A stretch of DNA of 46,542 nucleotides from Bacteroidales bacterium. Lineage in GTDB: Bacteria > Bacteroidota > Bacteroidia > Bacteroidales > JAIPAP01. The DNA is taken from assembly GCA_021740045.1 (NCBI GenBank), contig JAIPAP010000016.1, positions 1 through 46,542 on the forward strand, given 5' to 3'. The position numbers were made by a program, and so were the translations under genes. Numbering within the stretch: the first letter of the stretch is position 1; every line of letters begins with the position of its first letter. Below, one piece after another: positions 1-46,542 of this stretch. The notes under the pieces are model-generated. The model did not search any database. It was not told where the DNA came from and saw only the letters and a program-made list of their open reading frames with translations.

Positions 1-1
1 T

Positions 2-3100
<3,099 letters not shown>

Positions 3101-3207
3101 ACTTAAAATCATTTTCTTTCCAACTTCCAATGCCATCTGGTACAAGAGGTGGATTATGAACAAAGAAAATTAATTCCCATCCACTGGATAGTTTCTTATT
3201 AATTTAT

Positions 3208-3217
3208 TAATTTTACG
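3208..3217 (+). promoter_or_regulatory. Possible Bacteroidota -7 box
   Basis: TAATTTTACG resembles the Bacteroidota -7 consensus TAnnTTTG with A in the last position. It sits 36 bp before the start of the PKD/T9SS gene. The same TAnnTTTACG form occurs before the PepD and PorP genes (28917 and 35101), which supports it; no convincing -33 TTG is seen. Confidence 0.35.
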
Positions 3218-3252
3218 ATCAATATCGCGAAATAACCCTAAAAACATAAATC

Positions 3253-4971
3253 ATGAAAAAACTTTTACTAACATTTTGGATGATAGCATTAACCCTTATG
3301 GGTTTTGCCGAATATGATGCCACCATTTATGGAATGGTAAGCCAGGATGAAGAACCGGTGGAAGGACAGTTGGTAAACATTATATCGGCTGATAGCTTGG
3401 AAAACCCCATCAACATTACAGTTTACACCAATGAAGCTGGTGAATATGAAGCGACTTTTACCTTAAATCATGGAGAAGGGGGAAAACATTTTGTAGTTCA
3501 AACTTCTGATTGCAATGGCCAAATGCTTCAGGAAACAGTCGTGCTATTTCCGTGGCAGCCCAATGCCGAAGTAAATTTTGAGCTTTGTGGCGGTGGCGGC
3601 GAAGAATGCGAAGCTTCGTTCATTTATGATACTTTCGAAGATGATCCGCATACGGTTTACTTTGAAGACACTTCTGAAGGTGAGATAGAAGGCTGGTATT
3701 GGGAATTTGGGGATGGAACCTTCTGCTACGCCCAAAATCCGGTACACTTTTTTGAAACCGGAACCTATGAAGTTTGCCTGACCATTGAAGGCGAAGGCTG
3801 CGAAGACACCTATTGCGAAGAGATCACCATCGGCGGTGGTGGCGGCGAAGAATGTGAAAGCTGGTTCGAAGTTGTTGAAATGGAAAACCTGACCGTAACC
3901 TTAGAAGCCGGCTCGGTGGCTGAGCACCCCATCTTCTTCTGGCATTTTGGCGATGAGACCACCGGAGAAGGGCAGGAAGTAACCCACACCTACCCGGAAG
4001 AAGGCTGGTATGAAGTAACCTTGGTTATGGAAGATTCCATCAGCCAGTGCACTTGGGAAGTTGAAGAGGAAATTTACGTAGGTGAAGAACCGGGCGGTGA
4101 TCATGAATTATACGGCCATGTCTTCGCCGGCGATAGCTACCTCGATAGCGGCATAGCACTTCTACTTGGTTTTGAGAATAGTTTTTACAGGCTTTCGCTG
4201 ATAGGCGAAGAAGGCATGTACTATTTCGAAGAAGTGCCTAACGGAACCTATTATGTGCTTACCATGCCTTCATTTACTTCGCAATTCGCATTCCAGTATC
4301 TGCCTACGTACTACGGCAACACCTTCCTGTGGAGCAATGCGGAACCCATTGAGCTCGGCGAGCCGGCAAATCCTTACAACATCCAGCTTGTGCCCATCAA
4401 CAATATGAACTTGGGCGATGCCTCCATCGATGGCTGGATCACCAACGGCGACAGCAAAGGTTCGGTGGAGAACATTACCGTGCTCCTGATGGATAATTCC
4501 GGCAATCCGTTGGACTATGACCTCACCGACAGCGAAGGGAACTTTGCCTTCGAAGAGCTCGAATATGGCGATTACCTGCTTTATGTGGAGAAGGTGGGTG
4601 TGCAATGCGATCCTATCCCTGTGAGCCTATCGGAAGATAATCCGAACGTGACCATCGAACTGATCATGCAAAACGGACAGATCATGGTAGGCCTTGATGA
4701 ACAGCCTGAATTTTCAGCAATGGGCAACTTATACCCCAATCCGGCCAAACAACAGCTCAACTTTGAGGTGGATGTGAAAGAAAACATCAACATTAAGGCT
4801 GCCATATACAGTAGCATGGGCAAGCTAATGTTTAGCTCCGACAAGCAGTTGCAGGCCGGTAGCAACCAGCTTCAGTTCAACATTAAAGAACTGCCACAGG
4901 GTATTTACAACCTGATCATTACTGATAGCAAAGGCAATAGCATGAACAGGAAGTTTGTTAAGATGAATTAA
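3253..4971 (+). CDS. Secreted PKD-domain protein with T9SS type-A sorting signal
   Basis: The protein has 572 residues. A signal peptide (MKKLLLTFWMIALTLMGFA) is followed by a carboxypeptidase-regulatory-like beta-sandwich (about 22-115), two PKD domains (about 120-190 with WYWEFGDGT, and 198-275 with FFWHFGDET), two more regulatory-like modules (about 280-375 and 395-475) and a C-terminal T9SS type-A sorting domain (from about 490: NLYPNPAKQQL, LPQGIYNLII, ending in KFVKMN). Gly-rich linkers (CGGGGEEC and GGGGGEEC) join the PKD units. It is therefore expected to be exported by the Sec system and attached to or released from the cell surface by T9SS. No catalytic domain is visible; adhesion or sugar binding is possible. 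Its ATG follows a possible promoter and it is closed by a strong terminator, so it is probably transcribed alone. Confidence 0.85.
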   Translation: MKKLLLTFWMIALTLMGFAEYDATIYGMVSQDEEPVEGQLVNIISADSLENPINITVYTNEAGEYEATFTLNHGEGGKHFVVQTSDCNGQMLQETVVLFPWQPNAEVNFELCGGGGEECEASFIYDTFEDDPHTVYFEDTSEGEIEGWYWEFGDGTFCYAQNPVHFFETGTYEVCLTIEGEGCEDTYCEEITIGGGGGEECESWFEVVEMENLTVTLEAGSVAEHPIFFWHFGDETTGEGQEVTHTYPEEGWYEVTLVMEDSISQCTWEVEEEIYVGEEPGGDHELYGHVFAGDSYLDSGIALLLGFENSFYRLSLIGEEGMYYFEEVPNGTYYVLTMPSFTSQFAFQYLPTYYGNTFLWSNAEPIELGEPANPYNIQLVPINNMNLGDASIDGWITNGDSKGSVENITVLLMDNSGNPLDYDLTDSEGNFAFEELEYGDYLLYVEKVGVQCDPIPVSLSEDNPNVTIELIMQNGQIMVGLDEQPEFSAMGNLYPNPAKQQLNFEVDVKENINIKAAIYSSMGKLMFSSDKQLQAGSNQLQFNIKELPQGIYNLIITDSKGNSMNRKFVKMN

Positions 4972-4991
4972 GTTGATTTTAAAATTAAATG

Positions 4992-5026
4992 AAAAAGCTG
5001 CCTTTCATATACAGGCAGCTTTTTTT
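4992..5026 (+). terminator. Rho-independent terminator
   Basis: The arms aaaaagctgcct and aggcagctttttt form a stem of about 12 bp around a 9-nt loop and run into a T tract. It lies 20 bp after the PKD/T9SS gene and separates it from the GH97 gene. Confidence 0.9.
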
Positions 5027-5141
5027 ATGATTAATTTTGACGTAATTTCAAAGATGGATGTACCCTGTTATGTAATTGTAAATTAGAGGAGTAATAGCGT
5101 ATATCGATAGTAACAAAAGAAATTTAACCAAAACATTGAAC

Positions 5142-7259
5142 ATGAAACGAACAGCTCAATTTGTATTAGTAGCAATGGTATTGGTCATCATGACAGGTTG
5201 TATTATGGAAGGAAACAAGGAAAAGATCAATTCACCCAACGGTAAATTATTATTGGAATTCATGCTCTCCGGTAAGGGGGAACCGACTTACAGGCTGCAT
5301 CATAAAGGAGAAATGATTATCGATACGTCTTTTTTGGGCTTTGATTTCAAAAATGCACCCTCGGTTAAAGATGGCTGGGAAATCCTCACTGCACGGGAAA
5401 GTATTCATGACGACTCCTGGGAAATGCCCTGGGGAGAGCAAAAGATAGTGAGAAACAATTATAATGAGCTGGTCATTGAGCTTAAGGAAACCGAAGCGCC
5501 TCACAGGGTGATGACCATGACTTTCAGGCTTTATAATGATGGATTGGGCTTCCGCTATATTTTCCCCGAGCAGGAGAATTGGGAAGAAGCCCTCATTATG
5601 GATGAAAATACCCAGTTCAACCTTACCGGCGATCATCAATGCTGGTGGATACCCGGCGACTGGGATATTTATGAGCATCTGTATAATACCACCAAATTCA
5701 CGGAGATTGACGCCATTAGCAAGCGCAGCAACGACAATCTCGCCCAGACCCATATCCCTGAAAACGCTGTAAACACCCCGGTTACCATGCGTACCGACAA
5801 GGGTCTCCACCTCAGCTTCCATGAAGCCGACCTTACCGATTATGCCGGCATGACCCTAAAGATCAATAAAGAAAAGCTGATAATGCAAAGCGAGCTGGTG
5901 GGTTCGGAACGGCTGGGCTATAAGGTAAAACACTCCCTGCCTTTTAAAACACCCTGGCGCACCATACAGGTTTCGGAAGATGCCGGCGGACTTATCGAAT
6001 CAAAACTCATCGTCAACCTGAACGAGCCCAATAAACTGGGCGATATCGACTGGTTTGAGCCCATGAAATATGCCGGCATCTGGTGGGAAATGCACCTGGG
6101 CAAATCCACTTGGGATATGGGCGCCACACAGGATATGAATACCGTAACCGGAAAGAAAACCAGCACAACTCACGGAGCAACCACCGAACATGCCAAAGAA
6201 CTCATCGATTTTGCCGCTGCAAATAACATCGGTGGTGTATTGGTAGAAGGCTGGAATACCGGCTGGGAACACTGGATAGGCTTTGAAGACCGCGAAGGTG
6301 TTTTTGATTTTGTAACGCCTTACCCGGATTATGATTTGAAGGAAGTGGCCAATTATGCCAGTAAAAAAGGCGCGCAGCTCATTATGCATCACGAAACTTC
6401 GGCAGCACCGCGAACCTATGAGCAACAACTGGACACGGCTTATCAATTGATGGAGGAACTTGGCATCCATGTCGTAAAGACCGGTTATGTCGGACAGATC
6501 ATTCCCAAAGGTGAATTTCACCACGGACAGTGGATGGTCAACCATTACCGCAAAGTGCTCGAAACCGGAGCTGAGTACAAGGTGGCTATTAATGCCCATG
6601 AACCAATTAAAGCAACCGGCATCCGCCGCACCTATCCCAATGCCATTTCCCGCGAAGGGCTCAGGGGACAGGAATTCAATGCCTGGGCTTCCGATGGCGG
6701 CAATCCACCCGAGCACCTTCCCATTGTTGCTTTTACCCGCATGCTGTCGGGGCCTATCGATTATACGCCCGGTATCTTTAACATTAAACTGAACCCTTAT
6801 AAAAAAGACAACCAGGTAAACACCACATTGGCGCAGCAACTGGCCCTCTATGTGGTAATTTACAGTCCGATTCAAATGGTTCCCGACCTGATGGAAAATT
6901 ATAAAGGTCATCCTGCGTTTCAATTTATCAGGGAAGTGGCTGTTGATTGGGAAACATCAAAAGTGCTAAATGGCGAAGTGGGTGATTTTGTGACCATTGC
7001 ACGCCAAGCAAGGGATACGGAAAAATGGTTTGTGGGCGGCATCACCGATGAAAATGCCCGCGATATGAAGATAGCTTTCGATTTCCTTAAAGAAGGGAAA
7101 ACCTATAAGGCTACCCTCTACAAGGACGGCCCCGATGCACATTGGGACAATAATCCAACGGATTATACCATTGAAGAAATGGAAATAGATCACAACAGCA
7201 AACTCAACATTCACCTCGCCGCAGGAGGAGGGTTTGCCATGAGTATTATGGCGGAGTAG
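5142..7259 (+). CDS. GH97 inverting alpha-glucosidase, lipoprotein (SusB type)
   Basis: This 705-residue protein belongs to GH97, calcium-dependent enzymes that release glucose from alpha-glucans. Start ATG 5142 is preferred to an upstream TTG (5136) because it gives a proper lipoprotein signal, MKRTAQFVLVAMVLVIMTGC, with Cys20 as the lipidated residue. In this numbering Glu418 (MHHETS), Glu487 (NAHEP) and Glu511 (RGQEF) are spaced 69 and 24 residues apart, exactly as the catalytic Glu439, Glu508 and Glu532 of Bacteroides SusB; Glu505 matches the calcium ligand Glu526. Retaining GH97 alpha-galactosidases have an Asp nucleophile instead, so an inverting alpha-glucosidase is the best call. Lipidation suggests a periplasmic or outer-membrane anchor. 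It is followed by the GH13 gene on the same strand, 212 bp away. Confidence 0.95.
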   Translation: MKRTAQFVLVAMVLVIMTGCIMEGNKEKINSPNGKLLLEFMLSGKGEPTYRLHHKGEMIIDTSFLGFDFKNAPSVKDGWEILTARESIHDDSWEMPWGEQKIVRNNYNELVIELKETEAPHRVMTMTFRLYNDGLGFRYIFPEQENWEEALIMDENTQFNLTGDHQCWWIPGDWDIYEHLYNTTKFTEIDAISKRSNDNLAQTHIPENAVNTPVTMRTDKGLHLSFHEADLTDYAGMTLKINKEKLIMQSELVGSERLGYKVKHSLPFKTPWRTIQVSEDAGGLIESKLIVNLNEPNKLGDIDWFEPMKYAGIWWEMHLGKSTWDMGATQDMNTVTGKKTSTTHGATTEHAKELIDFAAANNIGGVLVEGWNTGWEHWIGFEDREGVFDFVTPYPDYDLKEVANYASKKGAQLIMHHETSAAPRTYEQQLDTAYQLMEELGIHVVKTGYVGQIIPKGEFHHGQWMVNHYRKVLETGAEYKVAINAHEPIKATGIRRTYPNAISREGLRGQEFNAWASDGGNPPEHLPIVAFTRMLSGPIDYTPGIFNIKLNPYKKDNQVNTTLAQQLALYVVIYSPIQMVPDLMENYKGHPAFQFIREVAVDWETSKVLNGEVGDFVTIARQARDTEKWFVGGITDENARDMKIAFDFLKEGKTYKATLYKDGPDAHWDNNPTDYTIEEMEIDHNSKLNIHLAAGGGFAMSIMAE

Positions 7260-7292
7260 GCGGGCAGCATGGTTGATGGAGTGAGAAAATGA

Positions 7293-7340
7293 TGTTAATT
7301 GGTTAATTGGTTTATTGGTTTATTGGTTAATTGGTTGGTG
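7293..7340 (+). repeat. TTAATTGG/TTTATTGG short tandem repeat
   Basis: Degenerate 8-bp units of the form ttaattgg and tttattgg run head to tail in the GH97-GH13 gap. The same unit flanks the hairpin array at 9400-9657. It is followed (7362-7393) by short attcaacc/attcaatc units. No coding content is seen. Confidence 0.75.
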
Positions 7341-7471
7341 GAACTGCAACGAATTAACTATTCAGTCATTCAACCGTTCAACCATTCAATCAATCGCCGG
7401 TATATAAAAAGAGCATTCGGAAAAATGTAATGATACATAGAAAACAAAAGAAGATATAGTAAACCACAGAA

Positions 7472-9337
7472 ATGAAAAAACTGATTTTGCTGGCGGTAGC
7501 CGGAGTAATACTGCTGGCGGCCTGTAAGCCGGAAGCAAAAAACAACAAGCAAGTGGAACAAAAAGGAAAGGTAAATATTTACCAGGTTTTCACCCGCCTT
7601 TTCGGCAATACCAACACCACCAATAAGCCCTGGGGTACGGTTGAAGAAAACGGTGTGGGCAAATTCAATGACTTTACGGATAAGGCTTTATCGGAAATTC
7701 ACGATATGGGCTTCACCCACATCTGGTACACCGGGGTGCTGCATCATGCCGTGATCAACGATTACACCGAATACGGCATCTCCAACGACGACCCCGATGT
7801 GGTAAAAGGCCGTGCCGGTTCGCCCTATGCCGTAAAGGATTATTACAATGTAAATCCCGACCTGGCCGAAGACCCGGCAAAGCGCCTGCAGGAATTCGAA
7901 GCCCTGATCGAACGTACCCATAAACACGAAATGAAAGTGCTGATCGATATTGTGCCCAACCACGTGGCGCGCAACTACGAGTCCCTAACCAACCCGGAAG
8001 GCGTGGAAGATTTTGGTGCGAGCGACGACACCTCGGTCACCTACAAACGCGACAATAATTTCTATTATGTGCCGGGCGAGCCATTTCGGGTACCCGAGTG
8101 GAAAAACGGCTATGAACCGCTGGGCGGCGAAGACCATCCCCTGGCCGACGGCGAGTTTGATGAATACCCGGCCAAATGGACCGGCAATGGCGCCCGCAGT
8201 CCCCAACCGGATTTTTACGACTGGTACGAAACCGTAAAAGTCAATTACGGCGTTCGTCCCGATGGCACCAAAGACTTTGAGGAATTGCCCGAGGGTTATG
8301 CCCAAAAGGATTACAAAGCCCATTTTGCTTTTTGGAAGGATAAGGATGTGCCCGATTCCTGGATCAAATTCCGTGATATTACCCATTATTGGCTCGATAA
8401 GGGCGTGGATGGCTTCCGCTTCGACATGGCCGAAATGGTGCCCGTGGAATTCTGGAGCTTTTTGAATTCATCCATCAAAATGAAAAATCCCGATGCCTTC
8501 CTGCTGGCCGAGGTTTACAATCCCGAACTGTATCGTACCTACCTGCACCTGGGTAAGATGGATTATTTGTATGATAAAGTGGAATTGTACGACACCCTGA
8601 AACACATCATGCAGGGCCACGGCAGCACCGACAACATCCCGCCCATACAGGACGGCCTGGCGGATATCGAGCATCATATGCTGCATTTCCTCGAAAATCA
8701 TGATGAACAGCGCATAGCGAGCCATGCCTTTGCCGGTGATGCCGAAAAGGGCAAACCGGCCATGGTGGTTTCGGCTTGCCTGAGCACATCACCCACTATG
8801 GTGTATTTTGGGCAGGAAGTTGGCGAACCGGCTGAGGGCAATCCCGGCTTTGGCTCCGAAACCCGCACCACCATTTTCGATTATTGGGGCGTGCCGCATC
8901 ATCAGCGCTGGATGAACAACGGCAAATACGACGGTGGACAGCTTAAGCCCGAAGAAAAAGAATTGCGCAGCTTTTATAAAACCCTGCTGAATTTTGTTAA
9001 AAACAGCAAGTCCCTAACCGGCGAATACCGGGAGATCCACCGCTTTAACCGGGAAAACACCAAGTTTTATAACGACAAGGTCTTCTCCTTCACCCGCTGG
9101 AAGGACGATGAAAAACTCATCATCCTTTCCAATTTCAGCGATGCGCAAACCTACCGCTTCAGGCTGGGACTGGATCGATTCCTTATGAACGAATGGAAGC
9201 TACAGCCCGGCAGCTACACCCTGAGCGATCAGCTCGACCCGAATAAAGGCTTCACCCTGGAAGTAGATGATGAAAAAGCCACCGCCGACATCGTGATCAG
9301 GCCGTTGGAGTCGGTGGTGTTGAAGGTGGAGGAGTAG
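7472..9337 (+). CDS. GH13 alpha-amylase-family lipoprotein
   Basis: This 621-residue protein is a GH13 enzyme acting on alpha-1,4/1,6-glucans. The N-terminus MKKLILLAVAGVILLAAC is a lipoprotein signal with Cys18 in a good lipobox. The TIM-barrel motifs are all present: region I DIVPNHVA, region II GFRFDMAE with nucleophile Asp318, region III LLAEVYNPE with acid/base Glu347, and region IV ENHDEQR with Asp411. A C-terminal beta-sandwich (about 530-621, KLIILSNFSDAQTYRF) completes the usual architecture. Between regions I and II there is a long loop (about residues 175-290) rich in aromatic and acidic residues. It probably works with the GH97 enzyme just upstream: the amylase makes maltooligosaccharides and GH97 trims them to glucose. 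The precise specificity (amylase, neopullulanase, transferase) cannot be fixed from the motifs. Confidence 0.92.
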   Translation: MKKLILLAVAGVILLAACKPEAKNNKQVEQKGKVNIYQVFTRLFGNTNTTNKPWGTVEENGVGKFNDFTDKALSEIHDMGFTHIWYTGVLHHAVINDYTEYGISNDDPDVVKGRAGSPYAVKDYYNVNPDLAEDPAKRLQEFEALIERTHKHEMKVLIDIVPNHVARNYESLTNPEGVEDFGASDDTSVTYKRDNNFYYVPGEPFRVPEWKNGYEPLGGEDHPLADGEFDEYPAKWTGNGARSPQPDFYDWYETVKVNYGVRPDGTKDFEELPEGYAQKDYKAHFAFWKDKDVPDSWIKFRDITHYWLDKGVDGFRFDMAEMVPVEFWSFLNSSIKMKNPDAFLLAEVYNPELYRTYLHLGKMDYLYDKVELYDTLKHIMQGHGSTDNIPPIQDGLADIEHHMLHFLENHDEQRIASHAFAGDAEKGKPAMVVSACLSTSPTMVYFGQEVGEPAEGNPGFGSETRTTIFDYWGVPHHQRWMNNGKYDGGQLKPEEKELRSFYKTLLNFVKNSKSLTGEYREIHRFNRENTKFYNDKVFSFTRWKDDEKLIILSNFSDAQTYRFRLGLDRFLMNEWKLQPGSYTLSDQLDPNKGFTLEVDDEKATADIVIRPLESVVLKVEE

Positions 9338-9399
9338 TGCTGGCTTGAGTGGGGTTAGTATAGAAGACTTTTGTAGGAGCAGAAGGGAGGTAAGGTTGA

Positions 9400-9657
9400 T
9401 TCATTAATTGGTTGATTCGTTAATTCGTTAATTCGTTAATTGCCTGCCTACCGGAGGTAGGCCTGCCTGCCGGAGGCAGGGTTGATTGCCTGCCTGCCGG
9501 AGGTAGGGTTGATTGCCTGCCTGCCGGAGGTAGGGTTGATTGCCTGCCTGCCGGAGGTAGGGTTGATTGCCTGCCTGCCGGAGGTAGGGTTAATTTGTTG
9601 ATTCGTTAATTCATTAATTGGTTAATTCGTTAATTCGTTAATTGGTTAATTGGTTGT
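9400..9657 (+). repeat. Composite intergenic repeat: hairpin array flanked by TTAATTSG tracts
   Basis: The centre (9484-9591) is four identical 27-bp units starting at 9484, 9511, 9538 and 9565 (gattgcctgcctgccggagg...). Each holds a small hairpin cctgcc-gga-ggtagg. Two preceding units at about 9440-9483 carry fully paired versions (cctacc-gga-ggtagg and cctgcc-gga-ggcagg). On both sides (about 9400-9441 and 9592-9657) lie head-to-tail ttaattcg/ttaattgg octamers. There are no unique spacers, so this is not a CRISPR array. Confidence 0.85.
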
Positions 9658-10191
9658 TTACCAGATGAATGAATGATTGTGTGATTGATTGCCTGGCCGT
9701 TGATCATGCGGAGTTGAATGCTTACTCGCCAATAAGGATGGGTTAATTGATTGCCGGCCAGGGATAATTGCCTACTTACTGAAAGAAAGTTTTATTGGTT
9801 TTATTTGCTCATGCAATGCAAATCACGCGGCCGAAATGATTGATTTTCATGCGAAAGGCTTGAATGCCGGGGATAACATCTTTTATTTGTACCGCCCAGT
9901 CGCGTAGCGATGGCAGTATGGTAGAAATTAGGATAAAGGGTTAAGAGGAAGCGCAAAGCGGTGAAGGAATAGAAATTATGCTGGATCAATTGCTAATCGC
10001 CTTTAATAAGGATGTTTTAACATATTAAACAAATTTCATTCGAAAGCCAGGACGATCTCAATTTACAATCGGTATTATTTAGTATCTTTAAGCAAGATTT
10101 TAAATTGTATGTTTTTCGATTTATAAATATATTAGCAGGTTTTTAATCATATTATGATAATGAGGATTATTAAACCATAATAAGCAAACCT
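9658..10191. other. Non-coding stretch after the GH13 locus
   Basis: No supportable gene is seen. The interval contains a short palindrome, tcgcgtagcga (9900-9910), in a gtaccgcccag...atggcagtatgg context that has the look of a dispersed Bacteroidota intergenic repeat. The sequence becomes visibly AT-richer after about 10,010. A TATCTTTA box at 10083-10090 could be a weak promoter for the next gene, although it is about 100 bp from the start codon. Confidence 0.5.
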
Positions 10192-10857
10192 ATGCAAGAC
10201 CTTGCCGAACTAAGTATCCAGTTATATTTCACAGGAACCACATTAATAAGTGTTTTCTTCTTTTTTAAAATCCAAGTATTAAAAGAAATTCTCATAGGTG
10301 ATGGACAATCACTTCATACAAGACAACAGGAAAGATTAAAGGAAAAAGAGGAAGAGGAAAAGAAAAACGGAAAAGTGGAAAAGGGAGAGAAAAAGACTAA
10401 TGATAGATGCGAAGATTACAAGCCTGTCTTAATAACTAATAAATACAGGAAAAGATTAAGAGATGCCATTTTTAGAAAAAATATATATGGAGTTGAAGAA
10501 GGAATAATAAATATTAGAGACTGTGAGATTAAAAAGGGATTGAATGATAAAACAATCGTTAGAAACCATGTATACCCAAAATTTTTAGGGACTAAGAAAA
10601 TCTTTGAAACTTTAGTAATCTCGTTTGCGGTGTCAACTACACTTGCATTTATAGGCATATTCATTAATCTGTTTATTTTGCTCTTAGATGTAGATATAAA
10701 TGAGATAACCAGCTGTTATCATTGCATCATTGGATATGTTAATCCTACTTTATTGGTACTTTACATTCTGAGCATATTTTGGATAATATTATATTCTATT
10801 TTTAAGAAAACTCCACATGAATTAGATAAAATAAGGGAGGTTAAAAAAAATAGATAA
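10192..10857 (+). CDS. Hypothetical three-TM membrane protein
   Basis: I do not recognise this 221-residue protein. One membrane segment is near the N-terminus (about 10-27, with a run of phenylalanines), followed by a strongly charged Lys/Glu stretch (about 44-70, probably a helix exposed to the cytoplasm), a basic middle part (70-135) and two more membrane segments (about 139-165 and 183-205). The tail is again basic. It has many AAA, ATA and AAT codons and is much richer in A+T than the glycosidase genes around it, which suggests a different origin. A lipoprotein gene starts 13 bp after its stop on the same strand, so the two are probably co-transcribed. Confidence 0.7.
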   Translation: MQDLAELSIQLYFTGTTLISVFFFFKIQVLKEILIGDGQSLHTRQQERLKEKEEEEKKNGKVEKGEKKTNDRCEDYKPVLITNKYRKRLRDAIFRKNIYGVEEGIINIRDCEIKKGLNDKTIVRNHVYPKFLGTKKIFETLVISFAVSTTLAFIGIFINLFILLLDVDINEITSCYHCIIGYVNPTLLVLYILSIFWIILYSIFKKTPHELDKIREVKKNR

Positions 10858-10870
10858 AAGGGAGATTGTT

Positions 10871-11449
10871 ATGAAATACTCAGTATATAATTTAAACCGA
10901 ACTATCGTTTTAAGACATTTAAAAATGCTGCTTCTTTTTGCATTAATATCCTGCACATGTGATGAACCAATAACCAATGATGAACCAATAACCAAACCTA
11001 CAGAAATTGGTCATAAGGTGTTTAGCATATTGGAACGAATCAATAAAACAGACCGCCAAGAATATGTACAAAAGAATTTTTTAACTAGAGAAAAGATTCA
11101 AAAAATTGATTCTACAGCTAAAAGCTCAGAGGTAAAAGAAGCCATTTCTGTCAATGATGAAATGATGGATGAATTTCTCAATAATTATCATACAGAAATA
11201 ATAAAAGAATATAATGAAATTAAAACAGTGGGCGGAAGATTTGGGATCGAATGGGATGAAATTAAATATTTAGATTTCGTTTATGAACCTGATACTACAG
11301 AAGAAAATGTAATACTCATTGAAGGCACCCTCTATTTCAAATATGATAACCAACCAATGGAAGTTACCTGTTTATCTTTTTATGATGGGGAATTTTATCA
11401 TCTCCAAGAAATAAAGGAACTATCCAAAGCTGGAGCAGGAATTTATTAA
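10871..11449 (+). CDS. Hypothetical lipoprotein
   Basis: This 192-residue protein is not recognised. ATG 10871 is chosen because aaaagggag lies 7-10 bp upstream and because it supplies basic residues before the hydrophobic stretch; the lipobox is LISC with Cys28. A later ATG (10925) would leave a signal with no positive charge. After the cysteine, an 18-bp direct duplication encodes DEPITNDEPITK. The mature part is acidic and mixed alpha/beta, ending in a small beta-rich unit (about 125-180: EWDEIKYLDFVYEPD, GTLYFKYDNQPMEV) of the sort seen in small cell-envelope lipoproteins. It is paired with the membrane protein gene just upstream. Both are AT-rich relative to the neighbourhood. Confidence 0.7.
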   Translation: MKYSVYNLNRTIVLRHLKMLLLFALISCTCDEPITNDEPITKPTEIGHKVFSILERINKTDRQEYVQKNFLTREKIQKIDSTAKSSEVKEAISVNDEMMDEFLNNYHTEIIKEYNEIKTVGGRFGIEWDEIKYLDFVYEPDTTEENVILIEGTLYFKYDNQPMEVTCLSFYDGEFYHLQEIKELSKAGAGIY

Positions 11450-11576
11450 GCGGGCCTTATGAGTAATGGCGTTTTAATTGTGGAGTTGATTTTAGTCCGC
11501 CAAATAAATTTTGTTAAGACTACCATGGTTTATTATGATTAAACACCGATGATTATGTTAAGTGCATACTTCATAT

Positions 11577-11593
11577 TGGCCTAGCCCCCTTTT
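11577..11593 (-). repeat. GGGGGCTAGRCCA motif, copy 1
   Basis: Read on the minus strand this is aaaagggggctaggcca. A near-identical motif (tatagggggctagacca) is at 17624-17640 on the plus strand. Both sit at edges of AT-rich accessory gene groups, and an ATTTA tract precedes each. Function unknown. Confidence 0.5.
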
Positions 11594-11641
11594 AAATTGC
11601 TGCATAATCGTTTATTCTCCAAAAGTGTTTGATTTTAATTG

Positions 11642-12637
11642 TTATTCCAATAACCTCAACCAAAGAGTGTTCGTTTCAGACCGGAATTCATAATCTATAG
11701 GGATTGGTCTAAAGTTAAAATGATTGTGATCCAATACAATAACACTAAGCGGGATTTGCTTTTTTTGTATGTGTTCTAAGAGTCTTTTTCTGTTTTTATC
11801 TTCATGTTCAAAATTGAATAAGTATTCATATTTATTTTTTTTGATAACATTTTTAGGATCAATGAATTTAGCCCCGAGAACAATTCTTTCAATTGCCTCA
11901 ATTGGGTAGGGAATATAACGGGTATCTTCCTTGTCTTTAGGATCGTGCATTGGATCATACATATACGGCTTTCTACCAAAAAATCGCCACTCATTTTCAT
12001 GCTCCCATTCAATTCGTTTTAATAAATTTCGGTAAAATATCTGCGCTTGAACTTTCTCCCTTTTCAATGAAATTTTCTTGATAACTGGCTCATAACTAAC
12101 CGGAAAAGGGCCTTGCAGATGTTCAACTTCCATTAACTTATGGGTATAAAAGTATACTGCAAACCCCTTATGATTAGTGTAATGATCCCATTGGAGGGTT
12201 GAATTATTTTCTGAATCAGTCATTGAAATTACTCCAGCACTTCGGTTAATTACGTAACTAAGAGTATCAAGTAATTTTTCAGGCTTTTTTCTACAAGAAT
12301 CTAGTTTAGATTTTATTAATAATGGACCGCTACTCTCTTCTGCATATACTTTGACTAACTCGTACAACAAACTAGGTTTCGCTTCAAAGAAATGTGAGTA
12401 GCAATCAAATGGATCATTCAACTGTTGGGTATGAGCAGCATATAGATAATTACCCACCAATGCATCTATATTATGCGTTTTTTCAATCGAATAAAATTTA
12501 CTTAGTACTATGGGTAATTCCTTTTTTTGTGATTCCTCTTGTTCAACTTTGAAACAGTTTTTACTTCCTCCTTCTGGATCAAAAATATATTTGTTGCCCA
12601 TACTATTCTTAAATACTTGAATATTCTCCTTTTCCAT
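11642..12637 (-). CDS. DUF2971-family protein
   Basis: The 331-residue product looks like a DUF2971 protein, a family of unknown function common in phages and accessory islands. The pattern fits: an early FYSIEKT...LYAAHTQQLNDPFD block (about residues 46-80), the central STLQWDHYTNHKGFAVYF motif (about 144-162), EWEHENEWRFFG (about 213-224) and IERIVLGAKFI (about 249-259). No signal peptide or membrane segment is seen, so it is cytoplasmic. The N-terminal 40 residues (FKNSMGNKYIFDPEGG) are an extension I do not recognise. It is convergent with the lipoprotein gene and stands alone. A TAATTTTG box lies 54 bp upstream. Low G+C compared with the flanking glycosidase genes suggests acquisition by transfer. 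Confidence 0.75.
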   Translation of the reverse strand: MEKENIQVFKNSMGNKYIFDPEGGSKNCFKVEQEESQKKELPIVLSKFYSIEKTHNIDALVGNYLYAAHTQQLNDPFDCYSHFFEAKPSLLYELVKVYAEESSGPLLIKSKLDSCRKKPEKLLDTLSYVINRSAGVISMTDSENNSTLQWDHYTNHKGFAVYFYTHKLMEVEHLQGPFPVSYEPVIKKISLKREKVQAQIFYRNLLKRIEWEHENEWRFFGRKPYMYDPMHDPKDKEDTRYIPYPIEAIERIVLGAKFIDPKNVIKKNKYEYLFNFEHEDKNRKRLLEHIQKKQIPLSVIVLDHNHFNFRPIPIDYEFRSETNTLWLRLLE

Positions 12638-12690
12638 AGTTTCTAGTGTTATTTTTATTGTTCGCTATTAGTGGTTTTAGAATTACACTG

Positions 12691-12698
12691 CAAAATTA
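12691..12698 (-). promoter_or_regulatory. Possible -7 box for the DUF2971 gene
   Basis: On the minus strand this reads TAATTTTG, a full match to TAnnTTTG, 54 bp before the DUF2971 start codon. No clear TTG is found at the expected -33 position. Confidence 0.4.
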
Positions 12699-12993
12699 TT
12701 CATAATATTAGTTGGTTTAAATAAGTGTAGATGGTTACTGAATAATCCGGACTAAACTGACCCTCCCCCTGGTGCTTCAAAAAATCGGATTTGCACTTCT
12801 AAAACCTTTAATAAAACCCACCACTCCTGTCCCGTACCTGCGGGACTGACCCTTTAAATCAATCAACAAAAAATCCTCATTTTCGAAAGATAAAGGAACC
12901 AATGAATCCATTTATTCGTAAGCTGTTTTCTTATTCCGAAATATACGGCTCAACCGATTGTTTTTCAATAAATTCCGCAATACTATCGGTTTC
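12699..12993. other. Intergenic stretch with a small hairpin
   Basis: A 6-bp perfect stem gtcccg/cgggac with loop tacctg lies at 12829-12846, and the words actgaccct flank it. The end of the interval (down to about 12930) still reads, on the minus strand, as a plausible continuation of the small gene that stops at 12994, interrupted by stop codons. No intact gene is present. Confidence 0.5.
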
Positions 12994-13263
12994 TTAGGAA
13001 GGCACTAATTCCATGTAGTTTAAATTCAATTCCTGTTTGTGTTTACTTTTATTGGTGTCTTCAGCCAGGAGTTGAATGTTTCTTAAGGAATCCCTAAGCA
13101 ATTGATAGGCCGAACCGGGCAATAGCGTCTTTAACGGCCTTACTTTCTCTGTTGAAAATTTATAAAACACATTGCCACTTCCGGAAAAAATTAGGCCAAC
13201 ACTTAGCTGTTCCATTATAACAGGATTGGTGACGGCATACAATATGGAATAAAATGAACTCAT
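12994..13263 (-). pseudogene. Small, possibly truncated protein with DUF3037-like start
   Basis: The frame starting at ATG 13263 encodes 89 residues. Its opening, FYSILYAV...EQLSVGLIF followed by STEKVRPLKTLLP, recalls the beginning of DUF3037-type proteins, but the match is loose and from memory. A longer frame to 13353 overlaps the upstream gene, so the internal ATG, 7 bp after that gene's stop, is a better start. After the TAA at 12994 the same frame continues for 20 sensible codons (ETDSIAEFIEKQSVEPYISE) before another stop, which suggests a longer ancestral protein cut by a nonsense mutation. It may equally be a genuine short protein. No function can be given. Confidence 0.45.
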
Positions 13264-13270
13264 GTTTTTT

Positions 13271-13474
13271 CTATTTTCGTAAATTCTTATGAATGAATAA
13301 TTCAAATTTCTGTTTAACCTGTTTTCTCCAATCTTGGGAAAAAACCATTTCAAGTCCTCTTAATTTCATTTCTATATTTATGTTCCAATCTTGGGGGACC
13401 TGAGTCATGATCTCATTCAAATTCTTTCCACAAGTTACAACATTTTCATCGAATCGGCTGAATTTTGAATGCAT
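13271..13474 (-). CDS. Hypothetical 67-residue protein
   Basis: This small protein is not recognised. It is soluble, basic at its C-terminal end (WRKQVKQKFELFIHKNLRK) and has no signal or membrane segment. It lies directly upstream of the 89-residue gene, whose ATG is 7 bp after this stop codon, so the two form a unit. Short size and the apparent decay of its partner make it possible that it too is a remnant. No promoter is clear. Confidence 0.45.
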   Translation of the reverse strand: MHSKFSRFDENVVTCGKNLNEIMTQVPQDWNINIEMKLRGLEMVFSQDWRKQVKQKFELFIHKNLRK

Positions 13475-13572
13475 GGCTAATATACAAAATCTGGTGAAAT
13501 AACTTTTTTGAGGCGTTTAAACTGTTACTAATAATCTCAAATCCGGTAAATGATGTATATGAATAGAACGAT

Positions 13573-13655
13573 GATAACACGGATTAAACGCCCGCCTGAC
13601 CGGACGAGCATGGATTTTCGCTGATCCGTGTTAATCAGTTGCATCTGTGTTATCC
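13573..13655. repeat. Dispersed-type inverted repeat (aacacggat...atccgtgtt)
   Basis: The arm gataacacggat (13573-13584) pairs with atccgtgtt (13624-13632), and also with atctgtgttatc (13644-13655) with one mismatch. A cgcccgcctgaccgg segment lies in the loop. The layout of nested alternative arms is that of an intergenic repeat element rather than a gene. Confidence 0.6.
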
Positions 13656-13801
13656 CTATCTGACTGACAGGCAGAAGTGTTCTGTTAACTTTACCAATTG
13701 CTTGTTCTGAAAAGATTAGTAAGTACTTGTTACCTCAATAATCCTACTGTTTTTCATGGCATACAGATGTATTGCCATTTCCCCGTCAGCCAAAAAGTAT
13801 C

Positions 13802-13809
13802 TACTTTTG
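13802..13809 (+). promoter_or_regulatory. -7 box (TACTTTTG) for the GH31 gene
   Basis: TACTTTTG matches TAnnTTTG. It ends 21 bp before ATG 13831 and 9 bp before ATG 13819. It also decides the start: ATG 13756 lies upstream of the box and would be outside the transcript. No TTG at -33 is obvious. Confidence 0.45.
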
Positions 13810-13830
13810 CCGCAGAAAATGAACAGTCTT

Positions 13831-16800
13831 ATGAAATACTATATATTGACCCTTTTATGTTCCTTGCTTATGGCTATTGGCGGAATGGCTCAGCAACGCA
13901 GCTACCTCATCGATAGCGATATCGCTCTCTTTTATGCCGGAGATTTCAATCCACAGGATATACTGCCCTCCCTTACCGTAAAGGAAGAACCTGATTCAAT
14001 CGCTCCGGTTCCCGGTGATTGGCCGATTATTCCCGGGTTTACTACCGAAAACGGCAAAGGCCGGGCAAGCATCAGCTATGCCGAAAACACCGACCTCTAC
14101 GGCACGGGTGAAGGGGTAGGCCCGCTGCGCCGTAACGGACGGGAAGTCATTATGTGGAATACCGATAATTATGGCTACGGTCAGGTGGAGGGTAAACGGC
14201 TTTATCAATCGCACCCGTGGGTGATGGGGGTGAGAGAAGACGGCTCCTCATTTGGGATTCTGGTGGATAACACCTGGAAGCAGACCTTCTTTCTCAATAA
14301 TCCCATGCTTATCGAATCGGAAGGGCCGCCTTTCCGGATCTTTGTGATTGAAAAGGAAAATCCGCAGGAGGTGGTGATGGCCCTGGGTGAACTCACCGGG
14401 ATCATGGAACTGCCCCCGCTTTGGTCATTGGGTTATCACCAATGCCGCTATTCCTATTATCCCGATACGCGGGTGAAGGAGATCGCCGATGGCTTCAGAA
14501 GCCGCAACATCCCCTGTGATGTGATTTGGGTGGATATCGATTATATGGATGGATTCCGTGTTTTCACTTTTGATCCGCAAGGTTTTGATGATCCGGAAGA
14601 ATTGAACAATTACCTCCATGAAAAGGATTTTAAGAGCATTTACATGATCGATCCGGGGGTAAAGGTGGATGAAGGATATTTTGTATATGATCAGGGAACC
14701 GCCGGCGATCATTGGATATTGAACAACAACGGAAATGTATATAACGGCGAGGTTTGGCCTGGCCAGTGCGCTTTTCCCGATTACACCCGTCCCGAAACCC
14801 GCGATTGGTGGGCCGGTCTTTATCATGATTTTATGGCCAACGGAATCGACGGCGTTTGGAACGACATGAACGAACCGGCTGTTTTTGACGGACCTGATAA
14901 GACCATGCCTATCGATAATATTCATCGCGGTGGCGATGGTCTCCCGGAGGATATTCACCTGCGCTACCATAATGTTTACGGGATGCTTATGATCAAAGGC
15001 ACCCGGCAGGGCGTGCTGGAAGCCAACCCCGAGAAAAGACCGTTTGTGCTCACCCGTGCCAATTACATTGGCGGTAACCGCTTTGCCGCCACCTGGACCG
15101 GCGATAACAATTCTTCCTGGGATCATTTCAAGATGTCCATCCCCATGTCGCTCAACCTGGGATTGTCGGGGCAATATTTTAACGGCCCGGATATCGGCGG
15201 ATTTGCCGGAAGCCCTTCGTCCGACCTGTTGGCTCATTGGATGGCTGTGGGCGCTTTTTATCCGTTTTCGCGCAATCACACCGGAAAAGGCTCAGCCGAT
15301 CAGGAACCCTGGGCTATGGGCGAGGAAACCGAAGCAGCTTCACGCCTGGCGCTGAACCGTCGCTACCGGCTGATGCCCCATCTTTACACCTTATTTCGCG
15401 AGGCTTCCCAAACCGGTTTACCTGTTATGCAGCCGGTTTTCTTTGCCGATCCGCAAGACCTGAGTTTGCGGGATGAGCAGGAAGTCTTTTTGTGGGGCGA
15501 TGAATTATTGATCATTCCCCGCTGGGCCGAAAACCCCGGCCTGCCCGAAGGTACCTGGCGCAGCATGAGCGTCGCCGGGGAAGATTATCAGGAGGACTCC
15601 TATCAACCAAAATTGAAATTACGGGGAGGCGCCATTATTCCCCTGGCCCAGCCCATGCAAAGCACCGAAGGTTATTCCACCGATTCCGTCACCTTGTTGG
15701 TTTCACCGGATTCGCTTAAGCATGCAAACGGTGACCTTTATGCCGATGCCGGAAACGGCTTTGAATATCAAAACGGTATGTATGCCCTCACCGGCTTTGA
15801 AGCCTCACCTTATAAGCAGGATTCGTTGTTGATTACATGCCGCCGGCTGGAAGGACAATTGGACTTTCCAAACCGCAAATACCGGGTGGGGGTATTAACG
15901 AATTATGGGGTTTTTTATAATGATTGGACAGCGGACACCAACATCATCGTCCCGCTCCCTCCCGAAATCTCCCTGGCCATTACTTCGCCGGAAGACGGGC
16001 AATCCTTTGAGGAAAATGAAAACATTTTGATTGATGTTGAAATTGATTCCGAAATTGATATTCAGAAGGTTTCCTTTTACAGGAATGATGCGTTGCTGGG
16101 AGAAGATATGGCCTCCCCCTGGCAATACAATTGGAGCGGTGCCCCTGTGGGCATTCATCAGGTTTATGCCGTGGCTCAGGCTGCCGACACCATAGCAGTT
16201 ACTTCGAACCAGATCACCATAAAAGTGGGTAAATTCGGCGAAGGCTATGCCCTCAGGCAGGTATGGCAGGATGTACCCGGTGTGTATGTGGAAAAGCTTA
16301 CCTCCATACCCGAATACCCTGAAAACCCCGATTTGGAAGAACCGCTTGAATCCCTCGCCACCCCGAAAAACATTGGCGACAACTACGGAACCCGCATCAG
16401 CGGCTTTATCCATCCCTATGCCGATAAGGAATACACCTTCAGCATAAGCGGCGATGATTATTGTGAATTCTGGCTCAGCACCGATTCCTCATTCACCAAT
16501 CTTGAGTTGGTAGCCGAAGTTCCCGGCTGGTCTTTTCCGGACGAATGGAGCAAATACCCCGAACAGACCTCGGAACCGGTATCTTTGCAGAAGGGTCAAA
16601 AATATGCGTTTGTCGTCCTGCAAAAGGAAGCGGAAGGCGATGATTTTGTGCGTGTGGGCTGGGAAACCGAGGAGAATGAATTGACGGTCATCGACGGGAT
16701 GTTCCTTTCACCGGCCAATCCGGGGGCAATTGGGGTTGAAGAGCGATTCCAAAACTACGCGCTAAACCTATCACCCAACCCGGCTGATGATCAGGTGAAA

Positions 16801-16989
16801 ATTCAAACAGGCAAAAAAGAAGGCAGACTGGCGCTTTACTCGATTTCCGGTAAAATGCTATACAGCCGCGAATTATCGGGTCAGGCAGCGGTTGTTATTC
16901 CGACCCGTGAGCTTAAGAGCGGGATCTATTTTGTAAGCTTGGAAACGGAAAATGGTAAAGGGGTGGAGAAGCTTGTGGTGCAGCATTGA
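13831..16989 (+). CDS. GH31 alpha-glucosidase with Ig-like, PA14 and T9SS domains
   Basis: This is a family GH31 alpha-glucosidase-type enzyme of 1052 residues. ATG 13831 begins a clean signal peptide (MKYYILTLLCSLLMAIGGMAQ); 13819 is possible, while 13756 would add 25 residues before it. The N-terminal beta-sandwich is followed by the TIM barrel with nucleophile Asp345 (GVWNDMNEP) and acid/base Asp425 (WTGDN), plus the WVDIDYMDGFRVF substrate-binding strand. Behind the usual C-terminal sandwiches come an Ig-like module (about 710-800), a PA14-like domain (about 805-960, YTFSISGDDYCEFWL) and a T9SS type-A sorting signal (from about 975: LNLSPNPADD, LKSGIYFVSL). It should act on alpha-glucans at the cell surface, upstream of the GH97/GH13 lipoproteins in a degradation route. 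The PA14 and Ig additions probably aid binding to polymer. Confidence 0.93.
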   Translation: MKYYILTLLCSLLMAIGGMAQQRSYLIDSDIALFYAGDFNPQDILPSLTVKEEPDSIAPVPGDWPIIPGFTTENGKGRASISYAENTDLYGTGEGVGPLRRNGREVIMWNTDNYGYGQVEGKRLYQSHPWVMGVREDGSSFGILVDNTWKQTFFLNNPMLIESEGPPFRIFVIEKENPQEVVMALGELTGIMELPPLWSLGYHQCRYSYYPDTRVKEIADGFRSRNIPCDVIWVDIDYMDGFRVFTFDPQGFDDPEELNNYLHEKDFKSIYMIDPGVKVDEGYFVYDQGTAGDHWILNNNGNVYNGEVWPGQCAFPDYTRPETRDWWAGLYHDFMANGIDGVWNDMNEPAVFDGPDKTMPIDNIHRGGDGLPEDIHLRYHNVYGMLMIKGTRQGVLEANPEKRPFVLTRANYIGGNRFAATWTGDNNSSWDHFKMSIPMSLNLGLSGQYFNGPDIGGFAGSPSSDLLAHWMAVGAFYPFSRNHTGKGSADQEPWAMGEETEAASRLALNRRYRLMPHLYTLFREASQTGLPVMQPVFFADPQDLSLRDEQEVFLWGDELLIIPRWAENPGLPEGTWRSMSVAGEDYQEDSYQPKLKLRGGAIIPLAQPMQSTEGYSTDSVTLLVSPDSLKHANGDLYADAGNGFEYQNGMYALTGFEASPYKQDSLLITCRRLEGQLDFPNRKYRVGVLTNYGVFYNDWTADTNIIVPLPPEISLAITSPEDGQSFEENENILIDVEIDSEIDIQKVSFYRNDALLGEDMASPWQYNWSGAPVGIHQVYAVAQAADTIAVTSNQITIKVGKFGEGYALRQVWQDVPGVYVEKLTSIPEYPENPDLEEPLESLATPKNIGDNYGTRISGFIHPYADKEYTFSISGDDYCEFWLSTDSSFTNLELVAEVPGWSFPDEWSKYPEQTSEPVSLQKGQKYAFVVLQKEAEGDDFVRVGWETEENELTVIDGMFLSPANPGAIGVEERFQNYALNLSPNPADDQVKIQTGKKEGRLALYSISGKMLYSRELSGQAAVVIPTRELKSGIYFVSLETENGKGVEKLVVQH

Positions 16990-17074
16990 TATAAAACTGT
17001 TTTATAGAATTTAAAACCATATGGCTTTATAGCTTTTCTAAAATATACGATTGCAGTAGCTTAATTGAATAAAT

Positions 17075-17122
17075 GTCGTTCATAATCGACAAATATTATA
17101 ACATTTGTCGATTATGAACGAC
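17075..17122. repeat. 20-bp perfect inverted repeat with 8-nt loop
   Basis: The arm gtcgttcataatcgacaaat (17075-17094) is the exact reverse complement of 17103-17122, with loop attataac. Each arm also contains its own short palindrome (gtcg...cgac), giving four gtcg/cgac half-sites. It lies 85 bp after the GH31 stop. There is no T tract directly behind the stem, so a classic terminator is less likely than an operator-like site, a recombination site or a transcribed hairpin. Confidence 0.85.
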
Positions 17123-17157
17123 TAAAATTAATTTTTATCTTCATGTTGTCAGATAAA

Positions 17158-17391
17158 GGGTTTCCAACCCCTTTGGGGATTTGAAACCCACGGCTAGGTT
17201 TCCAACTCTGAAACTGCGCCTTTAGACCAAGAGAAGGGTTGGAAACCATATTGACAGGTTTTCCAGCCCTTTTGGGTTTTGAAACTTGACAGCATCGAAA
17301 AATAAACAAACCTTTTGGACTGCAATACAGCTTGCATTGTCAGGTGGGCTTAACAATGTCTACCATAATCCCCGAAGGGATTGGAAACCCA
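17158..17391. repeat. REP-like hairpins built on GGTTTCCAACCC
   Basis: Unit 1 (17158-17190) folds as gggtttccaacccc / ggggatttgaaaccc with small mismatches; unit 2 (17257-17286) is ggttttccagccc / gggttttgaaact; a half unit (cgaagggattggaaaccc) ends at 17390. In addition ggtttccaaccc at 17159-17170 has an exact reverse complement at 17236-17247. The 65-codon minus frame across it is a by-product of the repeats. Confidence 0.65.
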
Positions 17392-17411
17392 GGAGATTGT
17401 AAAAGTGCCCT

Positions 17412-17570
17412 ATCAACAACTATCGGGCAATGGGAACTTGAGGGAAGTCCCTTGCTTAAATCAAGCGGTTCTCAATGAACCGGTTGATTTACATGAGAAA
17501 GTGAACGGGCCCGCATCACTTATACAACCTTCGGTATAAAGATCACCGTCGGTCGTCCCTTGCTGATGCG
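17412..17570 (+). ncRNA. Possible structured RNA or element end
   Basis: Three nested or consecutive stems can be drawn: about 17430-17452 (gggaactt / aagtccc with a bulge); 17458-17470 with 17478-17490 (13 bp, one mismatch, loop ctcaatg); and 17512-17518 with 17564-17570 (cgcatca/tgatgcg) enclosing tatac/gtata at 17521-17538 and a ccgtcgg segment. G+C is higher than in the AT-rich flanks. I recognise no known RNA family, and the strand is a guess. It may be a small RNA, or the structured end of a mobile element. Confidence 0.3.
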
Positions 17571-17623
17571 ATATTACAAATGAAAATGACTATTTTTACA
17601 AACTCAAACCAAATTGTCCGATT

Positions 17624-17640
17624 TATAGGGGGCTAGACCA
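17624..17640 (+). repeat. GGGGGCTAGRCCA motif, copy 2
   Basis: tatagggggctagacca is nearly the same as the minus-strand motif at 11577-11593. It lies directly at the 5' edge of the coding remnant described next. Confidence 0.5.
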
Positions 17641-17795
17641 TTCCGCAAGAAAAATATCTGGAAAAAATATATCCTGAATTTGAGAAACGTAAACATGAAA
17701 TAGAAACAATTATGAATGATTATCTTAAATCCATTCTAAACCTCAAAGACCGGCAAAACGTAGAAGACCTCATATGGAGGAGGTTGATTGAGTGA
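17640..17795 (+). pseudogene. C-terminal coding remnant, no start codon
   Basis: The frame from 17640 to the TGA at 17793-17795 encodes 51 residues with natural-looking composition (EKYLEKIYPEFEKRKHEIE, then IMNDYLKSILNLKDRQNVED, ending IWRRLIE). A TAG lies two codons upstream and there is no plausible start. It reads like the helical tail of a larger protein whose front has been lost. The parent family is not recognised. Confidence 0.4.
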
Positions 17796-17880
17796 GGGAA
17801 ACGTTTTTAACAATCTCTCTATTAAGATCTTAATTTATAAATATTATCAAACCTTAGATATTGTTATTAGATAATGGCTA

Positions 17881-18315
17881 TTAAGTGGTTATTATTGCCA
17901 GTATACAAATAGAACCAATTAAACCAATAATAATATAGGCTCCTAAAAACATGTATGTTGCCCTTCGCATGGGATTGTTTATGTAATCCCTTCCTTCAGC
18001 ATAAAATTTTTTGCCCTTTATATCCAATCTTTTATAAAGATGGTTTATGTTATCAACAAGATAGTTATATTGTTTTCTAATGCCATAGACTAATAAAATA
18101 CCAGCAAGCGTGAATACAAATAAGATAATTATTATAAAAATTTTTTGAGAATTATCTTGAGGGATTTTGTCACTTTCTAATACAAAACCTGTTAATGCCA
18201 ATATTAAACCAGATGTTACTACTGGAACCTTAAATCTTAATGATTTATATCCCTCAATGTTCGTATACATCCTTTCAAGTAATTTCATTTGCTTATCTTC
18301 CAACTTAAGAGGCAT
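17881..18315 (-). CDS. Hypothetical small membrane protein in the dGTPase unit
   Basis: This 144-residue protein has a polar helical N-terminus (about 1-30, LEDKQMKLLERMYTNIEGYK) and membrane segments at about 30-47, 59-79 and 121-143, with a basic stretch of about 40 residues between the last two (YNYLVDNINHLYKRLDIKGK). A polar helix plus a few membrane segments is the layout of effector or sensor membrane proteins in some defence systems, but no sequence family is recognised. It is the last gene of the unit, 42 bp behind the dGTPase gene, with a gaagag ribosome-binding stretch before the ATG. AT-rich like its partners. Confidence 0.7.
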   Translation of the reverse strand: MPLKLEDKQMKLLERMYTNIEGYKSLRFKVPVVTSGLILALTGFVLESDKIPQDNSQKIFIIIILFVFTLAGILLVYGIRKQYNYLVDNINHLYKRLDIKGKKFYAEGRDYINNPMRRATYMFLGAYIIIGLIGSICILAIITT

Positions 18316-18357
18316 CTCTTCAATTTTTCAATATATATTGTTGTCAAAACTAAATTA

Positions 18358-19734
18358 TTAATAATCTGCTAATTGTATACCCTTGAGATTTTTATACAAT
18401 TCCACTGCATACCTGTCTGTCATTCCACTAATAAACATAACAACATTAAGTATTTTCTCATATTTATTTTCACCTATTTTATACTGGTTTGGTAATAGTC
18501 CATATATCTGCTTTTTACCTTCGTAATTTTCTTCTGTTAGTTGAGCTTTAATAAAAGCATCAAGTAAAAAAGGAACCACTTGATAACCTGCAGCTTCAAT
18601 TTTCAAGATACTTTTTGAATTGTAGATTTTTTCAATAGATTTTTTCTTGATCTTATCTAATATATCTATTAGATCCTTATCTAGACGCTTTAAAAGAGGC
18701 TCATCAAAAACTCCGCTTAAAATTGAATCCTCATTATTAACAAAAATATCAGTTGCCTTGAAAATTAAGCTGTTTATAACCAGGCTTCTTAAATAAGTTA
18801 TCCTACTTCTGTTATCAACTACATTTTGTAACTTCCTTTTATAACCATCATTATTACACTTATCGAGGATTGCTGTATAGAAATCGTATATCTCATCAAA
18901 TCCAATTAACCCTACATTAAAGCCATCTTCTAAGTCTATTATATGGTAGCATATATCATCAGAAGCTTCTACAAGAAAAGCAAGAGGGAATCTTTTCCAG
19001 GCATAATCTTCCCTCTTATTATTTTGAGCAATCAGTTTTAATGATATTGCAATATTGCTATACGTTTCGACTTCAGTTTGAAATAACCCATATTTCTTTA
19101 AACTTGCTTTCCCTTCATGTTTTCTGTTTGGCAAGGATTCTTTGGGATACTTAACGAAGGTTGCAAGGGTTCCAAAAGTGAGTCTCAGCCCTCCTTCGAT
19201 TTTATTTTGTGATTTAAGAGAAGTAGCTAACAATCTAAATCCGGCACTGTTTCCTTCAAAGTTTTGAAGATCGGCTATCTCCTTAATATCTAGATCAAAA
19301 GTAAATTTTTCTGCTTCTTTACTTTTGAAAAAGTGATTAATTGCATCCTCTCCTGCATGACCAAACGGAGGATTTCCAATATCATGTGCCAGACAAGCTG
19401 CAGAAACCATATAACCAAAATCAAATGATGACAATTTTAGCTTCTCTTTTATAGCTGGATATTTCGTTAATAATGTTTTACCAACAATGTTACCTAATGA
19501 TCTTCCAACGGATGAGGTTTCCAAACTATGTGTTAACCTGTTCCTTACATAATCCGATTTCGGTAATGGTAACACTTGTGTTTTGTTTTGCAATCTTCTA
19601 AAAGGAGATGAAAACACAATTCTGTCAAAGTCTTTTTGAAATTCCGATCTTATATCATCATCGGTGCTTTTAGAAGAATTTCCTAATCTCAATTTAGAGT
19701 TGGTCAGGGTTTTGATCCATTTTTCTTCACTCAT
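18358..19734 (-). CDS. dgt: dGTPase (deoxyguanosine triphosphate triphosphohydrolase)
   Basis: The 458-residue protein is an HD-domain dNTP triphosphohydrolase, which splits dGTP (or other dNTPs) into deoxynucleoside and triphosphate. The signature is complete: FSSPFRRLQNKTQV (41-54), RLTHSLETSSVGR with His69, ACLAHDIGNPPFGHAGE with His117, Asp118, His126 and Glu129, and EASDDICYHIIDLEDG (256-271) carrying the last metal ligand. Length is normal for the family. Such enzymes adjust dNTP pools, and some are known anti-phage factors that starve phage replication. Here the gene is not in a housekeeping setting: it stands between two genes for membrane proteins on the same strand (gaps 53 and 42 bp), in an AT-rich island beside an IS remnant and repeats. 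This context favours a defence role, which is inference. Confidence 0.93.
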   Translation of the reverse strand: MSEEKWIKTLTNSKLRLGNSSKSTDDDIRSEFQKDFDRIVFSSPFRRLQNKTQVLPLPKSDYVRNRLTHSLETSSVGRSLGNIVGKTLLTKYPAIKEKLKLSSFDFGYMVSAACLAHDIGNPPFGHAGEDAINHFFKSKEAEKFTFDLDIKEIADLQNFEGNSAGFRLLATSLKSQNKIEGGLRLTFGTLATFVKYPKESLPNRKHEGKASLKKYGLFQTEVETYSNIAISLKLIAQNNKREDYAWKRFPLAFLVEASDDICYHIIDLEDGFNVGLIGFDEIYDFYTAILDKCNNDGYKRKLQNVVDNRSRITYLRSLVINSLIFKATDIFVNNEDSILSGVFDEPLLKRLDKDLIDILDKIKKKSIEKIYNSKSILKIEAAGYQVVPFLLDAFIKAQLTEENYEGKKQIYGLLPNQYKIGENKYEKILNVVMFISGMTDRYAVELYKNLKGIQLADY

Positions 19735-19787
19735 AGCCTTGTTGTTTTGTAAACATTCGGTTTATATACAATATTAAATAAAAACAT

Positions 19788-20363
19788 TTAATTGTATTGC
19801 TGCCATTGTTTTAGATTTTTACACTTCATCTTTGGGAATTTTGTTTTATCAGTTTGGATGTCATATTCACTATAAAACAGTTTTCCATATTTATTCTCAT
19901 ATTGGCATAATATTGATAAACCCTCGAATTCCTTAGGCATTGTTTTTCTATGCATTTTTACATTCATCTGGGGTGATTCAATGATTTTACTATACTCATA
20001 GGATATATTTGTCTCACCATGCTTCGTGAGAACTCTCCCTTCCTTGATATTCTTTTTTATCGGGAGGAATACTGCATCTTTATGTTGCATTAATACTATA
20101 TTATAGGCAGGTTCTTCAGTTCTATTAAATATGTTAAGTGTTATCATCCATTCCATTTTATATATATTATTAATTTCAGGCTCATTAAAAATTCCATTTG
20201 GTTCATTTTTCTGTGAGTGCCTAATAAAACTTTGAAATGCACTAATCTTTGAATTAACAATTAGTTTTGGCCTCCTGAAGTAGTAGTTAATAACCTTAGG
20301 ATATAGAAAATACAATAATCCTAATAATAAGGCAACTATTGATATGATAATTCTTGTCTCCAT
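19788..20363 (-). CDS. Hypothetical membrane-anchored protein, first gene of the dGTPase unit
   Basis: The 191-residue product has one N-terminal membrane segment (METRIIISIVALLLGLLYFL) followed by a basic YYFRRPK stretch, which by the positive-inside rule places the rest in the cytoplasm. The remaining 160 residues look like a beta-rich domain (MEWMITLNIFNRTEEPAYNI, LSILCQYENKYGKLFYSEYD). No family is recognised. A membrane-tethered cytoplasmic domain could act as the sensor or docking partner of the dGTPase whose gene follows. The left end of an IS remnant begins 36 bp beyond its start codon, so its native promoter may have been displaced. Confidence 0.7.
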   Translation of the reverse strand: METRIIISIVALLLGLLYFLYPKVINYYFRRPKLIVNSKISAFQSFIRHSQKNEPNGIFNEPEINNIYKMEWMITLNIFNRTEEPAYNIVLMQHKDAVFLPIKKNIKEGRVLTKHGETNISYEYSKIIESPQMNVKMHRKTMPKEFEGLSILCQYENKYGKLFYSEYDIQTDKTKFPKMKCKNLKQWQQYN

Positions 20364-20399
20364 ATCTCTGAACTATAAAATTTCCTTTGTCTTATCCTA

Positions 20400-21440
20400 T
20401 AAAGTTTCGCATTTGTCTAAACCGTTGAAAATTAACACAAAATTGTTAAAAAATGAAGCATGACAATTAAGTTAATGTACTGAAATGTAGTATATTAATA
20501 GTGACTCCAAACACAAATTACCATGCTACAGCATAAAGATATGCATAAAATTGGAGAACTCAAAAATGATTTTTCAACCAGCTGACTAGAACCCGAATCC
20601 ATCTTCAGAATGCTAGGCGGTTTTTCGTTTTCAGTACTGAGTAAATGCCTTAACCCGCTATACATGAAAGGGTGTTTTTATAGCATGTTTTCAATTGCTG
20701 GCCATGGCTTTCATGGGGAGCCAATCTGTCAATGAATTAACCCCTAGCATTTATCATCATTAGATCGAAGCCCATAAAGATGCTTTTTACCGACTCAAAA
20801 ACAACACTCGTAATCAATGGCGAATGATCTTGTGGCTTTTGCGGTTAAGTACCGCAAGATCATTGAAGAACAAGGGGTTGTCCTGATGGTAAACCTCGTT
20901 GCTTGATCGTTGACGATACCACCCTGTCTTTCATTAGCATGATTGAGATCTATCAGATTCGTTGGTCTATCGAAGTATTTTTCAAAGAATCCAGGAAGCT
21001 GCTTAGACTTGGCAAATGCCAGTCCACTAATTTTGACGCCAAGATTACCGATACGACCAGCACCATGATCCAGCATTTGCTTTTAACCCTCCATCATCGT
21101 TTTGAAGTGTATGAGGCAAAAGGGGCGCTGTTTGCTCATATCGAGGAGCAAATGTTGCGAACAAGGCTGGATCAGCGTTTTTGGGGACTTTTCCAGGAAC
21201 TCATCCGAATTATCACTCATGTTTTCGAGGATATTGAAGAGATGGAACTAATGGAAAAAATCATGACCGATGAAAAAGTAATTGTTTTTTTACTCGATTG
21301 CTACCTGTACCAGAACCTCATAAAGAAGCAGCTTAGCTGAAAATTGAAACCTTATGTTATTGAATGACAGCATTTTAAATGTTTACATAAAATAATAGGT
21401 GGCTAAGAATCAGTAGCCTATGAGTAGGTGCGAAACTTTA
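20400..21440 (+). mobile_element. IS4-family element, internally deleted and decayed
   Basis: The ends carry a 12-bp perfect terminal inverted repeat, taaagtttcgca at 20400-20411 and tgcgaaacttta at 21429-21440; the ends then diverge. Between them is a broken transposase. At about 1.04 kb the copy is much shorter than an intact element of this sort. No target duplication can be made out, so the outer limits may be off by a few bases. Transposition in cis is impossible. Confidence 0.75.
20523..21340 (+). pseudogene. IS4-type transposase pseudogene
   Basis: The start at 20523 (MLQHKDMHKIGELKNDF) is followed after 20 codons by a TGA. Recognisable pieces (FSFSVLSKCLNPLYMKG, then VKYRKIIEEQG) appear in different frames, with a frameshift near 20838, and CLIVDDTTL appears at about 20900. 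This last piece is joined directly to SFISMIEIYQIRWSIEVFFK, a C-terminal motif with the YQIRW signature, so roughly the central catalytic part has been removed. From 20903 to 21340 one frame is open (145 residues) and ends normally in KKQLS. The product cannot be an active transposase. Confidence 0.85.
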
Positions 21441-21552
21441 GTATTTATCATTAGTGAAATGTAGACTTACTAAAAGGCTAGAAATTCGAAAAGATTAATC
21501 CCTCCCACATTCAACCTTCCACCCCACATCATTGTTAACTAAAGAAAATTTT

Positions 21553-22263
21553 ATGCAAACCATGTTACATAAAGCGGATACACGTGGCCTCTCCAACTTC
21601 GGCTGGCTTAATTCTTATCATAGTTTCAGTTTTGGCCGGTATTTCGACCCTAAGCGCGTGCAGTTCGGTGCCCTCAGGGTGCTCAACGACGATACTATTG
21701 CTCCCGGAACCGGCTTTGGAACACACCCGCACGACAACATGGAGATCATTACCATTCCATTAGCGGGAGCCCTTGAGCATAAAGACAGCATGGGCCATAA
21801 ATCGGTTATCGAAACGGGTGATGTGCAGGTTATGACCGCCGGAACCGGTATAGAACATTCCGAATACAACCATTCCAAAGCAGAATATGGGCATTTTCTC
21901 CAGCTATGGATATTTCCCCGCGAGAGAGACCTTACCCCCCGCTACGATCAGAAGAAATTCGATTTCAATAAACTGAATAATCAATTTCTCACCCTGGTCA
22001 ATCCCGATCATGAAGGGGGCCTTTTTATTCATCAGGATGCCTGGATATCAATGATCGAGCTGGAAGCAGGTAAAGAAGCTACTTATAAATTGCATAAAGA
22101 ATCAAACGGTGTGTATGCCTTTGTCATCGAAGGAAAAATCACCATTAACGATCACCTATTGGAAAAACGGGATGCACTTGGCATATACGAAACCACTTCA
22201 TTTACCATGCATGCCACTGAAACCGGCAAAGTCCTGCTAATTGAAGTGCCGATGGAGGAATAG
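21553..22263 (+). CDS. Pirin-family protein (YhhW-like bicupin)
   Basis: This 236-residue protein is a pirin/YhhW-like bicupin. Members bind one metal in the N-terminal cupin, and some show quercetin 2,3-dioxygenase activity; physiological roles are mostly unclear. ATG 21553 is chosen rather than an upstream TTG (21532) because the conserved family start (HKADTRG) follows directly. Metal ligands are His58 and His60 (GTHPHDNME), His102 and Glu104 (GIEHSEYN), each one residue on from His57, His59, His101 and Glu103 of E. coli YhhW. The second cupin (about 145-236) lacks ligands, as usual. It has no signal peptide and stands alone next to the IS remnant. Confidence 0.93.
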   Translation: MQTMLHKADTRGLSNFGWLNSYHSFSFGRYFDPKRVQFGALRVLNDDTIAPGTGFGTHPHDNMEIITIPLAGALEHKDSMGHKSVIETGDVQVMTAGTGIEHSEYNHSKAEYGHFLQLWIFPRERDLTPRYDQKKFDFNKLNNQFLTLVNPDHEGGLFIHQDAWISMIELEAGKEATYKLHKESNGVYAFVIEGKITINDHLLEKRDALGIYETTSFTMHATETGKVLLIEVPMEE

Positions 22264-22622
22264 AGCGAACTCCATTCTGAAAAGTTTCACAGCTTGAAAG
22301 TTATGACTTGGAGCTATGAGACCAGTCAAAAAAGCCTTATAACCCCTATCCCAAAATCTTTCGGGACCAAAGGGGGCTTTCTCAAGCTGCTGATTTTTAA
22401 TAATTCCCCTTTCCTGTTTTGTGCGCGGCGGCTACGCTCTAATTAGAGTCTGTCTCCAAACTGCCTCTCGAACTTCGCCCCTCTAACTCCCTTGCCTTAG
22501 GCAAGAAGACCATATAGCCGGCTGATTGTGAGGCCGTTCCCCTTTAGGGGATTAAGGGGTTAGGGATAGAATTGGTAAAATCAGCCGTTTGAACCCTTTC
22601 CAGTCCGGCCAACTTTAAATGC

Positions 22623-22658
22623 CGAAAAAACAGAAATCTTTGATTTCATGTTTTTTCG
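22623..22658. repeat. 16-bp hairpin with one bulge
   Basis: Arms cgaaaaaaca + gaaatc and gatttc + tgttttttcg pair over 16 bp with a single bulged a and loop ttt. A long near-perfect stem with A- and T-rich bases can act as a terminator in either direction. Confidence 0.7.
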
Positions 22659-22659
22659 T

Positions 22660-22689
22660 GCCTGCCCGAATGAATTCGTTCAGGCGGGC
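22660..22689. repeat. 30-bp palindromic repeat (gcctgcccg...cgggc)
   Basis: The 30 bases from 22660 read gcctgcccgaatgaattc and onwards as a palindrome if G-T wobbles are allowed. It is directly next to the hairpin above. The gcctgcc core recalls that of the 9.4-kb array. Confidence 0.6.
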
Positions 22690-22875
22690 ATCCCCACCTG
22701 ACCGGTCATTCAAGCTCGAAACTTTAGACTTGCGACTTGAAACTTTAGACTTTAAACTTCTTTCCAACCCGCCACACTAAGCTAAGCCTGCATAAGCAAG
22801 CTAACGACTTAACTGTAACTTTTCCACCTCCTCCCCGTCAAACCCCAAACTAAACTAACCAAAAAAAATCCGGTC

Positions 22876-24102
22876 ATGAAACATGTAATTTTACTGCTTG
22901 TGTCAGCTATGTTGACATTCAATTTTGCCATTGCCCAGGACCACAGCGGCTTTATTTACGGAACGATCACCACGGTGGATGATGATGTATACACCGGGCA
23001 GATCCGCTGGGATGATGAAGAGGCTTATTGGTTCGATTTTTTCAATTCGGAAAAGAAAGGCAATGAGTACCTGCGTTACTTATCACGCGAAGATATGGAA
23101 TATCTTGAAAAACGGGATGAATCCTGGGAAGGCCTTTTCGACCTGATCCGGGTTGAAAGCCATAACGAGGATTTTAATCACATTTTCGAATGTACGTTCG
23201 GGAACATTCAAACAATGGAATTTACAGGCCGAAAGAGTGTAAGGCTTACCTTTAAGAATAACAGGGAAATGGAGGTTAGCGGAGGCTCCAATGATCTGGG
23301 TACCACCATTAACATTTATGATGAAGAAATGGGGGAAGTAGGACTTGACTGGGACCGGGTCGCGCTGGTGGAGTTCCTGCCAACACCCAATGGTTTTCGA
23401 AGTCATTGGGGAAATGCCATCTATGGAACCCTGTATACAGAAACAGGCAATGAATTCGCCGGTTACATCCAATGGGATCATGATGAGCGCATGTCGACCG
23501 ATAAACTTGACGGTGATCATAAAGACGGCGACATTTCCATTCCTTTTGAGAAACTGCTTTCTATCGAAAAAACCAACCGGGGATGCGACGTGGTTACCAC
23601 AAGCGATAAAGAATTTTATTTGAAAGGGAGCAACGACGTAAACAGCAGCAACCGGGGGATTATCGTGAACGTGCCCGGTCTTGGCCGTGTGGATATCGAC
23701 TGGGATGAGTTTAAGAAACTGGAACTGGATCCTGACCATCAGCAATCCGGCGCCGGCTATAAAGATTATGGCATTCCCTACCGCCTGGAAGGCACGGTAA
23801 TAACAGAAAATGGAGATAATTACTCCGGATATATTGTTTATGATCTTGATGAAACCTGGGATTATGAAATCCTGCAGGGAGAAGATAAGGATATGGAATA
23901 TTCCATCCCGTTTAAACACATCAAAGAGATCATCCCTAAAAATTACGAATATTCACGTATTGTCATGAGAGACGGCAAACAACTCATCCTTGGTGAAAGC
24001 CATGATGTGAGTGATGAAAATTATGGTATTCTCATCGCCGTAAACAAGGAAGGATATGAATATGTGCCATTTGTAGAAGTGGATAAGCTTGTGTTCAAAT
24101 GA
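22876..24102 (+). CDS. Secreted protein of three beta-rich repeats
   Basis: The 408-residue protein has a signal peptide (MKHVILLLVSAMLTFNFAIAQ) and three related units starting at about residues 29, 185 and 304: YGTITTVDDDVYTGQIRWDD, YGTLYTETGNEFAGYIQWDH and EGTVITENGDNYSGYIVYDL. Each is followed by a SIPFxxIxxI-type strand and a unit with GSNDVN/GESHDV and RGIIVNVPGLGRVDIDWDEF. The pattern of short strands with conserved aspartates suggests small barrels of SH3 or PRC type. The protein is very acidic. It lacks a T9SS signal or lipobox, so it is probably periplasmic. I do not know its function. It stands alone between two gaps, upstream of the GH57 gene. Confidence 0.75.
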   Translation: MKHVILLLVSAMLTFNFAIAQDHSGFIYGTITTVDDDVYTGQIRWDDEEAYWFDFFNSEKKGNEYLRYLSREDMEYLEKRDESWEGLFDLIRVESHNEDFNHIFECTFGNIQTMEFTGRKSVRLTFKNNREMEVSGGSNDLGTTINIYDEEMGEVGLDWDRVALVEFLPTPNGFRSHWGNAIYGTLYTETGNEFAGYIQWDHDERMSTDKLDGDHKDGDISIPFEKLLSIEKTNRGCDVVTTSDKEFYLKGSNDVNSSNRGIIVNVPGLGRVDIDWDEFKKLELDPDHQQSGAGYKDYGIPYRLEGTVITENGDNYSGYIVYDLDETWDYEILQGEDKDMEYSIPFKHIKEIIPKNYEYSRIVMRDGKQLILGESHDVSDENYGILIAVNKEGYEYVPFVEVDKLVFK

Positions 24103-24228
24103 CAATCTCTGCAAAAATCCAAGGTTCAGGTCGAAGAAATGGATGATAGATTGATGACTGATTGGATGAATGATCAAGTCCGTATATTTTATCCTATCTT
24201 AAAAACAAAATGGCAACCCATTTATTCT

Positions 24229-24236
24229 TATATTTG
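24229..24236 (+). promoter_or_regulatory. -7 box (TATATTTG) for the GH57 gene
   Basis: TATATTTG is a full match to TAnnTTTG and ends 35 bp before ATG 24272, leaving a leader of about 28 nt. A -33 TTG is not evident. Confidence 0.45.
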
Positions 24237-24271
24237 ACCTATAATTAGGATCGTATTTAATAAATGGGATT

Positions 24272-27200
24272 ATGAAAAAGCTCTACCAAATTTCGGCTGC
24301 TATTGTGGCCTGCCTTATTAGCATTGCAACAATGGCGCAATCTATTTCGGGGGATGTTAAATTCTGGAATCAAAGCGACCTGCTTGGATTTGATAAAATC
24401 GATGATTGTAGGGGCACCACAGGCGATATCAGTTCAGCCTATGCCCGAATACAAGATAACACCCTGATGCTGCGGGTTACCTTTGATGATATGGTCACCC
24501 GCAAAGGAAACAAGGTTGAAAAAGATCATTTCCGCGACAAGGATATAAAGCTTCAGCTCGAAATCAGCCGGCACGGACAAGCAATCAACTTGCAGGAAAA
24601 AGCAATTGATCTTTCATTGCTTCAAAGTTCACAAACTAAAAGCCATTACCTTAGAACACCACAAGCAAACCTGTGGGAAGCAAGTATCAACTACTCAGCG
24701 GATGTTCCGATTGATGACCTCCGGTTTTCGCTTTTTGTTAAGATAGATGGAAAAACTGTGGATCAATTTGTATCAAATGGACGGGATCCTGATGCAACAG
24801 GCAACTGTGCATTTGTCCATCATGGCAACCAGGGCATAACCTATACTGAAGTTTTCTATGGCAGTCCAAATGGTCAAAGCGGCTTGGAAGGAAGTGGCTT
24901 TGATGAAATCTTACAAGTTCATGAAGCTACTGATATACCGGGGAATTTCCATATGTCGGGAACACTTATGCCTGCTGCCGAATGGCATAATCCTGAGTTT
25001 AACGACTGGCTCTATAACCTGGCTTCCGAAGGCCTTGCCGAGATGATGACCTCTGCGCTAGGCCAGCATATCATGCCTTTCCTTCAAAACGATATGAACA
25101 ACTGGTCGGTTGGTATCGAATCTGATATGGTTGACTTTCAATATAATTACACCCCTACAACCGCCTGGGTTCCTGAGCGGGTATGGCTTACTCCCGATGT
25201 TTATCCCAATGCCGGAGTTATTGATTGGCTGGGTGATAACTGGGCACAGCATGGCGTTTGGGGCGTGGTGCTGGACGACAGCCCGCATCTTAATGGATAC
25301 GACAACCGCAAGATCCACTGGATGAACAATGGCTCGGGCATCGATCTGCGCGTTATTCCCATCAATAATTCTTTTGTGGGTAATATGCAAAACAATGCCG
25401 ATGCCGCCAAGAACCAAATTGCCGGCATGGGCGAATACAACATCTGCGTTTATGGCACCGACTGGGAAGTGGCTGCCGAAATGAACGAACATGACGGCAC
25501 CTTTTACCTCGATAATTATGAAAGCGTCCTCTGGTGGTGCCATGACAATTATCCCGGTGTAAATGTCTGGAAGATGTCGGATGCCATGCAGAACAGCAAC
25601 TTTAACGGCACAGGAGCCGATATTACCCCTGGAACCTACAACTTGCTGGGAGGCGCCGATGGCTACGGCGGCAGCAACAACAGTTGGTACACCCAATGGG
25701 CAGCTACCCCCTCTCATTCCGATTTTCACGATCCCCAGTGGACGTACGGTTACGTTTGGGACGATGCCCATAACAACCTGCTCACAGCTCCTGATAACAA
25801 TCTTTCCCAACTGGCATGGTATATCATGATGATCAACCTGCATGAAACCGGCTGGCACGATGGCGGAGAAGTTGCCGGATGGGAACACCGTTATTCATCC
25901 CATATTAAAAATGCCAATGTTTATGCCCACGCCGCCCGATGGGCCGATGGTCAGTACCAGGAAGACCTGGCGGCTTATTATGATGATATCGACCACGATG
26001 GGGTGGATGAAGTGGTGATTCATAACCAGGATATTTTCGCTGTATTCGAAAGCATTGGTGGTAAAGTTAATTGGTTATTTTATAAAGATAACAGCGGAAA
26101 TGCCCATTCCGTGGTTGGTTCCGATATGGCCTACTGGTCGGAAACCGATGGCGACTATAATGAAAGCTCCAATAACCATGTAGCTGCTCTCTCCGATGTA
26201 TATCCCTATCAGCAGGATGCCATTTATGATATTGATATCATCCAAAGCTCAGGCGATACAGTCATAGTGGAATTATCGCAATGGGGTGTAAAGAAACGTA
26301 TCGAATTAACCGGCGGAAATAATTATTTGGATGTTACCTATGATTTTTATGATAGTGATGGCTATGTAAAATCCGGCTGGTCGCCGGGCCTGATGGACCT
26401 TGTTTGGTCAGGTAAAAGTCATGTGCAGCGCATGTGGGGCGATTACGGGTCTTATTGCGGACAGCGGAATTCCTCCTCCGGAGCAACAGTTGCCCTTGTA
26501 CTTGGCAATGGCGGTGCACAGCATAATACCCAGTTCGAAGGCACCCTGGTAATGGGTGATGAGATCAACGGCTACAACCGGTTCTTAACAAGGTTGTATG
26601 CCGGATATACTTCAGAGCCCTCCGGAACTACCGTCCCCGAATTAAATGACCTGGCCGGCCAAAACATGGACATCTTCCCTCCCACCATGAACGATCAGGC
26701 CTTTCAAATTGACAACAACACCGTGGAGATCACCTTTAGCGAAGCCGTGGAGATCACCTCGGCAGAAAACATTGCCAATTACACACTGCAAGGCTTTTCT
26801 GGCAACTACACCCTTGAATCGGCTCAACGCCAGGACGATTGGCGAAAAGTTCACCTCACCATAGCCGAAAACTGGCAGCCCGGTGATGAAGGTGAAATTA
26901 TAGTGGAAAATGTGGAAGACCTTAACGGAAATGTGATCGAAGATGAAAACAGCTCCGCATTTACAATACCTTCGGGTGTTACGCCCCACACTATCAACAT
27001 CGACGGCACTAACGATTTTGATCCTGAAACCGAGCTCATGGTCACCAATGATTATACCTTGTATATCACCTGGGATAATGAGAAAATATACCTGGGCTTC
27101 GAAAGCCTTAATCTGAGTGGTGGTGGCGATCTTTTTGTCAACCTCGACACCGATCAAACCGCAGGTAGCGGGGCACCGGAAGGCTCCTGGGGCCGTGTGG

Positions 27201-28735
27201 TTTATCCGGAGGATTTCATGGCCGAATACCAGGTAGCCATCGAAGGCGGTGGAGGCTCCATTCAATTGAATAATTATACCGGTGGTCAGTGGAATTATCC
27301 CGGTAGTAATGGCGCCGAATCCTATGAAGGCTGGGAAGAAAACGGATTGACTGAGATAGCAGTTCCCTGGGAATCACTGAACAATCCCCAGGGCATTGCC
27401 CTTTCGGTGCATGTTTCCGAAGAAGATAACCAAATGATCACAGCAGCCTATCCCGGTGAAAATCCCACGGGTGATCACCCCACCCTTACCCATGTGTATG
27501 CCTATTATCAACCTTACATCCCTTCAGGAATGCCGCTAGCAGGTATGGAGCCCAATACAGCGGTAATTGTGCCCGAACCGCAGGGTGATACACAGGAGAT
27601 TTCCCTTACCTCCGGTTATCAGTTTATTTCGAGTTACATCCAACCCGGTGACCCCGAAATGACAGTTGTGGTTGAAAGTTTGATGAATAACGAAACCCTT
27701 GATTTTATTCGCAATTCCAATGGCTCGCTATTGCACAAGATCGGACCGGTTTGGGTGAACAACATCGGCGATTGGAATACTACTGAAGGTTATTTATTCA
27801 GGATGTATGAAGTTGACAACTTCACCATTAGTGGCACTACCATGGATCCGCATACGCCTATAGACCTTGGAGATGGCTACCAGTTTATAAGTTATTTACC
27901 GGCCAGTCCCATGGATGCACAAGTCGCTGTAGCTTCTATCCTGGATAACCTGGACTTTATACGAAACAGCGATGGGGCCATGTTGCGCAAGATCGGACCG
28001 AACTGGATCAATGATATCGGTAATATGATGCCCGGAGAAGGTTACCTGGCCCGAATGAATGACGCCGATGAGTTGGTTTATCCGGTAAGCGGGAAAAAGC
28101 TGACAAATCATCATAAACCAAAACCACAATATTTCAAGTTTTCCGGAGGTAATCCGGCCGATCCGGTTTACACACTCTACCTTGAAGCCAGCCAAGGCAT
28201 TGAAGCCGGTGATGAAGTGGGCGCTTTCCAGGATGGTAAATTACTGGGATCGACCTTTATTAATAAGGAAGGACCTTTTAGCAATAGCCTGGCTGTTTTC
28301 AAAACCCTTGATGATCAGCAAGGGTATAGGACAGGTAAGCCTATCAAACTTAAATTGTACGATAAAAGCGCGAATAAGGAACGTAATTTGACGGTTGATT
28401 TCGCCAATCCATACGGGGATGCACATACAAGCATCACAGCTCCTGCTGGTGACGGTAAGTACAGCATAGCACGCATTACCAAGCAAAATAAAGGCTTTGT
28501 GCGTTCGGCCGGTTTCATATTTTATCCCAATCCGGCAAAAGACATTGTGCATATTCATGCCCGCAGCTCCATTAAACGAATTAGTTTGATGAATTATACC
28601 GGACAAGCTGTTCTTCAAAATTCGTTTAATGACCATAATATCGAGCTGGACATTAGCATGGTTGAACCTGGGCTCTATGTTTTGGAAGTGGACATGGAAG
28701 CGGGGATCAAGTCGGAGAAGATAATTATCAAGTAA
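24272..28735 (+). CDS. Giant GH57-like alpha-glucanase with T9SS signal
   Basis: This 1487-residue protein resembles GH57 amylase/pullulanase-type enzymes. A signal peptide (MKKLYQISAAIVACLISIATMAQ) is followed by a beta-sandwich (about 25-170) and the GH57-like barrel. Motifs that fit are FVHHGNQG (region 1), SGTLMP (region 2), TTAWVPERVWLTP with candidate nucleophile Glu302 (region 3) and CVYGTDWEVAAE with candidate acid/base Asp397 (region 4). Behind it come a SbsA-type Ig-like domain (about 800-895), a CBM9-like sandwich (about 905-1085), two copies of an 85-residue module (about 1107-1271: GYQFISS...LDFIRNSNGSLLHKIGP), another sandwich (1289-1390) and a T9SS type-A sorting signal (from 1413, FYPNPAKD). 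It would digest alpha-glucan at the cell surface, with the GH31 protein. The GH57 call rests on motifs only; substrate is unknown. Confidence 0.8.
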   Translation: MKKLYQISAAIVACLISIATMAQSISGDVKFWNQSDLLGFDKIDDCRGTTGDISSAYARIQDNTLMLRVTFDDMVTRKGNKVEKDHFRDKDIKLQLEISRHGQAINLQEKAIDLSLLQSSQTKSHYLRTPQANLWEASINYSADVPIDDLRFSLFVKIDGKTVDQFVSNGRDPDATGNCAFVHHGNQGITYTEVFYGSPNGQSGLEGSGFDEILQVHEATDIPGNFHMSGTLMPAAEWHNPEFNDWLYNLASEGLAEMMTSALGQHIMPFLQNDMNNWSVGIESDMVDFQYNYTPTTAWVPERVWLTPDVYPNAGVIDWLGDNWAQHGVWGVVLDDSPHLNGYDNRKIHWMNNGSGIDLRVIPINNSFVGNMQNNADAAKNQIAGMGEYNICVYGTDWEVAAEMNEHDGTFYLDNYESVLWWCHDNYPGVNVWKMSDAMQNSNFNGTGADITPGTYNLLGGADGYGGSNNSWYTQWAATPSHSDFHDPQWTYGYVWDDAHNNLLTAPDNNLSQLAWYIMMINLHETGWHDGGEVAGWEHRYSSHIKNANVYAHAARWADGQYQEDLAAYYDDIDHDGVDEVVIHNQDIFAVFESIGGKVNWLFYKDNSGNAHSVVGSDMAYWSETDGDYNESSNNHVAALSDVYPYQQDAIYDIDIIQSSGDTVIVELSQWGVKKRIELTGGNNYLDVTYDFYDSDGYVKSGWSPGLMDLVWSGKSHVQRMWGDYGSYCGQRNSSSGATVALVLGNGGAQHNTQFEGTLVMGDEINGYNRFLTRLYAGYTSEPSGTTVPELNDLAGQNMDIFPPTMNDQAFQIDNNTVEITFSEAVEITSAENIANYTLQGFSGNYTLESAQRQDDWRKVHLTIAENWQPGDEGEIIVENVEDLNGNVIEDENSSAFTIPSGVTPHTINIDGTNDFDPETELMVTNDYTLYITWDNEKIYLGFESLNLSGGGDLFVNLDTDQTAGSGAPEGSWGRVVYPEDFMAEYQVAIEGGGGSIQLNNYTGGQWNYPGSNGAESYEGWEENGLTEIAVPWESLNNPQGIALSVHVSEEDNQMITAAYPGENPTGDHPTLTHVYAYYQPYIPSGMPLAGMEPNTAVIVPEPQGDTQEISLTSGYQFISSYIQPGDPEMTVVVESLMNNETLDFIRNSNGSLLHKIGPVWVNNIGDWNTTEGYLFRMYEVDNFTISGTTMDPHTPIDLGDGYQFISYLPASPMDAQVAVASILDNLDFIRNSDGAMLRKIGPNWINDIGNMMPGEGYLARMNDADELVYPVSGKKLTNHHKPKPQYFKFSGGNPADPVYTLYLEASQGIEAGDEVGAFQDGKLLGSTFINKEGPFSNSLAVFKTLDDQQGYRTGKPIKLKLYDKSANKERNLTVDFANPYGDAHTSITAPAGDGKYSIARITKQNKGFVRSAGFIFYPNPAKDIVHIHARSSIKRISLMNYTGQAVLQNSFNDHNIELDISMVEPGLYVLEVDMEAGIKSEKIIIK

Positions 28736-28767
28736 CCTCCGAATGATCTGGTTATCTATAACCCAAA

Positions 28768-28786
28768 TTGAGCGATTCTCGCTCAA
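28768..28786. repeat. 8-bp palindromic hairpin after the GH57 gene
   Basis: ttgagcga and tcgctcaa pair perfectly around ttc. There is no T tract, so it is at best a weak terminator or a short repeat. Confidence 0.5.
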
Positions 28787-28960
28787 CTTAGGTATAAATT
28801 ACAGGTTTATTTAAGCAACCGGGGGCAAGTGCAGGAGGCAAAATGCATAGAGCGTGCAATATGAATATTACTTTGCATGAAGCCATTGCAAACATGCCCA
28901 TTCAATAAATAAATTGTAATTTTACGCTTCTTTTTAGAAAACCTAAAATATCAAAGGAAT

Positions 28961-30421
28961 ATGAGTACAAAGATTAGTGATTTGGAACCGAAGAAGTTGT
29001 GGAAGAATTTTGAGTCATTGACCCAAATCCCGCGCCCTTCGAAGAAGGAAGGTAAAGTTGTGGAATTCGTCCGTGAATTTGGCGAAAAACTTGGCCTTGA
29101 GACCAAAATGGATGATTCCGGGAATGTGGTGATCAAAAAACCGGCAACTCCCGGTATGGAAGATCGCAAAACCGTTATCCTCCAAGGCCATCTTGATATG
29201 GTTCCACAAAAGAACAACGATAAGCAGTTCGATTTTGAAAAAGACCCTATTGAAGCTTATGTGGATGGCGACTGGGTAGCAGCTAACGGAACCACCCTGG
29301 GTGCCGATAACGGTATGGGCGTGGCAGCAGCCTTGTCGGTACTTGAATCGGACAATATTGAGCATCCTCCTATAGAAGCTCTCTTTACCGTGGATGAAGA
29401 AACCGGCATGACCGGGGCTTTCGGTTTGAAAAAAGGTTTCCTCGAAGGTGATATTCTCATCAACATGGACAGCGAAGATGAAGGCGAACTCTACATCGGT
29501 TGCGCCGGGGGTATGGATACCCATATTCGCTTTAACTATGAAGAAGATACCGTTCCGGAAGTTGGAAAGCCTTTCCGTATCGATATTAGTGGCCTCAAAG
29601 GCGGGCACAGCGGCCTTGACATTCACCTGGGCCGTGGCAATGCCATTAAACTGCTCAACCGCTTGATGTGGAATGCCGAGCGGAAATTCGGCCTCCGGCT
29701 CGCCGATTTTTATTCCGGTGACGTTCGTAATGCCATTCCTCGTGAAGGACACGCCATTGTTACTGTTCCCGGTGATAAGGTGAATGACTTCAAAAAATAT
29801 GTTGAAGAATTCCAGGGTATCATCAAGAATGAACTGGCTTCCGTCGACCCCAATGTAAAAGTTAAGGTAAGTGAAACCGAAATGCCCAATGCGGTTGTTG
29901 ACCTTGAAACCACACAAAACTTGTTCAATGGCCTTATCGGATGCCCCAACGGAGTATTGGGTGTAATAGCCGATATGCCAGAAGTTGTAGAGACCTCAAC
30001 CAGTACCGGCGTTATCCGGGTGGAAAACGGGCAGATCAGCATCACCACCTTGCAACGCAGTTCTGTAGATTCGACCAAAGAATATGTGGGCAACATGATA
30101 CGGGGTATTTTTGAAATGGCAGGCGCCAAAGTGGAACATGCAGGAGCCTATCCGGGATGGAAACCGGATGTTAAATCACCCATCCTGAGCGTGATGAAAA
30201 ATGTCTACAACGATATGTTAGACAAGGAGCCTCCGGTAAAGGTAATTCATGCCGGCTTGGAATGCGGTTTGATCAGTGCGGTTTACCCCAACCTCGACCT
30301 CATCTCCTTTGGCCCCACCATCCGTTTCCCTCACTCACCCGATGAAAAGGTGAATATCGAAACGGTGAAGAAGTTTTACAGCTTCTTGTTGGAAACGCTA
30401 AAGAACATCCCAAAGAAGTAA
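28961..30421 (+). CDS. pepD: Aminoacyl-histidine dipeptidase (peptidase D, M20 family)
   Basis: The 486-residue protein is a cytosolic M20 metallopeptidase of the PepD type, which splits Xaa-His and other dipeptides. Metal-site residues are seen in order: His77 and Asp79 in GHLDMV, bridging Asp116 in LGADNGMG, catalytic/ligand Glu146-Glu147 in VDEETGMTG, Asp170 in NMDSEDEGE and a late His in HAGLECG. PRPSKKEG at the start and RFPHSPDE near the end are typical for PepD. Length is normal and there is no signal peptide. A TAATTTTACG box lies 35 bp upstream and a strong terminator follows, so it is a single-gene transcript. Confidence 0.95.
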   Translation: MSTKISDLEPKKLWKNFESLTQIPRPSKKEGKVVEFVREFGEKLGLETKMDDSGNVVIKKPATPGMEDRKTVILQGHLDMVPQKNNDKQFDFEKDPIEAYVDGDWVAANGTTLGADNGMGVAAALSVLESDNIEHPPIEALFTVDEETGMTGAFGLKKGFLEGDILINMDSEDEGELYIGCAGGMDTHIRFNYEEDTVPEVGKPFRIDISGLKGGHSGLDIHLGRGNAIKLLNRLMWNAERKFGLRLADFYSGDVRNAIPREGHAIVTVPGDKVNDFKKYVEEFQGIIKNELASVDPNVKVKVSETEMPNAVVDLETTQNLFNGLIGCPNGVLGVIADMPEVVETSTSTGVIRVENGQISITTLQRSSVDSTKEYVGNMIRGIFEMAGAKVEHAGAYPGWKPDVKSPILSVMKNVYNDMLDKEPPVKVIHAGLECGLISAVYPNLDLISFGPTIRFPHSPDEKVNIETVKKFYSFLLETLKNIPKK

Positions 30422-30441
30422 TGTTCTTTGAATAAAATATG

Positions 30442-30477
30442 AAAAGGCTGTCAGCTATGGTTGGCAGCCTTTTTTTT
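30442..30477 (+). terminator. Rho-independent terminator after pepD
   Basis: aaaaggctgtc pairs with ggcagcctttt (one G-T pair) around a short loop and runs into eight T residues. It starts 21 bp behind the pepD stop. Confidence 0.9.
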
Positions 30478-30606
30478 CGAATATGAGATAAATAGGAAGA
30501 TTGAAAGGGATTGATAATTTTCCTTGACACAAATTTTCAATCTTCTTCAATCTCCCTCAATCTTTTCATCCTTATAGGAGAGCTTTATAAAATTAATAAA
30601 CCAAGC

Positions 30607-30638
30607 TTTGGTAGTTTCGAAAAGATAATCTATCTTTG
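30607..30638 (+). promoter_or_regulatory. Bacteroidota-type promoter of rpmH
   Basis: TTTG at 30607-30610 and TATCTTTG at 30631-30638 are separated by 20 bp, the textbook -33/-7 layout (TTTG and TAnnTTTG) for the primary sigma factor of this phylum. The L34 start codon is 25 bp further on. This is the clearest promoter in the window. Confidence 0.8.
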
Positions 30639-30663
30639 CACCCCTAAAACGAAAATTGGAACA

Positions 30664-30822
30664 ATGAAGAGAACATTTCAACCATCGGTACGTAAGCGTA
30701 GAAATAAGCACGGATTCCGTTCTCGGATGAAAACAACCGACGGGCGTAAAGTAATAAAAAATCGCCGTGCCAAAGGAAGAGTTAAATTATCCGTTTCAGA
30801 CGAAAAAGGAGATAAGCGCTAA
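30664..30822 (+). CDS. rpmH: 50S ribosomal protein L34
   Basis: This 52-residue, very basic protein is ribosomal protein L34 of the large subunit. It starts [20 protein letters not shown], the family's hallmark, followed by [19 protein letters not shown]; the tail [13 protein letters not shown] is a Bacteroidota-style extension. ATG 30664 is the start although the frame is open back to 30511, because the family always begins MKRT and a promoter lies just before it. The usual neighbours rnpA and yidD are absent; the gene stands alone between pepD and DUF4834. Confidence 0.98.
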
Positions 30823-30869
30823 CAACTAGCTCTTATTCAGGATTGATCACAATTACTATTTCATTATAG

Positions 30870-30899
30870 GGAGGCCGTTTTCCAATTGCCTCCTTTTTT
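30870..30899 (+). terminator. Rho-independent terminator after rpmH
   Basis: ggaggc (30870-30875) pairs with gcctcc (30888-30893) and is followed by six T residues. It is 48 bp behind the rpmH stop. Confidence 0.85.
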
Positions 30900-31007
30900 A
30901 CGTTATGCAGCCTTCAGCTCTTTTTTATTGCTTGTATTCGTGTATTCCTGAAAAAACAATATTTTCGCACCGGGTACGCTTAAGAATTGACACCCAACTA
31001 TGCATAT

Positions 31008-31289
31008 ATGCTAAAGCTCATTTTTTATATCATTCTCTTTTACCTGATTTTCAAGGTGATGGTGAGGTATGTTTTCCCTTTCCTCGTCAGATTATATTTA
31101 AAATCAGTACGTAAAAAGTTTTACCAACAAAATCCCCATTACCGGCAGCAGCAACAGCAGCAACGGCAAAAGAAGAGGAAAGATGGGGAGGTTACTATTG
31201 AATACATGCAACACAAGCAGCGCCAGCCCTCAACCGATAATGTTGGCGAATATGTTGATTACGAAGATGTTGAACAAGAAGAAAAATAG
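31008..31289 (+). CDS. DUF4834-family small membrane protein
   Basis: The 93-residue product begins MLKLIFYIILFYLIFKVMVR, one membrane segment, followed by a second short hydrophobic or amphipathic part (YVFPFLVRLYL), a very basic Gln-rich stretch (HYRQQQQQQRQKKRK) and a tail ending GEYVDYEDVEQEEK. That is the layout of DUF4834 proteins, found next to YfhO genes in many Bacteroidota, as here (19-bp gap). ATG 31008 is favoured over an upstream TTG (30987) because the membrane segment begins directly. Function unknown. Confidence 0.8.
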   Translation: MLKLIFYIILFYLIFKVMVRYVFPFLVRLYLKSVRKKFYQQNPHYRQQQQQQRQKKRKDGEVTIEYMQHKQRQPSTDNVGEYVDYEDVEQEEK

Positions 31290-31308
31290 ATAATCAAAAA
31301 CGGTCGTA

Positions 31309-33744
31309 ATGAAAAAACCTGGTATTAAGCAGTTTGTTCCCTACATTATTGGGATCGTTCTTTTTCTGTTGATCACCATTATTTATTTCAATCCCCTGCT
31401 TCAAGGCAAGGCTCTTCAGCAAAGTGACATTACCCATTTCAGGGGAATGTCGGAAGAGATCAAAGATTACCGGGAACGCACCGGGGAGGAACCTTTGTGG
31501 ACCAACTCGATGTTTGGCGGGATGCCGGCTTTCCAGATTTCGGTAAAATATAAGGCCAACCTTGCCGACGACATCGACAAGATACTGAGATTAGGCCTTC
31601 CACGCCCTGCAGATTATGTATTTCTTTATTTTCTGGGTTTTTTCATTTTGTTATTGGCCCTAAGAGTTAATCCCTGGCTTAGTGTAGCCGGGGCCATTGC
31701 TTTTGCTTTTTCATCGTATTTCTTCATCATACTCGATGCCGGGCATAACAGTAAAGCTCATGCTATTGCCTACATGGCTCCAGTTATTGCAGGTTTTATA
31801 CTAACCATGCGAAAAAAATACCTGCTCGGGGGCGTGATCACAGCCCTGTTTCTTGCCCTGGAATTGGAAGCCAACCATTTCCAGATTACTTATTACCTGC
31901 TGTTGATCATCGTGATATTGGGAATTTCGGAATTGGTCAGGAAAATACGCCAAAAGGAGCTTCACTCTTTTTTCAAAGGTGCCGGGGTTTTAATAATCGC
32001 ATTGCTTATAGCCGGGGGAACTAGTTTTAGCAACTTATGGTCAACCTGGCAATACGGTAAATATACCATTCGTGGAGAAACGGAATTAACATCCAACAAA
32101 GAAAACCGCACCAGCGGACTTGATAAAGATTATGCCACGGCATGGAGTTATGGAAAAGCCGAAACTTTAACCCTGCTCATCCCCAATTTCCGGGGTGGCG
32201 CTTCGGTGGGTGAACTTGGCGAAAACTCAGAAACTTACCAAACATTGGAGGAAAGAAATGTACCCAGGCAACAAATCAGGGAGCTTACACAGCAAGTCCC
32301 CCTATATTGGGGTAAACAACCCAGCACTTCGGGTCCGGTATACGTAGGAGCAATAGTGGTTTTCCTTTTTGTTCTTGGGCTTTTCATTGTTGAGCGGAAA
32401 CATCGCTGGTGGCTGCTTATAGCCACCATATTGTCTTTTGCGCTGGCTTGGGGAAAGAATTTTATGCCCCTAACCGATTTTTTCCTCGAGTATGTGCCTT
32501 TTTATAACAAATTCAGGGCCGTTTCCATGACCCTGGTCATTGCCGAACTCACCATGCCCTTAATGGCATTCCTGGCCCTTCGTGAGATCTTTCAAAAGGA
32601 GTATGACAAGCAAAAAATGTTGAACTACCTTAAATACACCTTCATCATTACCGGAGGTATAACTCTGTTGTTCGCCCTGTTCAGCGGATCTTTGTTCACC
32701 TTTGTCGGCCCCCAGGATGCACGTCTCCAGCAAGGTGGTTACCCGGAATGGTTCCTCGATGCCATACGCGAAGACCGGGCTCGGTTGCTCCGCATCGATG
32801 CCTGGCGCTCATTTGTATTTATTACGTTGACTGCTGCGATGCTTTGGGCCTATGTTGCCGGAAAACTCAAAAAGCAATATGCATTTGTTGCCCTTATTGC
32901 CCTGCTGCTTATCGATATGTGGCCCGTGAATCGCCGGTACCTGAATAATAACGACTTTGACCGTGAACGCAAGGTGGAAAATCCATTTCAAAAGACACAA
33001 GCTGACCAACAAATTTTACAGGATGACGATCCTAATTTCAGGGTGTTCAATGTAGCCGGTAACACCTTTAACGATGCACGAACCTCTTATTTTCATAAAT
33101 CCATAGGCGGTTACCATGGGGCCAAGCTACGTCGTTACCAGGAATTGATCGATCATCACATCAGTAAATACAACCGCGATGTATTGAATATGCTTAATGC
33201 CAAATATTTTTTGGTGCAGGATAACAATAACCGGATGGCCGCACAGCCCAATCCAAATGCTTTAGGTCATGCATGGTTTGTGGAGAATTACCGCATGGTC
33301 GAAAATGCCGATCAGGAAATCAATGCCCTTAATAACTTTAGTCCCGACTCCACAGCCATCATTGATGACCGTTTCAGCGAACATCTTCAGGGCTATAAAC
33401 GGGGATCAGACCCCGATGGGCATATCAAACTTACCCATTATGAGCCCAATCACCTGAAATATAATTTCCAAGCCGGCCGCGATCAACTGGTGGTGTTTTC
33501 AGAGATATATTACCCGGCCGGTTGGCAAGCTTATGTGGATGGAGAAGAAATGCCACATTTCCGTGTGAATTATGTGCTCAGGGCCATGGTAGTTCCCGAG
33601 GGACAGCATACCATTGAATTCAAATTCCGTCCAAAGTCTTACTATGTGGGCGAAAAGGTTTCCCTGGCAAGCTCCATCATCCTGATTGTGTTGATATTGT
33701 TAGGAGGTTTTGTGGAAATGCGCAAACGCATGAAGGAAGAGTAA
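31309..33744 (+). CDS. YfhO-family multi-pass membrane protein
   Basis: This 811-residue protein belongs to the YfhO/GT-C-like membrane family, thought to modify cell-surface polymers (in Firmicutes linked to glycosylation of lipoteichoic acid). It has about a dozen membrane segments (first at 13-27), the early loop motif EPLWTNSMFGGMPAFQ typical of the family, long stretches outside the membrane (about 540-775, with FRVFNVAGNTFND and YYPAGWQAYVDGE) and a last membrane helix near 783-803. Its stop is followed by the glycosyltransferase start after one base, and DUF4834 precedes it, so the three genes are one operon. The sugar substrate is unknown. Confidence 0.88.
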   Translation: MKKPGIKQFVPYIIGIVLFLLITIIYFNPLLQGKALQQSDITHFRGMSEEIKDYRERTGEEPLWTNSMFGGMPAFQISVKYKANLADDIDKILRLGLPRPADYVFLYFLGFFILLLALRVNPWLSVAGAIAFAFSSYFFIILDAGHNSKAHAIAYMAPVIAGFILTMRKKYLLGGVITALFLALELEANHFQITYYLLLIIVILGISELVRKIRQKELHSFFKGAGVLIIALLIAGGTSFSNLWSTWQYGKYTIRGETELTSNKENRTSGLDKDYATAWSYGKAETLTLLIPNFRGGASVGELGENSETYQTLEERNVPRQQIRELTQQVPLYWGKQPSTSGPVYVGAIVVFLFVLGLFIVERKHRWWLLIATILSFALAWGKNFMPLTDFFLEYVPFYNKFRAVSMTLVIAELTMPLMAFLALREIFQKEYDKQKMLNYLKYTFIITGGITLLFALFSGSLFTFVGPQDARLQQGGYPEWFLDAIREDRARLLRIDAWRSFVFITLTAAMLWAYVAGKLKKQYAFVALIALLLIDMWPVNRRYLNNNDFDRERKVENPFQKTQADQQILQDDDPNFRVFNVAGNTFNDARTSYFHKSIGGYHGAKLRRYQELIDHHISKYNRDVLNMLNAKYFLVQDNNNRMAAQPNPNALGHAWFVENYRMVENADQEINALNNFSPDSTAIIDDRFSEHLQGYKRGSDPDGHIKLTHYEPNHLKYNFQAGRDQLVVFSEIYYPAGWQAYVDGEEMPHFRVNYVLRAMVVPEGQHTIEFKFRPKSYYVGEKVSLASSIILIVLILLGGFVEMRKRMKEE

Positions 33745-33745
33745 G

Positions 33746-35044
33746 ATGAAAAAGGTATTGATCATCACGTATTACTGGCCTCCAAGCGGCGGGGCCGGTG
33801 TTCAGCGATGGTTGAAATTTGTTAAATACCTCAGGGATTTTGGCTGGGAGCCGGTGGTCTACACACCCAAAAATCCAGAATATCCCGCTATCGATCATTC
33901 TTTCGAAAAAGATATCCCCAAAAATATTGAGGTCATCAAAAGGCCCATTACGGAACCCTATTCACTCTACAAGCGTTTTTCGGGCTTAAAAAAAGAGGAG
34001 CGTATCAGTGCCGGCTTTGCAAGCGAAAAGGAAAAACCAAAAGTAACTGAAAATCTCTCCGTTTGGTTAAGGGGCAATTTTTTTATCCCCGATGCCCGGA
34101 TGTTGTGGATTAAACCCTCGGTTAGGTTCCTCAGGAAATACCTGAAAAATCATCCTGTCGATGCGATTGTCTCCACCGGACCGCCTCACAGCATGCACCG
34201 CATAGCCCGAAAACTAAAGCATAAGCTTAATATACCCTGGCTGGCCGATTTTCGTGACCCCTGGACCAACATCGATTTTTACAATGATTTAAGGCTCACC
34301 AAATGGGCCGACCGTAAGCATCAACGGCAGGAAAAAGAGGTTTTGCAAGAAGCCGACAAAGTAGTGGTCATTTCTCCCTTTATGAAAAAGGAATTCCTCC
34401 AGATTCATCATCGAGAATACGAAGTGGTCACCAACGGTTTTGATGAAGATGACCTGGCTTTTGATAAAACCTTTCAAACAGATGAAAAATTCAGCATGGC
34501 CCACATCGGCACCATGACTTATTCGCGTAACCCAATTTCATTGTGGCTATCATTACAGGAATTGGTTGAAGAAAAGCCCGGATTTAAAGAAAAGCTGGAA
34601 ATAAAACTGGCAGGCAGCATCGACCACTCGGTGATGAACGCCCTGAAGGATCATCATTTGGACCGGTTTGTCAACAAGTTACCCTATCTTCCTCACGATA
34701 AGGTAGTTGAAATTCAACGCATTTCGCAGGTTTTATTATTAGCCATTAATGATACTCCCAATGCCAAAGGTATTTTACCCGGCAAATTTTTCGAGTACCT
34801 GGCCTCCGGCCGTCCGATTTTGTGTATTGGTCCCGGCGACGGCGATGCAGCAAGCATTATAAAACAAACCAATACCGGCCGCATTGCCGGTTATGCCGAA
34901 AAAGTGCGTATTAAAAAACATATCGATGATATTTTCAACGACTTTCAATCCAATAAACTTGCAGCAAAAGGAACAGCCATTGAGCAATTTTCAAGAAAAA
35001 AACTTACCGGGAAAATGGCTTCACTCCTGGATGGCTTAACCTGA
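33746..35044 (+). CDS. GT-B glycosyltransferase (family 4 type)
   Basis: The 432-residue protein is a cytoplasmic or membrane-associated glycosyltransferase of the GT-B fold. The N-terminal half has MKKVLIITYYWPPSGGAGVQ and WLADFRDPWT; the C-terminal half has a Rossmann unit with GILPGKFFEYLASGRPIL and GPGDGDAASII, where the EYLASG loop contacts the nucleotide sugar in this group. It is one base behind the YfhO gene, so translation is probably coupled. Together they suggest synthesis or decoration of an envelope glycan. Donor and acceptor cannot be told. Confidence 0.9.
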   Translation: MKKVLIITYYWPPSGGAGVQRWLKFVKYLRDFGWEPVVYTPKNPEYPAIDHSFEKDIPKNIEVIKRPITEPYSLYKRFSGLKKEERISAGFASEKEKPKVTENLSVWLRGNFFIPDARMLWIKPSVRFLRKYLKNHPVDAIVSTGPPHSMHRIARKLKHKLNIPWLADFRDPWTNIDFYNDLRLTKWADRKHQRQEKEVLQEADKVVVISPFMKKEFLQIHHREYEVVTNGFDEDDLAFDKTFQTDEKFSMAHIGTMTYSRNPISLWLSLQELVEEKPGFKEKLEIKLAGSIDHSVMNALKDHHLDRFVNKLPYLPHDKVVEIQRISQVLLLAINDTPNAKGILPGKFFEYLASGRPILCIGPGDGDAASIIKQTNTGRIAGYAEKVRIKKHIDDIFNDFQSNKLAAKGTAIEQFSRKKLTGKMASLLDGLT

Positions 35045-35100
35045 TTGAAGAACTTATTCATTTATACGAATTATAAATAAGTATTTCTATATTTTTTTAT

Positions 35101-35110
35101 TACCTTTACG
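35101..35110 (+). promoter_or_regulatory. Possible -7 box before the PorP/SprF operon
   Basis: TACCTTTACG is of the TAnnTTTACG form also found at 3208 and 28917. It ends 42 bp before ATG 35153. Confidence 0.35.
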
Positions 35111-35152
35111 GTACTTTGAAGTTCTCATTCGGACAATTAATTGTCTTTGTCA

Positions 35153-36148
35153 ATGCGCCTAGTAATAATCCATATTCTTTTCCTTTTGGCAGGCTTCCCA
35201 ATTGCAGGATACACGCAAGATATTCATCATTCCCAGTTTTTCAACACCTCTCCTTATATTAATCCGGCATTAACCGGGCAATCAACACCCGATTTAAATA
35301 TTGGGGCTAATTACCGGCAGCAAGGAAAAACAGCTTCCGTTCCTTATGAGACTTATACCTTATTTGCCGGTTTGAGCACCGCACCCAAATCGATCAGACG
35401 CAGTGAAATTGGTTATGGGTTACGGTTTTATAACGATGATGCAGGCCAAGGGATTTTGAAAACCTCCTCGGCTCATCTCTCTGCATCTTTTACCAAAGGA
35501 TTTAACCGGCATAATACCTTTAGAGGAACCCTGGGCTTTGCTGTCGGGTTTATCAATAAAAGTGTGGATTTTGCCAAATTAACATTTGATGATCAATGGG
35601 ACGGTAGGCAATTCAATCCTGAAATACCTACCATGGAACCTTACAAATCAACTTCGGTGTTTGCTCTGGATTTTAATTTCGGGGGATTGATCGCCATGCA
35701 ATTTTCCGAAGAGGTTAAAGCATCGGTTGGAACCAGTTTGAGCCATATCAATCGCCCCAAGGTATCTTTTTATGATATGGATGCCCGGGTTGAGCGAAAG
35801 TTGATTTTCCATACCAGGCTAAGCATACGCCTTACGGAAAGGCTTGCTATGATGCCGGCTGCTTTCTTTTCGAATCAGGCCGAAGCTAGCGAAACGATCA
35901 TAGGCACCAACCTGGTATTTGGTGAGATTGATGATTTTCAGCTAATCGGAGGAATATGGCACCGGCTTGAGCGGGATATTATTCCTATAGCCGGGTTAAA
36001 GTATAGGGATTTTACCATGACGGTAAGCTATGATGTTAACGTATCGGAGTTTCATGAGGTTTCAAATTATCAGGGAGGACCTGAATTTTCACTGATTAAG
36101 GGATTCTATTTCGGTGAACGGAAGGAATTCTGTTATCCTTTCGAATAA
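35153..36148 (+). CDS. PorP/SprF-family outer-membrane protein
   Basis: The 331-residue protein has a signal peptide (MRLVIIHILFLLAGFPIAGYTQ) followed by DIHHSQFFNTSPYINPALTG, the start typical of PorP/SprF proteins, and then alternating amphipathic strands to a C-terminal aromatic (YPFE), as in 14-strand outer-membrane barrels. ATG 35153 is used; the frame opens 12 bp earlier at TTG. PorP/SprF paralogues help T9SS export or anchor particular cargo that has type-B (CHU_C-like) C-termini. Two such cargo genes follow directly (12 and 8 bp gaps), a strong hint that this copy serves them. Confidence 0.9.
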   Translation: MRLVIIHILFLLAGFPIAGYTQDIHHSQFFNTSPYINPALTGQSTPDLNIGANYRQQGKTASVPYETYTLFAGLSTAPKSIRRSEIGYGLRFYNDDAGQGILKTSSAHLSASFTKGFNRHNTFRGTLGFAVGFINKSVDFAKLTFDDQWDGRQFNPEIPTMEPYKSTSVFALDFNFGGLIAMQFSEEVKASVGTSLSHINRPKVSFYDMDARVERKLIFHTRLSIRLTERLAMMPAAFFSNQAEASETIIGTNLVFGEIDDFQLIGGIWHRLERDIIPIAGLKYRDFTMTVSYDVNVSEFHEVSNYQGGPEFSLIKGFYFGERKEFCYPFE

Positions 36149-36160
36149 TAAAAAAAGCAA

Positions 36161-39100
36161 ATGAACAGATTTAAGGTCATATCAATCATTTTATTAACCA
36201 TCGGGGTACTTGTTGCCCCCGGCTTGATGGGTGAAGAATACTATTGGGTAGGAAACTCAGGTAACTGGTCCGACATTAATCACTGGGCTGTAAACTCAGG
36301 CGGTAGCGTTCTTCATTCACAAACCCCCACTGCTAATGATGATGTTTATTTTGATCAGAATTCATTCACCGAAGATGGTTGTATTGTGGTTATCGATCAT
36401 AAAAATGCCGTATGTAAAGATATGCTCTGGGCCGGCGCTACCAATAACCCTGTGCTTTCCGGCCATGACACCACCAGCCTGAGAATTTATGGCTCTCTTA
36501 GCTTCATCAATAATATGCAAATGGATTACCAGGGCATCATTTATTTTGAAGCAACCAATCCGGGTCAAACAGTTTCGTTAGCGGATCAATCCCTGAAAAA
36601 CCATGCATATTTTCAAGGTGAGGGCGGTGGCTGGCAACTTGAGGATAAATTTACAAGCCAGGAAAATATATATTTTCTTACCGGTGATTTGATTACCAAT
36701 GATTACACTTTAGCATGCCAGAACTTTATTTCAAGTACTCAAACCAACCGTTATCTTGATTTGGGAGAATCAACCGTCGAAGTGACCAATTGGGAAATAA
36801 ACGGCGTTAACCTGCAAATGAATGCGCAAAATGCATTCTTAATAGTAGGATCATCACTTAAAAATATCGATGGTGAAGAAATGATTTATGATGACATCCA
36901 TTTTATTGGGGCACAGGGCGTTATTATTAACGCTCAGGTTTGGGTGACCTATAACAATGTGTTTTTCGATTATAGCGGGGGTATTAACGGGGATTGTAAA
37001 ATTGACACACTTAATTTCGGAAGCAGTGGAATAATTAATGATAGCGACACCATCACCTATGTGAAGGTGGGCGGTGAGGGAATTATCAACGGAAGTCACA
37101 TTATTGACCGGGCTGACTTACGTGAAGAATCCTCCATACTTGGCCATAATAAGATCAATTTTTTAACGGCACAGGGACTTACAAAAATAGCGGGAAACAA
37201 TAACATTAACGAAGCTATTCTGGCTCATGAAGCTGAGATTGACAGCAGCAACGCAATTAATCATATTACCGTGGAGGAAGAAGCCCGAATAAAGGGGAGC
37301 AATATCATACGGAATTGTTTATTAAATGGGGATGGCTATTTCAGGGGACAAAACACCTTCGACACCCTGATTTTTTCTCCGGGAAAGTCTTATATATTCG
37401 GCATTGAATCAACCCAAACCATTAAGGATGAATTAACGCTTGACGCCAATTGCTCCGCTCCTATAAGGCTTTTAGCCGATACCAATGGTGTTCAATCCAC
37501 TATTCATAAAGTAAATGGCCCGGTTGAAGGGGATTTTCTCTCCATCAGGGACATAAAAGCCTCAGGTAATGTTCCTTTTATTGCCAACCAATCGGTTGAT
37601 CTGGGCAACAACACCAATTGGGAAATCGACACCAGCCAGGGTATCGATCTTTACTGGGTGAATGGAGACGGCCATTGGGATGATCCTAACCATTGGGATG
37701 CACAGTCGGGTGGTAGCGGTGGCCATTGCCCTCCAACAGAACTCGACAATGCTCTTTTTGATGAAAATTCATTCTCCGGTTCGGGGCAAGCTGTAATGAT
37801 CAATGTTGATAACGCCGTGTGCAGGGATATGATTTGGGAAGGAGCCGAACATAATCCCTCACTGCAAGGCTCCATAAAAAGAAACCTGAGAATTTACGGT
37901 TCTCTCACGCTAATAGGAGGTATGAACCTGGCATTTTCAGGAGAAATATATTTTGAAGCTACCGAAAAGGGGGAAACCATTACCAGCGCCGGAAACATCT
38001 ACAATAACAATACCTGGTATACAGGTCGGGGCGGTAGCTGGGCCTATCAGGATGAATACACCACTGAGCAAACTATCTATCTACAACAAGGTGAACTCTT
38101 TACAAGTTCGGTTGAAGTTACCTGTAATGACTTCCAATCAACCGATACTACTACAAGAGCCTTATCATTAGGAACGTCTGAAATTTACCTCAATAAAGCG
38201 AGCGCTGAAGCCTGGTCGCTGAATGCTCAAAATCTCACCTTCGACGGGGATTCATCATTTATCTATGTAAAAGGCCTTGCTGGTCAAATGAAGAGCTTCA
38301 GTGGTAACGAACTGGTTTATAACGACGTGGAATTTTGGCACGCCAGTTCGGCGCTCAAAAACGAAGGAACTTACTGCTATTATGACCTGGTTACTTTTAA
38401 GGGGGCCAAAGGTGAAATTCGCGGCAACTGCACCATCGATACAGCTACCTTTTATGGCCCGGAAAGCACGGTGTTCGACAGCGATACCATAAAAACAGTG
38501 ATCTTCCTGGGGAAAGATGGTTTGTTGAAAGGAGGCAATCACATCATCGAAATTGCCTATTTCTATAAAGATGGACAAGCGCACGGTTCTTGCGTTATCG
38601 ATACGGCTCTTTTTTATGAGAGGGGCATTATTTCCGACACCAACACCATCGATACGACTATTATTCATAAGCGAGCATTAATCAAAGGAAAGAATAATAT
38701 CCGGACGGCAACCCTTAAAGATAAAGGAACTTTTAGTGGTAGCAATAGTTTTGGCACCCTAACCTTAACCCAGGGAAACAAGTACATTTTCCAGCGAGAC
38801 AGCGCGCAAACCATAACCGAACAATTCAACATTAACGGTGCATGCACAGGGCCAATATTCCTTTATTCCAATGAAGTAACCCATCAGGCCATCATCAATA
38901 AACCCACTGGGCAGGTAACAGGCGATTATCTTGTGTTGCGCGATATGAAGGCTGTAGGTGAAGATAAACCCTTTATTGCTAACAATTCCGTGGGACTAAG
39001 TAATAACGATGGCTGGCAAATTAACGCATCCGAGCCGAAAGACCTTTATTGGGTGGGAGGCTCAGGTGTTTGGAGCGATTCATTGCATTGGTCGGCCTAC

Positions 39101-41344
39101 TCAGGAGGTGACGGAGGGTACTGCATCCCTTCACCCAAGGATGATGTTTATTTTGATGAAAACTCGTTTCCCAATAACAGTAGCAGAAAAGTCACGGTTG
39201 ATATTGAAAATGCTACATGCCATAATATGGATTGGACCGGAGCAAAATACAACCCAAGATTTATGGGAGCCGATTCGGTGAATTTAAGAATTTATGGTTC
39301 ATTGACCTTTATCCGCAATATGCGAATGTCATTTGGTGGACGGGTCTTTTTCGAAAGCACCGAGAAAGACCAATTTATTGATGCTGCCGGTCAGCAATTC
39401 AGCAACCTGGTTTATTTCCTGGGCATTGGCGGTGAATGGGCTTTAAAGGACAGTTTGCAATCAGCAAAGCAAATCTATTTTAAACATGGTACTTTGGATG
39501 CGCAGCAAAACTATATCTCCTGTTCGAACTTTAATTCAAATTATGACAACCCAAGAGAGCTCGATCTCGATTCATGCGAGATAGTCCTTACCGGTACAGG
39601 TACCGAAACATGGTTCATCGATGGTGAGAACCTTGAATTTACAGCTAAGGATTCCAAGATCACCTCTACCGGGCCTTCGTCTGTTTTCCGTGTTGAAAAC
39701 GGCGGCCCTTTCGATTATCATAAGGTTAGGTTCCTGATAAGCGGACGGATCTATAACAACAATACGGAAATTGCTTATGACCATATCCGTTTCCACCAAG
39801 GAGGTGAAGTACATGGTAATTGTAGCATCGATTCCGTCATCTTTGATCAATCGGGATTTATATATGACTCCGATCAAATTAACTATGCACACATCAAGGG
39901 ATCATTCGGAGGATTGATTGGCGGTAGCCACCAGGTTGAGACTATCTTGTTTAACGAAAGCGGTCAGGTGAGTGGAAATAATACGATCGATTCCACTTCA
40001 TTCGGGGGCAATGCCAGCGTAAACGGAATAAATAGCATTGGCAAAACATGCCTCATTGGCGGCACAGCAACCATATCGGGTAACAATACGTTTGATAAGC
40101 TTACTATCAGAGGTGACGGCATCTTTAACAATCAAAATGAATTTAATGAGCTGGAATTCACCCCCGGCAATAAATATGAATTAGAAGAAGGCATTAAACA
40201 GACCATTTATCATGATTTCAGGATAAGGGGAAATAATTGTTTCCCGATTGTATTGCGATCACAGCATGAGGGCGAACAAGCTGATATATTTATGCCATCC
40301 GGAACCCTGGTAAGTGGCGATTTTATTGAATTACGGGATATCAATGCTACCGGTGGCGGGGCTTTTTACGCCGGCAATTTCAGTACCGATATTTCCAACA
40401 ACACCGGTTGGAGCTTTACCAATTCACCGGGGTATATTTTTGGATTTCCAAGAGATACAACGGTTTGTACGGGGTTGAAAACAGAAATCGGGACTGAGTT
40501 CTTCAATCCCGGACCCAAAACAACATTCCTGTGGCACGACGGAAGCACCGGCGACAGCTACCGGGTAAGTAATGAAGATTCTATTTGGGTAAAGGTATTT
40601 TATGCCGATGATTGTTTTTACACCGATACCTTATTGATCAATTACCGGCAATCGCCTACCGTTGATCTTGGTGATGACAGGCAAATCTGCACCGGTGACA
40701 CCATTTATCCCTGGCCCCAAACCGATACGCTCAGTTACTTATGGTATGACAGCACCACCAATCAATACACTATAACCGAAGAAACCGGTCATTACTGGCT
40801 GGAAGTTACTGATAGCTTTGGTTGTAAGGATAACGACAGTGTATATGTAGAAGCGCTTCCAACACCTGATGTTTTTCTGGGCAGCGACACCACCTTGCCC
40901 TTCGGAGGAGAAATCACTTTGGATGCCGGTTTCCCCGATGCTAGTCATTTTTGGTCAACCGGCGATACCACCCGGCAAGTACTTGTACCGGGTGATGAAA
41001 CCTATTGGGTGGAAGTAACCAAAGACGGTTGCCTGGGGAGTGACACCATCTATGTGGGTGAATATCCCGAGTGTATTCTGGCTGTGCCCACTGCATTCTC
41101 CCCTAACGGCGACGGCCATAATGATATGCTTCGTGTAAGAGGGAATGGCTTCAGGGAGTTCGAGTTGCTGATCTTTAACCGCCTGGGAGAATTAGTTTTC
41201 AGTACAAAAAACAGCCAAACCGGGTGGGATGGCACTTATCAAGGTAAGCAACAGGAAATGGATGTATATACCTTTTATCTGAAAGGAACTTGCACAAGTG
41301 GACGTCAGGTGGTGAAAAAAGGGAGTATAACTCTGCTCAAATAA
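36161..41344 (+). CDS. Giant surface protein, three 465-residue repeats, T9SS type-B end
   Basis: This 1727-residue protein has a signal peptide (MNRFKVISIILLTIGVLVAPG) and three long units starting at about residues 26, 496 and 961. Each opens with YWVGNSGNWSDxxHW-type sequence, then DDVYFDxNSF, a LRIYGSLxF strand and a stretch with recurring short GxNxI steps (e.g. GNNNINEAILAHEAEIDSSN) suggesting a parallel beta-helix. Units end in GDFLSIRDIKASG-type sequence. After about 1425 come two to three Ig-like modules (DLGDDRQICTGD...YWLEVTD) and a CHU_C-like type-B sorting domain (VPTAFSPNGDGHNDMLRVRG, LLIFNRLGELVFST, ending GSITLLK). It is a predicted surface-attached adhesin or matrix component. 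No catalytic motif is visible. It is in an operon with PorP/SprF and a second cargo gene. Confidence 0.88.
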   Translation: MNRFKVISIILLTIGVLVAPGLMGEEYYWVGNSGNWSDINHWAVNSGGSVLHSQTPTANDDVYFDQNSFTEDGCIVVIDHKNAVCKDMLWAGATNNPVLSGHDTTSLRIYGSLSFINNMQMDYQGIIYFEATNPGQTVSLADQSLKNHAYFQGEGGGWQLEDKFTSQENIYFLTGDLITNDYTLACQNFISSTQTNRYLDLGESTVEVTNWEINGVNLQMNAQNAFLIVGSSLKNIDGEEMIYDDIHFIGAQGVIINAQVWVTYNNVFFDYSGGINGDCKIDTLNFGSSGIINDSDTITYVKVGGEGIINGSHIIDRADLREESSILGHNKINFLTAQGLTKIAGNNNINEAILAHEAEIDSSNAINHITVEEEARIKGSNIIRNCLLNGDGYFRGQNTFDTLIFSPGKSYIFGIESTQTIKDELTLDANCSAPIRLLADTNGVQSTIHKVNGPVEGDFLSIRDIKASGNVPFIANQSVDLGNNTNWEIDTSQGIDLYWVNGDGHWDDPNHWDAQSGGSGGHCPPTELDNALFDENSFSGSGQAVMINVDNAVCRDMIWEGAEHNPSLQGSIKRNLRIYGSLTLIGGMNLAFSGEIYFEATEKGETITSAGNIYNNNTWYTGRGGSWAYQDEYTTEQTIYLQQGELFTSSVEVTCNDFQSTDTTTRALSLGTSEIYLNKASAEAWSLNAQNLTFDGDSSFIYVKGLAGQMKSFSGNELVYNDVEFWHASSALKNEGTYCYYDLVTFKGAKGEIRGNCTIDTATFYGPESTVFDSDTIKTVIFLGKDGLLKGGNHIIEIAYFYKDGQAHGSCVIDTALFYERGIISDTNTIDTTIIHKRALIKGKNNIRTATLKDKGTFSGSNSFGTLTLTQGNKYIFQRDSAQTITEQFNINGACTGPIFLYSNEVTHQAIINKPTGQVTGDYLVLRDMKAVGEDKPFIANNSVGLSNNDGWQINASEPKDLYWVGGSGVWSDSLHWSAYSGGDGGYCIPSPKDDVYFDENSFPNNSSRKVTVDIENATCHNMDWTGAKYNPRFMGADSVNLRIYGSLTFIRNMRMSFGGRVFFESTEKDQFIDAAGQQFSNLVYFLGIGGEWALKDSLQSAKQIYFKHGTLDAQQNYISCSNFNSNYDNPRELDLDSCEIVLTGTGTETWFIDGENLEFTAKDSKITSTGPSSVFRVENGGPFDYHKVRFLISGRIYNNNTEIAYDHIRFHQGGEVHGNCSIDSVIFDQSGFIYDSDQINYAHIKGSFGGLIGGSHQVETILFNESGQVSGNNTIDSTSFGGNASVNGINSIGKTCLIGGTATISGNNTFDKLTIRGDGIFNNQNEFNELEFTPGNKYELEEGIKQTIYHDFRIRGNNCFPIVLRSQHEGEQADIFMPSGTLVSGDFIELRDINATGGGAFYAGNFSTDISNNTGWSFTNSPGYIFGFPRDTTVCTGLKTEIGTEFFNPGPKTTFLWHDGSTGDSYRVSNEDSIWVKVFYADDCFYTDTLLINYRQSPTVDLGDDRQICTGDTIYPWPQTDTLSYLWYDSTTNQYTITEETGHYWLEVTDSFGCKDNDSVYVEALPTPDVFLGSDTTLPFGGEITLDAGFPDASHFWSTGDTTRQVLVPGDETYWVEVTKDGCLGSDTIYVGEYPECILAVPTAFSPNGDGHNDMLRVRGNGFREFELLIFNRLGELVFSTKNSQTGWDGTYQGKQQEMDVYTFYLKGTCTSGRQVVKKGSITLLK

Positions 41345-41352
41345 AATTAATT

Positions 41353-44300
41353 ATGGGAATAAGATACCTTTTGCTAATCCTTATTGCTGTGTTTATTTCT
41401 GTAAGTATTCATGGTCAATACCCTGGTGAAATATGGTATTTTGGACAAAATTCCGGTTTGGATTTCAATACCAACTCCCCTACCCCCTTAAATGACGGAA
41501 TGATTAGTTCTATTGAAGGTTGCGCCACGATGACCGATACCGATGGGAATATTTTATTTTATACTGATGGGGTTACGGTTTGGGATAAGGATCATAACGT
41601 AATGGAAAACGGGGAGGGCCTGGCAGGTCACAATTCATCTACTCAAGTTGCTGTCATTGCCAAACAGCCGGGAGACAATCCTTATTATTTTATTTTCACA
41701 ACACCAAAGTATGCAGAACCGGAAGGCTTATGTTATTCCAAGGTGGATATTTCGAAAAACAACGGATTGGGGGAAATCACACTTAAAAATATTCAGTTAA
41801 CAACCCCCGTAAGTGAAAAGTTAACTGCCATAAGGCATGCTAATAACCTGTCAACCTGGATTATCACCCATAAATATAACTCGGATGCCTTTTATGCCTA
41901 TCTGCTTTCGGAATCAGGACTATCAATGAATCCTGTAATTAGTAATACGGGAGCAACACATCAAGGTGGTACATTTGGAACCTATAATGCCATGGGGTAT
42001 ATGAAATCCTCACCAAGCTGCGAGAAATTGGCATTAGCCATATATGACATGGGAATATTCGAACTATTAAATTTCAATAATCAGAATGGAGTGATATCTC
42101 ATCAGCTAACATTCTCAGGCTACCAAAAAAGTTATGCTGTTGAATTTTCACCAAACAATCATTTACTCTATGTGAAAGAGCTTTATTCAGGTGAAATTTT
42201 TCAATACAACCTTAACGCCGGTTCGCCGGGTGAAATATTCGACTCTAAAACATTGATAGGGGTAGCAACTGCATCACCCTCTAACCCGAATTACGTATCA
42301 GGAGCATTGCAATTGGGAAAGGATGATAGAATTTACGTTAGTAAATATATGGAGCCTTTTTTGGGACGAATTGAAAACCCCGATGTTGTTGGAACGGATT
42401 GTAATTTTGTTGATGAGGCATTATATCTAAATGGTAAACAGGGATTATTGGGATTTCCTTATGCAGGTAAAGACATAAGTATCGCCTTCACCTATGAACC
42501 TGATTGCTACGGGGATTCCACCTATTTTTACATCGAAAACACCAACGGGGTCAACGCCGTGGAATGGGATTTTGGAGACCCGGCCAGCGGGGAAAACAAC
42601 TATTCCACCTCCTTTAATCCGTATCATGTTTTTACTGAACCGGGGGAATTCGTGGTTACCCTCACGCTTTTCTACGGCAGTGATTCCACCACGGTTGCCC
42701 AGGAGGTGATCATTCACGAAACCCCGCAAATCGACCTGGGCAATGACACCATTATATGCTCGGGTGAAAACTTCATCCTCGACCCGGGTGGTGGTTATGA
42801 AGCCTTCCTCTGGCAGGATGGCTCACAGGAGCAAACCTACACGGTTACCGAATCGGGCCTCTACTGGGTGGAGGTCTTTAATGAGTTCGGCTGCAGCGAC
42901 CGCGACTCCATCGAAGTGCTCATCAGCGATCCCTTTGATATTGACCTGGGGGAAGATACGACCTTTTGCAGCGGCGATTCCCTGCTGCTTCATGCCGGCA
43001 GCGGCTTTGATGACTACCTGTGGCAGGATGGCTCCGGGGATTCAACCTACACGGTTACCCAAACCGGGACCTACTGGGTGATGGTCACCGATAGCATTGG
43101 TTGCACAGCCACCGACTCCATCCAGGTTACCGTGCTGCCGGATAATGACCTGGAACTGGGTGAGGATTCACTGGCCTGTTTTGGCGAAACGGTCATTCTC
43201 GATGCCGGTGAGGGGTATGATGAATACCTCTGGCAGGACGGGTCTACCAATCAAACCTTTGAAGTTACCCAGGAAGGGACCTATTGGGTGGAAGCCACCA
43301 ACATCTGCGGAACCGACCGGGATACCATCGCGGTGGCCTTCACCGATTACTATGATATTTCCCTGGGGGAGGATACCGCCTTTTGTTACGGCCAATCCCT
43401 GTTGCTGGCTCCTGACAGTTCTTATTCCCAATACCTGTGGCAGGACGGCTCCACCGATTCCGTTTATATCGCCAACCACACGGGCTGGTACTGGCTGGAG
43501 GTAACCGATGCGTACGGGTGCACGGCCACTGACTCTATCTACATCGAGGTGTTTATGGATTATGAGGTCAGCATTGGGAAAGATACGGCCATCTGCCGGG
43601 GCGAATATGTGTTCCTGGATGCACCCGGGGGCTTTGAGCATTACCTGTGGCAGAACGGCGATACAGCAACCTCTATTATTGCCGATACCGCCGGCATCTA
43701 CTGGTGCGAGGTTACCGATGAGCACGGCTGTGCAGCCAGGGATTCCCTGCTGCTGGATGTTCACAGCCTGCCTGCGGATTTCCTGGGCGAGGATACCATC
43801 CTTTGTCCGGGGACTTCGATCACCCTAAGGACCGATTCCCTCTACAGCGCCTACTGGTGGCCCGATGGCTCACAAGATTCGGTATATGCCGCGGACACTG
43901 CCGGCCTGTACTGGCTGAGGGTAGCAGATGAGATCGGTTGCGAGGGAACGGACACCATCAGGGTAGAAGCCTTTGAAAAACCGGCATTTGATGCCGATTC
44001 AGCCTTTATGTGCCCCGGCGAAACAGTGGAATTGCAGATTGACGGGGGATACCAGGGGTATGAATGGACTGGCGGCTCGGGTGACAGTATTTTTGTAGTA
44101 AATACTCCCGGTTATTACTGGGTGGATGTGACCACCCGCTGCGGGGTGTTCCGGGCATCGATCTATGCAGGAGAATATAAGCTAAGGCCTTTCGACCTGG
44201 GCGCCGACACCATGCTGTGCAAGGGGGAAAACCTGCGGATTGAGGGGCCCGCGGGTTACACCGATTACTACTGGCCCGATGGCTCCACCGGAGAATCATT

Positions 44301-44679
44301 TGTAGCTACCGAACCGGGTACCTACCGGCTGGAGGCCTTTGACGGCCATTGCTGGGTAAGCGATTCCCTGCTCATCGAGCCTTGCCCCTCCATCTGGATC
44401 CCCAATGCCTTCACCCCCAATGGTGATCAGCATAATGATTATTTCAGGGTGGATGCCCAAAATCCAGCGGGTATTTATAACTTTAAGCTGCTGATCTTTA
44501 ACCGATGGGGACAGCATATTTATACCCTCGAAAACGTGAACGATCGCTGGGACGGCAAAATTAAGGGCAACCCCTGCTCGGAGGGAACCTACTTCTGGAT
44601 TGCCGAATTCGAAACATTCGAAGAACAATCGATAATAAAACAGCACAACCTCAAAGGTAGTATAACGCTACTGAGGTAA
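41353..44679 (+). CDS. Surface protein with eight 68-residue Ig-like repeats, T9SS type-B end
   Basis: The 1108-residue protein starts at ATG 41353 (signal peptide MGIRYLLLILIAVFISVSIHGQ); the frame is open earlier but would overlap the previous gene. Residues about 23-375 look like a beta-propeller of the kind with IWYFGQNSGLDF and DGNILFYTDGVTVWD. A PKD domain (WDFGDPASG) follows, then eight repeats of about 68-70 residues with the scheme LGEDTxxCxGExxxLDAGxGYxxYLWQDGSTxxxYxVTxxGxYWVEVTDxxGC, and a CHU_C-like type-B sorting domain (IPNAFTPNGDQHNDYFRVDA, ending GSITLLR). Two cysteines per repeat (one missing in some) could form disulfides. Predicted role: long stalk-like surface adhesin. The gap to the preceding cargo gene is 8 bp. 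Confidence 0.9.
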   Translation: MGIRYLLLILIAVFISVSIHGQYPGEIWYFGQNSGLDFNTNSPTPLNDGMISSIEGCATMTDTDGNILFYTDGVTVWDKDHNVMENGEGLAGHNSSTQVAVIAKQPGDNPYYFIFTTPKYAEPEGLCYSKVDISKNNGLGEITLKNIQLTTPVSEKLTAIRHANNLSTWIITHKYNSDAFYAYLLSESGLSMNPVISNTGATHQGGTFGTYNAMGYMKSSPSCEKLALAIYDMGIFELLNFNNQNGVISHQLTFSGYQKSYAVEFSPNNHLLYVKELYSGEIFQYNLNAGSPGEIFDSKTLIGVATASPSNPNYVSGALQLGKDDRIYVSKYMEPFLGRIENPDVVGTDCNFVDEALYLNGKQGLLGFPYAGKDISIAFTYEPDCYGDSTYFYIENTNGVNAVEWDFGDPASGENNYSTSFNPYHVFTEPGEFVVTLTLFYGSDSTTVAQEVIIHETPQIDLGNDTIICSGENFILDPGGGYEAFLWQDGSQEQTYTVTESGLYWVEVFNEFGCSDRDSIEVLISDPFDIDLGEDTTFCSGDSLLLHAGSGFDDYLWQDGSGDSTYTVTQTGTYWVMVTDSIGCTATDSIQVTVLPDNDLELGEDSLACFGETVILDAGEGYDEYLWQDGSTNQTFEVTQEGTYWVEATNICGTDRDTIAVAFTDYYDISLGEDTAFCYGQSLLLAPDSSYSQYLWQDGSTDSVYIANHTGWYWLEVTDAYGCTATDSIYIEVFMDYEVSIGKDTAICRGEYVFLDAPGGFEHYLWQNGDTATSIIADTAGIYWCEVTDEHGCAARDSLLLDVHSLPADFLGEDTILCPGTSITLRTDSLYSAYWWPDGSQDSVYAADTAGLYWLRVADEIGCEGTDTIRVEAFEKPAFDADSAFMCPGETVELQIDGGYQGYEWTGGSGDSIFVVNTPGYYWVDVTTRCGVFRASIYAGEYKLRPFDLGADTMLCKGENLRIEGPAGYTDYYWPDGSTGESFVATEPGTYRLEAFDGHCWVSDSLLIEPCPSIWIPNAFTPNGDQHNDYFRVDAQNPAGIYNFKLLIFNRWGQHIYTLENVNDRWDGKIKGNPCSEGTYFWIAEFETFEEQSIIKQHNLKGSITLLR

Positions 44680-44720
44680 AAGTTAACTTGCGAGAATAAT
44701 CAATTTGTATGCTTATGTCG

Positions 44721-45698
44721 TTAAGCCTCCAGCACTTTATTTACAAAAGTCCTTATATCATATTCATCGGCCTGAAAAATTTTATATAATTCATGAATAA
44801 TAGGAAAATCATCGCGGGTGGAATTAATTTTATCAATCTCATGGCAAAAGACCTCCGTGGCAATTTTACCTTCCAAAACAATCTTGTCCGAAATATTCCG
44901 GCTAAAAAAGCCCTTACCGATCAGCAATCCCAAAGTGCGGTTTCGACTCAGATCATTTAAAGAGGTCAAGGTAAAATCGCCAACGCCACAATAATGAAAT
45001 AAGGTTTCTTCCTTTCCACCAAACCGTATCAGTATTTTTTTCATCTCATTAAATGCCTTGGTAAGCATCATAAAACGCAGATTAGGCGAATTAAAATGAG
45101 CATCGACTATTCCCATTACAATAGCGTATATATTCTTGAGAATACTCAGGATCTCAACCCCTTTTATGTCTGTTGAATAATCGAGATGCACTTCGGTTTT
45201 ATCAAATATCTGTCCAAATAGCTTAAAAAATTTATCATCTTCGGCTCCCACAGTAAAACCGGTTGGCATACGGTTAATGATCTCACGTGCAAACGAAGGT
45301 CCTTTAAGGGTAATAACCGGATTTTTAAAATGCTCCCTTAAAGATTCTATAATGGTTTGATTTTCATTACCAAAGCCTTTGGCCAGGTTAACAAGAACTG
45401 CATCGTCAGGAATATGATCACTTATCTTTTGGAGATAACTTAGGGTAGCTGAAGATGGAATCGCTAAGAAAATAATGCCGGCCTGCTCTAATTCGGTTTC
45501 CTGCACAGAAGCTTTCAATTTATGATGCAACGGAATATTTGGAAAATGTTTTTGATTGATATGCTCGTTCGTAATAGAATAAGCCACATCTTCCTCAATC
45601 GTGACCAAACAAACATCCAACTCATCTTTAATGGCCAAGATGTTGCCCAATGCTGTTCCTATCGCACCCGCTCCTATAAATCTTATTGTATTGTGCAT
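44721..45698 (-). CDS. gpsA: NAD(P)-dependent glycerol-3-phosphate dehydrogenase
   Basis: The 325-residue protein is GpsA, which makes sn-glycerol 3-phosphate from dihydroxyacetone phosphate for phospholipids. The N-terminal Rossmann motif is GAGAIGTALG (from residue 9). Further signatures are LVNLAKGF, the GPSFA motif (TLKGPSFAREI) and the catalytic lysine in EILSILKNIYAIVMGI. GVGDFTLT in the C-terminal helical domain fits too. It is slightly unlike housekeeping GpsA (first residues MHNTIRFIGAG, family core more divergent), so it could be a second copy. It lies 13 bp behind the flippase gene and the two are probably co-transcribed, which would link it to making a glycerol-phosphate-containing surface glycan; that is inference. 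Confidence 0.88.
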   Translation of the reverse strand: MHNTIRFIGAGAIGTALGNILAIKDELDVCLVTIEEDVAYSITNEHINQKHFPNIPLHHKLKASVQETELEQAGIIFLAIPSSATLSYLQKISDHIPDDAVLVNLAKGFGNENQTIIESLREHFKNPVITLKGPSFAREIINRMPTGFTVGAEDDKFFKLFGQIFDKTEVHLDYSTDIKGVEILSILKNIYAIVMGIVDAHFNSPNLRFMMLTKAFNEMKKILIRFGGKEETLFHYCGVGDFTLTSLNDLSRNRTLGLLIGKGFFSRNISDKIVLEGKIATEVFCHEIDKINSTRDDFPIIHELYKIFQADEYDIRTFVNKVLEA

Positions 45699-45711
45699 AT
45701 CCTCAATTGCT

Positions 45712-46542
45712 TTATTCTTTTTTTGTATTGCTTAATCGTGTAATATTGCTTTTCCATAAGCGCGGATCGCGCCACTTTTTCCAACCCTGTGCAATACGCA
45801 AAAGTTCGATTTCTTCATAAAATTTCCAAAAATACAGAATCACAGGAAACAAGACTAACAAGGCTAGTTTGATAACTATGCCAAGTAAAAGGTTCATCTC
45901 CAGGGTAAATAATGATACTCCATACAACAACCCGCCTGTGATAATTACTTTGACAAGTTTACCCAATTCATAGTTTATTTTATAGAATTTCTGGGCAAAA
46001 TAATAGAACAATGTCATCATTAAAAACATGGTGATAATCATGTTGATGGCAGCGCCATATATGCCCAATATGGGTATTAACAAAAAGTTCAACCCGATAT
46101 TGGCAGCAGCCGAAACCATTACGATCCAAGCATTGTAGCGGGTTTTCTTAACAAAGTGAAGACCAAGGGCAAAAACATTCTGTATGCCTTTGAGAACAAA
46201 TCCCAGGCAAATCAGCGGAACCACAGTGTAGGCAATCCAGAAGTTCGAATTGTCGGTGAACAAAACAAGCACATCCCTTGAAAACAATGAAAGGACAAGC
46301 GACAAGAATACCGAAAAAAATACAAGATAGGTAAGCACTTTGGAAAAATAACGCCCCGAATCGGGCTTATCGAATAATTTATAGGCAATGGGCAAAAAGC
46401 CGAGTTGAAACGATTGAATAACAAAAAGATTTAGTACACTAGCCAATTTATAGCCTAAGTTATAAACTCCCAGAACCGATTCGCTTATCAAAAATTTGAT
46501 AAGGTACCGGTCTGAAATGGTTAAGAGGATCATCGAAGTAGT
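45712..46542 (-). CDS. Wzx-type polysaccharide flippase, cut by window edge
   Basis: The frame is open to the right edge (TTS before the first Met in view), so the N-terminal part lies outside. The visible 276 residues are the C-terminal half of a MATE/MOP-superfamily polysaccharide flippase, which moves lipid-linked sugars across the inner membrane. ISDRYLIKFLISESVLGVYN followed by LGYKLA is the typical motif before the seventh helix, and about eight membrane segments follow, ending with a basic tail (GWKKWRDPRLWKSNITR). Full members are about 480-500 residues. It precedes gpsA in the same unit. Confidence 0.88.
   Translation of the reverse strand, partial: TTSMILLTISDRYLIKFLISESVLGVYNLGYKLASVLNLFVIQSFQLGFLPIAYKLFDKPDSGRYFSKVLTYLVFFSVFLSLVLSLFSRDVLVLFTDNSNFWIAYTVVPLICLGFVLKGIQNVFALGLHFVKKTRYNAWIVMVSAAANIGLNFLLIPILGIYGAAINMIITMFLMMTLFYYFAQKFYKINYELGKLVKVIITGGLLYGVSLFTLEMNLLLGIVIKLALLVLFPVILYFWKFYEEIELLRIAQGWKKWRDPRLWKSNITRLSNTKKE

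Follow-up and report, generated by a model that had tools for sequence, protein, structure and literature searches.

The window analysed here is a 46,542-nt stretch of DNA from a Bacteroidales bacterium (JAIPAP01; assembly GCA_021740045.1, contig JAIPAP010000016.1), and the locus of interest occupies positions 35,153–44,679. The locus contains three co-directional genes, arranged as a PorP/SprF-family gene, a 12-nt gap, the gene for cargo 1, an 8-nt gap, and the gene for cargo 2 (Table 1). The PorP start was placed at the ATG at 35153, with the stop at 36148 and a TTG at 35141 as an alternative start. The GT4 glycosyltransferase gene upstream probably lies outside the module. Scans for σ70 promoters (28 matches versus 26.8 expected) and terminators (14 versus 12.2 expected) were both uninformative.

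Table 1. Coordinates of the locus features in the window
Feature	Position	Strand	Remark
GT4-family glycosyltransferase, flank gene 108 nt upstream of PorP ATG	33746..35044	+	Pfam
PorP/SprF-family barrel gene, 331 aa; predicted type-B shuttle and anchor	35153..36148	+	
Cysteine codon in the PorP C-tail, fifth-last residue	36131..36133	+	
Cargo 1, 1727-aa type-B T9SS cargo	36161..41344	+	
Cargo 1 repeat 1, predicted beta-solenoid	36221..37588	+	AF2 mean pLDDT 83.6
Cargo 1 repeat 2, 38% identical to repeat 1	37628..38983	+	
Cargo 1 repeat 3, 37% identical to repeat 1	39026..40375	+	
Cargo 1 Ig-like stalk, homologous to cargo 2 stalk	40442..41080	+	
Cargo 1 type-B CTD, class I	41081..41335	+	PF13585 65.4 bits in genome search
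Cargo 2, 1108-aa type-B T9SS cargo, ATG 41353	41353..44679	+	
Cargo 2 N-terminal head	41353..42540	+	
Cargo 2 Ig-like array	42706..44397	+	
Cargo 2 type-B CTD, class II	44398..44673	+	PF13585 74.8 bits

Architecture of the barrel and the two cargos

The window PorP matches TIGR03519 at 150.2 bits (cut-off 90.55), which places it in the family, and PF11751 at 118.4 bits (cut-off 22.3). Its AF2 model predicts a FadL/PorV-like outer-membrane barrel (mean pLDDT 75), the best PDB matches of the model being 8gl6_F (E 1.9e-9) and FadL chains, with a TM of about 0.5. A PDB sequence search with the window PorP gave no match up to E 1.

Cargo 1 is composed of a signal peptide (assigned by eye), three solenoid repeats, an Ig-like stalk and a type-B CTD. 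The predicted model of repeat 1 can be superimposed on EtpA (VIA Z 18.1, 417 aligned, rmsd 6.2), and Foldseek with the cargo 1 solenoid model returned no match at E 0.001 or below. The C-terminal CHU_C/TIGR04131 matches exceed the cut-offs for both cargo 1 (61 bits Pfam, 50 bits NCBIfam) and cargo 2 (68 bits Pfam, 53 bits NCBIfam), and they reach the C-terminus or end within 16 residues of it. The coordinates and profile scores thus confirm a sequence-only reading in which gaps of 12 and 8 nt join a PorP/SprF gene to two CHU_C-ending cargo genes. By domain, both proteins are type-B T9SS cargos, and their export via SprA with a PorP-family shuttle is predicted. The same reading had called the two cargos unrelated, which is true of their N-terminal parts but not of the last ~300 aa of cargo 1, which align to cargo 2 at 28% across 306 aa (E 6e-29), stalk and sorting domain being common to both. 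The head family of cargo 2 is present in 116 of the 393 genomes searched, its own genome included.

Recurrence of the gene set in related genomes

Of 392 other genomes of the order, 10 contain a close relative of cargo 1 (best E ≤ 1e-60), and a phylum-wide sample of 394 other genomes gave none at E ≤ 1e-50. The loci compared were 20 regions picked by eye from the top rows of searches with cargo 1 and the cargo 2 head, including all ten cargo-1 genomes (E ≤ 1e-60). In eight of the ten, a PorP lies in the same cluster as the cargo-1 relative; these PorPs are 39–48% identical to the window PorP and are the nearest to it by tree distance among all PorPs compared. In the remaining two (G131 and G364), the cargo-1 relatives are on short contigs showing no PorP. 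Furthermore, a cargo-2-family gene is positioned beside or near cargo 1 in 7/10 genomes. Specifically, it lies directly behind cargo 1, at −4 to 24 nt, in G337, G266, G131 and G063, 321 nt from cargo 1 in G079, behind another cargo gene in G173, and on both sides of cargo 1 (9 and 48 nt) in G364. The layout is more than chance, since further genomes have the set of PorP, cargo 1 and cargo 2 too. Six of the eight module loci with a PorP carry two to five type-B or cargo-2-family cargos per PorP, and the other two (L217 and L220) carry one type-B cargo only.

The two cargo types are also found fused. In G035, cargo-1-type repeats and a cargo-2-type head share one 3155-aa open frame, while in G026 a PorP that groups with the window PorP adjoins a cargo whose head is like that of cargo 2 (37.6% over 402 aa) and whose tail resembles that of cargo 1 (33% over 302 aa).

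Such clustering could reflect ordinary operon history or co-regulation, through duplication and recombination near PorP, with no joint structure. Cargo paralogues and head swaps are indeed frequent in related loci, and type-B cargo and PorP genes usually cluster (PMC10202324). However, the pairing of cargo 1 with cargo 2 persists at 34–52% cargo 1 identity, whereas the window flanks YfhO and GT4 are matched in one of the ten module loci and in none of the other nine (several contigs being short); both cargo types meet in the single G035 frame; and units with two cargos are rare in the background: among 137 PorP genes of 13 relatives, at least 69 lie downstream of one cargo and at least 4 have two close by. 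We consider operon history alone a quite improbable explanation. The other two flank genes compared, GpsA and the transporter gene, have no match in any of the ten module loci, several of which are on short contigs.

Co-divergence of PorP and the sorting domains

The PorP and sorting-domain trees co-diverge, with a rho of 0.81 over 94 pairs and a permutation maximum of 0.06 in 200. For this test, the pairs of the window and of the two-cargo unit of G088 (L112) were left out, the nearest cargo was taken as partner (one cargo served two PorPs), and the downstream cargo was assigned by hand in five loci with two PorP-PorE-cargo sets. The trees included 31 orphan CTDs (28 from other genomes, out of 33 sampled of 141, and three from the own genome), and 20 of 59 unlinked PorPs were sampled. 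As a positive control, both CTDs of the G088 unit fit its PorP at 0.89.

The cargo 1 CTD fits the window PorP at 0.72–0.78, and its within-module co-divergence gives a rho of 0.70, reached by 0.13% of 3742 permutations. The cargo 2 CTD fits at 0.04–0.07 at first and at 0.55 once module and cargo-2-family sequences, chosen for that kinship, are added; the value of 0.55 does not single out module members, because the cargo-2-family CTDs of L225–L228, which have no PorP in the available stretch, score the same. The earlier proposal of one barrel with two passengers is partly supported: the recurrent sets (one PorP with up to five type-B cargos), the G035 frame and the cargo 1 CTD fit speak for it, while for cargo 2 the class-II CTD, which also occurs unlinked to PorP, the fit of 0.04–0.55 and a within-module co-divergence of −0.02 (five members) speak against it.

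These values bear on a rival in which PorP carries cargo 1 only, and the co-transcribed cargo 2 would use a general shuttle made elsewhere and meet cargo 1 at the surface, much as orphan cargos use Fjoh_1677; one candidate shuttle would be the PorP next to the GldJ-like gene. Fjoh_1677 is one orphan PorP-like shuttle serving three orphan type-B cargos (PMC12618676), a precedent that also makes the premise of a dedicated one-to-one SprF too strict. In line with this rival, two PorPs of the own genome have no cargo linked to them, orphan cargos are present on its contigs C47, C62 and C159, class-II-like CTDs also occur away from any PorP (C47 and C62 included), and the five CTDs nearest to that of cargo 2 were all orphans before sequence addition. 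Of the 27 CTD matches in this genome, those above 32 bits were counted as type-B cargos; the other 20 include 7 that reach the cut-off. Against it, the clustering with one PorP is conserved, the GldJ-side PorP fits cargo 2 weakly (0.23), and the cargo 2 CTD groups among module CTDs after module sequences are added; among the CTDs compared, the two most similar to it (L212, 51%; L221, 48%) are in related modules, and the best orphan reaches 44%. We regard separate shuttling of cargo 2 as possible but somewhat unlikely.

The view of cargo 2 as simply an orphan-class passenger, to which the first trees pointed, was set aside in the light of an AU test and the module-enriched tree. The AU test (66 rows), which does not fix the place of cargo 2, retained the tree that puts it with the cognate CTDs (p-AU 0.666), and this tree even scored 9.8 log units higher.

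A proposed shared barrel and its likely track

The C-tail of PorP offers a clue to its anchoring. A cysteine is present within the last 14 residues of 9/9 module PorPs versus 38/125 other PorPs compared. The Cys-X-Cys motif of SprF is absent from the last 20 residues of all 134 PorPs compared, the window tail having a single cysteine. In addition, no PorE-like OmpA-domain gene was found by HMM in the window or in the available stretches of the ten module loci, of which several are truncated at contig ends; the HMM was built from six PorE-like proteins and finds such genes in 6/7 comparison loci (not L128). The own genome encodes SprA, GldK, GldL, GldM, GldN and a GldJ-like protein. Its GldK has a lipidated Cys20, Cys264, Cys320 and a late Cys433, and, by residue numbers, the spacing of Cys264 and Cys320 resembles that of the published Cys285 and Cys343. 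An association of the PorP tail cysteine with a CTD cysteine (18/26 pair rows with the tail cysteine versus 2/72 without; Fisher 1.2e-11) was set aside as evidence, since it rests on four to five tree changes and the independent pairs are too few for a test. The tail is also unlikely to bond directly with a CTD at the surface, because in SprF it is periplasmic.

On balance, we think it somewhat more likely than not that the locus is a T9SS type-B module in which one PorP carries cargo 1 and probably cargo 2 as parts of one surface structure. PorP, cargo 1 and cargo 2 would form one transcript, and both cargos would cross SprA. The barrel would collect cargo 1 via its C-terminal domain and remain bound as its outer-membrane anchor; it would probably accept cargo 2 as well, and in relatives other cargos of class II. 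One barrel would thereby display a constant solenoid protein together with one or more proteins with interchangeable heads. A tie of the barrel to the GldK/GldJ track is more likely than one to the cell wall, because no PorE-like gene was found and the C-tail cysteine of PorP is conserved; the link of this cysteine to the gliding track is proposed by analogy with SprF (PMC12635249). A more specific version, in which PorP is the shared anchor of a multi-protein fibre with two sorting-domain classes and is pulled along the gliding track by the single C-tail cysteine, seems to us rather unlikely.

The module is reminiscent of several known systems. In SprB/SprF of Flavobacterium johnsoniae, a PorP/SprF shuttle stays bound to its type-B cargo, has cysteines in its C-tail and has no PorE gene beside it (PMC9143113, PMC12635249). 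The module shares with it the type-B cargo, the PorP/SprF-family gene, a tail cysteine and, as far as the HMM search shows, the lack of an adjoining PorE gene, except that PorP comes first, followed by two cargos, the tail has one cysteine instead of Cys-X-Cys, and the N-terminal parts of the cargos are different. As with Fjoh_1677, one PorP-like gene would serve several type-B cargos; the Fjoh_1677 cargo genes are unlinked to the shuttle gene, whereas here they form a tight recurring cluster. The PorP-PorE-PG1035 set of Porphyromonas gingivalis and the PorE operons of F. johnsoniae (PMC9143113, PMC12618676) also combine a PorP-family barrel with a type-B cargo, but they include PorE, for which no counterpart was found in the window or the module stretches covered. 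The G088 unit likewise has two type-B cargos with one PorP, except that both cargos precede PorP, the two CTDs share a single clade with linked CTDs, and the PorP belongs to another clade.

That one shuttle can serve several type-B cargos has been published (PMC12618676); the new element is the conserved multi-passenger cluster, and a literature search of titles and beginnings of abstracts found no published account of a multi-cargo PorP operon. Retention of the cluster in relatives points to one carrier that may serve several proteins of a single surface structure. The recurring combination of one barrel with two CTD classes, with several orthologues, is a natural test of how PorP-like shuttles choose their cargo, and the strong co-divergence of PorP and CTD could be used to nominate shuttles for cargos that lack a linked one.

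Gene layout and protein anatomy

The sequence-only reading had placed a PorP/SprF-family gene (PorP, a predicted type-B T9SS shuttle) directly before two genes for proteins ending in CHU_C-type domains, and both layout and families are confirmed (table below), with spacings of 12 nt (PorP/cargo 1) and 8 nt (cargo 1/cargo 2). The sole sizeable gap in the set is the 108 nt from a glycosyltransferase gene to the PorP start codon, and scans of the window for consensus promoters and terminators gave no excess over chance.

Genes of the window referred to in the text
Feature	Coordinates	Strand	Start	Family match
PorP/SprF gene	35153-36148	+	ATG	TIGR03519, 150 bits, above curated cut-off
Cargo 1 gene	36161-41344	+		CHU_C/TIGR04131, above curated cut-offs
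Cargo 2 gene	41353-44679	+	ATG	CHU_C/TIGR04131, above curated cut-offs
Gene matched over 172 aa in G091	24272-28735

The window PorP is modelled as a FadL/PorV-type barrel. Cargo 1 contains three repeats of ~450 aa each, 37-38% identical to the first, which form an all-beta solenoid in the AF2 model (mean pLDDT 83.6). A Foldseek search with this model returned nothing at 0.001 or below; after realignment of its candidates, solenoid proteins ranked on top, namely EtpA (Z 18.1, 417 aligned, rmsd 6.2), pertactin (15.9) and HMW1 (14.5). Cargo 2 is composed of a head followed by an Ig-like array, and its head family occurs in 116 of the 393 genomes searched, own genome counted. The two cargos, first read as unrelated, are so in their N-terminal parts only, because the Ig stalk and the C-terminal sorting domain (CTD) are common to both (28% over 306 aa). 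Other cargos with a class-II CTD, the class of cargo 2, have its stalk and CTD and different heads. The two cysteines flanking the type-B CTD tend to co-occur in the CTDs compared (both 35, second only 4, first only 36, neither 65; kinship ignored), as the partners of an internal disulfide would.

A recurring module

The gene set PorP, cargo 1 and cargo 2 is real and recurs in other genomes. When the cargo 1 repeat and the cargo 2 head were searched for in 393 genomes, they turned up next to each other elsewhere as well. Close cargo 1 relatives are present in 10 genomes of the order, eight of which have a PorP in the cluster; on the short contigs of the other two, G131 and G364, no PorP is in sight. 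The eight module PorPs are the nearest to the window PorP among all PorPs compared. G337 and G079 show the order PorP-cargo 1-cargo 2, as in the window. One PorP is surrounded by four, four and five cargos in G266, G063 and G173, respectively, the last with an extra non-type-B gene between PorP and cargo 1. Two cargos accompany PorP in G211, and one each is in view in G091 and G103. The contig end cuts cargo 2 in G337, G079, G063 and G131, leaving its CTD out of view there.

In G035, a single 3155-aa stop-free frame (L219:4431-13895) contains cargo-1-type repeats and a cargo-2-type head. One PorP of G026 belongs with the window PorP to a set of four (SH-aLRT 96), and the cargo beside it combines a head like that of cargo 2 with a tail like that of cargo 1. 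Four type-B cargo genes stand in a row at L215:4829-18826, the last three with near-identical CTDs and differing N-terminal heads. When nine window genes were compared with the 10 module loci, the pair immediately preceding the module, YfhO (59%) and GT4 (56%), was matched in G337 only; apart from the G091 match (table), the 10 loci held no further non-module matches.

We surveyed 137 PorP genes from 13 same-order relatives against the CTDs among the matches listed: 59 have no cargo nearby, at least 69 one upstream, at least 5 one downstream, at least 3 one on each side, and at least 1 (G088) two upstream. Among these CTDs, PorP-first order is thus uncommon, and, within the same survey, only the window has a PorP followed by two cargos. 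Five stretches (L041, L042, L044, L045 and L046) each contain two consecutive PorP-PorE-cargo sets, PorP first, and L047:8818-10981 contains two adjoining PorP genes, with no type-B cargo within the stretch.

Proposed assignment of the two cargos to the window PorP

PorP and CTD tree distances are correlated with rho 0.81 over 94 pairs of neighbours (permutation maximum 0.06 in 200). The fit of CTD to PorP exceeds 0.2 in 92 of these pairs, with a median of 0.80, and both CTDs of the G088 two-cargo unit fit their PorP at 0.89. In the first sets, cargo 1 fits the window PorP at 0.72-0.73 and cargo 2 at 0.04-0.07. In the CTD tree, cargo 1 lies within a 36-row clade (SH-aLRT 88), and cargo 2 lies outside it, near orphans (cargos with no linked PorP), in an unsupported placement. 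The low fit and orphan-side position of cargo 2 seemed to speak against one barrel serving both, yet, in an AU test on a 66-row set, placing cargo 2 on the cognate side was not rejected (p 0.666).

We then added 28 CTDs from module and other cargo-2-family loci, picked for kinship. The 11 CTDs nearest to cargo 2 by tree distance all come from this addition, 10 from module-type loci and one from L228, a cargo-2-family locus with no PorP in sight. The fit of cargo 2 is now 0.55, versus 0.78 for cargo 1, which is not proof, because the added set was picked for kinship and cargo-2-family CTDs with no PorP in sight also score 0.55. The latter point very slightly raises the odds of the rival reading, in which the window PorP carries cargo 1 only. 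By identity, the CTDs nearest to that of cargo 2 among those compared are L212 (51%) and L221 (48%), both in modules, followed by the own-genome orphan C47 (44%). Within the module, rho with PorP is 0.70 for cargo 1 and -0.02 for the cargo 2 class (5 members). Of the proposal of one barrel with two passengers, the part concerning cargo 1 is well supported by inference, and cargo 2 is probably the second passenger.

The own genome contains five PorP genes and seven strong type-B CTDs (49.9 bits or more; 20 further matches at or below 32 bits, seven of which reach the cut-off, were not counted as type-B cargos). Besides the window PorP, one PorP lies beside gldKLMN and one beside a GldJ-like gene, both without cargo, one belongs to a cargo-PorE-PorP set, and one follows a small cargo. 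Three cargos (C47, C62 and C159) have no adjoining PorP within the sequence examined around them. GldK, L, M and N score above cut-off, GldJ slightly below (441.5 vs 458.2 bits), and SprA is present. At L034:1878-8627, also in this genome, a 2249-aa protein with cargo-2-like Ig repeats follows a small type-B cargo and PorP. At L035:10007-12532, a cysteine-tailed PorP (CPEF) adjoins a GldJ-like gene without cargo; in its clade (n=7, SH-aLRT 99), six members have no linked cargo and six a tail cysteine. PorPs of this clade are candidate orphan-cargo shuttles, GldJ adjacency having been examined for L035 alone.

Predicted destination and wider meaning

C-tail cysteines link SprF by a disulfide bond to GldK, a component of the gliding track, and no PorE gene is encoded with those mobile type-B cargos that have been studied (PMC12635249, PMC12618676). 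Each of the nine module PorPs carries a single cysteine within its final 14 residues; of 125 other PorPs compared, 38 have at least one there. An HMM search found no PorE-like gene in the window or in the available stretches of the 10 module loci; the same HMM detected such a gene in six of the seven loci used for comparison. Because of the tail cysteine and the lack of a PorE-like match, track attachment is, by analogy, the better guess for the window PorP, although the SprF tail is Cys-X-Cys and that of the window PorP has a single cysteine.

A multi-cargo shuttle is already known as a kind, since Fjoh_1677 has been described as one shuttle with several type-B cargos (PMC12618676). The new element is the clustered arrangement, with two CTD classes and several passengers.
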